Part shown: positions 1-49,717 of the stretch, one piece after another
Position numbering within the stretch: the first letter of the stretch is position 1
Layout of the letters: each line of letters opens with the position of its first letter
Assembly: GCA_003225055.1 (NCBI GenBank)
Contig: QIAU01000153.1
Span: 1 to 49,717 of the forward strand
Origin: Acidobacteriota bacterium
GTDB lineage: Bacteria > Acidobacteriota > Terriglobia > Terriglobales > Acidobacteriaceae
Reading direction: 5' to 3'
Length of the DNA stretch: 49,717 nt
The notes under the pieces: generated by a model
Told to the model about the DNA's origin: nothing
Database searches by the model: none
Seen by the model: only the letters and a program-made list of their open reading frames with translations
Program-made: the position numbers and the translations under genes

Positions 1-7
1 TCCAAGC

Positions 8-463
8 ATGTTCTTCTCCGCCTTTCCCGCTCACTACATTACATTTGTTGCACTACTCAACGGCAATGGAGGAATGGAGGCGCCGTCAACTAGGCGCTTC
101 CATTTGAGCGATATTGAGCAGACTGCGCAATCCTGCCTTGGTAACGTGGAGTCAGTCGTGGTTCGTGCGAAGGGGTTGGCTATGATTAGCGAAACGAACG
201 TCACATTGCGGCCGATACAAGACATGTCGTTTGGCCTAGGCGATGCTCCACAGGCTCCTCGCCGGCCCAGTGCCTACGAAGAAGAAGCCTCATCACGAAT
301 GGACGACGAGGGCTGCCCCAATGAGAGCCCAAGCGTAGACGATGCTACTGGGTACTCCCAGGAGGAGGAAGACGCTTTAGAGAAAGAAGCTCTCTCTGAG
401 GAAGCGGAAGCTGTATCCAGTGCTTGCGGAACCCGTCCGCACGATTGGCTCGGGCTCTTCTAA
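8..463 (+). CDS. hypothetical protein (weak)
   Basis: Open frame of 151 codons with an ATG start near the window edge. The product matches no family I recognise. Its second half is rich in Glu, Asp, Ser and Ala (low-complexity acidic stretch at about residues 85-135), and no signal peptide or membrane segment is evident. No convincing ribosome site can be judged because only seven bases lie upstream. It may be a lineage-specific acidic protein or a chance frame. The next 200 bases to about 660 hold nothing I can identify. Confidence 0.2.
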   Translation: MFFSAFPAHYITFVALLNGNGGMEAPSTRRFHLSDIEQTAQSCLGNVESVVVRAKGLAMISETNVTLRPIQDMSFGLGDAPQAPRRPSAYEEEASSRMDDEGCPNESPSVDDATGYSQEEEDALEKEALSEEAEAVSSACGTRPHDWLGLF

Positions 464-659
464 GACGCTGGAAGACGAATTTGCAGCGTCTCTCAACGGA
501 ACTTTCGGGACGGATGATCGCAAGTCTCACCAGCCACAACCCGTATCACAGGTTCAAAGATTTCCTTCATGTTCCCTACTCCACGGAGTGAATTACTGTT
601 TATCAACCATTGGCGGCATCAGGTGTCTTTATGAAGTGAGTTGGCTCTGAGCTGAAGAG

Positions 660-992
660 GTGGATCATGGATTTACCTGTGATGCAATATCCGTTCGCGC
701 CACTCTCATCAAACCGGGCGCATCGGATATTCGGTTCGAACTCGATCGCATTTCGAACACGGAGTTTGCTGTTATCGAGGATGGAAGAAATGTAGGAGTT
801 TTCTATCGTGGGTTGACGTACAGTGGCTCATATTTGGCCATCTCCGAAAGCCTAAGTTTCCCAAGTCGCAAATCTGTATACACTAAAATAGCAATAAAAA
901 CGTACCTCGAGCGGTCCTGCCCAGTGCCCAATCGTCAGTTGCTCCATCGCCGTGAGCCGTGGAAACGGCAGGTGAACTCGCTAAGTCATTGA
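660..992 (+). CDS. hypothetical protein (weak)
   Basis: A 110-codon frame beginning with GTG shortly after a GAAGAG stretch. No domain is recognised. Residues about 20-70 alternate hydrophobic and polar positions in a beta-like pattern resembling the PilZ-type beta barrels of acidobacterial small proteins, but no diagnostic motif is present, so no function is assigned. It ends five bases before the 3' end of the tRNA-Sec gene on the opposite strand. Confidence 0.2.
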   Translation: MDHGFTCDAISVRATLIKPGASDIRFELDRISNTEFAVIEDGRNVGVFYRGLTYSGSYLAISESLSFPSRKSVYTKIAIKTYLERSCPVPNRQLLHRREPWKRQVNSLSH

Positions 993-996
993 AAAA

Positions 997-1094
997 TGGC
1001 GGAAGCGTGTGCGAGTCGAACGCACCGGCGACGGGCAAACCCGCCGCCCGCCGGTTTTGAAGACCGGGAGGATCACCGGACCCCATGCGCTTCC
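997..1094 (-). tRNA. selC: tRNA-Sec (anticodon UCA)
   Basis: Read on the minus strand, the 98 bases fold as a selenocysteine tRNA. The acceptor stem GGAAGCG pairs with CGCTTCC and is followed by G and an encoded CCA. The D arm has a six-pair stem (GGGGTC with GATCCT, two wobbles). The anticodon stem CCGGT/ACCGG closes a seven-base loop CTTCAAA, giving anticodon TCA. A long variable arm of roughly 20 bases forms a GC-rich hairpin. The T arm GTGCG-TTCGACT-CGCAC is canonical. The long variable arm, extended D stem and UCA anticodon together separate it from tRNA-Ser and tRNA-Leu. It would decode UGA as selenocysteine together with SelA, SelB and SelD, none of which is in this window. Confidence 0.93.
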
Positions 1095-1208
1095 ATGCGC
1101 CGTAGTCAACCAAGTCAAGTTACCAGATTCCTGACACCACACAGGGATCGCCTTGCACGATCCAGCTGAGTTGGAAAGACCTCGCTGCCTGCGGCTCAAA
1201 AACCGATC

Positions 1209-3335
1209 TCAGTTCTCAATCCCCATCTGGGTCAGGATAAACGCGTAATCAAAGGCTGCCTCTTTCAGGCGGTCGTAGCGGCCCGAGGCGCCGCCATGTC
1301 CAGCGGGGTTCAGGTTCGTCTTAAGGATCAAAACGTTGTGATCGGTGCGGAGGGCGCGCATCTTGGCTACGTACTTCGCCGGCTCCCAGTACATCACCTG
1401 GCTGTCGTTGAACGATGTCTTCACCAGCATGTTGGGATAAGCCTTGGCTTCGATATTGTCGTAGGGCGAATAGGAAAACATGTAATCGAATGCCGCCTTC
1501 TCCTTGGGATTGCCCCATTCTTCAAACTCGGGGATGGTCAGCGGCAGGGACTCGTCAAGCATGGTGTTGATGACATCCACGAAGGGCACTCCTACAAGAG
1601 CCGCGTGGAACAAGTCGGGCCGCATGTTGAGAACCGCACCCATGAGCAGACCTCCGGCACTCCTGCCTTCGATGACCAGCTTGTCTTTCGAGCCGTAGCC
1701 CTGTGCCAGCAGATATTCGGCGCAAGCAATGAAGTCTGTGAAAGTATTTTTCTTGTGCATCATGCGTCCATCATCGTGCCAGGCCTTGCCCATCTCGCCG
1801 CCGCCACGAATATGCGCCACCGCGGCCACCACGCCACGGTCCACCATGCTGAACAGGTTTGAGTTGAAACTGATGTCGATGGGATAGCCATAGGAACCGT
1901 ATCCGTAGAGATACAGCGGCCCGGTTCCGTTCGACTTGGCGCCTTTCAGATGGACGACCGAAATCGGAATCTTGACGCCATCCGATGCTGGAGCATAAAT
2001 CTGCTCCACCTGGTAGCGGGTGTGGTCGTATCCGCTTGGGACCTCCTTCTGTTTCACTAGCGTCGAGGTTCCGCCTGCCATGTCGTATTCGAAGATGGAC
2101 TGTGGCGTGATGAACGACTGGTAGTTGTAACGAAACTTCGTGGTGTCGTACTCGTGGTTGATGTACGGAAATACCAGATAAGCAGGCTCAGGAAATTCAA
2201 TGCGCCGCGATTGTCCGCTGGCCAGGTCGGTGACCCGGATCTGGGGCAAGCCATTCTCACGCTCATATAGAACGTAGTGGTCTTTGAAGAAATCCGTGTC
2301 CTCAAGCATGACGGTGGGACGATGCGCAACCACCTCCTGCCAATTCTGACGGCGAGGATTGTTGACTGGCGCCTTCACCAGCCGGAAGTTCCGTCCCCTG
2401 TCGTTCACGCGAAGATAGAAAAAACCGCCGTTGTGGTCGGGATAATACTCAACGTCCTGCTGGCGGGGCTCCATGACCTTCCATTCGGCGGTGGCCTCGC
2501 CAGCGGGGATGTAGCGTGTTTCGGTGGTCGTGTGGCTGCCGGAAAGAAGAAGGAGGTACGCTTGGCTGCGCGTTTTTCCGACCTCGACATTGAACCTCGC
2601 ATCTTTCTCTTCGTACACGAGAGGGTCCGGGGCGGTCGTGCCCACGACGTGCCGGTACAAGCGATACTGCCGCTTGGCCGCGTCTTCCACGGTATAGAAT
2701 AAGGTCTTATTGTCGTTGGCCCAGGCCACCGAGCCGACCTTCTCGGCGTGATCAGGCAGGACTTGTCCGGTGCGCAAATCTTTCACGTGTAGTACATACT
2801 GGCGAAAGCCGGTAGGGTCGACGGAATAGGCGAGCAAGTTTCCGTCCTGGCTGACAGTGTAGGCAGCCACCGCCATGAATACTTGGCCCTTGGCCAATTC
2901 GTTGATGTCGAGCAGTACTTCTTCGGGCCCATCCAAGCTACCTTTTTTTCGGCAGCGAATCTGATACTGCTTTCCGGCCTCCGTGCGCGAGTAATAGAAG
3001 TAGCCACCTTCCTTATAGGGGACGTCAACATCGGTTTCCTTGATCCGGCTCAGCATCTCGTCATACAGCTTCTTTTGCAGGGACTCGGTCGGCTTCATCA
3101 CCGCGGCAGTGTAAGCATTCTCCGTCTCCAGATATGCCTTCACCTCAGGGTTGGGCTTGTCGCGCAGCCAGTAGTAGTTGTCCACCAGCTTGCGGCCGTG
3201 GATCTCCGTCATGTTCGGAACTTTCTTGGCTACCGGCGCGGTCAAGCTGGAAGTGTTGTCGGCCGCGGCAGCACATAGGACGGAGACCAGGAACACAAGG
3301 CTAACCTGAACGACGCGCAGCATAGACTTCTTCAT
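1209..3335 (-). CDS. secreted S9A serine oligopeptidase (oligopeptidase B / prolyl oligopeptidase family)
   Basis: A 708-residue protein with an N-terminal signal peptide (about residues 1-25, ending near CAAAAD), so it is probably periplasmic or exported. The N-terminal part (about 35-430) has the S9A beta-propeller entry pattern (VDNYYWLRD). The C-terminal alpha/beta hydrolase carries the triad Ser559 in GRSAGG, Asp644 in SFNDSQV and His680 in GHGG. The length is typical for the family. The GRSAGG and SFNDSQVMYWEP sequences resemble oligopeptidase B, which cleaves peptides after basic residues; true prolyl specificity cannot be excluded. It stands alone, and the tRNA-Sec gene lies downstream on the same strand. 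Confidence 0.93.
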   Translation of the reverse strand: MKKSMLRVVQVSLVFLVSVLCAAAADNTSSLTAPVAKKVPNMTEIHGRKLVDNYYWLRDKPNPEVKAYLETENAYTAAVMKPTESLQKKLYDEMLSRIKETDVDVPYKEGGYFYYSRTEAGKQYQIRCRKKGSLDGPEEVLLDINELAKGQVFMAVAAYTVSQDGNLLAYSVDPTGFRQYVLHVKDLRTGQVLPDHAEKVGSVAWANDNKTLFYTVEDAAKRQYRLYRHVVGTTAPDPLVYEEKDARFNVEVGKTRSQAYLLLLSGSHTTTETRYIPAGEATAEWKVMEPRQQDVEYYPDHNGGFFYLRVNDRGRNFRLVKAPVNNPRRQNWQEVVAHRPTVMLEDTDFFKDHYVLYERENGLPQIRVTDLASGQSRRIEFPEPAYLVFPYINHEYDTTKFRYNYQSFITPQSIFEYDMAGGTSTLVKQKEVPSGYDHTRYQVEQIYAPASDGVKIPISVVHLKGAKSNGTGPLYLYGYGSYGYPIDISFNSNLFSMVDRGVVAAVAHIRGGGEMGKAWHDDGRMMHKKNTFTDFIACAEYLLAQGYGSKDKLVIEGRSAGGLLMGAVLNMRPDLFHAALVGVPFVDVINTMLDESLPLTIPEFEEWGNPKEKAAFDYMFSYSPYDNIEAKAYPNMLVKTSFNDSQVMYWEPAKYVAKMRALRTDHNVLILKTNLNPAGHGGASGRYDRLKEAAFDYAFILTQMGIEN

Positions 3336-3467
3336 GCGAACGCTCCGGGACTTGAGTGGGAATTGCGCGGGCCAGTATAATCGATAGCGGAGAAAACGGG
3401 GCCCAACGCTTTGTCCAGCTGAGTTCGCGATGAGTAGATCAGCGGGGTATGCTCATTTCGTCGGTTG

Positions 3468-3767
3468 CTAAGCGACGCGATTGGGGCGATTCGACAATTT
3501 GCGGCGGATTTGCCGGAGTTTTTGTTTGGTTTGTGGGTGAAGCTCTGGCTTGAGCACAAGCGGGGGTTCCAGCGCTAACGCTATCGAATCGGCTCGCGTC
3601 AGGTAGGTGCTAATAGAGGCCACGACGAACCGTCCCTCGATTTGGAGCAGGTTGAGGCCGGCCAAGGTCATCCGCATCCAGGAGTCAATCACGATGCCCT
3701 TGTCGAGCACTCGATCAAGCACATCTATAAAGGTGGCGGTCGATGCTCGTTCCACAACCAGAACCAT
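3468..3767 (-). CDS. gas vesicle GvpA/GvpJ-family protein (orphan)
   Basis: A 99-residue protein whose residues about 10-55 match the gas vesicle structural family: a leading helix with VLDRVLDKGIVIDSW, then a second amphipathic segment with LLQIEGRFVVASISTYL. This corresponds to the helix-strand-strand-helix core of GvpA, GvpJ and GvpM. The tail (60-99) is basic and Pro-rich, unlike the short tail of GvpA, which favours a GvpJ/M-like accessory type. The start ATG is preceded by AAGGGAG at a good distance. No gvpF, gvpL, gvpN, gvpK or second gvpA is visible nearby, so gas vesicle formation cannot be inferred. The family call is firm; the role is unknown. Confidence 0.85.
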   Translation of the reverse strand: MVLVVERASTATFIDVLDRVLDKGIVIDSWMRMTLAGLNLLQIEGRFVVASISTYLTRADSIALALEPPLVLKPELHPQTKQKLRQIRRKLSNRPNRVA

Positions 3768-3900
3768 GGGTACTCCCTTGCTCCGCTAAGCTGACCGACA
3801 GACCGCCCCCCCTCCCAGTTTATGATGATGTTTCCCTGGTTCGTGTCCAGCCATGGCCTATCAAAACCTCGAGTCTGCACCCCTCCCGCTTCCCGGGCCT

Positions 3901-4065
3901 CTAGTGGGTCGAACTCGCAACGTTGGAGAACGCGGTATTGGCGTGCGAGCCGATAAGCTGGATTGCGCCAATGACGATAATGACAATCATTGCCAGCATC
4001 ACGCCGTACTCGGCAATGTCTTGTGCCTCGTCCTCGAGCCAAGCTCGGCGAAGAAGTGGGGTCAA
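3901..4065 (-). CDS. Flp/Fap-type pilin, 54 residues
   Basis: A very short gene starting with TTG six bases after GGGAGG. The product has a short basic lead, then an acidic stretch followed by QDIAEYGVMLAMIVIIVIGA and a polar tail ending in NVASSTH. This is the Flp pilin pattern: Glu-Tyr after a short leader, one hydrophobic helix and a small C-terminal segment. Canonical Flp prepilins are cleaved just before this helix by TadV/FppA, but here the position before the helix is Asp-Ile-Ala rather than the usual Gly-Leu-Ala. It lies 133 bases upstream of the gas-vesicle-like gene on the same strand. No tad assembly genes are in the window. Confidence 0.75.
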   Translation of the reverse strand: MTPLLRRAWLEDEAQDIAEYGVMLAMIVIIVIGAIQLIGSHANTAFSNVASSTH

Positions 4066-4552
4066 TGTCCGCCTCCCATGGGTGCGCTATGAAAGGCTCT
4101 TCGCCCTCAGCAGCGTATCTATCTCTCTCTATATAGGTTGGGGTGACAAGTAGCCTAGTGGCGCTCAGGGCGAAGTGGCTAACAAGCACCGTGTGCATGA
4201 ATCTGTGAAAAAGTGACAGTTATAAGTGCAAAGGGTCGGCCCTGAACCATCAGGCCCTGTGTGGTCCGGGGCCAACCTCCAGAATCTCCCACGCCCTCCC
4301 CCAAGGTGCGGGAAGACGTTTGCATCGTAACCCTGTTCAACTCTGAATCCATATGGTGGTTTCTGTACCCGTGTCAGGGAAATGCTGTATGTTCCTGAGT
4401 TCGCCGTTACTTACGTTTAGGCCGTGAGCGCGTGCTCGGGGGAGGTGCACCATTTCGGAGTCCGTGACTTGTCGTGTAAGGAATAAGGAAAAGCGAGTCA
4501 GCAAGAGTGTGCCCCCTCGATAAGCGACCGTATCCTAGACAGCGAACTCGCC
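4066..4552. other. intergenic region without a recognised gene
   Basis: About 490 bases between the Flp pilin and the broken phosphogluconolactonase. It should contain the pilin promoter on the minus strand; a pyrimidine run with TATATA around 4121-4137 is the only AT-rich element, and I could not place a good -35/-10 pair. Open frames in this stretch have no recognisable product. Confidence 0.4.
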
Positions 4553-5276
4553 ATGAACCTTGAAGTGCATGCCGATGCCCATTCATCAGCCGCACGAGCG
4601 GCTGCAGGATTCATTGCATCTGATGCTCGCGCTGTAGTCTCTGAGCGCCATCGCTACGTCATGGCGATTAGCGGTGGCCGCACGCCCTGGCTCATGTTGC
4701 GCGCGCTGGCAAACGAAAATGTCCCTTGGAATCCTATTCATATTTTTCAAGTGGATGAGCGTGTCGCGCCCGCCGGACAGCAGGATCGGAATCTCACCCA
4801 TTTACAGGAGAACTCTGCTGCAACATGCTCCTCTGCATCCTCACCAGATGCATGCAATGCCTGTTGAATCGAATGATCTGGGAGCAGCGGCAGCACAGTA
4901 TGCGATGAAGCTCCGGGAGATTGCCGGCTCGCCGCCAGTCCTGGACTTAGTTCGTTTGGGTCTCGGGCCGGACGGCCAAACCGCCTCACTGGTTCCCGGA
5001 GATCCGGTTCTGGAAGTCGATGACTATGATATTTAGAATGACCCACATTTATCATATCAGGGCCGGCGCCGGATGACTCTGACCTATCCCATTCTCAATA
5101 GATCCCGCCGCGTTTTGTGGGTAGTGACCGGCAATGACAAAGTGGAAATGCTTTCCCGCTTGCCGAAGGGGGACACCTCGATTCCAGTGGGGCGAATTAA
5201 GCGCGAGAGTGCCATCGTGTTTGCGGACCGCGCGGCGGCCGGAGATCGAAACGGAATGAAAACAGAGGTGGCGTAG
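4553..5276 (+). pseudogene. pgl: 6-phosphogluconolactonase, broken by a frameshift and an amber stop
   Basis: The reading frame from 4553 gives a DevB/SOL-type lactonase N-terminus, with AISGGRTPW and HIFQVDERVAP near residues 40-70. After about position 4805 the homology moves to the next frame, which supplies LLQHAPLHPHQMHAMPVES and LGLGPDGQTASLVPG (the family DGHTASL motif). A TAG at 5034-5036 interrupts that frame, and homology then continues in the same frame with YQGRRRMTLTYPILNRSRR and LWVVTGNDK. Total span fits the usual length of about 240 residues. The enzyme would hydrolyse 6-phosphogluconolactone in the oxidative pentose phosphate pathway; this copy cannot be made intact. Sequencing error could explain the frameshift but less easily both lesions. 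Confidence 0.82.
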
Positions 5277-5739
5277 CCGAAGGTGATTTTTGTGACCGAC
5301 CTCCAGCCGCCTAGTAGCGGAATGTGAAAGCCCGGCATGGAAGCCGGGAATGTTAGAAGAAAAGACGACACCGACTGCACAATCAGCTACTCACCCGCAA
5401 GAAAACCCTGAGTGCAGACCGAGCGATTACACGAATTACCTGAGTCATTCAGGCTCCCTCCGAAAGCAAACGCTCTCCATCCAGCGGCATCTTAAGGAGG
5501 CGTTCGGGATGTTCGGTTTATCCCTAAAGTGAACAAACAGTTAAATGCAGGGATAGCGCAGCGCGATAGCGAGTGACTCTGGTTCACGTTTTGTTGCCCT
5601 CCCCGCGGTGCTTCCACGGAAAGACGCTCCAAGTGGTCGCTCCCGAACCCCAGCGGGGGACAAAGCCTTAGTTTCCTGATCTGAGCTCTCAGTGTGGCTC
5701 AGGATGGCGGAGCCGTTTCCCAAACCCGGGCTAGGCAAG
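5277..5739. other. leader region upstream of the exopolysaccharide operon
   Basis: No recognised gene. A small GC hairpin (CCCGGC, loop of six, GCCGGG at 5331-5348) follows the broken lactonase but has no U-run, so it is not a clear terminator. A 60-codon frame at 5350-5532 has no family match. The interval should contain the promoter of the exopolysaccharide operon. I looked for an ops-like element (GGCGGTAG) and did not find one. Confidence 0.35.
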
Positions 5740-6282
5740 ATGACAGAGACTGCTGATGGATGCCTCGTTACCTCAAGCGACCTGCGTTGGTACGTTGTTT
5801 ACACCTGTGCGCGCCATGAGCGGACAGTCAGCGAGGGCCTGGAGAGAAGGTCGGTGGAGAGCTACCTTCCTACGTATGGCGAGCTTCATCGCTGGAGCGA
5901 CCGAAGGGTAAGAGTTGAGTTGCCCCTTTTCCCGGGTTACGTTTTCGTGCGAATTCCTCTCCGCGAAAAGAGCCTGGTATTGAGCACGCCCGGCGTCGTT
6001 CGATTTGTCAGCCTGGGCGGACATCCTTATCCCCTGCTGGACGAAGAAATGCACGCATTGAAAAATGCCCTCCAGTGTCGGCCAGCTCGCCCCTTTCCAT
6101 ATCTTTCGGAAGGCAAGAGAGTGCGAGTGAAGAACGGACCGCTGAAGGGTTTGGAAGGCGTAATTCTAAGACGGAAGGGTTTGTACCGCATGGTTCTCTC
6201 AATTGACTGCATCGCAAAATCAGTCGCCGTTGACCTCGAGGCGGCTGATTTGGACCTGCTACCGAGTAGTACTTCTAAATAA
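5740..6282 (+). CDS. NusG/RfaH/UpxY-type transcription antitermination factor
   Basis: A 180-residue protein when started at ATG 5740; GTG 5692 and ATG 5704 in the same frame are alternatives, and none has a strong ribosome site. The NusG N-terminal domain runs from WYVVYT (17-22) through LFPGYVFV (63-70). A KOW motif lies at about 123-146 (GKRVRVKNGPLKGLEG). Specialised NusG paralogues of this kind (RfaH, UpxY, LoaP) bind RNA polymerase at long polysaccharide operons and suppress premature termination. Its position as the first gene of a 17-kb same-strand exopolysaccharide cluster supports that role here. Confidence 0.88.
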   Translation: MTETADGCLVTSSDLRWYVVYTCARHERTVSEGLERRSVESYLPTYGELHRWSDRRVRVELPLFPGYVFVRIPLREKSLVLSTPGVVRFVSLGGHPYPLLDEEMHALKNALQCRPARPFPYLSEGKRVRVKNGPLKGLEGVILRRKGLYRMVLSIDCIAKSVAVDLEAADLDLLPSSTSK

Positions 6283-6327
6283 GCTGCTCAAAACTCCGGG
6301 AAAAGAGAAAATAAGGTGTTGCATCGA

Positions 6328-8295
6328 ATGTCGCCCACCGCTTTGTCAGACATTTATTCCTGCGCTTACATGGAACGCATCCGTAGCTTGCTGAAGTCGC
6401 CCTACGTGATCCTCGTCTACCACGCTGCGTTAATTGCGATCGGCTATTTAGGGAGCTTCCTTCTTCGGTTCGACTTCGCTCCTGAACGCCAGTATGTGCT
6501 GATGTTCGCGCATACCGTTCTCGTGGTAATCATTTTGAAACTTCTGGTTTTTCACTGGTACAGGCTGACGCAGGGGTGGTGGCGCTATGCCACCATCACC
6601 GACTTGCTCGATTTGAGCAAGGCATCGCTGATCAGCGCGTTTGGGCTGTATCTTCTGATCCACTTCGTGCTTCGCACCGACGGTTTTCCGCGCTCGGTTC
6701 TGGCGATTGACCTGGTTTTGACGATCCTTGTGTCTGGCGGCGCCCGGTTTGCTGTACGCGCTTACCTGGAACTCGTCGTCGCTCCGGAACACGGTCGCAA
6801 GAAGAAGAGGACCCTTATCGTAGGGGCCGGGGTGGAAGGTAGCGCTCTGGTACGCGAACTCCGGCGTTCGCCCAACATCGATTATCGCCCGGTTGCCCTG
6901 GTCGATGACAATCGCACAAAAACCGGGCTGAAGATTTACGGCGTGCCGGTACTGGGCACGACGGATCGGCTAAACGAGATCATTCTCAAGCATTCGATTG
7001 AGTGCGTCCTCATAGCGCTCTCTTCCATGGGCGAATACCAGGTGGAACAACTGATAGAGCAATGCCAGAAAAGCAAAGTTGATTTCCGAATTTTGCCAAC
7101 GCTGCAGGAACGGCTCAACCAGCCAGTCTCAATGAGCCAGGTGCGCAATGTTCAGGTGGAAGATCTACTGGGGCGCAAACCGGTGCGGCTTGATCTCGAG
7201 AAAATTAGTCAAAGGATCAAAGGAAGAGTGGTGCTGATTACCGGCGCCGGCGGGTCCATCGGATCGGAACTAGCTTGTCAACTGGCCGCGTTCAGTCCTG
7301 AAAAACTAGTTCTCTTGGATCGCGCCGAGAACAACTTGTTCAAGATATCGATGCGGTTGGCCAGCGGGTTCCCGCAGGTTGCCTTCGTCCCAGTCATCGG
7401 CGACATACTGGATGTCCGCCTTTTGCGCAACACTTTTGCTCAATACCGGCCAACTACTGTCTTTCATGCTGCCGCCTATAAGCACGTGCCGATGATGGAG
7501 AAAAACTGTTTTCAAGCGGTCACCAATAACATTTTCGGAACCTATAACGTCGCCATGGTGGCCAGACAGTATCTCACCGAACATTTTGTGCTGATCTCCA
7601 CCGACAAAGCGGTCAAGCCAACCAATGTCATGGGAGCGACGAAAAGAGTCGCGGAGCTGGTCATCCTGGGCCTGCAGCATGAAGATACGCGATTCAACGC
7701 AGTACGTTTTGGCAATGTCCTAGGCAGCGACGGCAGCGTGCTTCCAATTTTCCAACAACAGGTTGCGGCCCGAATGCCGGTGACCGTAACGCACCCCGAC
7801 GCTACGCGCTACTTCATGACCATCCCCGAGGCCGTCCAGCTGGTCTTACAGGCATCCACGATGGGGAAAGGTGGCGAAGTTTTTGTCCTGGATATGGGCC
7901 AGCCGGTCCGGGTTCTGAATCTGGCGAAAAAGGTCATCAGGCTCTCTGGACTCGAGCCAGACAAGGATATTCCCATCATCTTTACCGGCCTGCGTCCGGG
8001 AGAGAAACTGTCGGAGGAGCTCTGGTTGGAAACCGAAGGACTTCGGCCAACCACGCACGCCAGCATTCACGTGTTGGATGGTGGGCAAGCCGATTTTCAT
8101 CAATTGCGACGCTGGCTTGACGAACTCTCCGAGTTGGTCAATTCAAACAACGTCCATGGAATCATCCAGATGCTCAAGACAATTATTCCTGAATACGTTC
8201 CCAGCGAAGAACTTTTATACACCAGCCAAATTGACCGGCACGATATGGCCAGTACATACATCTTGGAAAGAGCGCGGCTGGAACAGGTGAGCTAG
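6328..8295 (+). CDS. membrane-bound nucleotide-sugar dehydratase/epimerase (CapD/WbpM type)
   Basis: About 655 residues. The start is taken at ATG 6328 because AAGGTG lies nine bases upstream; GTG 6316 is an alternative. Four N-terminal membrane helices (about residues 20-145) precede a Rossmann-type fold with LIVGAGVEG (near 162). The catalytic SDR domain begins at LITGAGGSIGSE (near 303) and includes AAAYKHVPMMEKN and STDKAVKPTNVMGATKR (near 424), where the family's Tyr is replaced. WbpM/CapD/PglF enzymes convert UDP-GlcNAc to a 4-keto-6-deoxy sugar. With the DegT aminotransferase downstream this suggests a 4-amino-4,6-dideoxy sugar in the exopolysaccharide. The exact substrate is inferred. 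Confidence 0.92.
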   Translation: MSPTALSDIYSCAYMERIRSLLKSPYVILVYHAALIAIGYLGSFLLRFDFAPERQYVLMFAHTVLVVIILKLLVFHWYRLTQGWWRYATITDLLDLSKASLISAFGLYLLIHFVLRTDGFPRSVLAIDLVLTILVSGGARFAVRAYLELVVAPEHGRKKKRTLIVGAGVEGSALVRELRRSPNIDYRPVALVDDNRTKTGLKIYGVPVLGTTDRLNEIILKHSIECVLIALSSMGEYQVEQLIEQCQKSKVDFRILPTLQERLNQPVSMSQVRNVQVEDLLGRKPVRLDLEKISQRIKGRVVLITGAGGSIGSELACQLAAFSPEKLVLLDRAENNLFKISMRLASGFPQVAFVPVIGDILDVRLLRNTFAQYRPTTVFHAAAYKHVPMMEKNCFQAVTNNIFGTYNVAMVARQYLTEHFVLISTDKAVKPTNVMGATKRVAELVILGLQHEDTRFNAVRFGNVLGSDGSVLPIFQQQVAARMPVTVTHPDATRYFMTIPEAVQLVLQASTMGKGGEVFVLDMGQPVRVLNLAKKVIRLSGLEPDKDIPIIFTGLRPGEKLSEELWLETEGLRPTTHASIHVLDGGQADFHQLRRWLDELSELVNSNNVHGIIQMLKTIIPEYVPSEELLYTSQIDRHDMASTYILERARLEQVS

Positions 8296-8414
8296 GAACG
8301 CAAGTTATGAGCAACCGAGATCCGTTGTCATGTCAGTTGTCAGATGTTTAACCAAGGAAAACCGAGATATGAAATCCGAGCTAGGAATTCCGAAGCGCCA
8401 AGAATTGGTATCCA

Positions 8415-10580
8415 ATGGCATCCAATAAGATCGACTTCCCACTAGGTGTAAGTCATGCCCACCCGGCGGCTGCACGCGGTGCGATCCTGTCAGCTACGCC
8501 GAACTGGTTGCAGGCCGTAGCCATTATTCGAAAACACTGGCGAGTGTCCCGAGCTTTCGCTGCCGTAGTGTTACTCACAGTCATTACCGGCACTCTTCTC
8601 ATGAAACCGGTTTATGAGCCCACGGCGCGACTGGAGATAGACCCTCCGGGAGCCGAGTTTTTCACCACGGAGAATACTGCCTCTGACAGTGGGAATCAGG
8701 AGTACCTGGATACGGAGGCAAAGAACCTGGAGAGCGATGAACTGGCACTATCCGTGATCAAGGCGCTTCACCTTGATAAGAAGGCAGGCCTGCCGTCCCA
8801 AGCGGCGGCGCAGGAAGATCAAACCCATATTGATGGCAATACCACAAGCGGCCTAACAGCGGAAGAGAACGCTGCGCTGCGCGCGTTTCACAAATCGTTT
8901 AAGGTCAGGCGTGACAGTACCAGCCGGATTATCACGGTGAGCTTCGCCAGTCATGATCCCAGGCTATCAGCAACGGTCGTCAACACCGCATTGCAGATGT
9001 TCGTCGACTCGACCTACCAGCACCGGCATGACTCTATCGTTAAATCGTCGGCATGGCTCGGCACACAACTTGAAGATATACGCAAGAAACTTGACGAGTC
9101 CAACCGGGCTCTAGCCGCCTTTCAACAAAAGACCGGGATTACAGATATTGACGAAAGTAAGAGTACGTTTTCGGAAAGGATGGCCGAGTTGAGCCGTCAG
9201 CAGAGTCAGGCCGAGGCTGATCGAGTCCAGTTGCGAGCCGAGCTGAGTAACGTACACGGCAAACACCTCGATGCTCTGACGGAAGTTCATACTAATCCGG
9301 TCATACAGGATCTGGAGAAGAAACTGGCTGAAGCCAAGGCAGAACTCAAAAAGACAAAGGTGATCTATGGCGAGAGCCATCCCAATGTAAAGAAGTTGCG
9401 CAGCGAGGCTGACGAGCTTCAGGCCCAGTTGAACGACCAACGCGCGTCTATTCTGCTGATGTTGAAGTCCAATTACAACGCGGCCGGATCCCGCGAGCAA
9501 GCGCTCAACGCGGAGATGAAAGCAGCCAGGAACAAGCTGAACCAGATGGCGCAGTACAGCCAGCTCAAGAAAGAAGTGCAGACCAACGCGGGGCTCTATA
9601 ACGATCTCTATAAAAAAGTGAAAGAGTCGGCGATCGCTGCCGGCGCGAAGTTAAGTGATATGCAGATTGTGGATCATGCCCGCGTGCTGGATCGTCCTAC
9701 GCGTCCCAACATCCCATTGGATTTAGCGCTCGGTTTGTTGACGGCCTCGGCCGGGGGTATCATGCTCGCGTTTGTCTGCGAGGCATTTGATCGAAGACTC
9801 TACACCGTTCAAGACGTGCAGAAACTGGTGGGAAGCTCTGCCGTTTCTCTTGTCCCAGCACTGGGCGCCGGCGTGCATGGACCCGAGCGCAAGTTTCTGG
9901 GCATGTTGCAATCCGCGAAGGTGCCGGACAAATTCCTGCAGAAGCGGCCGCGGTCCCCCGAATCGGAAGCGCTGCGCGCGCTGCACACCGCGATCATGCT
10001 TTCGCGGCGAGAGGACGACGTCCAAATCGTAGCGATAGCATCTTCGTTTGCCCGGGAGGGGAAAACTACTGTCGCAGTGAACCTGGCGATTGCCCTCGCG
10101 CAGTATGGGCCAACCTGCCTGATCGATGCCGATTTGCGACGGCCGCAGGTTGCTAAGGCGTTTCAAGTGCCTCGCGAACCTGGATTGGGCGAACTTCTCA
10201 GCAACCATGTGCCTTTGGAGGAAGCGCTTCATCCCGTTTCGGACATAGAGAATCTCAAGGTGCTGCCGGCAGGAGCTGAGGTGCAAGACACGGCAGCCGC
10301 GATTTGTTCTGACCGAATGCGGGACGTTTTGCGGGAACTGCGGGGCCATTTTCACTTTGTTGTCATGGATTGCCCACCCATTTTGCCCTATGCCGATGGC
10401 CGCGTACTCTCGACCCTGGCTGATGGGATTATTTTCGTATGCCGCTCGGGAGTCACTACCAGCGAAGCTCTGCTACATAGTCAGGATATTCTGAAAAAAC
10501 TCGAGGCTGCTCCGGTTTTGGAGGTGGTCCTCAACGGAGCCTCACTCGACGCGAAGGGATATAACTACGCTTACGAGTAA
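8415..10580 (+). CDS. Wzc-like chain-length regulator fused to a bacterial tyrosine kinase
   Basis: A 721-residue polysaccharide co-polymerase. A membrane helix at about 47-66 is followed by the Wzz domain (KPVYEPTARLEIDPPG), a long periplasmic coiled coil (about 190-420) and a second helix near 440-460. The cytoplasmic kinase has Walker A in SSFAREGKTT (about 544-553), Walker A' in CLIDADLRRP (about 568-577) and Walker B in VVMDCPP (about 649). The C-terminus ends GYNYAYE, so only two tyrosines are available for autophosphorylation, far fewer than in E. coli Wzc. It would control chain length and export together with the Wza-like protein at the operon end. The ribosome site before ATG 8415 is weak. 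Confidence 0.93.
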   Translation: MASNKIDFPLGVSHAHPAAARGAILSATPNWLQAVAIIRKHWRVSRAFAAVVLLTVITGTLLMKPVYEPTARLEIDPPGAEFFTTENTASDSGNQEYLDTEAKNLESDELALSVIKALHLDKKAGLPSQAAAQEDQTHIDGNTTSGLTAEENAALRAFHKSFKVRRDSTSRIITVSFASHDPRLSATVVNTALQMFVDSTYQHRHDSIVKSSAWLGTQLEDIRKKLDESNRALAAFQQKTGITDIDESKSTFSERMAELSRQQSQAEADRVQLRAELSNVHGKHLDALTEVHTNPVIQDLEKKLAEAKAELKKTKVIYGESHPNVKKLRSEADELQAQLNDQRASILLMLKSNYNAAGSREQALNAEMKAARNKLNQMAQYSQLKKEVQTNAGLYNDLYKKVKESAIAAGAKLSDMQIVDHARVLDRPTRPNIPLDLALGLLTASAGGIMLAFVCEAFDRRLYTVQDVQKLVGSSAVSLVPALGAGVHGPERKFLGMLQSAKVPDKFLQKRPRSPESEALRALHTAIMLSRREDDVQIVAIASSFAREGKTTVAVNLAIALAQYGPTCLIDADLRRPQVAKAFQVPREPGLGELLSNHVPLEEALHPVSDIENLKVLPAGAEVQDTAAAICSDRMRDVLRELRGHFHFVVMDCPPILPYADGRVLSTLADGIIFVCRSGVTTSEALLHSQDILKKLEAAPVLEVVLNGASLDAKGYNYAYE

Positions 10581-10592
10581 TCAGCACACGTG

Positions 10593-11360
10593 ATGCAGAC
10601 AGCCAAAACTCGAACCCCGATGCGAGTTGTGAGTCCCGGGCTGGGAACCACAGAAGCCGATAAGTCAGTGCATTGTGCAATCAGTCCATGGTGCAGGTCA
10701 TCCATCAAGCGGGCATTTGATGTGGTTCTCGCGTCCCTGATGGCGTTGCTGGTACTGCCTCTCATCCCGCTGATTGCCATTGCTGTGAAACTCAGCTCTC
10801 CAGGGCCGGTTTTTTTCCGGCAACGCCGGGTCGGCCTAGACGGCCGGGAATTCGAGGTCTTGAAATTCCGCACCATGATCCAGAACTCGCGCGGCGGGCT
10901 CGGCATCACGTCGAGCGTCGATCGCAGAATTACCCGCGCAGGACAGTTCCTGCGAAAATCAAAGCTAGACGAGTTACCTCAGCTTTTCTGTGTGCTCTCC
11001 GGTCAGATGAGTCTGGTGGGCCCCCGGCCGGACTTGCCGCAGTACTTTGCTTCACTGGATAAGAAGTATCACGAGGTTCTTCGTTTGCGCCCCGGCCTCA
11101 CGGGGAGAGCCTCGGTTCGGTTCCGCAACGAAGAGGAAATACTCTCCCGAGTGCCGCCTGACGAACTGGAATCGTTCTACGTCTCGACCATCTTCCCACG
11201 GAAAATTCAGCTGGAAATGGAATACGCTGAGACCGCAAACTTGTGGCAGGACCTAGTCATCCTGTTCCAAACGTTCTTCAAGTTGTTCTCAACCGAAACC
11301 GAAAGATTTGAGCAGCTCCAGCAGGACCAGCCCTCACCGGAAGCCGGTTCCATCGTCTAA
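10593..11360 (+). CDS. initiating sugar-phosphate transferase (undecaprenyl-phosphate, WbaP/WcaJ C-terminal type)
   Basis: About 255 residues. A single membrane helix (about 35-60) precedes the conserved sugar transferase domain: KRAFDVVLA, SSPGPVFFRQRRVG, FEVLKFRTM, then KLDELPQLFCVLSGQMSLVGPRP and a PGLTG motif. Members of this family transfer a sugar-1-phosphate from a UDP-sugar to undecaprenyl phosphate, the first membrane step of repeat-unit assembly. It is the short form without the N-terminal multi-helix domain. GTG 10590 directly before the ATG is an alternative start. The gene begins 12 bases after the kinase gene. Confidence 0.93.
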   Translation: MQTAKTRTPMRVVSPGLGTTEADKSVHCAISPWCRSSIKRAFDVVLASLMALLVLPLIPLIAIAVKLSSPGPVFFRQRRVGLDGREFEVLKFRTMIQNSRGGLGITSSVDRRITRAGQFLRKSKLDELPQLFCVLSGQMSLVGPRPDLPQYFASLDKKYHEVLRLRPGLTGRASVRFRNEEEILSRVPPDELESFYVSTIFPRKIQLEMEYAETANLWQDLVILFQTFFKLFSTETERFEQLQQDQPSPEAGSIV

Positions 11361-11418
11361 GGGCAGAGCTGGTAATCGCCGGTTGTGACGCTTATCTACC
11401 ATACCTTTTAGACTGTCA

Positions 11419-12816
11419 GTGCATATTAGCGCCTATCGAGCCTGGAATCGAGAAAGCACTTACAAGCCGCTGCTCCTGTTGATAGCAGCGGCAGTAGGCG
11501 CGTTAGTCGTTCGCCAAAGTTGGGTTTACATGGGGGCGCTTTTTGGACTATGCCTGGTGATCGTCTGGCCTGTTCTTGCGAGTCTGGGTGTTTTCGCTCT
11601 GCTGGTTCCCTTCGATTCCATTCTAGTGCTTGGCCACAGCGACGGTGGGACCACTTTGACGTTCGTGGTGGGCGGCCTGGCAATTGCTGTCCTGCTGGCA
11701 ACTGGCATCGGATTTCAGCGCTTTGTGATGCCACCTAAGGCGGCTCTCTGGTGGACGCTGTTCGTCTTCTGGGCGTCGGCCTCGGCGCTCTGGGCTTACG
11801 ATCAATCCCCCGTGGTTCAGCGGCTTCCCACGATGTTCAGCTTGTTCATTTTGTACATCGTTGCCAGCTCCTACCGTCTGCAGGGAACCGAGTTCTCGGG
11901 GCTGGTGACGATGACGATCCTCGGGGGATTCCTGGCCGCGCTGGTTGCTTTCCACCAGTTTTATCAGGGCCCCGTCGTTCAGGATACAAGAGGGTCCCTG
12001 ATCGTCGGGAATCGAGAAACCGATCCCAATATTTTCGCGGCGAGTTTGTTACTTCCGCTATCGCTGGCGGTAGGAGAATTTCTGGCTGCCCGGGCCTTGT
12101 TTCGCAGGATGTTAATGCTGCTCGCCGCGGGCGCCATTGCGCTCGGCGTATTCGTAACGATGTCCCGAGGCGCTCTTCTTGCCCTGACGACTATGGTGAT
12201 CGTTTATCTTGTGAAATTCCGAATGAACTGGCGTGTCTTTGTGCCGGTCGTCGTCTTGGGTGTCGCGTTGCTGTTTTCGCCGAAGCTCCTGCTCCAGCGG
12301 GTGGAGAAGACGGAAGCTACAGGTGGCGCCGGGCGAGTCTACATCTGGCAAGCGGGAATAGCTGCCTTCAAGGACCACGCCTTGGTGGGTGCCGGACTAG
12401 ACAATTTCCCTCTGATTTACGACGAGTATGCGGGCGCAGCGCGAAAGTTCGTTGGCCTCCACCGCGATCCTCACAACATATACCTTCAGACGGGAGTCGA
12501 GCTTGGCGTCATCGGCCTGACCCTGCTGATTCTCGCGATTACATGGCAGCTTCGCCTACCGAATCTGTCGGGAATCGAAAGTAAGAGAAGTCCAACGGAA
12601 CTTCACGTGACAGCGTGCCAAGCGGCGGCGTGGGGAATGTTGACCGCGAGTTTCTTCCTGGGAATGCTATGGTTCAAAGCCTTCTGGCTGGTGTGGATCA
12701 TGCTTACACTGGCTTGTCGGGAGAGCATGGCGGATTCGGCAACTTCTACCTTACAAATAGCTTCGCGACATTCGATCGCGGAACAGTCTCAGGCTCGTCC
12801 TGTCGAATTTCCGTAA
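11419..12816 (+). CDS. O-antigen polymerase/ligase-family membrane protein (Wzy candidate)
   Basis: A 465-residue integral membrane protein with about ten to twelve hydrophobic segments. The Wzy/WaaL-family region around residues 195-370 includes ETDPNIFAASLLLPL, a helix with TMSRGALLAL, and the periplasmic-loop motifs GRVYIWQAGIAAF and HNIYLQTGVELG. In this operon it is most likely the polymerase that joins lipid-linked repeat units, since a flippase and a Wzz-type regulator are also present. A ligase role cannot be excluded by sequence. The start is GTG 11419. Confidence 0.88.
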   Translation: MHISAYRAWNRESTYKPLLLLIAAAVGALVVRQSWVYMGALFGLCLVIVWPVLASLGVFALLVPFDSILVLGHSDGGTTLTFVVGGLAIAVLLATGIGFQRFVMPPKAALWWTLFVFWASASALWAYDQSPVVQRLPTMFSLFILYIVASSYRLQGTEFSGLVTMTILGGFLAALVAFHQFYQGPVVQDTRGSLIVGNRETDPNIFAASLLLPLSLAVGEFLAARALFRRMLMLLAAGAIALGVFVTMSRGALLALTTMVIVYLVKFRMNWRVFVPVVVLGVALLFSPKLLLQRVEKTEATGGAGRVYIWQAGIAAFKDHALVGAGLDNFPLIYDEYAGAARKFVGLHRDPHNIYLQTGVELGVIGLTLLILAITWQLRLPNLSGIESKRSPTELHVTACQAAAWGMLTASFFLGMLWFKAFWLVWIMLTLACRESMADSATSTLQIASRHSIAEQSQARPVEFP

Positions 12817-12880
12817 CTAATCAGGCACCAGCAAACGCCGATCACCTCGAGAATTTTGATTCCATCAGTCGATAAGCCTA

Positions 12881-14068
12881 ATGATTGACCAGTCCACTGC
12901 CAGTGCGCGGGTTGAGGTCCCCAAGCTGCGAAAGCTGACCGCGTCAGCTGCGGGAAAGTTCATTTCGGTTTGCCACATTGTACCGGCAGACATGTGGGCC
13001 GGCGCCGAAGCGCAAATCGCTATCCTGCTGGGAGGTCTCTCGCGGCAGTCGAACTTATCGATTTGTGCGATTGCGCTGGGAGACGGCCGCGTAGTTGCTG
13101 AATTGCAAGACTGCGGGATTGAAACCAAGGTGATCCACCAGCCACATAGACGTTTTTGGGGTTGTTTTCGAGAGGCTGCTGAGTTCCTCTGGAACAGGAA
13201 AATACAGATTCTACACTCACACAAGAGTAAGGATAATGTGCTTGCCCTCTTGCTGGCCAAGTGCCTTCGCATCCCTCATAACGTACGGACAGTGCACGGA
13301 CTTCCAGAGCCGGCAACCCTTAAAGACCGGCTGGTCTACGCGGCCGATCGAAGAACTGCTCCTCTGGCAAGTCGCCTGATAAGTGTAAGTTCAGACCTGC
13401 GCTCATCTCTCACTCAATACATACCCTCATCGAAGATCGATGTTATCCGCAACACGGTTGATCTACGACAAGTGAAATCAAGCCTAAGGAAGGCCGACGC
13501 GAAGCGTCGCCTCGGCATTTCCCCGGATGCCTTTGTGATCGGGACGGCAGCCCGTCTAGTGCCCGTGAAGCGACTGGACATTTTTCTTGCGGTTGCAGAG
13601 CTCATCTCGAAACAAGTGTCCAACCTTGCTGTCGTGATTGCCGGCGAGGGCGGAGAACGGGATCGTCTGCAGGCGCAAGTCTCTCGTACGAGCCTTGAAC
13701 AGCAGGCTCACTTTCTCGGTCATCGGGATGATATCTACGACATCTTACGAGCCATGGACCTTCTATTGATCACTTCAGACCATGAGGGACTGCCTACCGT
13801 GCTGTTAGAAGCCATGGCGCTGGGAATCCCAGTTGTAAGCCGCAGCGTAGGAGGGATTCCTGAAGTTATCGACGACGGCGTGAATGGGATCCTGGTCGAA
13901 TCTAACAGTCCGGATGAAATAGCAGAAGCATCGCTTCGCATTTTGAGTGATGCCAGCTTGCACGCAGACCTTGCGCTGGCTGGCTGGCAGACAGTAATTA
14001 AAGGCTATTCAGCCGGGGCCAGTGCTGTGGAAATGACCCGGATTTATCAATCGCTCAGCCAAGAATAA
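12881..14068 (+). CDS. GT4-family glycosyltransferase
   Basis: A 395-residue GT-B glycosyltransferase. The N-terminal acceptor domain begins ISVCHIVPADMWAGAE (about 28-43). The C-terminal donor domain has IGTAARLVPVKRLDIF (about 220) and the retaining-enzyme Glu motif EGLPTVLLEAMA (about 305-316) followed by SVGGIPEVI. It should add one sugar of the repeat unit on the cytoplasmic face; donor and linkage cannot be read from the sequence. It ends 10 bases before the next glycosyltransferase gene. Confidence 0.93.
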   Translation: MIDQSTASARVEVPKLRKLTASAAGKFISVCHIVPADMWAGAEAQIAILLGGLSRQSNLSICAIALGDGRVVAELQDCGIETKVIHQPHRRFWGCFREAAEFLWNRKIQILHSHKSKDNVLALLLAKCLRIPHNVRTVHGLPEPATLKDRLVYAADRRTAPLASRLISVSSDLRSSLTQYIPSSKIDVIRNTVDLRQVKSSLRKADAKRRLGISPDAFVIGTAARLVPVKRLDIFLAVAELISKQVSNLAVVIAGEGGERDRLQAQVSRTSLEQQAHFLGHRDDIYDILRAMDLLLITSDHEGLPTVLLEAMALGIPVVSRSVGGIPEVIDDGVNGILVESNSPDEIAEASLRILSDASLHADLALAGWQTVIKGYSAGASAVEMTRIYQSLSQE

Positions 14069-14078
14069 ATACCGCACA

Positions 14079-15320
14079 ATGTCATCCTTATCGATTTTTA
14101 ACGCACCAGCCACTCTCCCCGCATCGTTCGGGAAACCGATGCCAGACCCCTTACGCTCTGAGCTGTCTGTCATGGTAGTCGATCCTTCTTGCTACAGCCT
14201 GCCGTACGACTGTTCCCTGTGTGAAGCGCTTACACAATCCTGTGGGTGCCGGGTGACGTTGGCGCGCAGCGAATATATGAGTTCGACATGGAACTGGCCC
14301 GGGAGTTTTTGTGAATGGAAGCACTTTTACTCCCTATCTCATCAATATGCGCGCCGCTTCGGCGGTAAGTGGTGGTGGAGACACGCAAAGGGAGTAGAAC
14401 ACGTATTCAACATGGCGCAATTCGTCAAGCGATTGCGGTGCCAGCCGCCGGATATCGTGCACTTCCAGTGGCTTCCGATACCCGCGTTAGACAGCCTGCA
14501 GGTTCGCAAGATCAAGGATTTTGCGCCAGCGGTGTTAACTCTGCACAATACGGGGACGCTCGCCCATGGTTCGGTGTCGCGGTGGCAGAGGTCGGGGTTT
14601 CGCCGCGTGTTCGACGATTTCAGCGCCGTGATCGTGCATTCCCAGTTCAGCAAACGGCGGCTGCTTGAGAAGAAGTGGGTTTCGGAAGATCGCATCCATG
14701 TCATTCCGCACGGCCCCCTGCAGTACTACAACCCCGAAGACAGATGCTATCCGCAAAAAACAGCCCAAGAGCAGACGCTCTTATTCTTCGGTCGCATAGA
14801 AGCCTACAAGGGGCTCGAGGTTCTCATCCGGGCATTTGCGCAGCTTCCCAGAGATCTGCTTAACAACACGCGACTGGTGATCGCCGGGGCCGCTGGATTT
14901 GCTCTTGCGCCCCTTCGCAAGCTCTCAAAACGGTTGCAGGTTGAGGGGCGGATTAGTTGGGACGTGCGTTTTATCCGGGAGCAGGAAATCCCCGCACTCT
15001 TTCGTGCCGCTTCAGTTGTCGTTTTGCCGTACCTGGACATCGATCAGAGCGGAGTACTGATGACGGCAATCGCCTTCGATAAGGCGGTCGTAGCAAGCCG
15101 AGTTGGCGGCATCGCAGAGACTATCCAAGATCGCGTGCATGGTTTGTTGACAGAGCCCGGGAATGTGGAGTCTCTGGCGAAGGCCCTCGAGTCGGCACTC
15201 ACAAACACTGAGCTTAGACATTCGATGGAAAACTCGGTGCGCCAACTCAGAACCCGCGAACTGTCGTGGGAATCCGTGGCCCAGAAAACCTTTGCGGTAT
15301 ACCAGCAAGTCTGTGGCTAA
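14079..15320 (+). CDS. GT4-family glycosyltransferase
   Basis: A 413-residue GT-B enzyme. The N-terminal half carries an acceptor-domain pattern with PDIVHFQWLPIPALD. The donor domain contains LLFFGRIEAYKGLEVLI (about 235-251) and ends VVASRVGGIAETI. The usual Glu-x7-Glu motif is replaced by QSGVLMTAIAFDKAVV, a variant found in a WcaL-like subgroup. It lies between another glycosyltransferase and the aminotransferase, consistent with repeat-unit assembly. Donor sugar is unknown. Confidence 0.92.
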   Translation: MSSLSIFNAPATLPASFGKPMPDPLRSELSVMVVDPSCYSLPYDCSLCEALTQSCGCRVTLARSEYMSSTWNWPGSFCEWKHFYSLSHQYARRFGGKWWWRHAKGVEHVFNMAQFVKRLRCQPPDIVHFQWLPIPALDSLQVRKIKDFAPAVLTLHNTGTLAHGSVSRWQRSGFRRVFDDFSAVIVHSQFSKRRLLEKKWVSEDRIHVIPHGPLQYYNPEDRCYPQKTAQEQTLLFFGRIEAYKGLEVLIRAFAQLPRDLLNNTRLVIAGAAGFALAPLRKLSKRLQVEGRISWDVRFIREQEIPALFRAASVVVLPYLDIDQSGVLMTAIAFDKAVVASRVGGIAETIQDRVHGLLTEPGNVESLAKALESALTNTELRHSMENSVRQLRTRELSWESVAQKTFAVYQQVCG

Positions 15321-15356
15321 CGAGTAAGCGTTGCCGAGGTGCCATTGGGAGGGATG

Positions 15357-16541
15357 ATGAGCAATACGTATATACCTTTCCATCAGCCGTCAATTGGCGA
15401 AGAAGAGATTGAGGCGGTAAAGCAGGTTCTTGCCTCGAAGTGGCTGACGACAGGGCCGGTCACACACGAATTCGAAGCTGAATTCGCTGCTTATATCGGG
15501 TGCACGCATGCGATTGCAGTGAGCTCTGCGACTGCTGCTCTGCAGCTCGCAATGGATGCCATTGGGCTCCGGCCAGGCGATGAAGTGCTTCTTCCAACCT
15601 ACACGTTTACCGCTACAGCGGAGGTCGTGACTTACTTCGGCGCCGTCCCCGTGCTGGTCGACAGCACACCCGAGGGCTTCAACATGGATCCTGCGGACGC
15701 CGCCGGGCGTATCACCGAGCGCAGCCGCGCGATTGTTCCCGTTCACATTGCAGGTGAACCTTGCAATTTAGAGGCGATCCATGCGTTAGCCAAAGCGCCG
15801 GGGCTCCACGTTGTCGAGGATGCAGCACATTCCCTGCCGGCCGTGTACCGCGGGCGACGAATCGGTACGATCTCCGAGCTGACCGCCTTCAGCTTTTACG
15901 CGACCAAGACGATCACTACGGGCGAGGGGGGCATGTTGACTACCAACAATGATGACTATGCCCGTCGTGCCCGGATGATGCGCCTGCACGGCATTTCAGG
16001 CGACGCGTGGAAACGCTATTCCAAACACGGATCGTGGTTCTATGAAGTTCAAGAGGCCGGCTACAAACTGAATCTCACCGATCTGCAAAGTGCTCTTGGC
16101 CGCGCACAACTGAAGAAGGCGGACGAGTTCTGCCAGCGCCGTCGCGCAATTGCAGAGCGCTATTTACAGGCATTTGGTGAGCTGGAAGAATTGCAGTGTC
16201 CTCCAATCGCAGAACCCGACGGGGAGCACTCTTGGCACTTATTTATCCTGCGAATTCGTCCAGAGCTTCTTGCCCTGGAGCGGGGAGAATTTATCAGCCA
16301 GCTTGGAAAATTGGGGATTGGTACCAGTGTTCACTTTATTCCCCTGCATCTCCATCCTTTTTACAAGCGTACCTGCGGACATCGACAATATGACTTCCCC
16401 CACGCGGAAGAGGCGTTTAGGCGCTGCATTTCTCTGCCCATCTTTCCGGATATGAGCGAATCCGATGTCCAACGCGTAATCAATGCGGTGGAGCATGTAG
16501 TAACTCAGAACCGCAAGGTTGTGCTGCCAGTTGCGAGCTAG
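15357..16541 (+). CDS. DegT/DnrJ/EryC1/StrS-family sugar aminotransferase
   Basis: A 394-residue PLP enzyme. The start is set at ATG 15357 because GGGAGGG ends only a few bases upstream; GTG 15339 and ATG 15354 are alternatives. Early motifs are KWLTTGPVTHEFE and AVSSATAALQLAMDAIG. The PLP lysine is Lys184 in SFYATKTITTGEGGM. Enzymes of this family add an amino group to keto-sugar nucleotides, such as the 4-keto-6-deoxy product expected from the CapD-type dehydratase in this operon. That link is inferred from context. Confidence 0.93.
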   Translation: MSNTYIPFHQPSIGEEEIEAVKQVLASKWLTTGPVTHEFEAEFAAYIGCTHAIAVSSATAALQLAMDAIGLRPGDEVLLPTYTFTATAEVVTYFGAVPVLVDSTPEGFNMDPADAAGRITERSRAIVPVHIAGEPCNLEAIHALAKAPGLHVVEDAAHSLPAVYRGRRIGTISELTAFSFYATKTITTGEGGMLTTNNDDYARRARMMRLHGISGDAWKRYSKHGSWFYEVQEAGYKLNLTDLQSALGRAQLKKADEFCQRRRAIAERYLQAFGELEELQCPPIAEPDGEHSWHLFILRIRPELLALERGEFISQLGKLGIGTSVHFIPLHLHPFYKRTCGHRQYDFPHAEEAFRRCISLPIFPDMSESDVQRVINAVEHVVTQNRKVVLPVAS

Positions 16542-16585
16542 TTACGGATTACTCCAAAAGAAAATCTGCCAGCAAGGTGGCTCTA

Positions 16586-17644
16586 ATGGATCCGGAACGT
16601 TGTCTGGTCTCAATTGTTATACCGATGCGTAACGAAGAGCGGTACATCCGTGCCTGCCTGAACAGCATACTGGCCAACGACGTACCCCATCACCGCTACG
16701 AAATCCTGGTCGTCGATGGGGATTCCACCGACCGCTCGCGCGAAGTCGTCGCGCAGATGCAGAACGAATATCCGCAAATCCAGCTGCTTAGGAACAAGGC
16801 AGGGACGGTTCCTCCAGCCATGAACATCGGCATACGGGCTGCTCGCGGGAAGTACATCCTACGCATGGATGCCCATTCGGAATATCCGAGTGATTACATA
16901 GGAAATTGCATAGAAGAACTGGAACGCACCGGCGCCGAGAACGTTGGGGGCAGGCTCATCACAAAGCCAGGAGCGGACTCTTTTGTGGCGAAGGCGATTG
17001 CGTATCTCACTCAAAATTCAATTGCAGTTGGCAATTCCAAGTACCGGACGGGGGGTGCGGGCCGATACGTGGATACCGTTCCCTTTGGCGCATTTCGAAG
17101 AGAAGTCTTCGATCGAGTGGGATTATTTCGCGAAGATCTAACGCGGCACCAGGATTTCGAATTCAATGCGCGACTTCGCCATGCCGGAGGAAAAATCTTT
17201 CTGTCGCCGCGCATCTATCTCACCTATTACAACGTGCCGAACTTTGCCAAATTCGTGCGACAGGCGTATCTGAATGGAATCTGGTGTGCACGTGCCTGGA
17301 CGCGCTATCCGGTCTGCTTTTGCTGGCGCCACGCGGCGCCCCTGGTTTTCGCGGCTGGACTTCTGGGTGCACTCGCACTGGGTGCAATGGCGAAACTATT
17401 CTTATGGCTTGCGCTATTCGGGCTGGTAGTCTATGTGGCCGCTGCGTCGGCGGCAGGGGTTCAGATAGCCAGTAAGAACGGCTTGCGATACTTGTTCATA
17501 ACTCCGCCATTAATGTTCAGTTACCACCTGGTGTATGGGGCCAGCACTATCGCCGGCTTCTTCGGGGTCGCCGTCGAAAGACTTTCACTCCTGAAAGGTC
17601 GAGCTAGCGAATCAGTATCCGGAAGTCAGACGGACTCTGCTTAG
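16586..17644 (+). CDS. GT2-family glycosyltransferase (ExoA-like)
   Basis: A 352-residue GT-A glycosyltransferase. ATG 16586 is preferred over GTG 16577 because AAGGTGG lies upstream at a good distance. The catalytic domain begins VSIVIPMRNEERYI; Asp44 and Asp46 lie in LVVDGDSTDRS, and a DAH motif near residue 94 (LRMDAHSEYP) serves as the metal-binding DXD equivalent. Two to three hydrophobic helices fill residues about 240-335. The arrangement resembles ExoA of succinoglycan synthesis, a beta-1,3 glucosyltransferase, but the linkage here is not determined. Confidence 0.92.
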   Translation: MDPERCLVSIVIPMRNEERYIRACLNSILANDVPHHRYEILVVDGDSTDRSREVVAQMQNEYPQIQLLRNKAGTVPPAMNIGIRAARGKYILRMDAHSEYPSDYIGNCIEELERTGAENVGGRLITKPGADSFVAKAIAYLTQNSIAVGNSKYRTGGAGRYVDTVPFGAFRREVFDRVGLFREDLTRHQDFEFNARLRHAGGKIFLSPRIYLTYYNVPNFAKFVRQAYLNGIWCARAWTRYPVCFCWRHAAPLVFAAGLLGALALGAMAKLFLWLALFGLVVYVAAASAAGVQIASKNGLRYLFITPPLMFSYHLVYGASTIAGFFGVAVERLSLLKGRASESVSGSQTDSA

Positions 17645-17659
17645 ATTCTTACAATTGAA

Positions 17660-19189
17660 ATGGAAGATAGCCCTGTGGCAATTGGAGAAGCTCTCAAACC
17701 GGTAAGCGACCCCGCTCCCACGACTCCATCGCGTGTGCCCGAAGATCACCTGCACACGATGGCGAAGGCCTTCGCCTGGAGCGGTACGGGCATGTGGTCC
17801 ACCCAGCTTTTTACCTGGCTGGCCACATTCACCGTTGCCCGCCTGCTGGCACCGTCGGATTACGGCCTGATCGGGATAGCCCAGATTTTTGTGGGACTGG
17901 TGATGGAGGTAAACGACCATGGGCTCGGATTGACAGTGGTCAATCTGCAGGATTTGACCGAGCGCCAGATCGGTCAACTCAACACGCTATCAGTCCTGTT
18001 TGGCGCCACGGCGTTCTGCCTGTCGTGCCTGGTCGCCCGTCCGCTCGGCGTGTTTTTCCGGATGCCGCATTTGCCGCTGCTGATTATCGCCCTGAGCGTA
18101 ACCTTCTTGATCAGGGCGATGAAGACCATTCCTGCGGCGCTTCTGCAACGGAATATACAATTCAGGGCGTTGGCGGGAATTGAGGCTGCCTCCTATTTCA
18201 CCTATGCAGCTAGTACGCTGCTAACAGCTTTTCTCGGGTTTGGCTACTGGAGCCTTGTCACTGGACTCGTGGCGCTGTCTTTATGTTCGGCGACGATGAC
18301 TTTGCGCCAACGTCGTCACTGTTTTGCGTGGCCTGACATGCGCTCGCTCCGTTATCCGCTAAAGTTCACCGGGCATATGCTGGTGAGCGGACTTTCCTGG
18401 TATGTGTATGCGAATTCGGACCTCCTGGTGGCTGGGCGCGTACTGGGACAATCGGCGGTAGGCACATACACGTTTGCTGTGACCCTGGCCAGTGCGCCGG
18501 CAGACAAGATCACGGGCTTGATTCAGCGGGTTGTGCCTTCGTTCTTTGCGGCCGCCCATGAAGAAAAACCGATCCTGCGTTCCTATTTACTGACCCTGTC
18601 GGAGATCGTATTCGTATTTCTCTTGCCGGCGACCCTGGGGTTGGCGATTGTTGCCGACCAGTTCATTACGGTTGCCCTCGGGCCAAAGTGGCTTCCGGCA
18701 GTTACTCCGCTCCGCATTTTGCTCATGTACGCCACCGCCAAGGCGCTGACTAACACCCTCTCGCCCATGCTGAATGCGAAACGGCAGTCGCATTACACAA
18801 TGTGGACCAACGTGGCGGCTGCGGTCTATTTTCCGATTGGATTTTTCATCGGCGCCCGTTGGGGAACTGCGGGAATCGCTGCCACCTGGGTTGCGCTCTA
18901 CCCGTTTCTGGCAGTTCCGCTTTTCTGGCGCACATTCAGGGAAATTGAGTTGCACTGGACCGAATATGCGCGGGCGCTCTGGCCTGCGTTCAGCTGCTGC
19001 ATTCTCATGGCATTGGCCGTCATCCTGCTTGGCATGAGCTTGCCCGCAGCGTGGCCGCAGCCTGCACGGCTGGTTCTCGAGATCGCAGTCGGAGCGGCCA
19101 CGTATTCGTCATGCATGCTGGTGCTTCATCGTAGAGAGCTACGCAGGCTATATCGAATTATTCGTCCCGGAGAGCCTGTATGCGCGTGA
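17660..19189 (+). CDS. polysaccharide repeat-unit flippase (Wzx / MOP superfamily)
   Basis: A 509-residue membrane protein with about 12 to 14 hydrophobic helices. The N-terminal part has WSTQLFTWLATFTVARLLAP, followed by DYGLIGIAQIFVGL, the typical start of oligosaccharide flippases. A central loop with YPLKFTGHMLVSGLSWY and the second half (about 290-490) complete the family architecture. It should move lipid-linked repeat units across the inner membrane for polymerisation by the O-antigen polymerase. It starts 15 bases after the GT2 gene. Confidence 0.92.
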   Translation: MEDSPVAIGEALKPVSDPAPTTPSRVPEDHLHTMAKAFAWSGTGMWSTQLFTWLATFTVARLLAPSDYGLIGIAQIFVGLVMEVNDHGLGLTVVNLQDLTERQIGQLNTLSVLFGATAFCLSCLVARPLGVFFRMPHLPLLIIALSVTFLIRAMKTIPAALLQRNIQFRALAGIEAASYFTYAASTLLTAFLGFGYWSLVTGLVALSLCSATMTLRQRRHCFAWPDMRSLRYPLKFTGHMLVSGLSWYVYANSDLLVAGRVLGQSAVGTYTFAVTLASAPADKITGLIQRVVPSFFAAAHEEKPILRSYLLTLSEIVFVFLLPATLGLAIVADQFITVALGPKWLPAVTPLRILLMYATAKALTNTLSPMLNAKRQSHYTMWTNVAAAVYFPIGFFIGARWGTAGIAATWVALYPFLAVPLFWRTFREIELHWTEYARALWPAFSCCILMALAVILLGMSLPAAWPQPARLVLEIAVGAATYSSCMLVLHRRELRRLYRIIRPGEPVCA

Positions 19190-19202
19190 AACGTCAGCGC
19201 GC

Positions 19203-20315
19203 TTGCCGGGATCAAAATTTTCAAGGCGCGTCCACCCGCAGATTCCTTTACTGATGCTGATGCGTTCCGGAATTGTTCTAGTCCTCTGCGTAGCCGCGGT
19301 GGTCGTATTCACTACTTCCAGACGGACGGCCAAACATGTTGATGCGCCAAAATCCGTTCCCGTTCGTGAGCCCGGGCAGGAGCACGCTCGCGTTCGGCGT
19401 ATTAACCGCTATGTTTCTCCCGAAGGCAATGACGGTGCCGATGGGTCCAAGGCGCATCCCTGGAGAACGCTTCAGAAAGCGGCTGACCTGGTCGGACCGG
19501 GCGTTACGGTGCATGTTGCCCCGGGAGTGTATGTCAGCGACGAAGATCTGAAGACCACGGTCAGTGGCACGCGCACAGCCATGATTCGCTATGTGTCCGA
19601 CGTTAATGGCCAAGCACTCCTCCGCTGCACAAAAAGCGGGAACTCAGCCGTGTGGTGGAACCAGGGCGACTACGTGGAGATCGAGGGCTTTGACATCTCA
19701 GGAAGTGGCGCTTTGGGGATTTACAACCAGGGCTCTCACACTCGACTAATTAGCAACACGATTCATGACATTCCTGCGCCGGGCTGCCCGCACGACGGGG
19801 GAGCCGGAATCGATAACGGGAATTATGCCGGTTCCGACGACGATGTTATAGGCAACACCGTCTACGACATTGGAGATTGGCAGGTAGCGTGTCCGCGCGT
19901 TCACGGCATCTATCACTCCAACCGGGGAGGGCACATCGAGAACAACGTCGTGTTTCGAAATCAGGGTTGGGGCGTTCACCTGTGGCATGCAGCCAGCAAC
20001 GTGACCATAAGCGGCAATCGGGTGGCGGATAACGGATATGGCGGCATACTGATCGGCTCTGTGGCCTCCGACTTCCCGGCCGGAGCGGGGGCTAACGATC
20101 AGACGATAGTGTCCGACAACCTGGTCGTCCACAACGGCATTGCATCCGGCGCAGCCGGATACGGAATCGAAGAATACGGAGACGTGGGCACAGACAATCG
20201 CTACGAAAACAACATAGTCCGCATGAACCGACCCGGCGATTGGAATCTCAAAGAGACAGATCTCGCCGCCCGCATTTTGAAAATGGTTGGCGTACGCTCC
20301 GACCGGGAACAATGA
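19203..20315 (+). CDS. membrane-anchored right-handed parallel beta-helix protein
   Basis: Up to 370 residues from TTG 19203; ATG 19254 or 19260 would give a shorter form beginning at the membrane segment (about residues 18-37, GIVLVLCVAAVVVF). After a basic linker comes a DUF1565/NosD-like start (YVSPEGNDGADGSKAHPW). Repeated beta-helix coils follow (GDYVEIEGFDISGSG, NTIHDIPAPGCPHDGG, NNVVFRNQGWGVHLWHA). Such folds occur in polysaccharide lyases, epimerases and hydrolases. A close paralogue lies at 23433-24704 on the opposite strand. Position between flippase and export genes suggests periplasmic modification or trimming of the polymer. The catalytic residues cannot be named. Confidence 0.88.
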   Translation: MPGSKFSRRVHPQIPLLMLMRSGIVLVLCVAAVVVFTTSRRTAKHVDAPKSVPVREPGQEHARVRRINRYVSPEGNDGADGSKAHPWRTLQKAADLVGPGVTVHVAPGVYVSDEDLKTTVSGTRTAMIRYVSDVNGQALLRCTKSGNSAVWWNQGDYVEIEGFDISGSGALGIYNQGSHTRLISNTIHDIPAPGCPHDGGAGIDNGNYAGSDDDVIGNTVYDIGDWQVACPRVHGIYHSNRGGHIENNVVFRNQGWGVHLWHAASNVTISGNRVADNGYGGILIGSVASDFPAGAGANDQTIVSDNLVVHNGIASGAAGYGIEEYGDVGTDNRYENNIVRMNRPGDWNLKETDLAARILKMVGVRSDREQ

Positions 20316-20395
20316 CTTTTGCGGATATGCCAGCCTAGGTCTACTTGTAACAACTTCTAACATGGACTTGCGTCCGCTCACATAAGGTTGCAAGC

Positions 20396-22174
20396 ATGCA
20401 GTCAATTATACCCAGAGACGTTCTGCAGCGTCTAGAACGGACAGAACGGACGGTGTGTGTAGTCGACGCGAGCCGGTCCCCGCAACTAGATCCTGCGCAT
20501 CAGGCTAGTAGGCGGCTGCGAGTGGGCGTACTTGTGAGTGTGGGCAAGCTTCCCGCGTGGATGCTCACCGTGCTTGAGCGCATAAACGAGTCTCCCTCGC
20601 TTGAACTTGTCTTGATCAGAGTTGAAAGCGAGCGGGCCCGACAGACATCGGCGAGTTGGCGTTACTTTATTCTTAATCTTTGGAAGAGGTTCGATTCCAT
20701 CAGCTTTGCAAAGGAGAATACTGCGCTCAGGTTGGCCGATACCCCACACGAACTAAATCACGTGAACACCTTGCATATTGCGCCGGGATTACTGAGCGAC
20801 ACCGACCTGGAACGGCTCAAGGCCGCCCAACTCGACGTCATCCTAAGCCTGGATCAGGATGATCTCATTCCTCGACTCCTGGATACGGCTGAGCATGGCG
20901 TTTGGTCATTGTGTGATGGACACGAGAATGCGACGGCAGAGAACGCGTTGTGGGACATAGTGGAGAGACGGGATGTTTCTCCTGCCGCCATCGTGCGGCA
21001 CACTCGAACCGGCAGCGAAGTTGTCTATCATTCAGTTTTTGCTTGCGACCCCAGATCCCTGGCGCGGCATCGCAACCGAGTCTGTTCGCGCTGGCCAACA
21101 TTCGTCCACCAGGCATTACTCAACTATTCCTCGGCAACTCCTAAGCAAGTTCGTGGCGTCAAGTCCGTCGCTCCCGAGATGGCGGTGCAACGCGGCCTGC
21201 CCGGGAATCTCCAGATGCTGACCTTCCTGGTCTGCCAGTTTGGAGACGGCTTGCTGCGAAAGATCCGGAGAAGCGTGTTTCAAGAACAGTGGTTAATCGG
21301 TATTCGGCACAGACGCACGGGCAACGACGCTTTCCGACTGGGTGCATTCAATCTTATCAGTGCTCCTCCGGGGCACTTCTACGCGGATCCCTTCGTTTTC
21401 GAGACTGAGGGTGAACAATATCTCTTCTTTGAAGACTACGTGCGGGGCCAAAGTAAGGGCGTCATCGCGTGCATTCAGATCGATGACTCGGGATTCGTGG
21501 GAGAACCGAAAGTAGTTCTCGAAACGGACTACCACTTGTCTAATCCCACAATTTTCCGATGGGAAGGGCAGAGCTATATGCTTCCCGAAACCCGCGACAG
21601 TGGCCGGATCTCGCTGTTTCGCGCGGTGGATTTTCCGTGGCGCTGGGAGTTTGACAGGGTTCTGATTGACTCCGTGTGGGCGGTGGATCCCACTTTGTTT
21701 GAGCATGCCGGCAAGTTTTGGATGTTTGCGGGAGGAGTCGAAAGGAACGGCCTCATCGATGGTGAGTTGTTTTTATTCTTCTCAGATTCGCCCTTTGGAC
21801 CCTGGGTGGGCCACCCGCGTAATCCGGTCGTTGCCGATGCCAGGCGGGCGCGACCAGCCGGCCAGGTCTTTACGCTCCAAGGACAGCTGGTCCGGCCGGG
21901 TCAGGACTGCGCGCGAAGATATGGTCGCGCGGTGGTACTAAACCGGATCGAGGTGTTGTCCGAGACGCAATACCGCGAATCGCCCTTTCTTACCCTGGGA
22001 TCTGATTGGTTTCCGGGCAACATCGGGACCCATGTCTTGAATCAGTCTGCCAACTATCAAGTGGTGGACGGGCGATTTTACTCCCCCAAATACTCAGCCG
22101 GTGGCTCGTTCGTCTGTTTTTGGAATCGCATTTTACCTTCTTCATCTTGCTTTAAGGTCCCGCGGAGGGCATAA
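20396..22174 (+). CDS. formyltransferase-like domain fused to a GINT1-N/beta-propeller-like domain
   Basis: A 592-residue protein; ATG 20396 follows AAGG at eight bases. Residues about 40-240 resemble the Rossmann-like N-terminal domain of sugar and methionyl-tRNA formyltransferases (LRVGVLVSVGKLPAWML, LDVILSLDQDDLIPRLLD, HGVWSLCDG), but the usual Asn-His-Asp catalytic set is not clearly present. Residues about 295-590 resemble the N-terminal domain of plant GlcN-inositolphosphorylceramide transferase, with propeller-like repeats FYADPFVFETEGEQYLFFED, NPTIFRWEGQSYMLPET and DPTLFEHAGKFWMFAGG, then an ARPAGQ segment. It could modify an amino sugar in the repeat unit. The domain calls are by pattern; the activity is unknown. 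Confidence 0.78.
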   Translation: MQSIIPRDVLQRLERTERTVCVVDASRSPQLDPAHQASRRLRVGVLVSVGKLPAWMLTVLERINESPSLELVLIRVESERARQTSASWRYFILNLWKRFDSISFAKENTALRLADTPHELNHVNTLHIAPGLLSDTDLERLKAAQLDVILSLDQDDLIPRLLDTAEHGVWSLCDGHENATAENALWDIVERRDVSPAAIVRHTRTGSEVVYHSVFACDPRSLARHRNRVCSRWPTFVHQALLNYSSATPKQVRGVKSVAPEMAVQRGLPGNLQMLTFLVCQFGDGLLRKIRRSVFQEQWLIGIRHRRTGNDAFRLGAFNLISAPPGHFYADPFVFETEGEQYLFFEDYVRGQSKGVIACIQIDDSGFVGEPKVVLETDYHLSNPTIFRWEGQSYMLPETRDSGRISLFRAVDFPWRWEFDRVLIDSVWAVDPTLFEHAGKFWMFAGGVERNGLIDGELFLFFSDSPFGPWVGHPRNPVVADARRARPAGQVFTLQGQLVRPGQDCARRYGRAVVLNRIEVLSETQYRESPFLTLGSDWFPGNIGTHVLNQSANYQVVDGRFYSPKYSAGGSFVCFWNRILPSSSCFKVPRRA

Positions 22175-22179
22175 AGTTT

Positions 22180-23184
22180 ATGTTGTCAAATGTCCGGACG
22201 TTTGGCGTGCTGGTGAGCTTTCTTCTCCTATCTCTTCTGCTGCCCGTATGCAGCCAGAAAATAGGGGCCACGCAGTCGACAGTCACTCCTCAGGCTACAC
22301 CGGTTCAAAACGCACCGGCCCAGAACACACCTGTCCAGAACACATCTGCGCAGGGGAAGCCAGCTGCCACTCAAGATTTGCTGATCGGTGGCGGTGATCT
22401 CCTGGAGGTCACAGTCGAGGGCGCTTCTGACTACGACAAGGAAGTTCGAGTAAATCACGATGGTGAAATTTACCTTCCGCTCATCGGTGCGGTTAAGGCG
22501 GCAGGTCTGTCGATCACGCAGGCGCAGGCTCTCATCGCAAAACGGCTCAAAGAGGGAAATTTCTTTACCGATCCTCAAGTCACTGTCTTTGCGAGAGAAT
22601 ATGCGACGCAGGGGATTTCAGTGCTGGGGGAAGTGCAGAAGCCGGGCATCTATCCCCTGCTTGGCTCGCACAAGTTGTTCGACGTAATTTCTGCCGCGGG
22701 CGGAACCACTCCGAAAGCCGGCAATACGGTAATGATCGCGCGCCGGGAACATCCCGCCCAGGTTGAAACGGTGCAGCTGCCTCGCGATAACAAGGATTGG
22801 ATCCTCAGCAACGTCGCTGCGCAGCCTGGTGACACCGTTATGGTCTCCAAAGCCGGAATTGTCTATGTGGTAGGAGACGTGCGCCAACCCGGCGGCTTTG
22901 TCATGGAGAACTCGCAGATGACAGTCTTGCAGGCTATTGCCATGGCTCAAGGCGCCAATCCTACTGCTTCCTTGCAACACGCCAAGCTCATCCGAAAGAC
23001 GGCTTCAGGCCCGCAGGAAACACCCGTTGCTCTGAACCGCATCTTGGCGGCAAAGGCCTCTGATTTTAATCTCCAAGCTGAAGATATTCTGTTCGTGCCG
23101 AGCAGCAAGGCCAAGGCCGGGGCTCGCAAAGGCCTAGACGCAATCCTGCAGACCGCAGCAATGCTTGCGGTCTATCATCCATGA
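22180..23184 (+). CDS. polysaccharide export outer-membrane protein (Wza-like)
   Basis: A 334-residue exported protein. The signal peptide covers about residues 1-24, with a Cys in LLLPVCSQ that is only a marginal lipobox. A low-complexity linker of Gln, Asn, Thr, Pro and Ala (about 38-62) follows. The poly-export domain starts near 67 (GGGDLLEVTVEGA), with GEIYLPLIGAVKAAGLS and TDPQVTVFAREY. Two SLBB-type segments follow (SVLGEVQKPGIYPLLGSHK and VYVVGDVRQPGGFVME). Wza-type proteins form the outer-membrane exit pore for capsule and exopolysaccharide and act with the Wzc-like kinase. It is the last gene of the operon and starts five bases after the preceding stop. Confidence 0.93.
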   Translation: MLSNVRTFGVLVSFLLLSLLLPVCSQKIGATQSTVTPQATPVQNAPAQNTPVQNTSAQGKPAATQDLLIGGGDLLEVTVEGASDYDKEVRVNHDGEIYLPLIGAVKAAGLSITQAQALIAKRLKEGNFFTDPQVTVFAREYATQGISVLGEVQKPGIYPLLGSHKLFDVISAAGGTTPKAGNTVMIARREHPAQVETVQLPRDNKDWILSNVAAQPGDTVMVSKAGIVYVVGDVRQPGGFVMENSQMTVLQAIAMAQGANPTASLQHAKLIRKTASGPQETPVALNRILAAKASDFNLQAEDILFVPSSKAKAGARKGLDAILQTAAMLAVYHP

Positions 23185-23361
23185 GTGGCCTCCCGACCCG
23201 TCCCCGATAGGGTCCATTCCCTGCACTTCTAGCTTCCTGCCATAGTGCGTCACGCACTCTTCGCCGGTCCTACTTGCACCCGTCCGTAAAGCCATCTTCC
23301 GGTGGTCAGGCAGGGATGATTCGGCTCCGCCGGAAGTCCGTCTATTCCCCGCTCGCCTCTG

Positions 23362-23398
23362 CAAAAATAAAAACGCCAGGAGACATGCTCCTGGCGTT
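23362..23398 (-). terminator. Rho-independent terminator of the beta-helix lipoprotein gene
   Basis: Read on the minus strand, an 11-pair perfect stem (AACGCCAGGAG with CTCCTGGCGTT, loop CATGT) is followed by TTTTTATTTTT. It lies 35 bases past the stop of the gene at 23433-24704. In the plus direction no U-run follows the stem, so it is not an obvious terminator for the exopolysaccharide operon that converges from the other side. Confidence 0.85.
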
Positions 23399-23432
23399 CG
23401 GCTGGTGTGCCGATTGATGCCTGGAAATTGAA

Positions 23433-24704
23433 CTACGGCTCGGGGTAGGAGCCTACAGTGCTGCCGTATTGATAGGCACCACGACTCCAGGTGCCGTTGA
23501 TCGGACGTGGACCGCGATCATGATCATCCGACGGCGCTGCCGTGCTGGTTCCGCTGGTTGCAGCCGGACTGACGGATTGCAAACGGTAATTGCCGCGGCC
23601 GTCGCCTGTGTACCACTTGAACGAAGGCGCGGAGGTGATAGTGCCGGTGTGTGTATTGGCGATCAGACTCCAGTTAACCGGCCCGTTCTTGTAAACCAGG
23701 TTGTTCAGATATTTAATGTGCGAGCCAACGTCTCCATACTCTTCGATGCCGTTTCCCTGGCCACCCGAGACCAAGCCGTTACGGAAGACGATGTTGTTGC
23801 TGATAGTGCTGTAGTCCTGGACACCGGAGCCGCTGGGGAAGTCGCTGGATTGCGCCCCGATCAGAATTCCGCCGTAGGCGTTGTTGAACACGCTGTTGTT
23901 AGCGATCACGATCTGGTTTGCCGCATGCCAGGTGTGAATGCCCCATCCTTGGTTACGGAAGACAACATTGTTTGTGACGTGGCCTCGCTGGTTGGCATGA
24001 TAGATGCCATGCACGCGTGAACATGGCGAGTTGTAGTCGCCGATGTCGTGAACCCAATTGCCGATGATGTCGTCATCGGAGGCTGAGTAGTTGCCGTCGT
24101 GGATGCCCGCGCCGCCGTCGTTGGGGCAGCCGGGAGCAGGGATGTTATGCACGTGATTCCCGATGATCCGAGTGGACGAGCCTTCGTTGTAGATGCCCAG
24201 GTCGCCGACTCCCGTGATATCGAATCCTTGAATCTCCACGTAATCCCCCTGGTTCCACCAGGTCGCGGAATTGCCCATTTGAGTAGAAGTGAGCTTAGCG
24301 CCCCATCTTTGATCGGAAACCCACCGGATAGGGGCAGCGGCGGTTCCGCTGGCAGTGGTCAGCAGTCGCGCGCCACTTTCGTTGTCGCTGGGATAAGTGC
24401 CGGGGACCACGTGGATAGTAGTGCCGGGTTTGGCGGCTGAATTCGCCCGGCTGAGGCTAAGCCAGGGATGTGCTGACGAACCATCATTCGTGTCACTGCC
24501 GGAAGGGGAAACGTAAACTTGAGGTCCGAGGATGGTGCTGGTCGACCAGTTAATGCCCGCTTGTGGGCTGGCCCCTGCAGGGCTTGAGCCTGCCGGGCTG
24601 GGGGCCGCTGGACTGGGGGCTGCCGGGCTGGAATCAACCGAGCACCCAACAGCAATTATCGTTACCAACGCGAGCAAAAGAACTGGACGTGATTCCTGAA
24701 ACAT
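23433..24704 (-). CDS. lipoprotein with right-handed parallel beta-helix, paralogue of 19203-20315
   Basis: A 423-residue protein; AGGAG lies eight bases before ATG. The N-terminus is a lipoprotein signal with Cys21 in TIIAVGCS, then a PSPA/PAGS low-complexity linker (about 26-47). The remainder has the same beta-helix sequence as the operon gene: YVSPSGSDTNDGSSAHPW, GDYVEIQGFDITGVG, HNIPAPGCPNDGG, NNVVFRNQGWGIHTWHA, GNGIEEYGDVGS. By eye about two thirds of positions agree over about 250 residues. It extends further at the C-terminus (about 360-423, with RPINGTWSRGAYQYG). Predicted location is a membrane, probably the outer one. The role is probably polysaccharide binding or cleavage, inferred from fold and neighbours. 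Confidence 0.88.
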   Translation of the reverse strand: MFQESRPVLLLALVTIIAVGCSVDSSPAAPSPAAPSPAGSSPAGASPQAGINWSTSTILGPQVYVSPSGSDTNDGSSAHPWLSLSRANSAAKPGTTIHVVPGTYPSDNESGARLLTTASGTAAAPIRWVSDQRWGAKLTSTQMGNSATWWNQGDYVEIQGFDITGVGDLGIYNEGSSTRIIGNHVHNIPAPGCPNDGGAGIHDGNYSASDDDIIGNWVHDIGDYNSPCSRVHGIYHANQRGHVTNNVVFRNQGWGIHTWHAANQIVIANNSVFNNAYGGILIGAQSSDFPSGSGVQDYSTISNNIVFRNGLVSGGQGNGIEEYGDVGSHIKYLNNLVYKNGPVNWSLIANTHTGTITSAPSFKWYTGDGRGNYRLQSVSPAATSGTSTAAPSDDHDRGPRPINGTWSRGAYQYGSTVGSYPEP

Positions 24705-25036
24705 GGGGAGACTCCTGGAAAGGTTGCTTAGGGTTACCTCACCGTAGCAGCCGCGTTCTTTGCCTGCAATCCGTCAACTATCCTAAGTAGATTTAGGTTC
24801 TTTAACTTATGGGTATGCCGTTCCCCTTAGTGGAAACTAAGCGGTTCGCCCTAATTTCGCCTTCGAGGGCGGTCCTGATGTCTGAATATTGATGTGAATG
24901 GCGCAGCCGATTTCTGGCAGCGTGGGTCAGAGGAGGGCCGCGAGCCGAGGAATTTTTTCGGGCGCGAAAAGTCGGGAGTGACGGCTTCCGGCGGTTACGT
25001 TTTCGTTTGCAATAGGAGATTGGAAGATAGGAAACA
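24705..25036 (-). promoter_or_regulatory. long leader with possible structured RNA upstream of the beta-helix lipoprotein gene
   Basis: No gene is seen in these about 330 bases. On the minus strand, AGGGCGAACC (24843-24852) is followed by a hairpin CTTAGT-TTCC-ACTAAG (24826-24841) and GGGAACGGC, and much later by GGTAACCC. TTAGGG (24849-24854) can pair with CCCTAA (24728-24733) to close the whole element. The order loosely recalls a cyclic di-GMP-I (GEMM) aptamer, but the loop is not GNRA and the conserved GCAAAGC segment is not intact. This is a weak structural suggestion only. Confidence 0.2.
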
Positions 25037-25938
25037 TCACCGATGCGAATATTGTCGAGCACGATCCCGCCGTAGTGGGATGTACCATTGGCCAGTCAAT
25101 CGCTTCGCAGCCTGGTTGAGGAACCAGACAGTGGCCTGCTGCCAACGCGACCGCTTGCTTCCCACTGTGATGGCTCCCACCTCAGAGAGTGGCGTGGAGC
25201 AACGCACCGAGTAACGTCCCGACACAAGGCAGCCATCCACGACCTCCTCGCTCACGGTGGGTTGAGACGTGAACAGGACCCTGATGCCCGCGGCGGCGGC
25301 CTAGCCGACTTTCTGCGAATAGAAGCCACCGGAAACCGAAGCCGCTGTTATCGGCGCCCCGATTGCATCGCTGAGTAGCGCGCAACTTTCCCGCCATTCC
25401 CAGAGAAGCTCGTCCCAGCTAAGACTGGACATCTGCTCCGGGTGAGTGCAGGAATGACCGATCAGGCGACCACGTTGGTGCAGCTCGCGGATCTGTGAGC
25501 GACCGAGGTAGCCGGGGTGGCCGATCAAATTGGTAAACACGAAGAAGTGGCCGCGCCAGCCGACCTTCTCCAGTTCCGCCGCCACGCAATTAAGCTGCTG
25601 ACCCTGCCATCGTCGACGGTCAGAAAAACAGCGCAGTGCTCGGTCTGCGCAACCTGGTCAACCTTGGCGACAGCCTGCGCCCCCGCGCGCAATCGAATGG
25701 TCGTCAAGTGCTCCAGGGAAACTTCCTCGCTCCGGCGTGTAGACTGTCCCATGCCCGGGAGCCAACGGCGCCAACCGCGCTTTGTCAACCCCATCATGGA
25801 ATCCAATGGAGACCCACATCGTCGATACAGATCAGGAAGGTACCGATTACGGTAAATGGTCCCCTCCTGCTCCAGGGCAGAAACATGCAGCGTGAGGCAA
25901 CAGCTAGAGATGTTGAGCCAGCCTGCCGTCAGAATCAA
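25037..25938 (-). pseudogene. polysaccharide deacetylase (NodB family), frameshifted and with an amber stop
   Basis: The minus frame from 25938 reaches the NodB motif as CAVFLTVDDG. Near 25600 homology passes to another frame that supplies KVGWRGHFFVFTNLIGHPG, RLIGHSCTHPEQM (the HSxTHP zinc motif) and SVSGGFYSQKVG. A TAG at 25301-25303 stops this frame. Homology continues in the same frame beyond it with AAAAGIRVLFTSQPTV and VDGCLVSGRYSV, to a stop at 25037. NodB-type enzymes remove N- or O-acetyl groups from polysaccharides, so an intact ancestor could have served the neighbouring exopolysaccharide. Both a frameshift and a nonsense codon make it non-functional unless the sequence is wrong. 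Confidence 0.8.
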
Positions 25939-26125
25939 TTAATACAGTGGAAAATGCAGTACGGCGGGCCATCGTTCCGGGATGGCGGTTCAACAGGAAA
26001 GGACGATTGCGGGAGAAGGGCAGTAAGGAGAGGCCACGGATGGATTCGGATTGACAGACTGCAAGCTGGCGTGTGCGGCAGGCGTCCGCATTCCGTCACT
26101 CCGAGTCAATCCGCGGCCTGTATGA

Positions 26126-26809
26126 CTAATCGGCAGCGGCCCCGAGTTTTTTGCGCGACAAATACCAGTCTGTAACTTCCACCCCGGGTCCACCGCCCGC
26201 ACGTTTCTCCGCGTCGGCTTGGGTGATGGGTGCCGGCACAATCACCGGATCACCCGGCCGCCAGTTGGCGGGCGTGGCCACCGCATTGGCATCGGCGATC
26301 TGCATGGCGTCGATGGCGCGCAGCAGTTCATCTACATTGCGGCCCAAAGAAAGTGGATAGTACAGCAGCGCACGGATCACCCCCTTGGGGTCAATAAAGA
26401 AAACGGCGCGAACCGTGGCGGTATCGCTCACCGCTTCATGCACCATTCCAAAAGCCCTGGCAACCTTCTGATCCAGGTCGGCGATGACTGGAAATGTAAC
26501 CTTCACCCGGTTGTGCTGCTCGATGTTGCGAATCCAGGCGATGTGCGAGTAGACGCTGTCAATCGAGTTGCCAATCAGTTGCACGTTGCGCTTCTCAAAC
26601 TCGGCCGCATTGCGCGCCAACTCGACAAATTCGGTTGTGCACACCGGAGTAAAGTCGGCGGGATGCGAGAAGAGCATCACCCATTTGCCTTTCGACGTGT
26701 AGTTGCTGAGCTTAATCATGCCGTGCGTGGACTTGGCTTCGAAGTCGGGCGCCGGCTCGTTGATGCGGGGGATCCGGGGAACTCTCTCGGTCGCGGTCTC
26801 GGTACTCAT
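26126..26809 (-). CDS. 1-Cys peroxiredoxin (Prx6-type)
   Basis: A 227-residue peroxiredoxin with a strong GGAGG ribosome site eight bases before ATG. The peroxidatic Cys57 lies in HPADFTPVCTTE, with Pro50 and Thr54 completing the PxxxTxxC site. The C-terminal 1-Cys domain runs from about 150 to 215 (YPLSLGRNVDELLRAIDAMQ). It reduces hydrogen peroxide and alkyl peroxides using thiol donors. The active site has cysteine, not a UGA codon, so it is not a selenoprotein despite the tRNA-Sec gene in the window. It is monocistronic by context. Confidence 0.95.
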   Translation of the reverse strand: MSTETATERVPRIPRINEPAPDFEAKSTHGMIKLSNYTSKGKWVMLFSHPADFTPVCTTEFVELARNAAEFEKRNVQLIGNSIDSVYSHIAWIRNIEQHNRVKVTFPVIADLDQKVARAFGMVHEAVSDTATVRAVFFIDPKGVIRALLYYPLSLGRNVDELLRAIDAMQIADANAVATPANWRPGDPVIVPAPITQADAEKRAGGGPGVEVTDWYLSRKKLGAAAD

Positions 26810-27325
26810 GGGTATTTCCTCCAGGCTGAATTGTTAGAACAAAAGCTAGTATTCAGGAATCCCATGTCGCCATCCTGAGCAGACGCTAGTCTGCGAAGGA
26901 TCTCGCGTGTAGCGCACCGAAGTCCGACCGTGCTCGCAAGATTCTTCGCCCGGCTAACGCTTGGCTCGGAACGACGACATAGAAAGTGCAGGTCTGGGCC
27001 GGAGTTCTGAATGGCCCAATACTCACCACAGCTTTGGAGTGGGGGGAAATTCTATGAGGAACAGATCCCACCCGCTGGTCCATCGCCGGTGGGTATGAAA
27101 TCCGGTCAGCTACCCACACGTCGGCGTCGGGGTACAACAGCAGAGGACGCCGAAGATGCAGTAGCTTCGCATACGAACCTAAGATACGCCGGGCTCAAAC
27201 GACCTGTCAATCTGAGGACAAGGCGGTCAAGGTGGTCTCTCGTGGCCTTTCAGCGGCGGAGAAAAACCTCGGAATCCAAGGAGTTCGGCGGGGCATCGAA
27301 GAGCTAACTTCTCTCGCGAGCGAAC
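26810..27325. other. intergenic region with a degenerate dispersed-repeat-like segment
   Basis: About 515 bases with no recognised gene. The stretch at about 26880-26985 contains GCGAAGGATCT, then AGATTCTTCGCCCGGCTAA and GGCTCGGAACGAC. This looks like a decayed copy of the short intergenic repeats (AGATTCTTCGC... CTCGGAATGAC pattern) I recall as common in acidobacterial genomes. The open frame at 27011-27307 has no recognisable product. Confidence 0.3.
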
Positions 27326-28213
27326 ATGATGAGACATCTGAAAATGGTACAAGTTGATGTATTCAGCTCTGAGCCGCTTCAGGGCAACCCGCTCGCGGTT
27401 TTTCTTGACGGTCGCGAGCTCAGCGACCAGGAAATGCAGGCTCTTGCTCGGGAGATGAATCTCTCAGAAACGACGTTTGTTCTTCCCCGCGATTCGGCGA
27501 CGGAAAGTACTGCCGGCGTCAGAGTGCGCATATTTACGGTTCAGGAGGAATTACCTTTTGCCGGTCATCCGACGCTCGGGACTGCGTTTGTCCTTCGTGG
27601 TTCCACGGGCGCCCAGGACATTGTTTTGGAGTTGAATGTAGGCACAGTTCCAGTGCGTTTTGAAGACCGAGACGGCGAGCCTAGTTTCGGGGAGATGACG
27701 CAGGTGGACCCGAAGTTCGGATCCACGCACGACCGCGAAGCGGTGAACCATGTTTGTGGGCTGCCGCCGGATGCAATTGATTCTGCCTTGCCAATTCAGA
27801 CCGTCTCCACCGGGCTGCCGCAAATAATTGTTCCTCTCCGATCCCTGACGGTCATGCGGACCTTGCGTCTTGATCAGAAACGGGTAGCCGAATACGTGGA
27901 CAAAACGGATGGGCGGTTCCTTTACTTTGTAAGCCGCGAGACGGTCGATCGGGCGGCCCGGTTGCACGCCCGCATGCTGTTCTACAACGGCGAAGATCCT
28001 GCAACCGGATCAGCGGGAGGCTGTGCCGCAGCCTGGATGGTGGCCCATGGAGTCGCGCAGCCCGAGGAGCGCGTGCTCATCGAACAGGGAATTGAAATGA
28101 ACCGGCCCAGCCGGATGTTCGTTCGCGCCGGCAAGAAGGATAACCGTGTAATCAACGTTCGCGTCGGCGGTCATGCGGCGGAGATCATGCGCGGCGAAGT
28201 TTTTCTCGGATGA
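27326..28213 (+). CDS. PhzF-family isomerase/epimerase-like protein
   Basis: A 295-residue protein of the phenazine-biosynthesis PhzF fold, two related barrel halves. It begins MVQVDVFSSEPLQGNPLAVF and carries the conserved Glu48 in MNLSETTFV, the general acid/base of PhzF. GHPTLGTAF near 85 and GEDPATGSAGGCAAAW near 225 are the other family signatures. PhzF isomerises a dihydroxybenzoate intermediate in phenazine synthesis, but most genomes encode PhzF-like proteins without phenazine genes, and no phz genes are here. The substrate is unknown. The start lacks a clear ribosome site. Confidence 0.92.
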   Translation: MMRHLKMVQVDVFSSEPLQGNPLAVFLDGRELSDQEMQALAREMNLSETTFVLPRDSATESTAGVRVRIFTVQEELPFAGHPTLGTAFVLRGSTGAQDIVLELNVGTVPVRFEDRDGEPSFGEMTQVDPKFGSTHDREAVNHVCGLPPDAIDSALPIQTVSTGLPQIIVPLRSLTVMRTLRLDQKRVAEYVDKTDGRFLYFVSRETVDRAARLHARMLFYNGEDPATGSAGGCAAAWMVAHGVAQPEERVLIEQGIEMNRPSRMFVRAGKKDNRVINVRVGGHAAEIMRGEVFLG

Positions 28214-28419
28214 GAGATTCGGTTCGCACAGCAAAATTGCCTACACGCACAGTTGCCACAAAAATTCAATAGTCAAAATTCCCCATTAGCATCCGCGTCA
28301 CTTTACAGCGATCTCTTCAACCGTTACGATTTTTGTCGTTCGAAATTCTCAGACTTCCAACAGCCAAAACATTTCAAGACGCCAGTGACTGGGCGCCGCT
28401 AAGGCGCTTTGAGAGTGAG

Positions 28420-28830
28420 ATGAAGCCGAAACGTACGATCCTTTGCGTAGACGACAACGAACAATCCCTTTCCATTCGCAAGGTCATGCTGGAAACGCGG
28501 GGTTATCGCGTGATTGCCTGCACGCGGGGCGAAGAGGCTCTGGAGTGCTTCAAGAAGGGCGGCATAGACCTGGTCCTGACCGATCTGGTCATGCCCGGCT
28601 ACGACGGCTCGAAGCTGATCCAGGACATCAAAGCGATCTCGCCGGGAACGCCGGCTATCCTAATTTCCGGTAAGGTCAGGATCCATGATCGTGACACCCA
28701 GGCCGACGCGTTTCTGCCCAAAGGGATGTACGCTCCTGCCGAATTGCTGGAACGCATTCGGTTGCTGCTGATTCGCAAGCGAGGACCGAAACGCAGCCAG
28801 GACTCCCAGCATTCCACCAATGTCGCATAG
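28420..28830 (+). CDS. single-domain response regulator (CheY-like receiver)
   Basis: A 136-residue receiver domain when started at ATG 28420 after GAGAGTGAG; TTG 28333 in frame would add 29 unconvincing residues. It has the acidic pair Asp11-Asp12 in CVDDNEQ, phosphoacceptor Asp55 in LTDLVMPG, Ser83 in LISGK and Lys101 in FLPKG. No output domain follows, only a basic tail (RKRGPKRSQDSQHS). It should act as a phosphorelay or signalling intermediate. No histidine kinase is encoded in the window. Confidence 0.9.
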   Translation: MKPKRTILCVDDNEQSLSIRKVMLETRGYRVIACTRGEEALECFKKGGIDLVLTDLVMPGYDGSKLIQDIKAISPGTPAILISGKVRIHDRDTQADAFLPKGMYAPAELLERIRLLLIRKRGPKRSQDSQHSTNVA

Positions 28831-28888
28831 AGCGCGGCTTTCCAGACAACGCGTAACCTCGACCTTCGTGTAATATCGTGGGGTTGGC

Positions 28889-29608
28889 ATGGCTGCGTTC
28901 ATAGAAGCCGAGAACCTGCGCAAAACCTACCGGGTGGGCAAAATCGAAGTGCCCGCGCTGCGCAGCATTTCCTTTACCGTGCAACGCGGCGAATTTGTCA
29001 GCATAGTGGGGCCCTCGGGCAGCGGTAAATCCACTCTGTTTTATCTTTTGGGGGGACTGACGCGCGCTGATTCGGGAAGGATCGTGATTGATGGCGATGA
29101 TTTCTCGAAGCTCTCGGACGCGGAGCGCACCACCATGCGCAAACGCAAGATCGGATTCGTCTTCCAGAAATTTAATCTCCTTCCCACGCTGGACGCGAAT
29201 TCCAATATTCAGATCGCCCAGGACATCGCAGGGAAAAACGGACAGAACGATCCCGCGTACGTCCGAAAGATTACCGACCTGCTGGGCCTGAGCAAGCGCC
29301 TGCATCATCGTCCGTCGGAACTTTCAGGAGGCGAGCAACAGCGTGTAGCTCTCGCCCGCGCCCTCGTCAACCAGCCGGCTATCGTGCTGGCCGACGAGCC
29401 CACCGGAAATCTCGATTCCCAGAATTCTGAAATCGTGCTCTCCATGCTGCGACAGTCGAATCGCGAACTCGGCCAGACCATTATGATGATCACTCACAAC
29501 CCGGAAGCCGCCAGCTATGCCAATCGCATCATTCACCTGCGAGACGGGCAAATTGTCGCGCCGGAGCAGGATCCGCAATGGGTCGCTAAGCGCGGCGACC
29601 CGGCCTGA
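28889..29608 (+). CDS. ABC transporter ATP-binding protein (LolD/MacB type), orphan
   Basis: A 239-residue ATPase. Walker A is GPSGSGKST (about 44-52), the Q-loop is in [10 protein letters not shown], the signature LSGGEQQR is near 145, Walker B is in AIVLADEP, and the switch His is in MITHNPEA. The sequence groups with LolD, MacB and FtsE-like ATPases that power MacB-type permeases for lipoprotein release, efflux or cell-envelope work. No permease gene is adjacent, so the partner must be encoded elsewhere. It begins 58 bases after the response regulator gene and may share its transcript. Confidence 0.93.
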
Positions 29609-29645
29609 GATACGCAGGTCCTTGTGAAAGGATTCGGCCGATTCC

Positions 29646-30383
29646 ATGAGTAACGCGGAAGACTTACGTGAGCCGATTCTGCCCGGCAAAGGGGCCTCCG
29701 ATTACGAACGCTACCTGCGGACCGACGACCTGCTCAGTCTTCAGAAGCGTCCGGAAGAACTCCTGCACCAGGATGAGCTTACCTTTCAAGTAGTGCATCA
29801 GAGTTCGGAATTGCTGTTGAAGGGTGCGGCTTTCGAACTGGAGCGGGCGCTCCAGCGTGTCGAACAAGGCGATTTCCCGAATACTGCCCGGCTGATCCGC
29901 CGCGCAAATATGGAGCTCGATTATCCGATAGGCCTGCTCCACGTTCTGGAAACCATCACTCCCTATGACTATCACCTCATTCGGGCCGGGCTCGGTCATG
30001 GCAGCGGGCTGGATTCACCTGGTTTTCTGGCGCTCCTGCACATCGGTCCCCGGCTGGGGCAGGCTTTCCATCAGCAGCTCCAGCAAGCTCACCTCAGCGT
30101 AGACGACCTTTACCGCCGCCATGCGGAGTTCTTTGCGCTGCACGAGGTTGCTGAGTGTCTGCTGGATTTTGACGAGCGCATTCATCTGTTCCGCTTCCAT
30201 CATCTGAAATTGGCGCAGCGCATCATTGGAGGTGGGGTTGTGGGTACGATGGGAACTCCCGTGGAAGTCCTCCACCAACGCATGGAGCATCTTTTCTATA
30301 AGGACCTATGGGACGTGCGCAACCAGATTACCGCTAAGGCCAATGACGCACTTCAGAAGAGCGGTACAAACTCGAAGTACTGA
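29646..30383 (+). CDS. kynA: tryptophan 2,3-dioxygenase
   Basis: A 245-residue heme dioxygenase. YERYLRTDDLLSLQK (20-34) and FQVVHQSSELLLK with His51 form the substrate pocket of the family. RFHHLKLAQRIIGGG carries the probable proximal heme ligand His186. GTMGTPVEVL and KDLWDVRNQI complete the C-terminal signature. It opens the indole ring of tryptophan to give N-formylkynurenine. It is somewhat shorter than the typical 270-280 residues. No kynurenine formamidase or kynureninase gene is adjacent, so the rest of the pathway is encoded elsewhere or absent. Confidence 0.93.
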   Translation: MSNAEDLREPILPGKGASDYERYLRTDDLLSLQKRPEELLHQDELTFQVVHQSSELLLKGAAFELERALQRVEQGDFPNTARLIRRANMELDYPIGLLHVLETITPYDYHLIRAGLGHGSGLDSPGFLALLHIGPRLGQAFHQQLQQAHLSVDDLYRRHAEFFALHEVAECLLDFDERIHLFRFHHLKLAQRIIGGGVVGTMGTPVEVLHQRMEHLFYKDLWDVRNQITAKANDALQKSGTNSKY

Positions 30384-30477
30384 CCGAATCTCGCAGGCGT
30401 ATCCTGAAACCGAAGTAGCTGGCCGCGAATCTAGTGGGTGAGCTATGCAAGTTGATTTGGCAAAAGGAGAGCCGGGC

Positions 30478-32010
30478 ATGTTTCCTGCGGAGTACAGGAA
30501 GAAGGTCTCAAGGGGTTGGAGGCGGCTCGCCTGCGCTGTGCTCGTTTTATTCTCGCCTCTGTGGTTGACCTCTCCAGCAAATGCCCAAGCCCCGGAGAAT
30601 GAGCCGAGTATCTCCTCGGCTCAAGCGAAGCCGATCCGGATTGGTTCTCTCATACTTGATGCGGAGTTGCTCGGTCGGGGCCAGGGCTGGAGTTGGTTTG
30701 TCGGAGATTCGCGGGCGCGCTACGGGTTCGGCAATTCCCTCTTCCGAGTTGGCCTTTCCCAGCAAAAGAACAAATTCGGTTGGAGAATCGAACTGGCACA
30801 GCCGGCGTTTTACGGTCTTCCCGATGACGCGCTTGTGCCCGGAACAGCTATCCCGCTGGGGCTGGGAGGGGCATACTTCTCAGCCAACGGCAATCGGGAA
30901 AATGTCGCCGGAATTTTCGTGAAGCAGGCGTTCCTTTCCATCCGAGGCATCGATAACAATCACAGCACCCTGCGTCTGGGGCGTTTTGAGTTCTCCGACG
31001 GCGAAGAGAGGGCGCCGAGCGCTCCTGACCTGGCCTGGCTCACGGGTCAACGCGTGGCGCATCGACTCATCGGTGATGCGTACTGGACTGATATCGGACG
31101 CAGTTTCGACGGCGTAGATTTCTCCAGCGATATCGGTGCGGATACCAATCTGACGTTTATGACCGGGCGTGCCACACGCGGCGTCTGGCAGACGGATGGC
31201 ATGGGCGAGATGGATGTCGACATTATCTATAGCGCCTTCACCCGGGAATTTCCGACGCCCCATACCGACTCACAGTTGCGGATTTTTGCTTTTGGCTATC
31301 ACGATGGTCGCAAAGTCCTGAAGGTCGACAGCCGGGCGCTCGCAGCGCGGGAAGCGGACACGCGCAATATCCGGATCGGAACCTTTGGGGTGAACTACGC
31401 CATCGTCACACCCATCTGGCGTCTCGGGAAATGGGATTTGCTGGTTTGGGGCGCACAGCAGATCGGGCAGTGGGGGAGGTTGAGCCATCGCGCTAATTCC
31501 GGGACAGTGGAAATGGGATGGCGGCCGCCGATTCCATGGATCCATCCGTGGTTGCGGGCAGGTGCGTTGTTTGCCAGCGGCGACGGGAATCAGAATGACA
31601 GCACCCACGCCACCTTCTTTCAGCCGCTGCCCACAGAGCAACAATATGCAAGGTTGCCGTTCTACACGCTGCAGAATAGTGAGGACTACACCGGCCAGGT
31701 GATTGTGCGACCGACCGCGAAATGGCAGTTGCGCAGCGAAGTGCACAAGGTCAAGCTGCACTCGGCCAACGATTTGTGGTATCTGGGCACGGGGGCATTC
31801 CAGAACACCAGCTTCGGCTATGACGCGCTCCCTGACAACGGACACCGGGGACTGGGCAACTACGTGGATTTCAGCGTCGATTATCAGGTGACGTCGAAGC
31901 TGGGCCTGCGTTACTACATTGGAGTCCTGTCGGGGAAGGGCGCCGAGACCAAGCTCCCTCATGGCCGGAAAGGCGGGTTCACGTATCTCGAGGTGGCGTA
32001 CCGGTTCTGA
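30478..32010 (+). CDS. alginate-export-family outer-membrane beta barrel
   Basis: A 510-residue exported protein. ATG 30478 is preferred because AGGAG lies eight bases upstream and the signal peptide (about 1-38, KKVSRGWRRLACAVLVLF ending ANAQA) follows at once; ATG 30445 would add eleven residues. The mature protein is rich in alternating aromatic strands (FRVGLSQQKNKFGWRIEL, STLRLGRFEFSDGEE, WLRAGALFASGDGN) and ends with Phe after TYLEVAYR, the usual barrel end. The pattern fits the alginate export family (AlgE-like). Whether it exports an acidic polysaccharide or imports one cannot be decided. It is separated from the exopolysaccharide operon by about 7 kb. Confidence 0.85.
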   Translation: MFPAEYRKKVSRGWRRLACAVLVLFSPLWLTSPANAQAPENEPSISSAQAKPIRIGSLILDAELLGRGQGWSWFVGDSRARYGFGNSLFRVGLSQQKNKFGWRIELAQPAFYGLPDDALVPGTAIPLGLGGAYFSANGNRENVAGIFVKQAFLSIRGIDNNHSTLRLGRFEFSDGEERAPSAPDLAWLTGQRVAHRLIGDAYWTDIGRSFDGVDFSSDIGADTNLTFMTGRATRGVWQTDGMGEMDVDIIYSAFTREFPTPHTDSQLRIFAFGYHDGRKVLKVDSRALAAREADTRNIRIGTFGVNYAIVTPIWRLGKWDLLVWGAQQIGQWGRLSHRANSGTVEMGWRPPIPWIHPWLRAGALFASGDGNQNDSTHATFFQPLPTEQQYARLPFYTLQNSEDYTGQVIVRPTAKWQLRSEVHKVKLHSANDLWYLGTGAFQNTSFGYDALPDNGHRGLGNYVDFSVDYQVTSKLGLRYYIGVLSGKGAETKLPHGRKGGFTYLEVAYRF

Positions 32011-32506
32011 AGAAAGAGTGACGCAGAGTGCGACTCTGCACCTTTGGCAGCACGCGCATTCGGGGTGACGCCGTTCCACAAGTCGCACTCTACCAAGTGC
32101 GCCTGCGGGTGCTGAATCGCGCAGCGACAGTGATCGGAACTCAGCAGGAATATGCCCGTGCACCTTTAGACCTGTCGCTCGAGGTGCTACCTTGACGCAA
32201 TTCCAATAACCAATACTTCCTACTTGGTCACCGACCGGGACTGCTGAAACACGCCGACCTACGAGCTAGCTGAAGTTTCAACGGTAGGGAGAACGCTATG
32301 GCAATTAAGGATGATTCGTGCGGTCTCTTCTGACGCGAAGGTCTCTAGCGTGTCTCAACAATACTATAGACTTAAGACTAGTCCCAGCAGACGAACCTGA
32401 ACCGCCTGAACCGCGCAAAGCGGATTTCGTGTGGGTTGCCCGGTTCGGCTTGTAACTTCATCTTTTACTGTGCTCTGTGCTTGACGAAGGGAACAAAGGA
32501 CTACAC
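32011..32506. other. intergenic region with an 11-base inverted repeat
   Basis: About 495 bases without a recognised gene. AGAGTGCGACT (32025-32035) and its exact reverse complement AGTCGCACTCT (32081-32091) flank 45 bases. The left copy also forms a local hairpin, GCAGAGT-GCG-ACTCTGC (32023-32039), 13 bases after the porin stop; without a U-run it is only a possible terminator. The promoter of the rhamnose mutarotase gene should lie near 32400-32490, with no clear boxes seen. Confidence 0.4.
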
Positions 32507-32829
32507 GTGAAACGGTACGGATCAGTGTTGAGAGTGAAGCCGGAAGCGGTTGAGGCATACAGGGCCTACCACAAGAAGGTGTGGACCGAGGTGCTTGACG
32601 TGATCCGGCGCTGCAACCTACGCAACTATTCCATTTTTCTCAAGGACGACCTTCTCTTCGGCTATTATGAGTACCACGGTAAAGATCACGCGGCGGATAT
32701 GGCAAAGATGGCCGCTGATGCCACAACCCAGAAGGGTGGTCCATTATGATGCCTATGCAGAAGCCCATCGACACCCGCGCCGAAGGTGAATGGGGGGCTG
32801 GCATGGAAGAGGTCTTCCATACTGACTGA
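32507..32829 (+). pseudogene. rhaM: L-rhamnose mutarotase with a C-terminal frameshift
   Basis: The start is GTG 32507 after AAAGGA at six bases, giving the family N-terminus MKRYGSVLRVKPE. The body has HKKVWTEVLDVIRRCNLRNY, FGYYEYHGKDHAADMAKMA and then ATTQK. There the frame should read Trp-Trp but the DNA AAGGGTGGTCC lacks one base, so the open frame ends at 32749. The next frame supplies the missing tail, WSIMMPMQKPIDTRAEGEW and MEEVFHTD, to a TGA at 32829. RhaM interconverts alpha and beta L-rhamnopyranose. The truncated form lacks about 30 residues including conserved aromatic residues. A single-base assembly error would restore it. Confidence 0.85.
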
Positions 32830-32971
32830 ACGCACCCCTCAAATGTCTCCCCTCGTCCTGGTTTGGCGCTACTCCAGCGTAGGCGCTAAATTCACCTGGC
32901 ACTATCCGATTGATGGAGGGTTGCGTTGGTGATGGAAGCTAGCGCTAGGTGTACGACGCCTTTGTGAGGCC

Positions 32972-33274
32972 CTAGCCAGCGGAGCGAGGGCTCATCCCCA
33001 GTTTGCGGGAGAAGGGCCCGAAGTCCGCCATGAGCTCTTCAATGTCCCTGCCAGCCAGAGGTCGAGCGAGGAAGTCTATCGCTTCGCAGACCAGTCGGTT
33101 GCCTTCACCAAGCGTCAGTGCACTCCCTATTCCACGGGGACCATACTCTGGGTTTAGCAAGGTCACGGCCAAGGAATATTCAGAATTGGTGTGGACAGAA
33201 TCCGACCCCGCACCTTGCGGCACCAGGAAGCGTGCGTCGCAGCTTGAGACTGACTGAATGAAGTAGTTCGCCAT
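32972..33274 (-). pseudogene. N-terminal remnant of an L-fuconate dehydratase-like enolase-superfamily protein
   Basis: From ATG 33274 on the minus strand the frame encodes MANYFIQSVSSCDARFLVPQ, then HTNSEYSLAVTLLNPEYG, ALTLGEGNRLVCEAIDFLA and GRDIEELMADFGPFSRKL. These match the capping domain at the start of L-fuconate dehydratases. Homology stops after about 90 residues, and the frame ends in GMSPRSAG at 32972. The whole catalytic barrel with its metal-binding residues is missing. The intact enzyme dehydrates L-fuconate to 2-keto-3-deoxy-L-fuconate. Loss of the 3' part points to deletion or rearrangement between it and the rhaM gene that runs toward it. Confidence 0.72.
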
Positions 33275-33672
33275 GGATAGGGTTTCCTCTGACGCCACCA
33301 GCCGAACTGGGCTCCGCCGCACACCGGCACGGTGCTTTCGGTCCCGTACCTTTTATGCTCCATGAACCTCTCTGTCAAATGTCGCCCCGGGTTTGTCGAA
33401 GGGCCGTCTGAAATCTGCGCGCGTTCGTTCCAACGGCCAGCAGTTAGACTGCGGTACACCGGCCCAGCGATGAAGTACGGAGCAGATAAGGAGCTTCTCG
33501 ATGGCATTGCAGCACGAATCGAGGAAAGCCGGGCCGCCCTATGCCAGAGCTGCGCTCCGACCATCCGTATCTGTGTGGGAAAGGTCGACTGCGTTGACGG
33601 GCGAACCAGTACTGTCACAAGATACAACTGGACGATCCCGAAAGGATCGGACCGTGCAGAATTAGAATCAAT
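33275..33672. other. region between the dehydratase remnant and the oxidoreductase
   Basis: About 400 bases. A plus-strand open frame (33332-33733) runs through it into the next gene. It has no recognised domain apart from a Cys-rich stretch (ALCQSCAPTIRICVGKVDC), and may be the remnant of an unidentified gene. No promoter could be assigned. Confidence 0.3.
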
Positions 33673-34767
33673 ATGGCCAGGCCCTCGGACTTGCATGCTA
33701 TGGCTCCCCACCCCCGAAACCCCCGCCCGATAATTTCGATCGGCGCGGGAGGAATCGTACGCGATGCCCATCTGCCGGCCTACCGAAAGGCCGGTTTTCC
33801 GGTTGTTGCCATCACCGATCTGGACGCTACCAAAGCCGAGGCTTTGGCGAAGGCGTTCGGCATTCCAAAAGTGCTGGCCGGAATCGGGCAAGCCTCAGGG
33901 TATGCGCCCAAAGATGCTATCTTCGACGTCGCCGTCCCTGCGTCCGCCTTGGTTGAAGTATTGCAACAACTCCCTGATGCTGCGGCAGTGCTCCTGCAAA
34001 AGCCGATGGGCGAAACACTCGCAGAAGCACGGGAAATTCTGCAGATTTGCCGGGCCAAGCGGCTAACTGCTGCGCTCAACTTTCAGCTGCGATTTGCTCC
34101 CAACATGCTGGCGGCACGACGGTTGGAACAGAGCGGTGTTCTCGGCGAACTGCACGACATGGAAGTGAAGGTCAGCGTGCTGACACCCTGGCACCAGTGG
34201 GACTTCCTGCGGAGGGCTCCGCGGATTGAGATCCTGTATCATTCCATCCATTATGTGGATCTCGTACGTTCATGGTTTGGAAATCCACGCGCAGTCTATG
34301 CCAAGACATTGCTGAGTCCCCGTGTGCCAGAATTGGCCGCGACCAAGAGCGTGATTATCATGGACTACTCTGACGACAAGCGAGTGTTTATCGCGACAAA
34401 CCACAGTCATCACTTCTCGCCTGAGTTGCAAGAAAGTTTCGTGCAGTGGGAGGGAATGCACGGGGCGATGAGGGCGCAGATGGGTGTGAACTTGAGCTAT
34501 CCCAAGGGGCGGCCCGACACCCTGAGGTACATTCTCGATGGAGATCTCGAATGGAGGGATGCGGCCGTAGCCGGCAATTGGTTCCCGGATGCTTTTGTGG
34601 GCACGATGGGATCATTGCAAGCCTATGTGGAAGGATCGTCTCCGGTTTTACCCACCAGTGTGGAAGATGCGATCGACACAATGCGCACCGTGGAGGCAGC
34701 CTACATATCCAGCAACAGCGGTGGAGTGCGTTTGCCCGAGCCTTCGATGAACGCAGGCGTCTCCTGA
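33673..34767 (+). CDS. Gfo/Idh/MocA-family oxidoreductase
   Basis: A 364-residue NAD(P)-dependent oxidoreductase. The Rossmann domain starts PIISIGAGGIVRDAHLPAY (about 19-37), followed by VVAITDLDATKAEALA; ATG 33700 is an alternative start. LLQKPMGETLAEAREIL (about 113) carries the family's EKP-like Lys. The C-terminal alpha/beta domain contains EILYHSIHYVDLVRSWFG with the conserved histidines near 193-196. Family members oxidise or epimerise sugars and inositols. The neighbourhood of deoxysugar and sugar-acid genes suggests a sugar substrate, not further specified. Confidence 0.92.
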   Translation: MARPSDLHAMAPHPRNPRPIISIGAGGIVRDAHLPAYRKAGFPVVAITDLDATKAEALAKAFGIPKVLAGIGQASGYAPKDAIFDVAVPASALVEVLQQLPDAAAVLLQKPMGETLAEAREILQICRAKRLTAALNFQLRFAPNMLAARRLEQSGVLGELHDMEVKVSVLTPWHQWDFLRRAPRIEILYHSIHYVDLVRSWFGNPRAVYAKTLLSPRVPELAATKSVIIMDYSDDKRVFIATNHSHHFSPELQESFVQWEGMHGAMRAQMGVNLSYPKGRPDTLRYILDGDLEWRDAAVAGNWFPDAFVGTMGSLQAYVEGSSPVLPTSVEDAIDTMRTVEAAYISSNSGGVRLPEPSMNAGVS

Positions 34768-35057
34768 GACCCCACAACCGGCGTGAAAACCCGATTCACC
34801 GGGAGGGAAAGCTCACGGATTTGCCCGACCCAACAAGCATTACGGGGTGCGCAAAGACAAGGGTCTCGACACGGCGCGGACTCCCCAACGCCAGCAAGCT
34901 GAAGATCTAGGTTACAGCGGGAGCAGTTGCTCACCGTCAGAAGCGCAGGGGACATGGTTTCCTATTTGGGCCAGCAACTGGATATTTCGCAATCAGATTG
35001 CGCATAGCGGTCGAAGCGACCTGGGGAACAATTTGATTGCCATCGAGAGGCGTTCCA

Positions 35058-38000
35058 ATGCGAAGAAGCGTAGAACGTTTGTTCCTGCTGTTCGCTCTAG
35101 GGTTAATGAGAATTATTCCGAGCGCGTTAGGCCAGACCCCGGCGCTTCGGTCAGCGTCCCCAGATCTCGCGAAGCAACCCACGCTTTACGTCGTGGGCTA
35201 CGCGCATCTCGACACGCAGTGGCGGTGGGAGTACCCGCAGGTTATTCGGGAGTATCTCCCGAAAACGATGCGGAACAATTTCGCGCTCTTCGAGAAGTAC
35301 CCGCACTACATTTTCAATTTCAGCGGCGCCAATCGGTACCGCTTGATGAAGGAGTACTATCCTGCCGACTACGTAACCTTGAAGCATTACGTCGCAGCGG
35401 GGCGCTGGTTCCCGGCCGGATCTTCCATGGAGGAGAGTGACGTTAATTCGCCGTCGGCGGAATCGATTTTTCGACAAATCCTTTATGGCAACGAGTTTTT
35501 TCGCCGCGACTTCGGCAAGGCCAGCGCTGAATACATGCTGCCCGACTGCTTTGGGTTCCCCGCCTCACTGCCCAGCATCCTGGCGCATGCGGGCATAAAG
35601 GGATTTTCTACGCAGAAGCTAACCTGGGGATCGTCGGCTCCCGTTGGCGGTCCCGATTCGCCGGAGCGAACGCCAGAAGGTACTCCGTTCAATGTCGGGC
35701 TTTGGGAGGGACCCGATGGCAAGACTGTGCTGGCAGCGTTTAATCCGGGCAGCTACGGAAGCGATATCACCAGCGATCTGAGCAAGCCGTTACCGTCCGT
35801 TCCTTCAGACGCTTCGTCCGATTCCAAGCAGGCAGAAGATCAATTCCGGCGATACCAAAGGGACTGGGCGACGCGAGTTCAGCACAACGGAGACCTCAGT
35901 GGCGTATTCACTGATTACCGCTACTACGGCACCGGCGATGTGGGGGGCGGCCCAACGGAAGCTTCAGTCAAATTGCTGGAAGCCATTATTGAAAAAAAGG
36001 AAGCATCCCTTCCGCAAGAGAGAGGCTCAGCCAGCCCCACGCAGGCCCAATCCGCGCCAATCGTTGTAGGCAATGGTCCGGTTCATGTCATTTCTTCACC
36101 AGCGGACCAGATGTTCCTGGACATTAAGCCCAGCCAGTTGGGTCGGCTGCCGCGTTACAAAGGCGAGCTCGAATTGACCAACCACTCAGCGGGATCACTA
36201 AGCTCCGAGGCCTATCAGAAGCGATGGAATCGCAAAAACGAACTCCTGGCGGAAGCTGCCGAGGAAGGTTCGGTGGCCGCCGCCTGGCTTGGCGGCAGAC
36301 CGTATCCCCAGCAGCGCCTCAATGACGCCTGGACACTGGTTCTGGGTGGCCAGTTCCACGACATCATGGCCGGAACCGCGACACCCAAGTCCTATGAGTA
36401 TTCGTGGAACGATGATGTGCTGGCGATGAATGAATTTACAGGAGTGCTGAAGAGCGCAACCGAGGCTATCCTCTCAGCTCTCGACACCCGGGCCAACGGC
36501 ACGCCAATCGTTGTCTACAATCCCTTGAACGTCCAACGGCAGGATGTGGTCGAAGCCGAAATTCGGTTTCCCGAAGGCATACCGAAGGCGATTCGCGTCT
36601 TCGGTCCCGGCGGCGAAGAAGTTCCCGCACAATTGAATGGTGAACACCTCAGCGCTGCAAAATTGTTGTTCTTGGCGAAAGTGCCATCGATTGGGTGGGC
36701 GGTTTACGATGTCAGGCCCGCTGATAGCCCAGCCGCTACTGATCTGCGGGTTTCAGAATCCGGACTCGAAAACGCGCGGTATAAGATCCAGCTGGATCAG
36801 AACGGCGACGTCAGTAGTCTGTTCGACAAAAGCGTCAACAAGGAATTACTTTCTTCGGCATCGCGGTTGGCCTTCCAGACGGAAAAGCCCCATGATTGGC
36901 CAGCGTGGAACATGGATTGGGAAGATCAGCAGAAGCCGCCGCGCGCTTATGTCCAAGGTCCCCCCAAAATCCGGGTTGTTGAGCAAGGGCCAGTGCGTGT
37001 TGCGCTCGAGGTCGAACGTGAGGCGGAAGATTCCAAATTCATTCAGACCATCCGACTCTCGGCCGGCGATGCCGGGAATCGGGTGGAATTCGCCAACGTC
37101 GTCGATTGGAAGACAAAGGAAGCGGCGCTCAAGGCAACCTTTCCGCTTACGGCCAGCAACCCTCAAGCAACCTATAACTGGGACGTGGGCACGATCCAGC
37201 GTGGCACGAACAACTCCAAGCAGTTCGAAGTGGCCTCCCACCAGTGGTTTGATCTCACCGACAAGGACGGCGGCTATGGTGTGACGGTGCTTTCCGACTG
37301 CAAATATGGCTCTGATAAACCTGATGACCACACGTTGCGGCTGACTCTTATTTACACCCCCGGCCTGGGGGGCGGTATCAGCTACCCCGATCAAACCACC
37401 CAGGACTGGGGCCGCCATGAAATTGTGTATGGGCTGGCGGGGCACTCTGGCGACTGGCGCCAGGCGGGAACTGACTGGCAGGCCTATCGCCTGAACCAGC
37501 CGCTCATAGCTTTCCAAAGCTCAAAACATCCTGGTGGGCTCGAGAAACAATTTTCGCTGCTCACGGTCAGCAGCGAGCGCGTACGCGTACTCGCGCTGAA
37601 GAAGGCCGAGCAGAGTGACGAAATCGTCGCACGCCTGGTAGAAATGGGAGGCAGGCCGGCCGAGAAGGTGCAACTCACATTTGCGGCTCCGGTTGTCGCA
37701 GCGCGAGAAGTGAACGGTCAGGAGATGCCGTTAGGTCCAGCCAATATTTCCAAGGGAAAGGTAGTCACCGATTTCGCCCCCTTCCAACTCCATACCTTTG
37801 CCGTGAAACTCGCTTCCGCGGCGAGCGCCGTGCCTGCACCCCGATCACAGCCCCTTCGTCTCCCGTACGACCTCTCGGTCGCAACGAGCAGAGGCAAGCC
37901 AGCCCAGGGTTGCTTCGATTGCTTTCTCGACGATCCTACCTCGCCACAGGGGAATGCCTTGCCCGCAGAAATGTTGCCTGAGGCCATCGATTTTGCCGGC

Positions 38001-38567
38001 ATTAAGTTCAGCCTTGCTCCTGCCGGCAACGGCGTACCTGATGCGGTCACCGCGCATGGTCAGAAGCTAGACCTACCGCAGGGCAGGTTCAATCGGATCT
38101 ACCTTCTGGCTGCGGCAGCATACGGCGATCAGGATGCGACCTTTCTGGTTGACGAGAAACCCGTCAATCTGAAGATCGAGGATTGGTCTGGCGCAATCGG
38201 ACAGTGGGATGACCGAGGTTGGGAGAGCCATATGGAGCCGGTGCCACTACGCCCTGGTGCTCCGGCGCCTCGGCCAGGAACTCCGCCGAGAATGCGGCGT
38301 GTGATCGAGTTCACCGGCAAAATCACTCCCGGGTTTATCAAGCCCGCGGATGTGGCCTGGTTTTCATCCGATCGTCATGCCTCCGATGCGTCCGATGAAC
38401 CATATTCCTACTCGTATCTGTTTGCTTACGTCCTTGATCTTCCGGCCAATGCCAAGACCTTGACGCTTCCGAGCAACGACCGGGTCAGGATCCTTGCGAT
38501 GAGCGTGGCGGAAGTGCCAGGCGAGGTTCGTCCGGTTCAGCCGCTTTATGACACGCTGGAGAGATAG
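35058..38567 (+). CDS. secreted GH38-family alpha-mannosidase
   Basis: A 1169-residue protein. ATG 35058 after GAGAGG is chosen over TTG 35037, and gives a signal peptide (about 1-25, ending SALGQ). The GH38 zinc site is His50 and Asp52 in YAHLDTQWRW, nucleophile Asp163 in LPDCFGF, and His434-Asp435 in GGQFHDIMAGT. A middle domain and a large beta-sandwich C-terminal part (about 480-1169) follow, including GCFDCFLDDPTSPQGNALPA. GH38 enzymes release alpha-linked mannose; this one should act in the periplasm or outside. The 290 bases upstream (34768-35057) contain no recognised gene. Confidence 0.92.
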   Translation: MRRSVERLFLLFALGLMRIIPSALGQTPALRSASPDLAKQPTLYVVGYAHLDTQWRWEYPQVIREYLPKTMRNNFALFEKYPHYIFNFSGANRYRLMKEYYPADYVTLKHYVAAGRWFPAGSSMEESDVNSPSAESIFRQILYGNEFFRRDFGKASAEYMLPDCFGFPASLPSILAHAGIKGFSTQKLTWGSSAPVGGPDSPERTPEGTPFNVGLWEGPDGKTVLAAFNPGSYGSDITSDLSKPLPSVPSDASSDSKQAEDQFRRYQRDWATRVQHNGDLSGVFTDYRYYGTGDVGGGPTEASVKLLEAIIEKKEASLPQERGSASPTQAQSAPIVVGNGPVHVISSPADQMFLDIKPSQLGRLPRYKGELELTNHSAGSLSSEAYQKRWNRKNELLAEAAEEGSVAAAWLGGRPYPQQRLNDAWTLVLGGQFHDIMAGTATPKSYEYSWNDDVLAMNEFTGVLKSATEAILSALDTRANGTPIVVYNPLNVQRQDVVEAEIRFPEGIPKAIRVFGPGGEEVPAQLNGEHLSAAKLLFLAKVPSIGWAVYDVRPADSPAATDLRVSESGLENARYKIQLDQNGDVSSLFDKSVNKELLSSASRLAFQTEKPHDWPAWNMDWEDQQKPPRAYVQGPPKIRVVEQGPVRVALEVEREAEDSKFIQTIRLSAGDAGNRVEFANVVDWKTKEAALKATFPLTASNPQATYNWDVGTIQRGTNNSKQFEVASHQWFDLTDKDGGYGVTVLSDCKYGSDKPDDHTLRLTLIYTPGLGGGISYPDQTTQDWGRHEIVYGLAGHSGDWRQAGTDWQAYRLNQPLIAFQSSKHPGGLEKQFSLLTVSSERVRVLALKKAEQSDEIVARLVEMGGRPAEKVQLTFAAPVVAAREVNGQEMPLGPANISKGKVVTDFAPFQLHTFAVKLASAASAVPAPRSQPLRLPYDLSVATSRGKPAQGCFDCFLDDPTSPQGNALPAEMLPEAIDFAGIKFSLAPAGNGVPDAVTAHGQKLDLPQGRFNRIYLLAAAAYGDQDATFLVDEKPVNLKIEDWSGAIGQWDDRGWESHMEPVPLRPGAPAPRPGTPPRMRRVIEFTGKITPGFIKPADVAWFSSDRHASDASDEPYSYSYLFAYVLDLPANAKTLTLPSNDRVRILAMSVAEVPGEVRPVQPLYDTLER

Positions 38568-38580
38568 CGAAGAAGGTCGG

Positions 38581-39683
38581 TTAGTCTTCTCTGGCGCTCT
38601 CGCCTTGGGCGACGGCGTAAAAACGGTCCACGCGCGGAATGGATATCTGTTGTTCGACTCCACTGGGTCAATCAATTTCGACGCTGTCGATTTTAGTTGC
38701 GGTGCCGAGCCATAGATCGGAGTTTGAACCGTAGCTGCCCCCGCTGCAGACGTCGGCACGCTGGTGTACTCCGCCCGCGCTGAGAAAGACTCTGGCGCCA
38801 ATCGCATCGCGAGGACTATTGCGCCCACCTATCAGTTTCAATTTCACCCAATGATTCCCGTTCGATACTACGTTGCGCAATAGCACAGGAGTCGAATCTA
38901 GGTTGTTGCTGACGCCAAGGAACACGTGTCCCTTTGCCGCGAATAGATCCAGCCGGCCATCGTTATCAAAACCGAGCAAGCCAGTGCCCCAACCTAGAAA
39001 TGGGATGGTGGGTTGTTCCAGGCCGGCCTGATGGGTGACATCGTACAAAGCGCCGCCACCTTGGTTGCGATAAAGCGTGTTGTAGTCGTCGGAGAAGCTG
39101 ATCACCTAAAAATCAACTTTGCCGTCGCGATTATAGTCGCCGACTGCTATTCCCCTCGATGTTGCCTGCTCGCGTCCTTCACCGCTCAGCGCGAACCCAG
39201 CCGTCATTATCGTAGTCGGCAACAGCCACACCGAATCCCCAACGCTCGTTCGCCACACCTGCCTTATCGGTCACATCTGTGAATGTTCCGTCGTGATTGT
39301 TGTGTAGGCGTGGCTCGCGGCGGCGGTTCCCTGCGATCGAGAGCTTCAAATGTATAACCATTTAGCAGGTAGGCATCGAGCCAACCATCATTGCCGTAGT
39401 CAAGGAGTGAGACGAGACATCCATGATCAAGCTCTTCGCGGGACTTCTAGCGTGAACGATGATGAAACTTGTCGAGTCCGGCCTTGTCGGTAATGTCAGA
39501 AAAAATTACCGGCGCTTCCTCCACCCATCCGCCAGCCGTGATCGGACAGCGCTCGGCATCTTTGACCGGCGGATGGGCAACACCGGTCATCACTCCAGAC
39601 GAGACAGGTCGTGTCGGCCGCTGTTGGCCACCCGCAGCCGCCAGCAAGAGCGCGATCATGAAGAACAGTGCCTGCTTCCTCAT
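38581..39683 (-). pseudogene. FG-GAP/ASPIC-UnbV (CRTAC1-type) protein, heavily broken
   Basis: The start ATG 39683 overlaps the stop of the intact paralogue by ATGA, so translation was coupled. The first frame gives a signal peptide (KQALFFMIALLLAAAG) and VIFSDITDKAGL. Later parts lie in other frames: [18 protein letters not shown], then GDYNRDGKVDF, a TAG at 39106-39108, then ISFSDDYNTLYRNQGG, NHWVKLKLIGGRNSPRDAIG, and a TGA at 38668-38670 where relatives have Trp (WPSG). The frame ends in TAA at 38581. At least two frameshifts and two nonsense codons show genuine decay. The intact relative is a secreted protein with calcium-binding FG-GAP repeats. Confidence 0.85.
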
Positions 39684-41446
39684 TGTTTCGTCGGTGCTGG
39701 TTCAGAAGTTGCCGGCGCCGGCTCATCTACCTGCAGGATCTGATCGCCCACGACGTTGTTCAGCTTCTGCACGATCCCGCTTGGCCAACGAATCTTAACA
39801 GTCTCTACCACCTTCTCCGGGCCGAGCCCAAAATGAACTCGCTTATCGCTCGACGAAAGATAACTGCTCGCTGTGGTAACGGTCTCGAACTGCTGGCCTT
39901 TTGCGGTCACGATCTTTACTTCCGCGCCGATGGCGTCACGATTGCTCTTGTGGCCCACAAGCTTCAACATAAGCCAATGGTTTTGCGGGTTGGTTTCATT
40001 ACGCAAAATGTAAGCGGGACCATCATTGGTCGTGACCACCGCGTCGAGGCGGCCGTCGTTATCGAGGTCGCCAATTACCAAGCCGCGTCCTACCCATTTC
40101 TGCTGAAATACGCTGCCCGATTCCGCTGAAACGTCCAGAAATTTCGTCCCGGTGTTGCGCAGCAAGAGCATGGGCTCCCGGTAATGAAGCTGGGGATAGT
40201 TCAGTTCGATGGTGTCCAGATCATGACCTTGTGCGATGAGCAGGTCCTTCCAGCCATCGTTGTCGTAATCAAAAAAGCGAACTCCCCAACCGGAATGCAG
40301 AAGCGTGAGGCGCCCAATATCCGAGGTATACGTGCTGTAAGTAAAAGTGGAATCTCCATTGTTCTGAAACAGTGCGTACATTTGATTGGCCAGATCATCG
40401 ACGAACACGTCCGCCAGGCCGTCATTGTTGTAATCGGCAAAGTCCACGCCCATCCCGGCGAAAGTTCGTCCGTTGCCATCCACTGCAACTCCCGACATCA
40501 GCCCCACTTCCTCGAATGTTCCATTTCCCTTGTTGTGGTAAAGAAACTCCGGCATCGAGTCATTGGCCACGAACAGGTCGATTAGACCGTCGTGGTCATA
40601 ATCGGCAAGGGCAATACCTAGGCCCTTGCCGGCTTTTGCCAGTCCAATTTTCTGTGAGACTTCGGTGAAGCGGCCATCGCCATCGTTGTGAAACACGAGG
40701 GGGGCGACTGGCTGGAAATAATCCGGATGGCAGTAGGAGCGATAGCCTTCCCGGTGCTCTCCGCACCAGATGTCGTCAAAGTCCCAGGACAGGTAGCGCA
40801 GCACAACCAGGTCCAGCCGTCCGTCATTGTCCAGGTCAACCCATGCCGCGCTGCTCGACCAGCCACTGCCCGCCACCCCAGCTTTCTCGGTTACGTCGGT
40901 AAAAGTTCCGTTGCCGTTATTGTGATAGAGGCGATTGGTTCCATAACCGGTGACATAGAGATCTTCATAGCCATCATTGTCGTAATCGCCCACGGCCACA
41001 CCCATGTCGTAATCGGTACCTTGTAATCCCGCCTTCTCGGTCACGTCTTCGAAGGTGCCATCCTGCTTCTGGTGATAAAGCCGGTTCCAGTATTTGGGAT
41101 CGGTTTTTTGCGGAGTCGTTCCCTTCGCGGTCGGATCGGAAAGAGGGGCGCCGTTTACCAGAAAAATGTCGAGGCGAGCGTCGTTGTCATAGTCGAACAA
41201 TGCCACTCCCGAGCCCATCGTCTCCAATAAATATTTCCGGGAAGTACGCGACGCCAGGTGCCGGAAATGAACTCCACTGGTTGCAGTGAGATCGACAAAA
41301 CTTTCCGGCCGTTTGTTAGTGGGAAACTCCTTTTGCACCGTCTGGGCGGACAAGGTCGCGGATACTAGGGAAAAACAAAGAACAACCAGCAGATGTAACA
41401 CGAAGCGGAACAAGTGCAGACGAGGAGACACTCGAGAAAGGGCCAA
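39680..41446 (-). CDS. secreted FG-GAP/ASPIC-UnbV (CRTAC1-type) protein
   Basis: A 588-residue protein with a signal peptide (about 1-35, FVLHLLVVLCFSLVSATLSA). At least seven FG-GAP-like calcium-binding repeats follow, each with a D-x-D/N-x-D-G core: DYDNDARLDIFLVNG, DYDNDGYEDLYVTG, DLDNDGRLDLVVL, DYDHDGLIDLFV, DYNNDGLADVFV, DYDNDGWKDLLI and DLDNDGRLDAVVT. The C-terminus is an ASPIC/UnbV domain (NHWLMLKLVGHKSNRDAIGA, IRWPSGIVQKL). The fold is a beta-propeller; the biochemical role of this family in acidobacteria is unknown. The gene is followed by a coupled, decayed paralogue. Confidence 0.92.
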   Translation of the reverse strand: MALSRVSPRLHLFRFVLHLLVVLCFSLVSATLSAQTVQKEFPTNKRPESFVDLTATSGVHFRHLASRTSRKYLLETMGSGVALFDYDNDARLDIFLVNGAPLSDPTAKGTTPQKTDPKYWNRLYHQKQDGTFEDVTEKAGLQGTDYDMGVAVGDYDNDGYEDLYVTGYGTNRLYHNNGNGTFTDVTEKAGVAGSGWSSSAAWVDLDNDGRLDLVVLRYLSWDFDDIWCGEHREGYRSYCHPDYFQPVAPLVFHNDGDGRFTEVSQKIGLAKAGKGLGIALADYDHDGLIDLFVANDSMPEFLYHNKGNGTFEEVGLMSGVAVDGNGRTFAGMGVDFADYNNDGLADVFVDDLANQMYALFQNNGDSTFTYSTYTSDIGRLTLLHSGWGVRFFDYDNDGWKDLLIAQGHDLDTIELNYPQLHYREPMLLLRNTGTKFLDVSAESGSVFQQKWVGRGLVIGDLDNDGRLDAVVTTNDGPAYILRNETNPQNHWLMLKLVGHKSNRDAIGAEVKIVTAKGQQFETVTTASSYLSSSDKRVHFGLGPEKVVETVKIRWPSGIVQKLNNVVGDQILQVDEPAPATSEPAPTKQ

Positions 41447-41826
41447 TTCGGAGACCTGCGGAAAAGCTGCAGTCTACCCTATCACCGTTCTGTGAACAAG
41501 CGCGAGTTGAGGCGAATTGCGCCAAAATCAGAAATCTCATGAGCCTGCTCTTCAATCACGGGTTCGACACGAAATCTGCGGTTGCGATCCAATCCGACTC
41601 GGCGGAGCGCGAAACGGAAGAAGATCCCAGCCGGGCTGAGTGCAAGCCTAGTGCGACGGCTCATACGCCAAGCTCGTGCCTGAGCCCAAGCTCCGGCCAA
41701 AGTTCGTGTGCGGCGTCCAGGAAAAAGCCAATGGCAGCAATAAAACGCATTTTTGCACCCGAGTCCTCCGTCGATTGCGTTCTTTACCTGCCTAGAGATT
41801 CAGTTTCGCGTTGTACCCTGCTCCAG
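41447..41826. other. intergenic region, no gene recognised
   Basis: About 380 bases between two minus-strand genes. It should hold the promoter of the CRTAC1-type gene near 41450-41550 on the minus strand. Open frames in this region have no family resemblance and no repeats stand out. Confidence 0.35.
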
Positions 41827-42642
41827 TCAGGGCTTCTGGTCGTTGCGACGGGACCGAAAGACCACAAGAGTCCGGTCGGGATCTCTGACTCTCACTTCAC
41901 CTTGCTCAACGTAGGGCGCCAATCCGCTCCGGCGCAAAGCCTCTGCTGTGATCTTCACGTCGGAAACCGAGAAAACAATCTGCGACTTTGCCGAGGGCGC
42001 AGCCAACCGCAACTCGATCTCTTCGCCCGAGTTGCCCGGCAGCCGGAGCTCCGTTCCAGTAGAACCGCGATCCGAGAATCCTAGCTTGTTGACATAGAAC
42101 GTGCGCTCGAGAGCAAGATCCTTAATGGGTATGGCTGCTGCCTGCAAGTGCTCAGACACACGATTCTCTCCTAGATGCTTGCCGCGGTCGCTGGCATGCA
42201 GCGAACCCGGCAAGTATTGCGTGTACTCCATCAGCTGCCCTTCCGGATCGTGAAGCACAAACAATAGATTTCCCGCCCTGAACTTCCTTGTCTCGGTGGG
42301 AGCCAGTCGCTGCTTGATGTAGGCCCCGCGCAGGGAGCCGATGTCGGCAACCTCAAAGCAAACGTGCATCAACCCAAGAAGCTGCGATTCCTGTGTGCGT
42401 GGGTACAGCTCGATGAACTGGTGATTATTGACCTTGATGAACTGCTGGGTGACCTTGCCGGCATCGTCAAACTCAAAGGCTTTTTCGAAACCTAGCTGCT
42501 CGTAGAACTGCCGCGATTTCTCAAGGTCGGCAACCCGAAAGGCAACATGTGCGATGCCTGCCAGCTCAGGCGACTGCCCGTACAAAGCATGGGCGGCAGC
42601 CAGGAGAAGCACGAGGGTAGCGGTGATGGTTCGCCTCTGCAC
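41827..42642 (-). CDS. exported VOC (glyoxalase/bleomycin-resistance fold) protein with two VOC modules
   Basis: About 271 residues from GTG 42642, chosen because a signal peptide begins there (MQRRTITATLVLLLAAAHAL ending YGQ). A longer frame to 42771 would add 43 unlikely residues. The first VOC module is GIAHVAFRVADLEKSRQFYE to MEYTQYLPGS (about 30-145), with HVAFR and FIELYP as possible metal-site positions. The second runs AAIPIKDLALERTFYVNKLG to the C-terminus (about 165-265). VOC enzymes use a metal to act on small molecules; the reaction is not predictable here. Being exported is unusual for the family. Confidence 0.82.
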   Translation of the reverse strand: MQRRTITATLVLLLAAAHALYGQSPELAGIAHVAFRVADLEKSRQFYEQLGFEKAFEFDDAGKVTQQFIKVNNHQFIELYPRTQESQLLGLMHVCFEVADIGSLRGAYIKQRLAPTETRKFRAGNLLFVLHDPEGQLMEYTQYLPGSLHASDRGKHLGENRVSEHLQAAAIPIKDLALERTFYVNKLGFSDRGSTGTELRLPGNSGEEIELRLAAPSAKSQIVFSVSDVKITAEALRRSGLAPYVEQGEVRVRDPDRTLVVFRSRRNDQKP

Positions 42643-42685
42643 ATGAGTCGGACGCCCCTCGATGCCGGCGAGGGCCAGCTGTGAA

Positions 42686-42865
42686 GTTCGCCCCCCCGAC
42701 TGCAATAAAAAGGTGGATAGCGTCGGCATCGCCCGTGTTGCGGATTCCATATTCATCCTTGGAGTGTGCAACCCGACCGAACCCCGGTCCGAGAGGATAG
42801 GTTTGGCCGTTTCCGCTAAGCTCGATGGTCCAAACCGGTGGCCATGATACCAAAGGTTCTCCGAC
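42686..42865 (-). pseudogene. possible C-terminal cupin remnant
   Basis: A minus-strand frame contains PVWTIELSGNGQTYPLGPG and HSKDEYGIRNTGDADAIHLF. This resembles the second half of the cupin barrel seen in the intact gene at 45944-46393 (GTSHRLGPGGLGFV, EEHGIKNVGAGPATYFVIAI). No N-terminal cupin motif 1 with its histidines is present. The piece sits directly upstream of the VOC gene in another frame. It may be a remnant of a duplicated cupin. Confidence 0.4.
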
Positions 42866-42943
42866 GAACTGAGTTTCAGAGGTCTCCTCGGTCTCCTTTT
42901 CTCGATTCAGTCCTTTTCCATTCTCGATCCGCGGAGCCGTCAA

Positions 42944-43319
42944 CTGAGCTTTGATTCAACATGTACGTGGCAACATGCGGTTAGCATGCCGATTTCGCTT
43001 TGATCGATTGCGGCGTAGATGGGGCGTAGCCGCCGTCCTCAACAAGCTGGTTCTTTAGCCCGGCTAAACCGCACGTTTAGTATTTTCTACTTGACGCGAT
43101 TTGCCTTGCTGCCTAGCGTGCGTGCTGCGATCCCGCACTGTACCTTGTTGTCGCCCAGGAGCCATCTCAAGTGCCCGGGGGAATTGCACAGGTCAGAGGG
43201 TCAGAGGGTCAGAGGGAAGTCATGGTGGTGAAACTCGGGTGTCTGTTAGTTGGTACGCTGCTGGCCCCATAGGATGGGCACACGGCACATCGGTACCAAA
43301 TGAACGGCCGATTTTCCAA
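42944..43319. other. intergenic region with a short tandem repeat
   Basis: No gene recognised in about 375 bases. At 43191-43216 the octamer GGTCAGAG occurs three times in tandem, followed by GG. The region separates the minus-strand VOC gene from the plus-strand cupin remnant and reductase. Confidence 0.6.
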
Positions 43320-43324
43320 ACGAC

Positions 43325-43620
43325 TTGTGTATGCTGTCGGATAGAGAGGCCGATGTCGAGTGCCATGAAAGTCAGGCTGATATTTCTGTGCAATCGGGAT
43401 CGGCCATGCTCCTCGTTTGGCGGCACAAGGGTCGGTGGACAAGAAGTCGAGACTTAAAATCGGGATGGCATGATCGAAGGCGGTGGAAGCTTTCTGTGGG
43501 AGATGTGACCCGCATTGCGGCCCGAGTTCCGCATCAGACCCGTGGGAAGTCCCCCAGCATTCTTGCTCGAGGATCAAAGAGCATCACCTACTTTGTAATT
43601 AAGGTGAAGGCGTACAAGTC
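43325..43620 (+). pseudogene. degraded cupin-domain protein
   Basis: The plus frame encodes ECHESQADISVQSGSAMLLV, resembling cupin motif 1 of a common acidobacterial cupin. It later encodes WKLSVGDVTRIAARVPHQ and SITYFVIKVKA, the motif 2 region with its PHQ. The frame has no sensible start, the segment before the first motif is out of frame, and the middle (RRHKGRW-like stretch) is disturbed. The remnant lies just upstream of the reductase gene on the same strand. Confidence 0.6.
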
Positions 43621-43664
43621 CTGCTTGTCATTGCAAGCAGGCTTCGCCCTCCAGAACAGCTCCT

Positions 43665-44673
43665 ATGCTGCGCGTTTCCTATACCGACCTGCTCGCTACC
43701 CTGGTTCGCGTGTTGTTGAAGATCGGGTTTGACAACGAGCGCGCGGCTCGATGTGCTCAGCTATTTGCCGAGTCCAGCCGGGATGGTGTGTATTCTCATG
43801 GCTTGAACCGCTTTCCACTTTTCGTTTCGATGGCCCAGAGCGGCATCGTCGATATCCACGCCCAACCGGAACTTGTTAGTAGTTCAGGCGCCTTGGAGCG
43901 CTGGGATGGAAGAGTTGGCGTCGGCAACCTGAACGCTTATCACTGCATGGACCGGGCGATCGCGTTGGCTCGCCTGCATGGTGTGGGTTGCGTCGCTCTC
44001 GCCAACACAAACCACTGGATGCGCGGCGGAACCTATGGCTGGCAAGCGGCCGAGGCTGGCGTCATCGCAATCTGCTGGACGAATACCTGTCCGAATCTTC
44101 CGCCCTGGGGCGCGAGGCAGCCCCGGGTCGGAAACAATCCGCTCGTAATCGCTGTGCCCCGGAGTGATGGGCACGTCGTCTTGGATATGGCGATGTCTCA
44201 GTTTTCCTACGGTACGCTAGCAGCATATCGAATGCGGGGTGAGCTATTACCGGTTGAGGGAGGGTTCGATACCGAAGGGCAGCTGACTCGCGTGCCTGGC
44301 GCAATCGAGGCCTCGAAACGCCCGCTGCCCATCGGTTACTGGAAAGGCTCGGGGCTCGCCCTGATGCTGGACCTCGTGGCGGGAACTCTGTCGGGCGGAT
44401 GGACAACCTATCAAATCGCGCCCGAGCCGGCGCGTGAGACGCGACTCTCGCAGATTTTTGTAGCATTCGATGCGCAGCGCCTTGAGCCCGCCAACAGGCG
44501 GTCAAGATCTTGCCGACGAAGTCATTCGACACTTCCTGCCCCCACCAAACTCGGAGGAAGAGCAGGTGCGATATCCAGGTGAGCGCGTCCTCGAGAGTCG
44601 CCGGGAGAACATGGAGAAGGGAGTGCCGGTCGAGCCTACGGTGTGGCAGCTCGTCCAGGAACTATCGGCCTGA
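43665..44673 (+). pseudogene. DlgD/YiaK-type 2,3-diketo-L-gulonate reductase-like protein, frameshifted near the C-terminus
   Basis: The first 275 codons align well with E. coli YiaK from the malate/L-lactate dehydrogenase family: SSRDGVYSHGLNRFPLF, NTNHWMRGGTYGWQAAEAG, ICWTNTCPNLPPWGARQP, DMAMSQFSYGTLAAYRM, PIGYWKGSGLALMLDL and SQIFVAFDAQRLEP. Near 44490 the homology moves to the next frame, which gives GGQDLADEVIRHFLPPPN and ENMEKGVPVEPTVWQLVQEL to a TGA at 44673. Uncorrected, the product ends at 44582 with an unrelated basic tail. Such enzymes reduce diketo sugar acids with NAD(P)H. Because the catalytic His and most of the fold are intact, a single-base sequencing error is a real possibility. 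Confidence 0.82.
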
Positions 44674-44694
44674 TCTACCCCATCAATGGCGCGC

Positions 44695-45603
44695 TCAGGA
44701 CAGTACCTCTCTCCACTTCTCCAACAGTCCTCTCACTTCTTCTTTGTCCCCCGGCGATACCTGAGCAAGAGGAGGGCGCACCGGGCCTCCGGCAAGTCCG
44801 AGCTGGTTCATCATCTCTTTCATCACCGCGACCTCGTAACCCCTCCTTCGGGTACGCAGAGCGTACAAAGGAATAACATAGTCGCGCATCAGTTGAGCGA
44901 GTCTGGCCGAATCGGGGGCGGAAGCTGCTTGGTGCAATTGAAGAGAGAGCTTGGGCGCAACTGTGGCGATGCTCGAAGTGTAGGTACGGATACCAATGCT
45001 GTAGTATCCGGGAACACAATCATCGCCAACGCCACCGATCCAAAACAGACGGTCGCCAACATGGTTGATGATTTGCTGGTAACGCCGGATGTCACCCTGT
45101 CCATCCTTCCATGCGAACAGCGTCGGTACCTTGGCGGCTAGGTTTTCGACCCAGGCAGGCGTTGGGTTCACCCAATCGCGGCTGTACACGAATAGCGGAA
45201 GGGTTGTGGCGGAGCCGATCGCGGCATAGTACTCGGCAAGCCCCTGCTCATCGGAGTTCGGATAGTAAGGTGGCAGAGCGAGGATTGCATCAGATCCCGT
45301 GGTTGCTGCCTGCCGCGCTAGATCGATGGCGATTTGGCGATTAAGTCCAGTACCGCTGATGACCGGAATTCGGCCGCGAACTTCCTCGACGGTTGCTTTC
45401 ACCACTTCGCCGTGCTCTGCTGGAGTGAGCGAATACATCTCGCCGGTGCCGCCTGCGGCAACGACCGCCGCCAGCGGGTGCTGGAGAAGAGCGCGAAGGT
45501 TCCTGCGCAGTCCTGGAATGTCGAGAGAGAAATCCGCGTTGAATGGGGTGACCGGAAAAGCGATTACGCCCCGAAGCTTGGCGCGGAGCTCATCAGTATT
45601 CAT
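44695..45603 (-). CDS. DapA/NAL-superfamily aldolase-dehydratase, 5-dehydro-4-deoxyglucarate dehydratase-like
   Basis: A 302-residue class I barrel enzyme. GVIAFPVTPFNADFSLD opens the protein, AAGGTGEMYSLTPAEH (49-64) is the substrate-carboxylate loop, Tyr140 is in PLFVYSRD and Schiff-base Lys166 is in FAWKDGQGDIRRY. The AAGGTGE and FAWKDG forms favour 5-dehydro-4-deoxyglucarate dehydratase (KdgD) over dihydrodipicolinate synthase. KdgD yields 2,5-dioxopentanoate. Paired with the IlvD/Edd-type dehydratase nearby, it may instead process another 2-keto-3-deoxy sugar acid. It converges with the broken reductase gene, 21 bases apart. Confidence 0.92.
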   Translation of the reverse strand: MNTDELRAKLRGVIAFPVTPFNADFSLDIPGLRRNLRALLQHPLAAVVAAGGTGEMYSLTPAEHGEVVKATVEEVRGRIPVISGTGLNRQIAIDLARQAATTGSDAILALPPYYPNSDEQGLAEYYAAIGSATTLPLFVYSRDWVNPTPAWVENLAAKVPTLFAWKDGQGDIRRYQQIINHVGDRLFWIGGVGDDCVPGYYSIGIRTYTSSIATVAPKLSLQLHQAASAPDSARLAQLMRDYVIPLYALRTRRRGYEVAVMKEMMNQLGLAGGPVRPPLAQVSPGDKEEVRGLLEKWREVLS

Positions 45604-45943
45604 GCGATGCCAGTAGGGAGGGTTTGATCACTGTTGTTATCGGTCAAATGAACAACGGGCTCAGGTTGGCGCACTTACCGCCAAACGAGAGACGCACGGT
45701 CGAACCTCGAAGTTGGCTCCCGACGACGAGAGCAGTCAACCCAGAACTTTTAAAGTCTCGATTCAGCTCCGCTAAACCAACCCGGACCGAGTCCCGCGAC
45801 TGCGCCTCGAGCATGGGGCCAAGCTTATCGACAGCTCAACCAGCGATGAAGCCAGGGGCTGACCCAATCAATAACTTTCCCAGCGCGTCGCGAAGAACCA
45901 GGCGGTTACGGCTTGCGTGGAACCATAGCTGGCTAGGCCACGG
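45604..45943. other. intergenic region with a possible gene remnant
   Basis: About 340 bases. On the minus strand a 56-codon frame at 45644-45814 reads MLEAQSRDSVRVGLAELNRD, then SSGLTALVVGSQLRGSTVRL. It has a protein-like hydrophobic pattern but no match I recognise, and no ribosome site. It may be the end of a decayed gene. Confidence 0.25.
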
Positions 45944-46393
45944 CTAGGTATCCGCCCCGGGACCGATGGCGATGACAAAGTAGGTCGCTGGTCCAGCGCC
46001 AACGTTCTTAATCCCGTGCTCCTCATTGGAAGTGACGAAGCCAAGACCCCCAGGACCGAGTCGATGGCTCGTTCCATTGATGGTGAGTTCTACCGTCCCT
46101 TCGCGAATAAGCCACATCTCGGAGTGCGCATGGTGGTGCGGTGCGTGCGGATATCCATTAACCGGCAAAGTCGTCTCGTGAGCTTCGACACGCTCGCCGG
46201 TAGCCAGCTTACCCTTCATAATTCTGCGGACCTCGGCGTGATCCAGCGCCTGTACGGGCATCTTGTCAAAGGCAAAAGTGGCCGAGGGCAGCAATTCGTC
46301 CTCGGCTGCGAACGCGGGGATTGCCGTTCCAGCCGTCCCTGCCGCCACCAGCGCGGGAAACAGGCAACACAGCTCTCTTCTAGTCAAAGACAT
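45944..46393 (-). CDS. exported cupin-domain protein
   Basis: A 149-residue protein. ATG 46393 lies four bases after GAGGTG; GTG 46399 is an alternative. The N-terminus has a twin-Arg segment (SLTRRELCCLFPALVAAG) ending near AFAAED, compatible with Tat export. The cupin barrel covers about 50-145. Motif 1 is HAPHHHAHSEMWLIREG with several possible metal-binding His, and motif 2 is GPGGLGFVTSNEEHGIKNVG. The function could be sugar isomerisation or dioxygenation; nothing fixes the substrate. Its C-terminal half resembles the fragment at 42686-42865. Confidence 0.88.
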   Translation of the reverse strand: MSLTRRELCCLFPALVAAGTAGTAIPAFAAEDELLPSATFAFDKMPVQALDHAEVRRIMKGKLATGERVEAHETTLPVNGYPHAPHHHAHSEMWLIREGTVELTINGTSHRLGPGGLGFVTSNEEHGIKNVGAGPATYFVIAIGPGADT

Positions 46394-46824
46394 ATCCACC
46401 TCACTATGAAAATTATGTGGACCCTGCGGCTATGATCGGTATCCGGTGCCCTAGCACAAATCCTGGTGTCAAGCTGGAGGTCTTTTGCAATGGCGCTGAG
46501 GTGCCGCTTGCCCCGGTCCAGGCATTATCGGGAAGCCACGAGCCAGAGACCATCGTCAGTGCCAGCCCTTGTTGCTAGACGCCGAATGTTTTTACGATCG
46601 CCCCTGTGTTCTGTCAAATCAAGACTGGTAAACAGTAGTTTTAGAAAGCCTCAACGCCCCAACCTCACAACTTCCCCTATATTTGCTGGGGCGTAATATA
46701 GGCGATGGCACTTGCATATACGCATTCTCTGGTCTCGTACAGCTCGAGGAACCTAGAGGAACGCTAAACAATCCGCCGCACCTGAGTTCCGAGTCCCCGG
46801 GAACGTTTGAATCAAATTGCTCGT
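46394..46824. other. intergenic region between divergent cupin and dehydratase genes
   Basis: About 430 bases carrying the promoters of both divergent genes. The only striking element is a perfect inverted repeat at 46676-46702, listed separately. Several open frames here have no recognisable product. Confidence 0.4.
46676..46702. promoter_or_regulatory. candidate operator: inverted repeat CCTATATT-N11-AATATAGG
   Basis: CCTATATT (46676-46683) is exactly repeated in reverse complement as AATATAGG (46695-46702), with 11 bases between. The element lies about 120 bases before the IlvD/Edd-type dehydratase start, in the divergent promoter region. Size and symmetry are compatible with a site for a dimeric repressor (LacI or GntR types are common for sugar-acid genes). 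No regulator gene is in the window, so the link is inferred. Confidence 0.4.
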
Positions 46825-48549
46825 ATGTCAACAATACGCACCAAGTCTCTGAGAAGTTATCGCTGGTATGGCCCAGATGATCTGCGCTCATTCGGCCATC
46901 GCTCACGGGCGGCATCGATGGGTTGTATTCATGCCGATTACGAGGGTAAGCCCGTTATTGCCATCATTAATACCTGGAGCGAGATCAACCCTTGCCACAG
47001 CCACTTGCGACAACGCGCGGAAGACGTAAAACGTGGTGTTTGGCAGGCCGGTGGTTTCCCCGTGGAAATGCCGGCAATCACTCTGGGGGAAACATTTCAA
47101 AAGCCCACCACGATGATGTATCGCAACCTCCTGGCGATGGAGACGGAGGAGCTGTTGCGGTCGTATCCGGTTGATGGATGTGTGCTACTGGGAGGTTGCG
47201 ACAAGACCACGCCGGCACTCTTGATGGGCGCGATCAGCATGAATTTGCCTGCGATCTTCGTCCCTGCAGGTCCGATGCTGCGCGGAAATTGGCGCGGGCA
47301 GATCCTCGGCAGCGGAGCGGATGTGATGAAGTACTGGGCGGAACGTCGAGCTGGAACCATCGACCGCGAGGCTTGGATGCAGATCGAAGAAGGCATTGCA
47401 CGATCCGCGGGCACCTGCATGACGATGGGAACCGCCTCCACGATGACCAGCGTCGCCGAAGTCCTGGGATTTTCTCTCCCGGGGGCTAGCTCGATCCCGG
47501 CAGTAGACGCGAATCATCCTAAGATGGCTAACAGGTCCGGCCGTCGCATTGTCGAAATGGTGTGGGAGGATCTGAAGCCGCGCGATTTCTTGAGCCGCGC
47601 GTCTTTCAGGAATGCTATTACCACGGTACTGGCGTTGAGCGGTTCGACCAATGCCGTGATCCATATGCTGGCGCTGGCCGGTCGAGCAGGCATTAAGCTG
47701 GGCCTCGATGACTTTGATGAACTGTCGAGCACAACGCCGGTGTTGGCGAATCTGCGGCCCAGTGGCAAGTACCTAATGGAGGATTTTTATTACGCCGGTG
47801 GACTTTCGGCACTTTTGAAGGCGCTGGCATCTCATTTAGAGCTGAGCTGTTTGACCATAACCGGGAAGACCTTGGGCGAAAATATCAGCCCTGCCGAGAT
47901 CTACAACTCTGACGTGATTCGTAGCGTGGACAACCCAGCTTTTTCGTCCGGGGGCTTGACGATTTTGCGAGGCAATCTTGCTCCCAACGGAGCGGTAATC
48001 AAAGCCGTAGCGGCCGATCCGGCGCTGCTTAAACACTCCGGCCGGGCAATCGTCTTCGACAGCCACAACGAGATGAATGCGCGAATCGATGATCCTGCCC
48101 TCGACGTTGATGCCAATAGTGTGCTGGTGCTGCGCAATGCGGGTCCGAAAGGCGCTCCTGGTATGCCGGAGTGGGGCAACCTCCCGATTCCGCAGAAATT
48201 GCTCAAGGCTGGTGTGCGGGACATGGTACGTATTTCCGATGCGAGGATGAGCGGCACGAACTACGGCACATGTGTCCTCCACGTGTCCCCGGAATCGTTT
48301 ATCGGCGGCCCACTCTCATTGCTGCAAGAAGGTGACATGGTTGAACTCGACGTCCGCCAACGACAGTTGAACATGCAGGTCAGCGAAGAGGAGCTTTCCC
48401 ACCGTCGCGCGGCCTGGCGTCCGCGGGAAGGAGTTTATCCGCGCGGATACGGAAAGCTGTTCCTGCAACATATTAGACAAGCCGATGAAGGCTGCGATTT
48501 CGATTTCCTCGAGGGAACGGCACCCATCCCTGAACCCGAGATTCACTAA
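46825..48549 (+). CDS. IlvD/Edd-family sugar-acid dehydratase (L-arabinonate/D-xylonate dehydratase type)
   Basis: A 574-residue enzyme from ATG 46825; TTG 46807 would add six residues. SYRWYGPDDLRSFGHRSR opens the protein as in aldonate dehydratases. The three [2Fe-2S] ligand Cys are Cys57 in NPCHSH, Cys125 in GGCDKT and Cys198 in GTCMTMGTAST. The C-terminal domain has GNLAPNGAVIK and ISDARMSGTNYGTCVLHV. Members remove water from aldonic acids such as L-arabinonate, D-xylonate or L-fuconate to give 2-keto-3-deoxy acids. This could feed the KdgD-like enzyme at 44695. The true substrate is not determined. Confidence 0.93.
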   Translation: MSTIRTKSLRSYRWYGPDDLRSFGHRSRAASMGCIHADYEGKPVIAIINTWSEINPCHSHLRQRAEDVKRGVWQAGGFPVEMPAITLGETFQKPTTMMYRNLLAMETEELLRSYPVDGCVLLGGCDKTTPALLMGAISMNLPAIFVPAGPMLRGNWRGQILGSGADVMKYWAERRAGTIDREAWMQIEEGIARSAGTCMTMGTASTMTSVAEVLGFSLPGASSIPAVDANHPKMANRSGRRIVEMVWEDLKPRDFLSRASFRNAITTVLALSGSTNAVIHMLALAGRAGIKLGLDDFDELSSTTPVLANLRPSGKYLMEDFYYAGGLSALLKALASHLELSCLTITGKTLGENISPAEIYNSDVIRSVDNPAFSSGGLTILRGNLAPNGAVIKAVAADPALLKHSGRAIVFDSHNEMNARIDDPALDVDANSVLVLRNAGPKGAPGMPEWGNLPIPQKLLKAGVRDMVRISDARMSGTNYGTCVLHVSPESFIGGPLSLLQEGDMVELDVRQRQLNMQVSEEELSHRRAAWRPREGVYPRGYGKLFLQHIRQADEGCDFDFLEGTAPIPEPEIH

Positions 48550-48660
48550 ATGTGCTGCCTGGCAGGAATTTATGAATGCAATTCGTGCAACCGGCATGGC
48601 CAGGGTTCATCTATTTTGTAAGGCGCGAAGCCTGGTTGAGATTTTTGGCAGGAGGTCGAC

Positions 48661-49557
48661 TTGAGCTCCGAAGTTCAAAGCATTACCGCAGCAGAAGCAG
48701 GAACGGTTTCACTGGGCGACAAGGTCACGGTGAATCGACTGGGGTTTGGGGCGATGCGCATTACCGGTCCAGGAATCTGGGGCCCGCCTAAAGATCGGGA
48801 CGGTGCCATTCGAGTTCTCCGCCGCGCCGTGGAACTTGGGGTCAACTTTATCGATACCGCCGACTCTTACGGACCAGCGGTCAGTGAAGAATTGATCGCG
48901 GAAGCTCTGTTTCCCTATCCCAAAGGTTTGGTGATCGCCACGAAGGGTGGATGGAACCGCCCCGGTCCTAATCAGTGGACACATGACTCGAGCCCGAGGC
49001 ATCTCAGGGAAGCCATCGAAGGAAGTCTGAAAAGACTGCGACTAGACCGCATTGAGGTCTACCAATTGCATACCCCGGATCCGGCGATTGATTTCGACGC
49101 GTCCGTGGAAACGCTCGCCGAACTGCAGTTGCAAGGGAAAATCCACCTGATCGGATTGTCCAATGTTACGCAGGAGCATATTGAGCGCGCCCGAAAGATT
49201 GCGCCCATCGTCTCGGTGCAGAATCGTTACAGCGTCTTTGATCGCGAGTGGGAGCATGTGGTTGACTACTGCGAAAAGAACCGAATGGCATTCATTCCGT
49301 GGTTTCCGTTGGGTTCTGGCGGAGTTGGACACGACATTTTGTCCGGGATCGCACAAGCGCACCGGGCAAAACCGGTCCAGATTGCAGTTGCGTGGCTTTT
49401 ACAGCGTTCTCCGATCATGCTGCCGATTCCGGGCACCTCGTCGGTGGCGCATCTGGAGGAGAATATTGCGGCCCGAGCGTTGCGCCTCAGCAACCAAGAG
49501 ATCCGTGACTTGGATGAGGTGAACGGCAAGACGACTGCAGGGCGATTGCGCGGGTGA
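48661..49557 (+). CDS. aldo/keto reductase
   Basis: A 298-residue NADPH-type aldo/keto reductase. The start TTG 48661 is supported by AGGAGG five bases upstream. The barrel begins VNRLGFGAMRITG. The catalytic tetrad is Asp65 and Tyr70 in FIDTADSYG, Lys95 in VIATKGG and His137 in YQLHTPDP. The C-terminal nucleotide site includes PIPGTSSVAHLEENIAA. It reduces or oxidises a carbonyl/alcohol, likely in the same sugar-acid pathway as the dehydratase 111 bases upstream. The remaining 160 bases to the window end hold no gene. Confidence 0.93.
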   Translation: MSSEVQSITAAEAGTVSLGDKVTVNRLGFGAMRITGPGIWGPPKDRDGAIRVLRRAVELGVNFIDTADSYGPAVSEELIAEALFPYPKGLVIATKGGWNRPGPNQWTHDSSPRHLREAIEGSLKRLRLDRIEVYQLHTPDPAIDFDASVETLAELQLQGKIHLIGLSNVTQEHIERARKIAPIVSVQNRYSVFDREWEHVVDYCEKNRMAFIPWFPLGSGGVGHDILSGIAQAHRAKPVQIAVAWLLQRSPIMLPIPGTSSVAHLEENIAARALRLSNQEIRDLDEVNGKTTAGRLRG

Positions 49558-49717
49558 AGGAAGTTGACATCAGCTTCCACACCCCTCCACGTCGCGCGCG
49601 AACCGTCGGGCGATCCCTGATCCGTCGATAATTTGGAGCCAAGGCGCACAACCGCCGTTCAGAGGGTGCGTGGGTTCTGATGTGTCAGGGTTTTCTCCCG
49701 AGGTGCCGGAGCAATTA

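Follow-up and report, generated by a model that had tools for sequence, protein, structure and literature searches.

A linked pair of differently anchored beta-helix proteins at a Wzx/Wzy-type exopolysaccharide locus of an Acidobacteriota bacterium

Introduction

Why is a gene run for an exopolysaccharide (EPS) accompanied by two copies of one beta-helix protein, one lying within the run and the other facing it from the opposite strand? The question is raised by a contig of an Acidobacteriota bacterium of the family Acidobacteriaceae (GenBank assembly GCA_003225055.1, contig QIAU01000153.1), of which the whole stretch of 49,717 nucleotides was analyzed and is called the window here. We designate the copy within the run BH1 and the opposing copy BH2. 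The original prediction, made from the DNA letters alone, regarded the two as a module not described for Wzx/Wzy systems. In this wording the prediction is not supported, because two beta-helix enzymes of such systems were already known. WceF, encoded in the stewartan cluster of Pantoea stewartii, is a beta-helix protein that slowly cleaves its own Wzy-dependent EPS, according to the accessible part of the source (PMC7949094), and RbmB of Vibrio cholerae is likewise described as a secreted beta-helix lyase whose substrate is an EPS made by a Wzy/Wzx-like system (PMC11637428).

Results

The EPS genes of the window form a run on the + strand that encodes, in order, a NusG-like protein, a dehydratase, Wzc, a sugar-phosphate transferase, Wzy, two GT4 proteins, an aminotransferase, a GT2 protein, Wzx, BH1, a GINT1_N-domain protein, and Wza. 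By Pfam, wzx, wzy, wzc, and wza occur together with an initiating sugar transferase, the set of a Wzx/Wzy-dependent EPS locus; the NCBIfam equivalogs for these five functions score under their cut-offs. No uronate-forming dehydrogenase was recognized in the gene run of the window. The genes of the run to which the text refers are as follows.

8415..10580, + strand, wzc-type protein (GNVR/AAA_31)
10590..11360, + strand, polyprenyl-phosphate sugar transferase (Bac_transf)
11419..12816, + strand, Wzy_C family protein (Wzy_C)
17660..19189, + strand, wzx-type flippase, immediately 5' of BH1 (Polysacc_synt_3)
20396..22174, + strand, GINT1_N-domain protein, between BH1 and wza
22180..23184, + strand, wza-type export protein, final gene of the run, convergent with BH2 (Poly_export, SLBB)

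The predicted position of the pair at both ends of the export section is correct for the stretch from wzx to wza, whereas wzc sits upstream, at 8415. An ABC ATPase (28889) and an Alginate_exp protein (30445) are encoded 4–6 kb beyond BH2.

The features of the two proteins are as follows.

19254..20315, + strand, BH1, 353 aa counted from the ATG, beta-helix protein of the EPS run without a C-terminal cap
19266..19319, + strand, BH1 N-terminal hydrophobic segment GIVLVLCVAAVVVF, membrane anchor or uncleaved signal, without a lipobox
19410..20249, + strand, BH1 beta-helix domain
23371..23399, - strand, intrinsic-terminator-like site of BH2, 12-pair stem followed by TTATTTTT
23433..24704, - strand, BH2, counter-oriented beta-helix protein with a lipobox, 423 aa
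23436..23669, - strand, BH2 C-terminal region, residues 346–423, low model confidence
23670..24521, - strand, BH2 beta-helix domain, residues 62–345, model mostly confident
24534..24641, - strand, BH2 Pro/Ala/Ser-rich linker, residues 22–57 (pLDDT <50 for residues 9–57)
24642..24653, - strand, BH2 lipobox AVGC with Cys21 (IAVGC, then S; regular-expression rule)

The BH1 ORF opens at a TTG (19203), and the ATG at 19254 is the more plausible start. Both proteins match Beta_helix (PF13229, cut-off 25.9 bits) and DUF1565 (PF07602, cut-off 20.3 bits), with 44.2 and 35.1 bits for BH1 and 29.1 and 26.4 bits for BH2. NosD (PF05048) matches BH1 over a single stretch of 50 residues (25.7 bits, cut-off 23.6). 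NosD is expected in a nosFY/nosL context, and no such context was found among the neighbors scanned around BH1, which are EPS genes. As a bacterial lipoprotein, BH2 is recognized by a regular-expression rule through the predicted lipobox MFQESRPVLLLALVTIIAVGC, followed by S. Its C-terminal region of about 75 residues is missing from BH1, the stop codon of which lies 80 nt before the next gene, and also from the BH1-like protein of the Acidobacteria isolate Tolsyn. A terminator scan gave 6 sites in the region against 5.6 expected, and the site following BH2 has by far the longest stem. As this site lies on the strand of BH2 itself, BH2 is probably transcribed as a unit of its own.

BH1 and BH2 are a real pair of right-handed beta-helix paralogues, aligning with 60% identity over 284 aa (350 bits) and an alignment score of 951, against at most 78 across 200 shuffles. 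All four shared motifs quoted in the original prediction were located, the last one reading GYGIEEYGDVG in BH1 and GNGIEEYGDVG in BH2, and the anchors differ as had been claimed, with a membrane helix and no lipobox in BH1 and a lipobox followed by a Ser-Pro-Ala-rich stretch in BH2. The two genes are identical at 69, 76, and 40% of codon positions 1, 2, and 3, respectively, and judged from this divergence the pair is old. Its age and the two intact reading frames together suggest that selection has kept both proteins. The longest exact DNA run common to the two genes is 14 nt, which rules out DNA repeats able to flip the intervening genes. Searches found no further copy in the 7.4 Mb genome and no relative in a viral collection.

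The structure model of BH2 is confident over most of residues 60–345, and that of BH1, built without an alignment, has a mean pLDDT of 33 and is unusable except for the N-terminal helix (residues 4–25). The best match of the BH2 model is the PL9 pectate lyase Pel9A (1ru4; Z 30.1, rmsd 3.1, 304 residues), which places the model in the PL9 fold, followed by PL9 rhamnogalacturonan lyase (5olr, 5olq; Z 28.8); these best matches show 23% identity when structurally aligned. Further matches are an alginate epimerase/lyase (8ja4, Z 28.4), an alginate lyase (6kfn, Z 28.4), AlgE6 (Z 27.3), and RbmB (PDB 9ozl, 9ozd; Z 24.8, rmsd 2.2, 246 residues), the last being likened by fold at 15% identity. The AlgG/AlgE mannuronan epimerases, which are beta-helix proteins like BH2, score Z 23–27, and glycosidases, phage tailspikes, and an adhesin (PfbA) also match with Z >23. 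For the modeled BH2, a shared fold by itself gives no function. The lyase, epimerase, and binding module named in the original prediction are not told apart by the fold, which matches lyases, epimerases, hydrolases, and an adhesin. In a sequence search with BH2, the only two solved sequences matched were PL9 lyases (E = 5e-4 and 0.0016). PL9 lyases have a catalytic Lys and four Ca-binding Asp residues; in the weak phmmer alignment of BH2 with Pel9A, the Lys position holds Q296 and the Asp positions hold H232, G253, W254, and H257.

In beta-helix enzymes, the PB1 strands line the substrate groove. With strand families PB1–PB3 assigned by hand from the secondary structure of the model, 30 of 35 PB1 residues are identical between BH1 and BH2, as opposed to 27 of 51 in PB2 and PB3 (p = 0.002). 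The same tendency is seen in the pairs of three related genomes (G504, G687, and G041) and is absent in four others (G505, G517, G545, and G637); in G505, G545, and G637, other parts are better conserved than PB1. The original prediction had asked for conservation in the cleft, and the groove-side strands are well conserved in the window pair and less so in other pairs. The PB1/T1 residues identical in BH1, BH2, and the Tolsyn protein include W149, Y172, H232, Y235, H236, H257, W259, H260, E321, and E322. Across 53 family sequences, conservation reaches 89% for Y235 and 72–75% for E322, W259, and H260; H186 is invariant, but it is located on PB3. The conserved PB1 residues permit a putative catalytic site.

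In the same 53 sequences, none of the charged residues of PB1, the putative active face, is invariant, which would fit a pair of non-catalytic EPS lectins, BH1 guiding the periplasmic chain and BH2 tethering the finished EPS in a Wzi-like manner, as in group 1 capsules. The linker and lipid anchor of BH2 would suit a tether, and the accessible parts of the literature describe both agglutination of WceF with its own polymer (PMC7949094) and Wzi as an outer-membrane lectin (PMC3791409). The groove side is, however, well conserved between BH1 and BH2, and the nearest solved folds are mostly enzymes, though PfbA is among them; we consider a purely lectin-like pair rather unlikely.

With BH2 alone as query and its own genome counted, matches came from 16 of 100 relatives at E <= 0.001; at 1e-20, they came from 3 genomes in a phylum sample of 396 and from 16 in a family sample of 398. 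With a 17-row profile (E <= 1e-45), 17 genomes were positive in the 398-genome family sample, for which up to five first-pass candidates per genome were scored and distant helices were missed. The spread is patchy: the sole same-genus genome listed (G001) is negative both with BH2 at 1e-20 and with the profile at 1e-45. At least two copies are present in 16 of the 17 positive genomes, and in 14 of the 17 a pair lies within 10 kb on one contig (the window, G024, G035, G041, G250, G504, G505, G517, G545, G568, G585, G637, G687, and G721). Unlinked paralogues in relatives had been named beforehand as evidence against the prediction, and the opposite was found. The positives lacking a linked pair are G698, with copies on two contigs, G739, with one copy, and G528 (judged from its coordinates to be G100), the genome of Tolsyn, in which one copy lies beside wzc-wzx-wzy and a double-helix ORF lies elsewhere. 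Tolsyn (L043) is the closest named relative, and its locus encodes Wzc, Wzx, Wzy, and the short BH1-like protein (64% identical to BH1), followed by a nucleotide sugar dehydrogenase. The Tolsyn genome gave no BH2-like partner, and the contig of this locus stops 3 kb downstream.

We counted as EPS markers the families Bac_transf and Poly_export and any homologue of the window proteins Wzc, Wzy, GINT1, and Wza. Of the 14 linked family pairs, 13 have at least one marker no more than 15 kb away, the exception (G585) being on a 3.3 kb contig. The two copies lie on opposite strands in 13 of the 14, with both on one strand in G568. Outside the family, EPS linkage also occurs beyond Acidobacteriota but is not the rule there. 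A genome of another family of the same class (G098) carries an opposite-strand pair away from EPS genes, and an Azospirillum plasmid has two copies on the same strand of an EPS locus, apparently without signal peptides. Seven Massilia genomes have several copies, some in tandem. Of their 28 copies, 5 have an EPS marker at a distance of up to 10 kb (one in G101, two within one ORF in G104, and two in G105). Two more are on a 3.3 kb contig, where linkage is not readable, and the broken copies of G108 were excluded from the count, though they adjoin markers. Among the lineages surveyed, the opposite-strand lipoprotein arrangement was met only in the family of the window.

For twelve pairs the direction relative to the EPS genes could be read, and we call a copy co-oriented if it shares their strand and counter-oriented if it opposes them; in G041, where wza runs the opposite way, the DegT and sugar transferase genes served as the reference. 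An opposite-strand pair has one copy of each kind by definition, and the actual test is the placement of the lipobox. Of the counter-oriented copies, 11 are readable and 8 of these have a lipobox, compared with 0 of the 12 co-oriented copies (Fisher p = 0.0003). As the loci are related, the count by genus is fairer, at 4 of 6 against 0 of 7 (p = 0.02). The lipobox rule permits GTG and TTG starts, on which G035, G250, and the start given for G687 depend, and it missed the helix start of G250; the counter-oriented copy of G504, whose N-terminus reads N, was unreadable, and G721 was scored by eye and then added into the totals of 11 and 12. The counter-oriented copies of G024, G041, and G517 do not satisfy the rule, and neither does the co-oriented copy of G041, in which FAGC is present. 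Outside the counts are G568, G585, G698, G739, G098, Tolsyn, Azospirillum, and all Massilia, and one lipobox copy each is found in G585, G698, and G739.

Co-oriented copies have an N-terminal hydrophobic segment and a helix close to the N-terminus. Counter-oriented copies mostly have a spacer before the helix, of 43 residues in the window and 291–389 residues in G035, G505, G545, G637, and G687; that of G041 has no spacer and a C-terminal extension instead. The claim that two beta-helix paralogues with different anchors accompany the EPS genes is supported, and the membrane/lipoprotein asymmetry recurs in relatives. G721 surfaced in the last survey, with ORF lengths and opposite strands already visible; the rest was predicted before its sequence was inspected, namely a short copy along the EPS genes and a long opposing copy with a lipobox and spacer. 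Its DegT, wzy, GINT1, wza, transferase, and short copy indeed share one strand, and its long copy lies on the other, with the lipobox TVTAC followed by G and an Ig-like spacer.

Two ancient orthologous classes, one in the operon and one lipoprotein, would give two clades. A 34-row tree, in which several rows were shortened N-terminally by a motif rule and 11 rows are unlabeled, lacks them, with 7 label changes against 8.0 for shuffled labels, and we reject that reading. In this tree BH1 pairs with the Tolsyn copy and BH2 is the next branch; a 48-row tree of longer pieces agrees on the window copies.

The helices of co- and counter-oriented copies tend to match within loci. Measured by helix score, the true pairing exceeds all of 100,000 shuffles (11 loci, near relatives included). 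For 8 locus types it ranks first among 40,320 pairings, and in each of four samples restricted to a single locus per genus, one of them with G721, it ranks first among 5,040. The own partner is the best counter-oriented match for just 5 of 11 co-oriented copies (the window, G041, G504, G505, and G517), and the matching is a statistical tendency with its signal from some loci. Helix identity within a locus is 28% in G035 and G250, 36% in G024, and 38–39% in G545 and G637.

Spacers follow another pattern. Those of the counter-oriented copies of G024, G504, G505, G517, G545, G637, and G687 are 35–76% alike, those of G035 and G250 match each other only, and the short linker of the window is not among the shared spacers. 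In one genus (g24), the spacers of G024 and G517 are 67% identical and their helices 29%, while the two helices of G517 itself are 53% identical. Queried with the G024 spacer, G517, G505, G545, G637, and G687 all give their counter-oriented gene as the best match, although similar domains occur elsewhere in these genomes. In the genome of the window, the best match of this spacer is at an unrelated place (C73). In another genus (g35), the copies of G721 are 61% identical to each other and each is nearer the counter-oriented copies of G035 and G250 (64–69%); its co-oriented copy also scores higher to these than to its own partner, which indicates that single-copy replacement also happens. Either the helix halves are homogenized within a locus or the pair has been remade repeatedly, and both would fit a shared, locus-specific substrate.

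Repeated local duplication may explain part of this helix matching, and the Massilia copies, multiple, sometimes in tandem, and mostly away from EPS markers, would fit functionally unrelated duplicates retained by chance in a variable EPS locus. The 40% identity at third codon positions with both window frames still intact, the two-or-none distribution, and the recurring anchor asymmetry and opposite strands speak against such an origin, which we regard as improbable. It is likewise improbable that BH2, and perhaps BH1, degrades polysaccharides of plants or other microbes with the EPS genes as mere neighbors, since EPS markers accompany 13 of the 14 linked family pairs and the counter-oriented copy resembles the co-oriented one, even though the best structural match is a pectate lyase and the ABC ATPase and Alginate_exp protein lie close by.

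Discussion

We lean, with some reserve, toward the view that BH1 and BH2 are a matched beta-helix pair that would act on the same EPS, in the periplasm and at the surface. BH1 would remain anchored at the inner membrane and act on the chain, as it grows or leaves, in the periplasmic stretch from Wzx/Wzy/Wzc to Wza. BH2 would go as a lipoprotein to the outer membrane, kept off it by the flexible linker, a role that Ig-like domains may often take in the counter-oriented copies of relatives, and would meet the same polymer where it is exported or within the capsule. Slow trimming or tailoring of the chain by a lyase or glycosidase would be the most likely activity, with an epimerase also possible.

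Several known proteins offer comparisons with this proposed pair, AlgL, Wzi, and ExoK/ExsH as functional analogues. AlgG has the motif DPHD, WcaM is a protein of the colanic acid cluster, and the glycanases ExoK and ExsH have a fold that differs from the beta-helix. WceF, as far as the accessible text goes, is a right-handed parallel beta-helix protein encoded in an EPS cluster like BH1 and BH2, but it has a Tat signal peptide, is trimeric and tailspike-like, and has no paralogue mentioned there, in contrast to two copies with a membrane and a lipid anchor (PMC7949094). No partner copy of RbmB is mentioned in the part of its description available to us, unlike the BH1/BH2 pair (PMC11637428). 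AlgG, periplasmic by its PDB title, and the periplasmic AlgL are described as acting on the polymer during export (PMC5099689, in part); the alginate system is synthase-dependent, whereas that of the window is of the Wzx/Wzy type. Two glycanases cleaving the same EPS are on record in Sinorhizobium, where ExoK and ExsH are not presented, in the accessible portion of the source, as a linked opposite-strand pair (PMC4916376). We found no description of a matched, differently anchored beta-helix pair in the open PMC literature, with subscription papers outside this scope. Single EPS-linked beta-helix enzymes are already known, and the differently anchored matched pair would be the new part.

More tentatively, the loci of the family may point to dual-compartment EPS processing in Acidobacteriota, in which a membrane-held operon copy and a counter-transcribed lipoprotein with a spacer would carry one polymer-specific helix, and a change of polymer would be accompanied by co-replacement or homogenization of the helices while anchor and spacer are kept. 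If so, the helix type would report the EPS type.

The recurring differently anchored pair suggests that the polymer is recognized twice, before and after crossing the outer membrane. The pair supplies candidate polymer-specific enzymes or lectins and offers a testable handle on the length and attachment of EPS in Acidobacteriota, the sugar coat of a soil bacterium.

Neighborhood of the beta-helix genes in the window

The following features of the window accompany BH1 and BH2, its two beta-helix paralogues.

20396-22174, bacterial, exopolysaccharide (EPS)-linked protein with a GINT1_N domain
24705-26125, stretch of ~1.4 kb with short ORFs only, bounded by BH2 on one side and a peroxiredoxin-like gene on the other
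30445-32010, protein with a match to Pfam Alginate_exp, ~6 kb from BH2 and not within the EPS gene run

The GINT1_N domain takes its name from glucosamine inositolphosphorylceramide transferase, and homologs of the protein were found again close to several beta-helix pairs.

Family members in other bacteria

A Massilia litorea plasmid encodes the same beta-helix protein twice (L029:8641-9774 and L029:14902-16035; one protein accession), with no EPS gene named in the vicinity of either copy. In Massilia sp. H-1, family members split into several frames adjoin EPS markers (L091:12188-14165). Two family members are paired without any EPS context in G098, a genome from another family of the class (L031:4008-11907), where one of the two helices lies within a larger protein of 1404 aa that also has Ig-like (ASH/HYDIN-type) regions. 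An Azospirillum EPS locus also holds two members (L028:11697-16713), both of which seem to lack signal peptides.

In G024, which belongs to the same family as the window organism, nonribosomal peptide synthetase modules (L032:10017-15986) are flanked by a wzx-like gene and a beta-helix gene. These modules comprise AMP-binding, condensation, carrier, and thioesterase domains, and an asparagine synthase is encoded upstream. This arrangement suggests a polymer decorated with amino acids.
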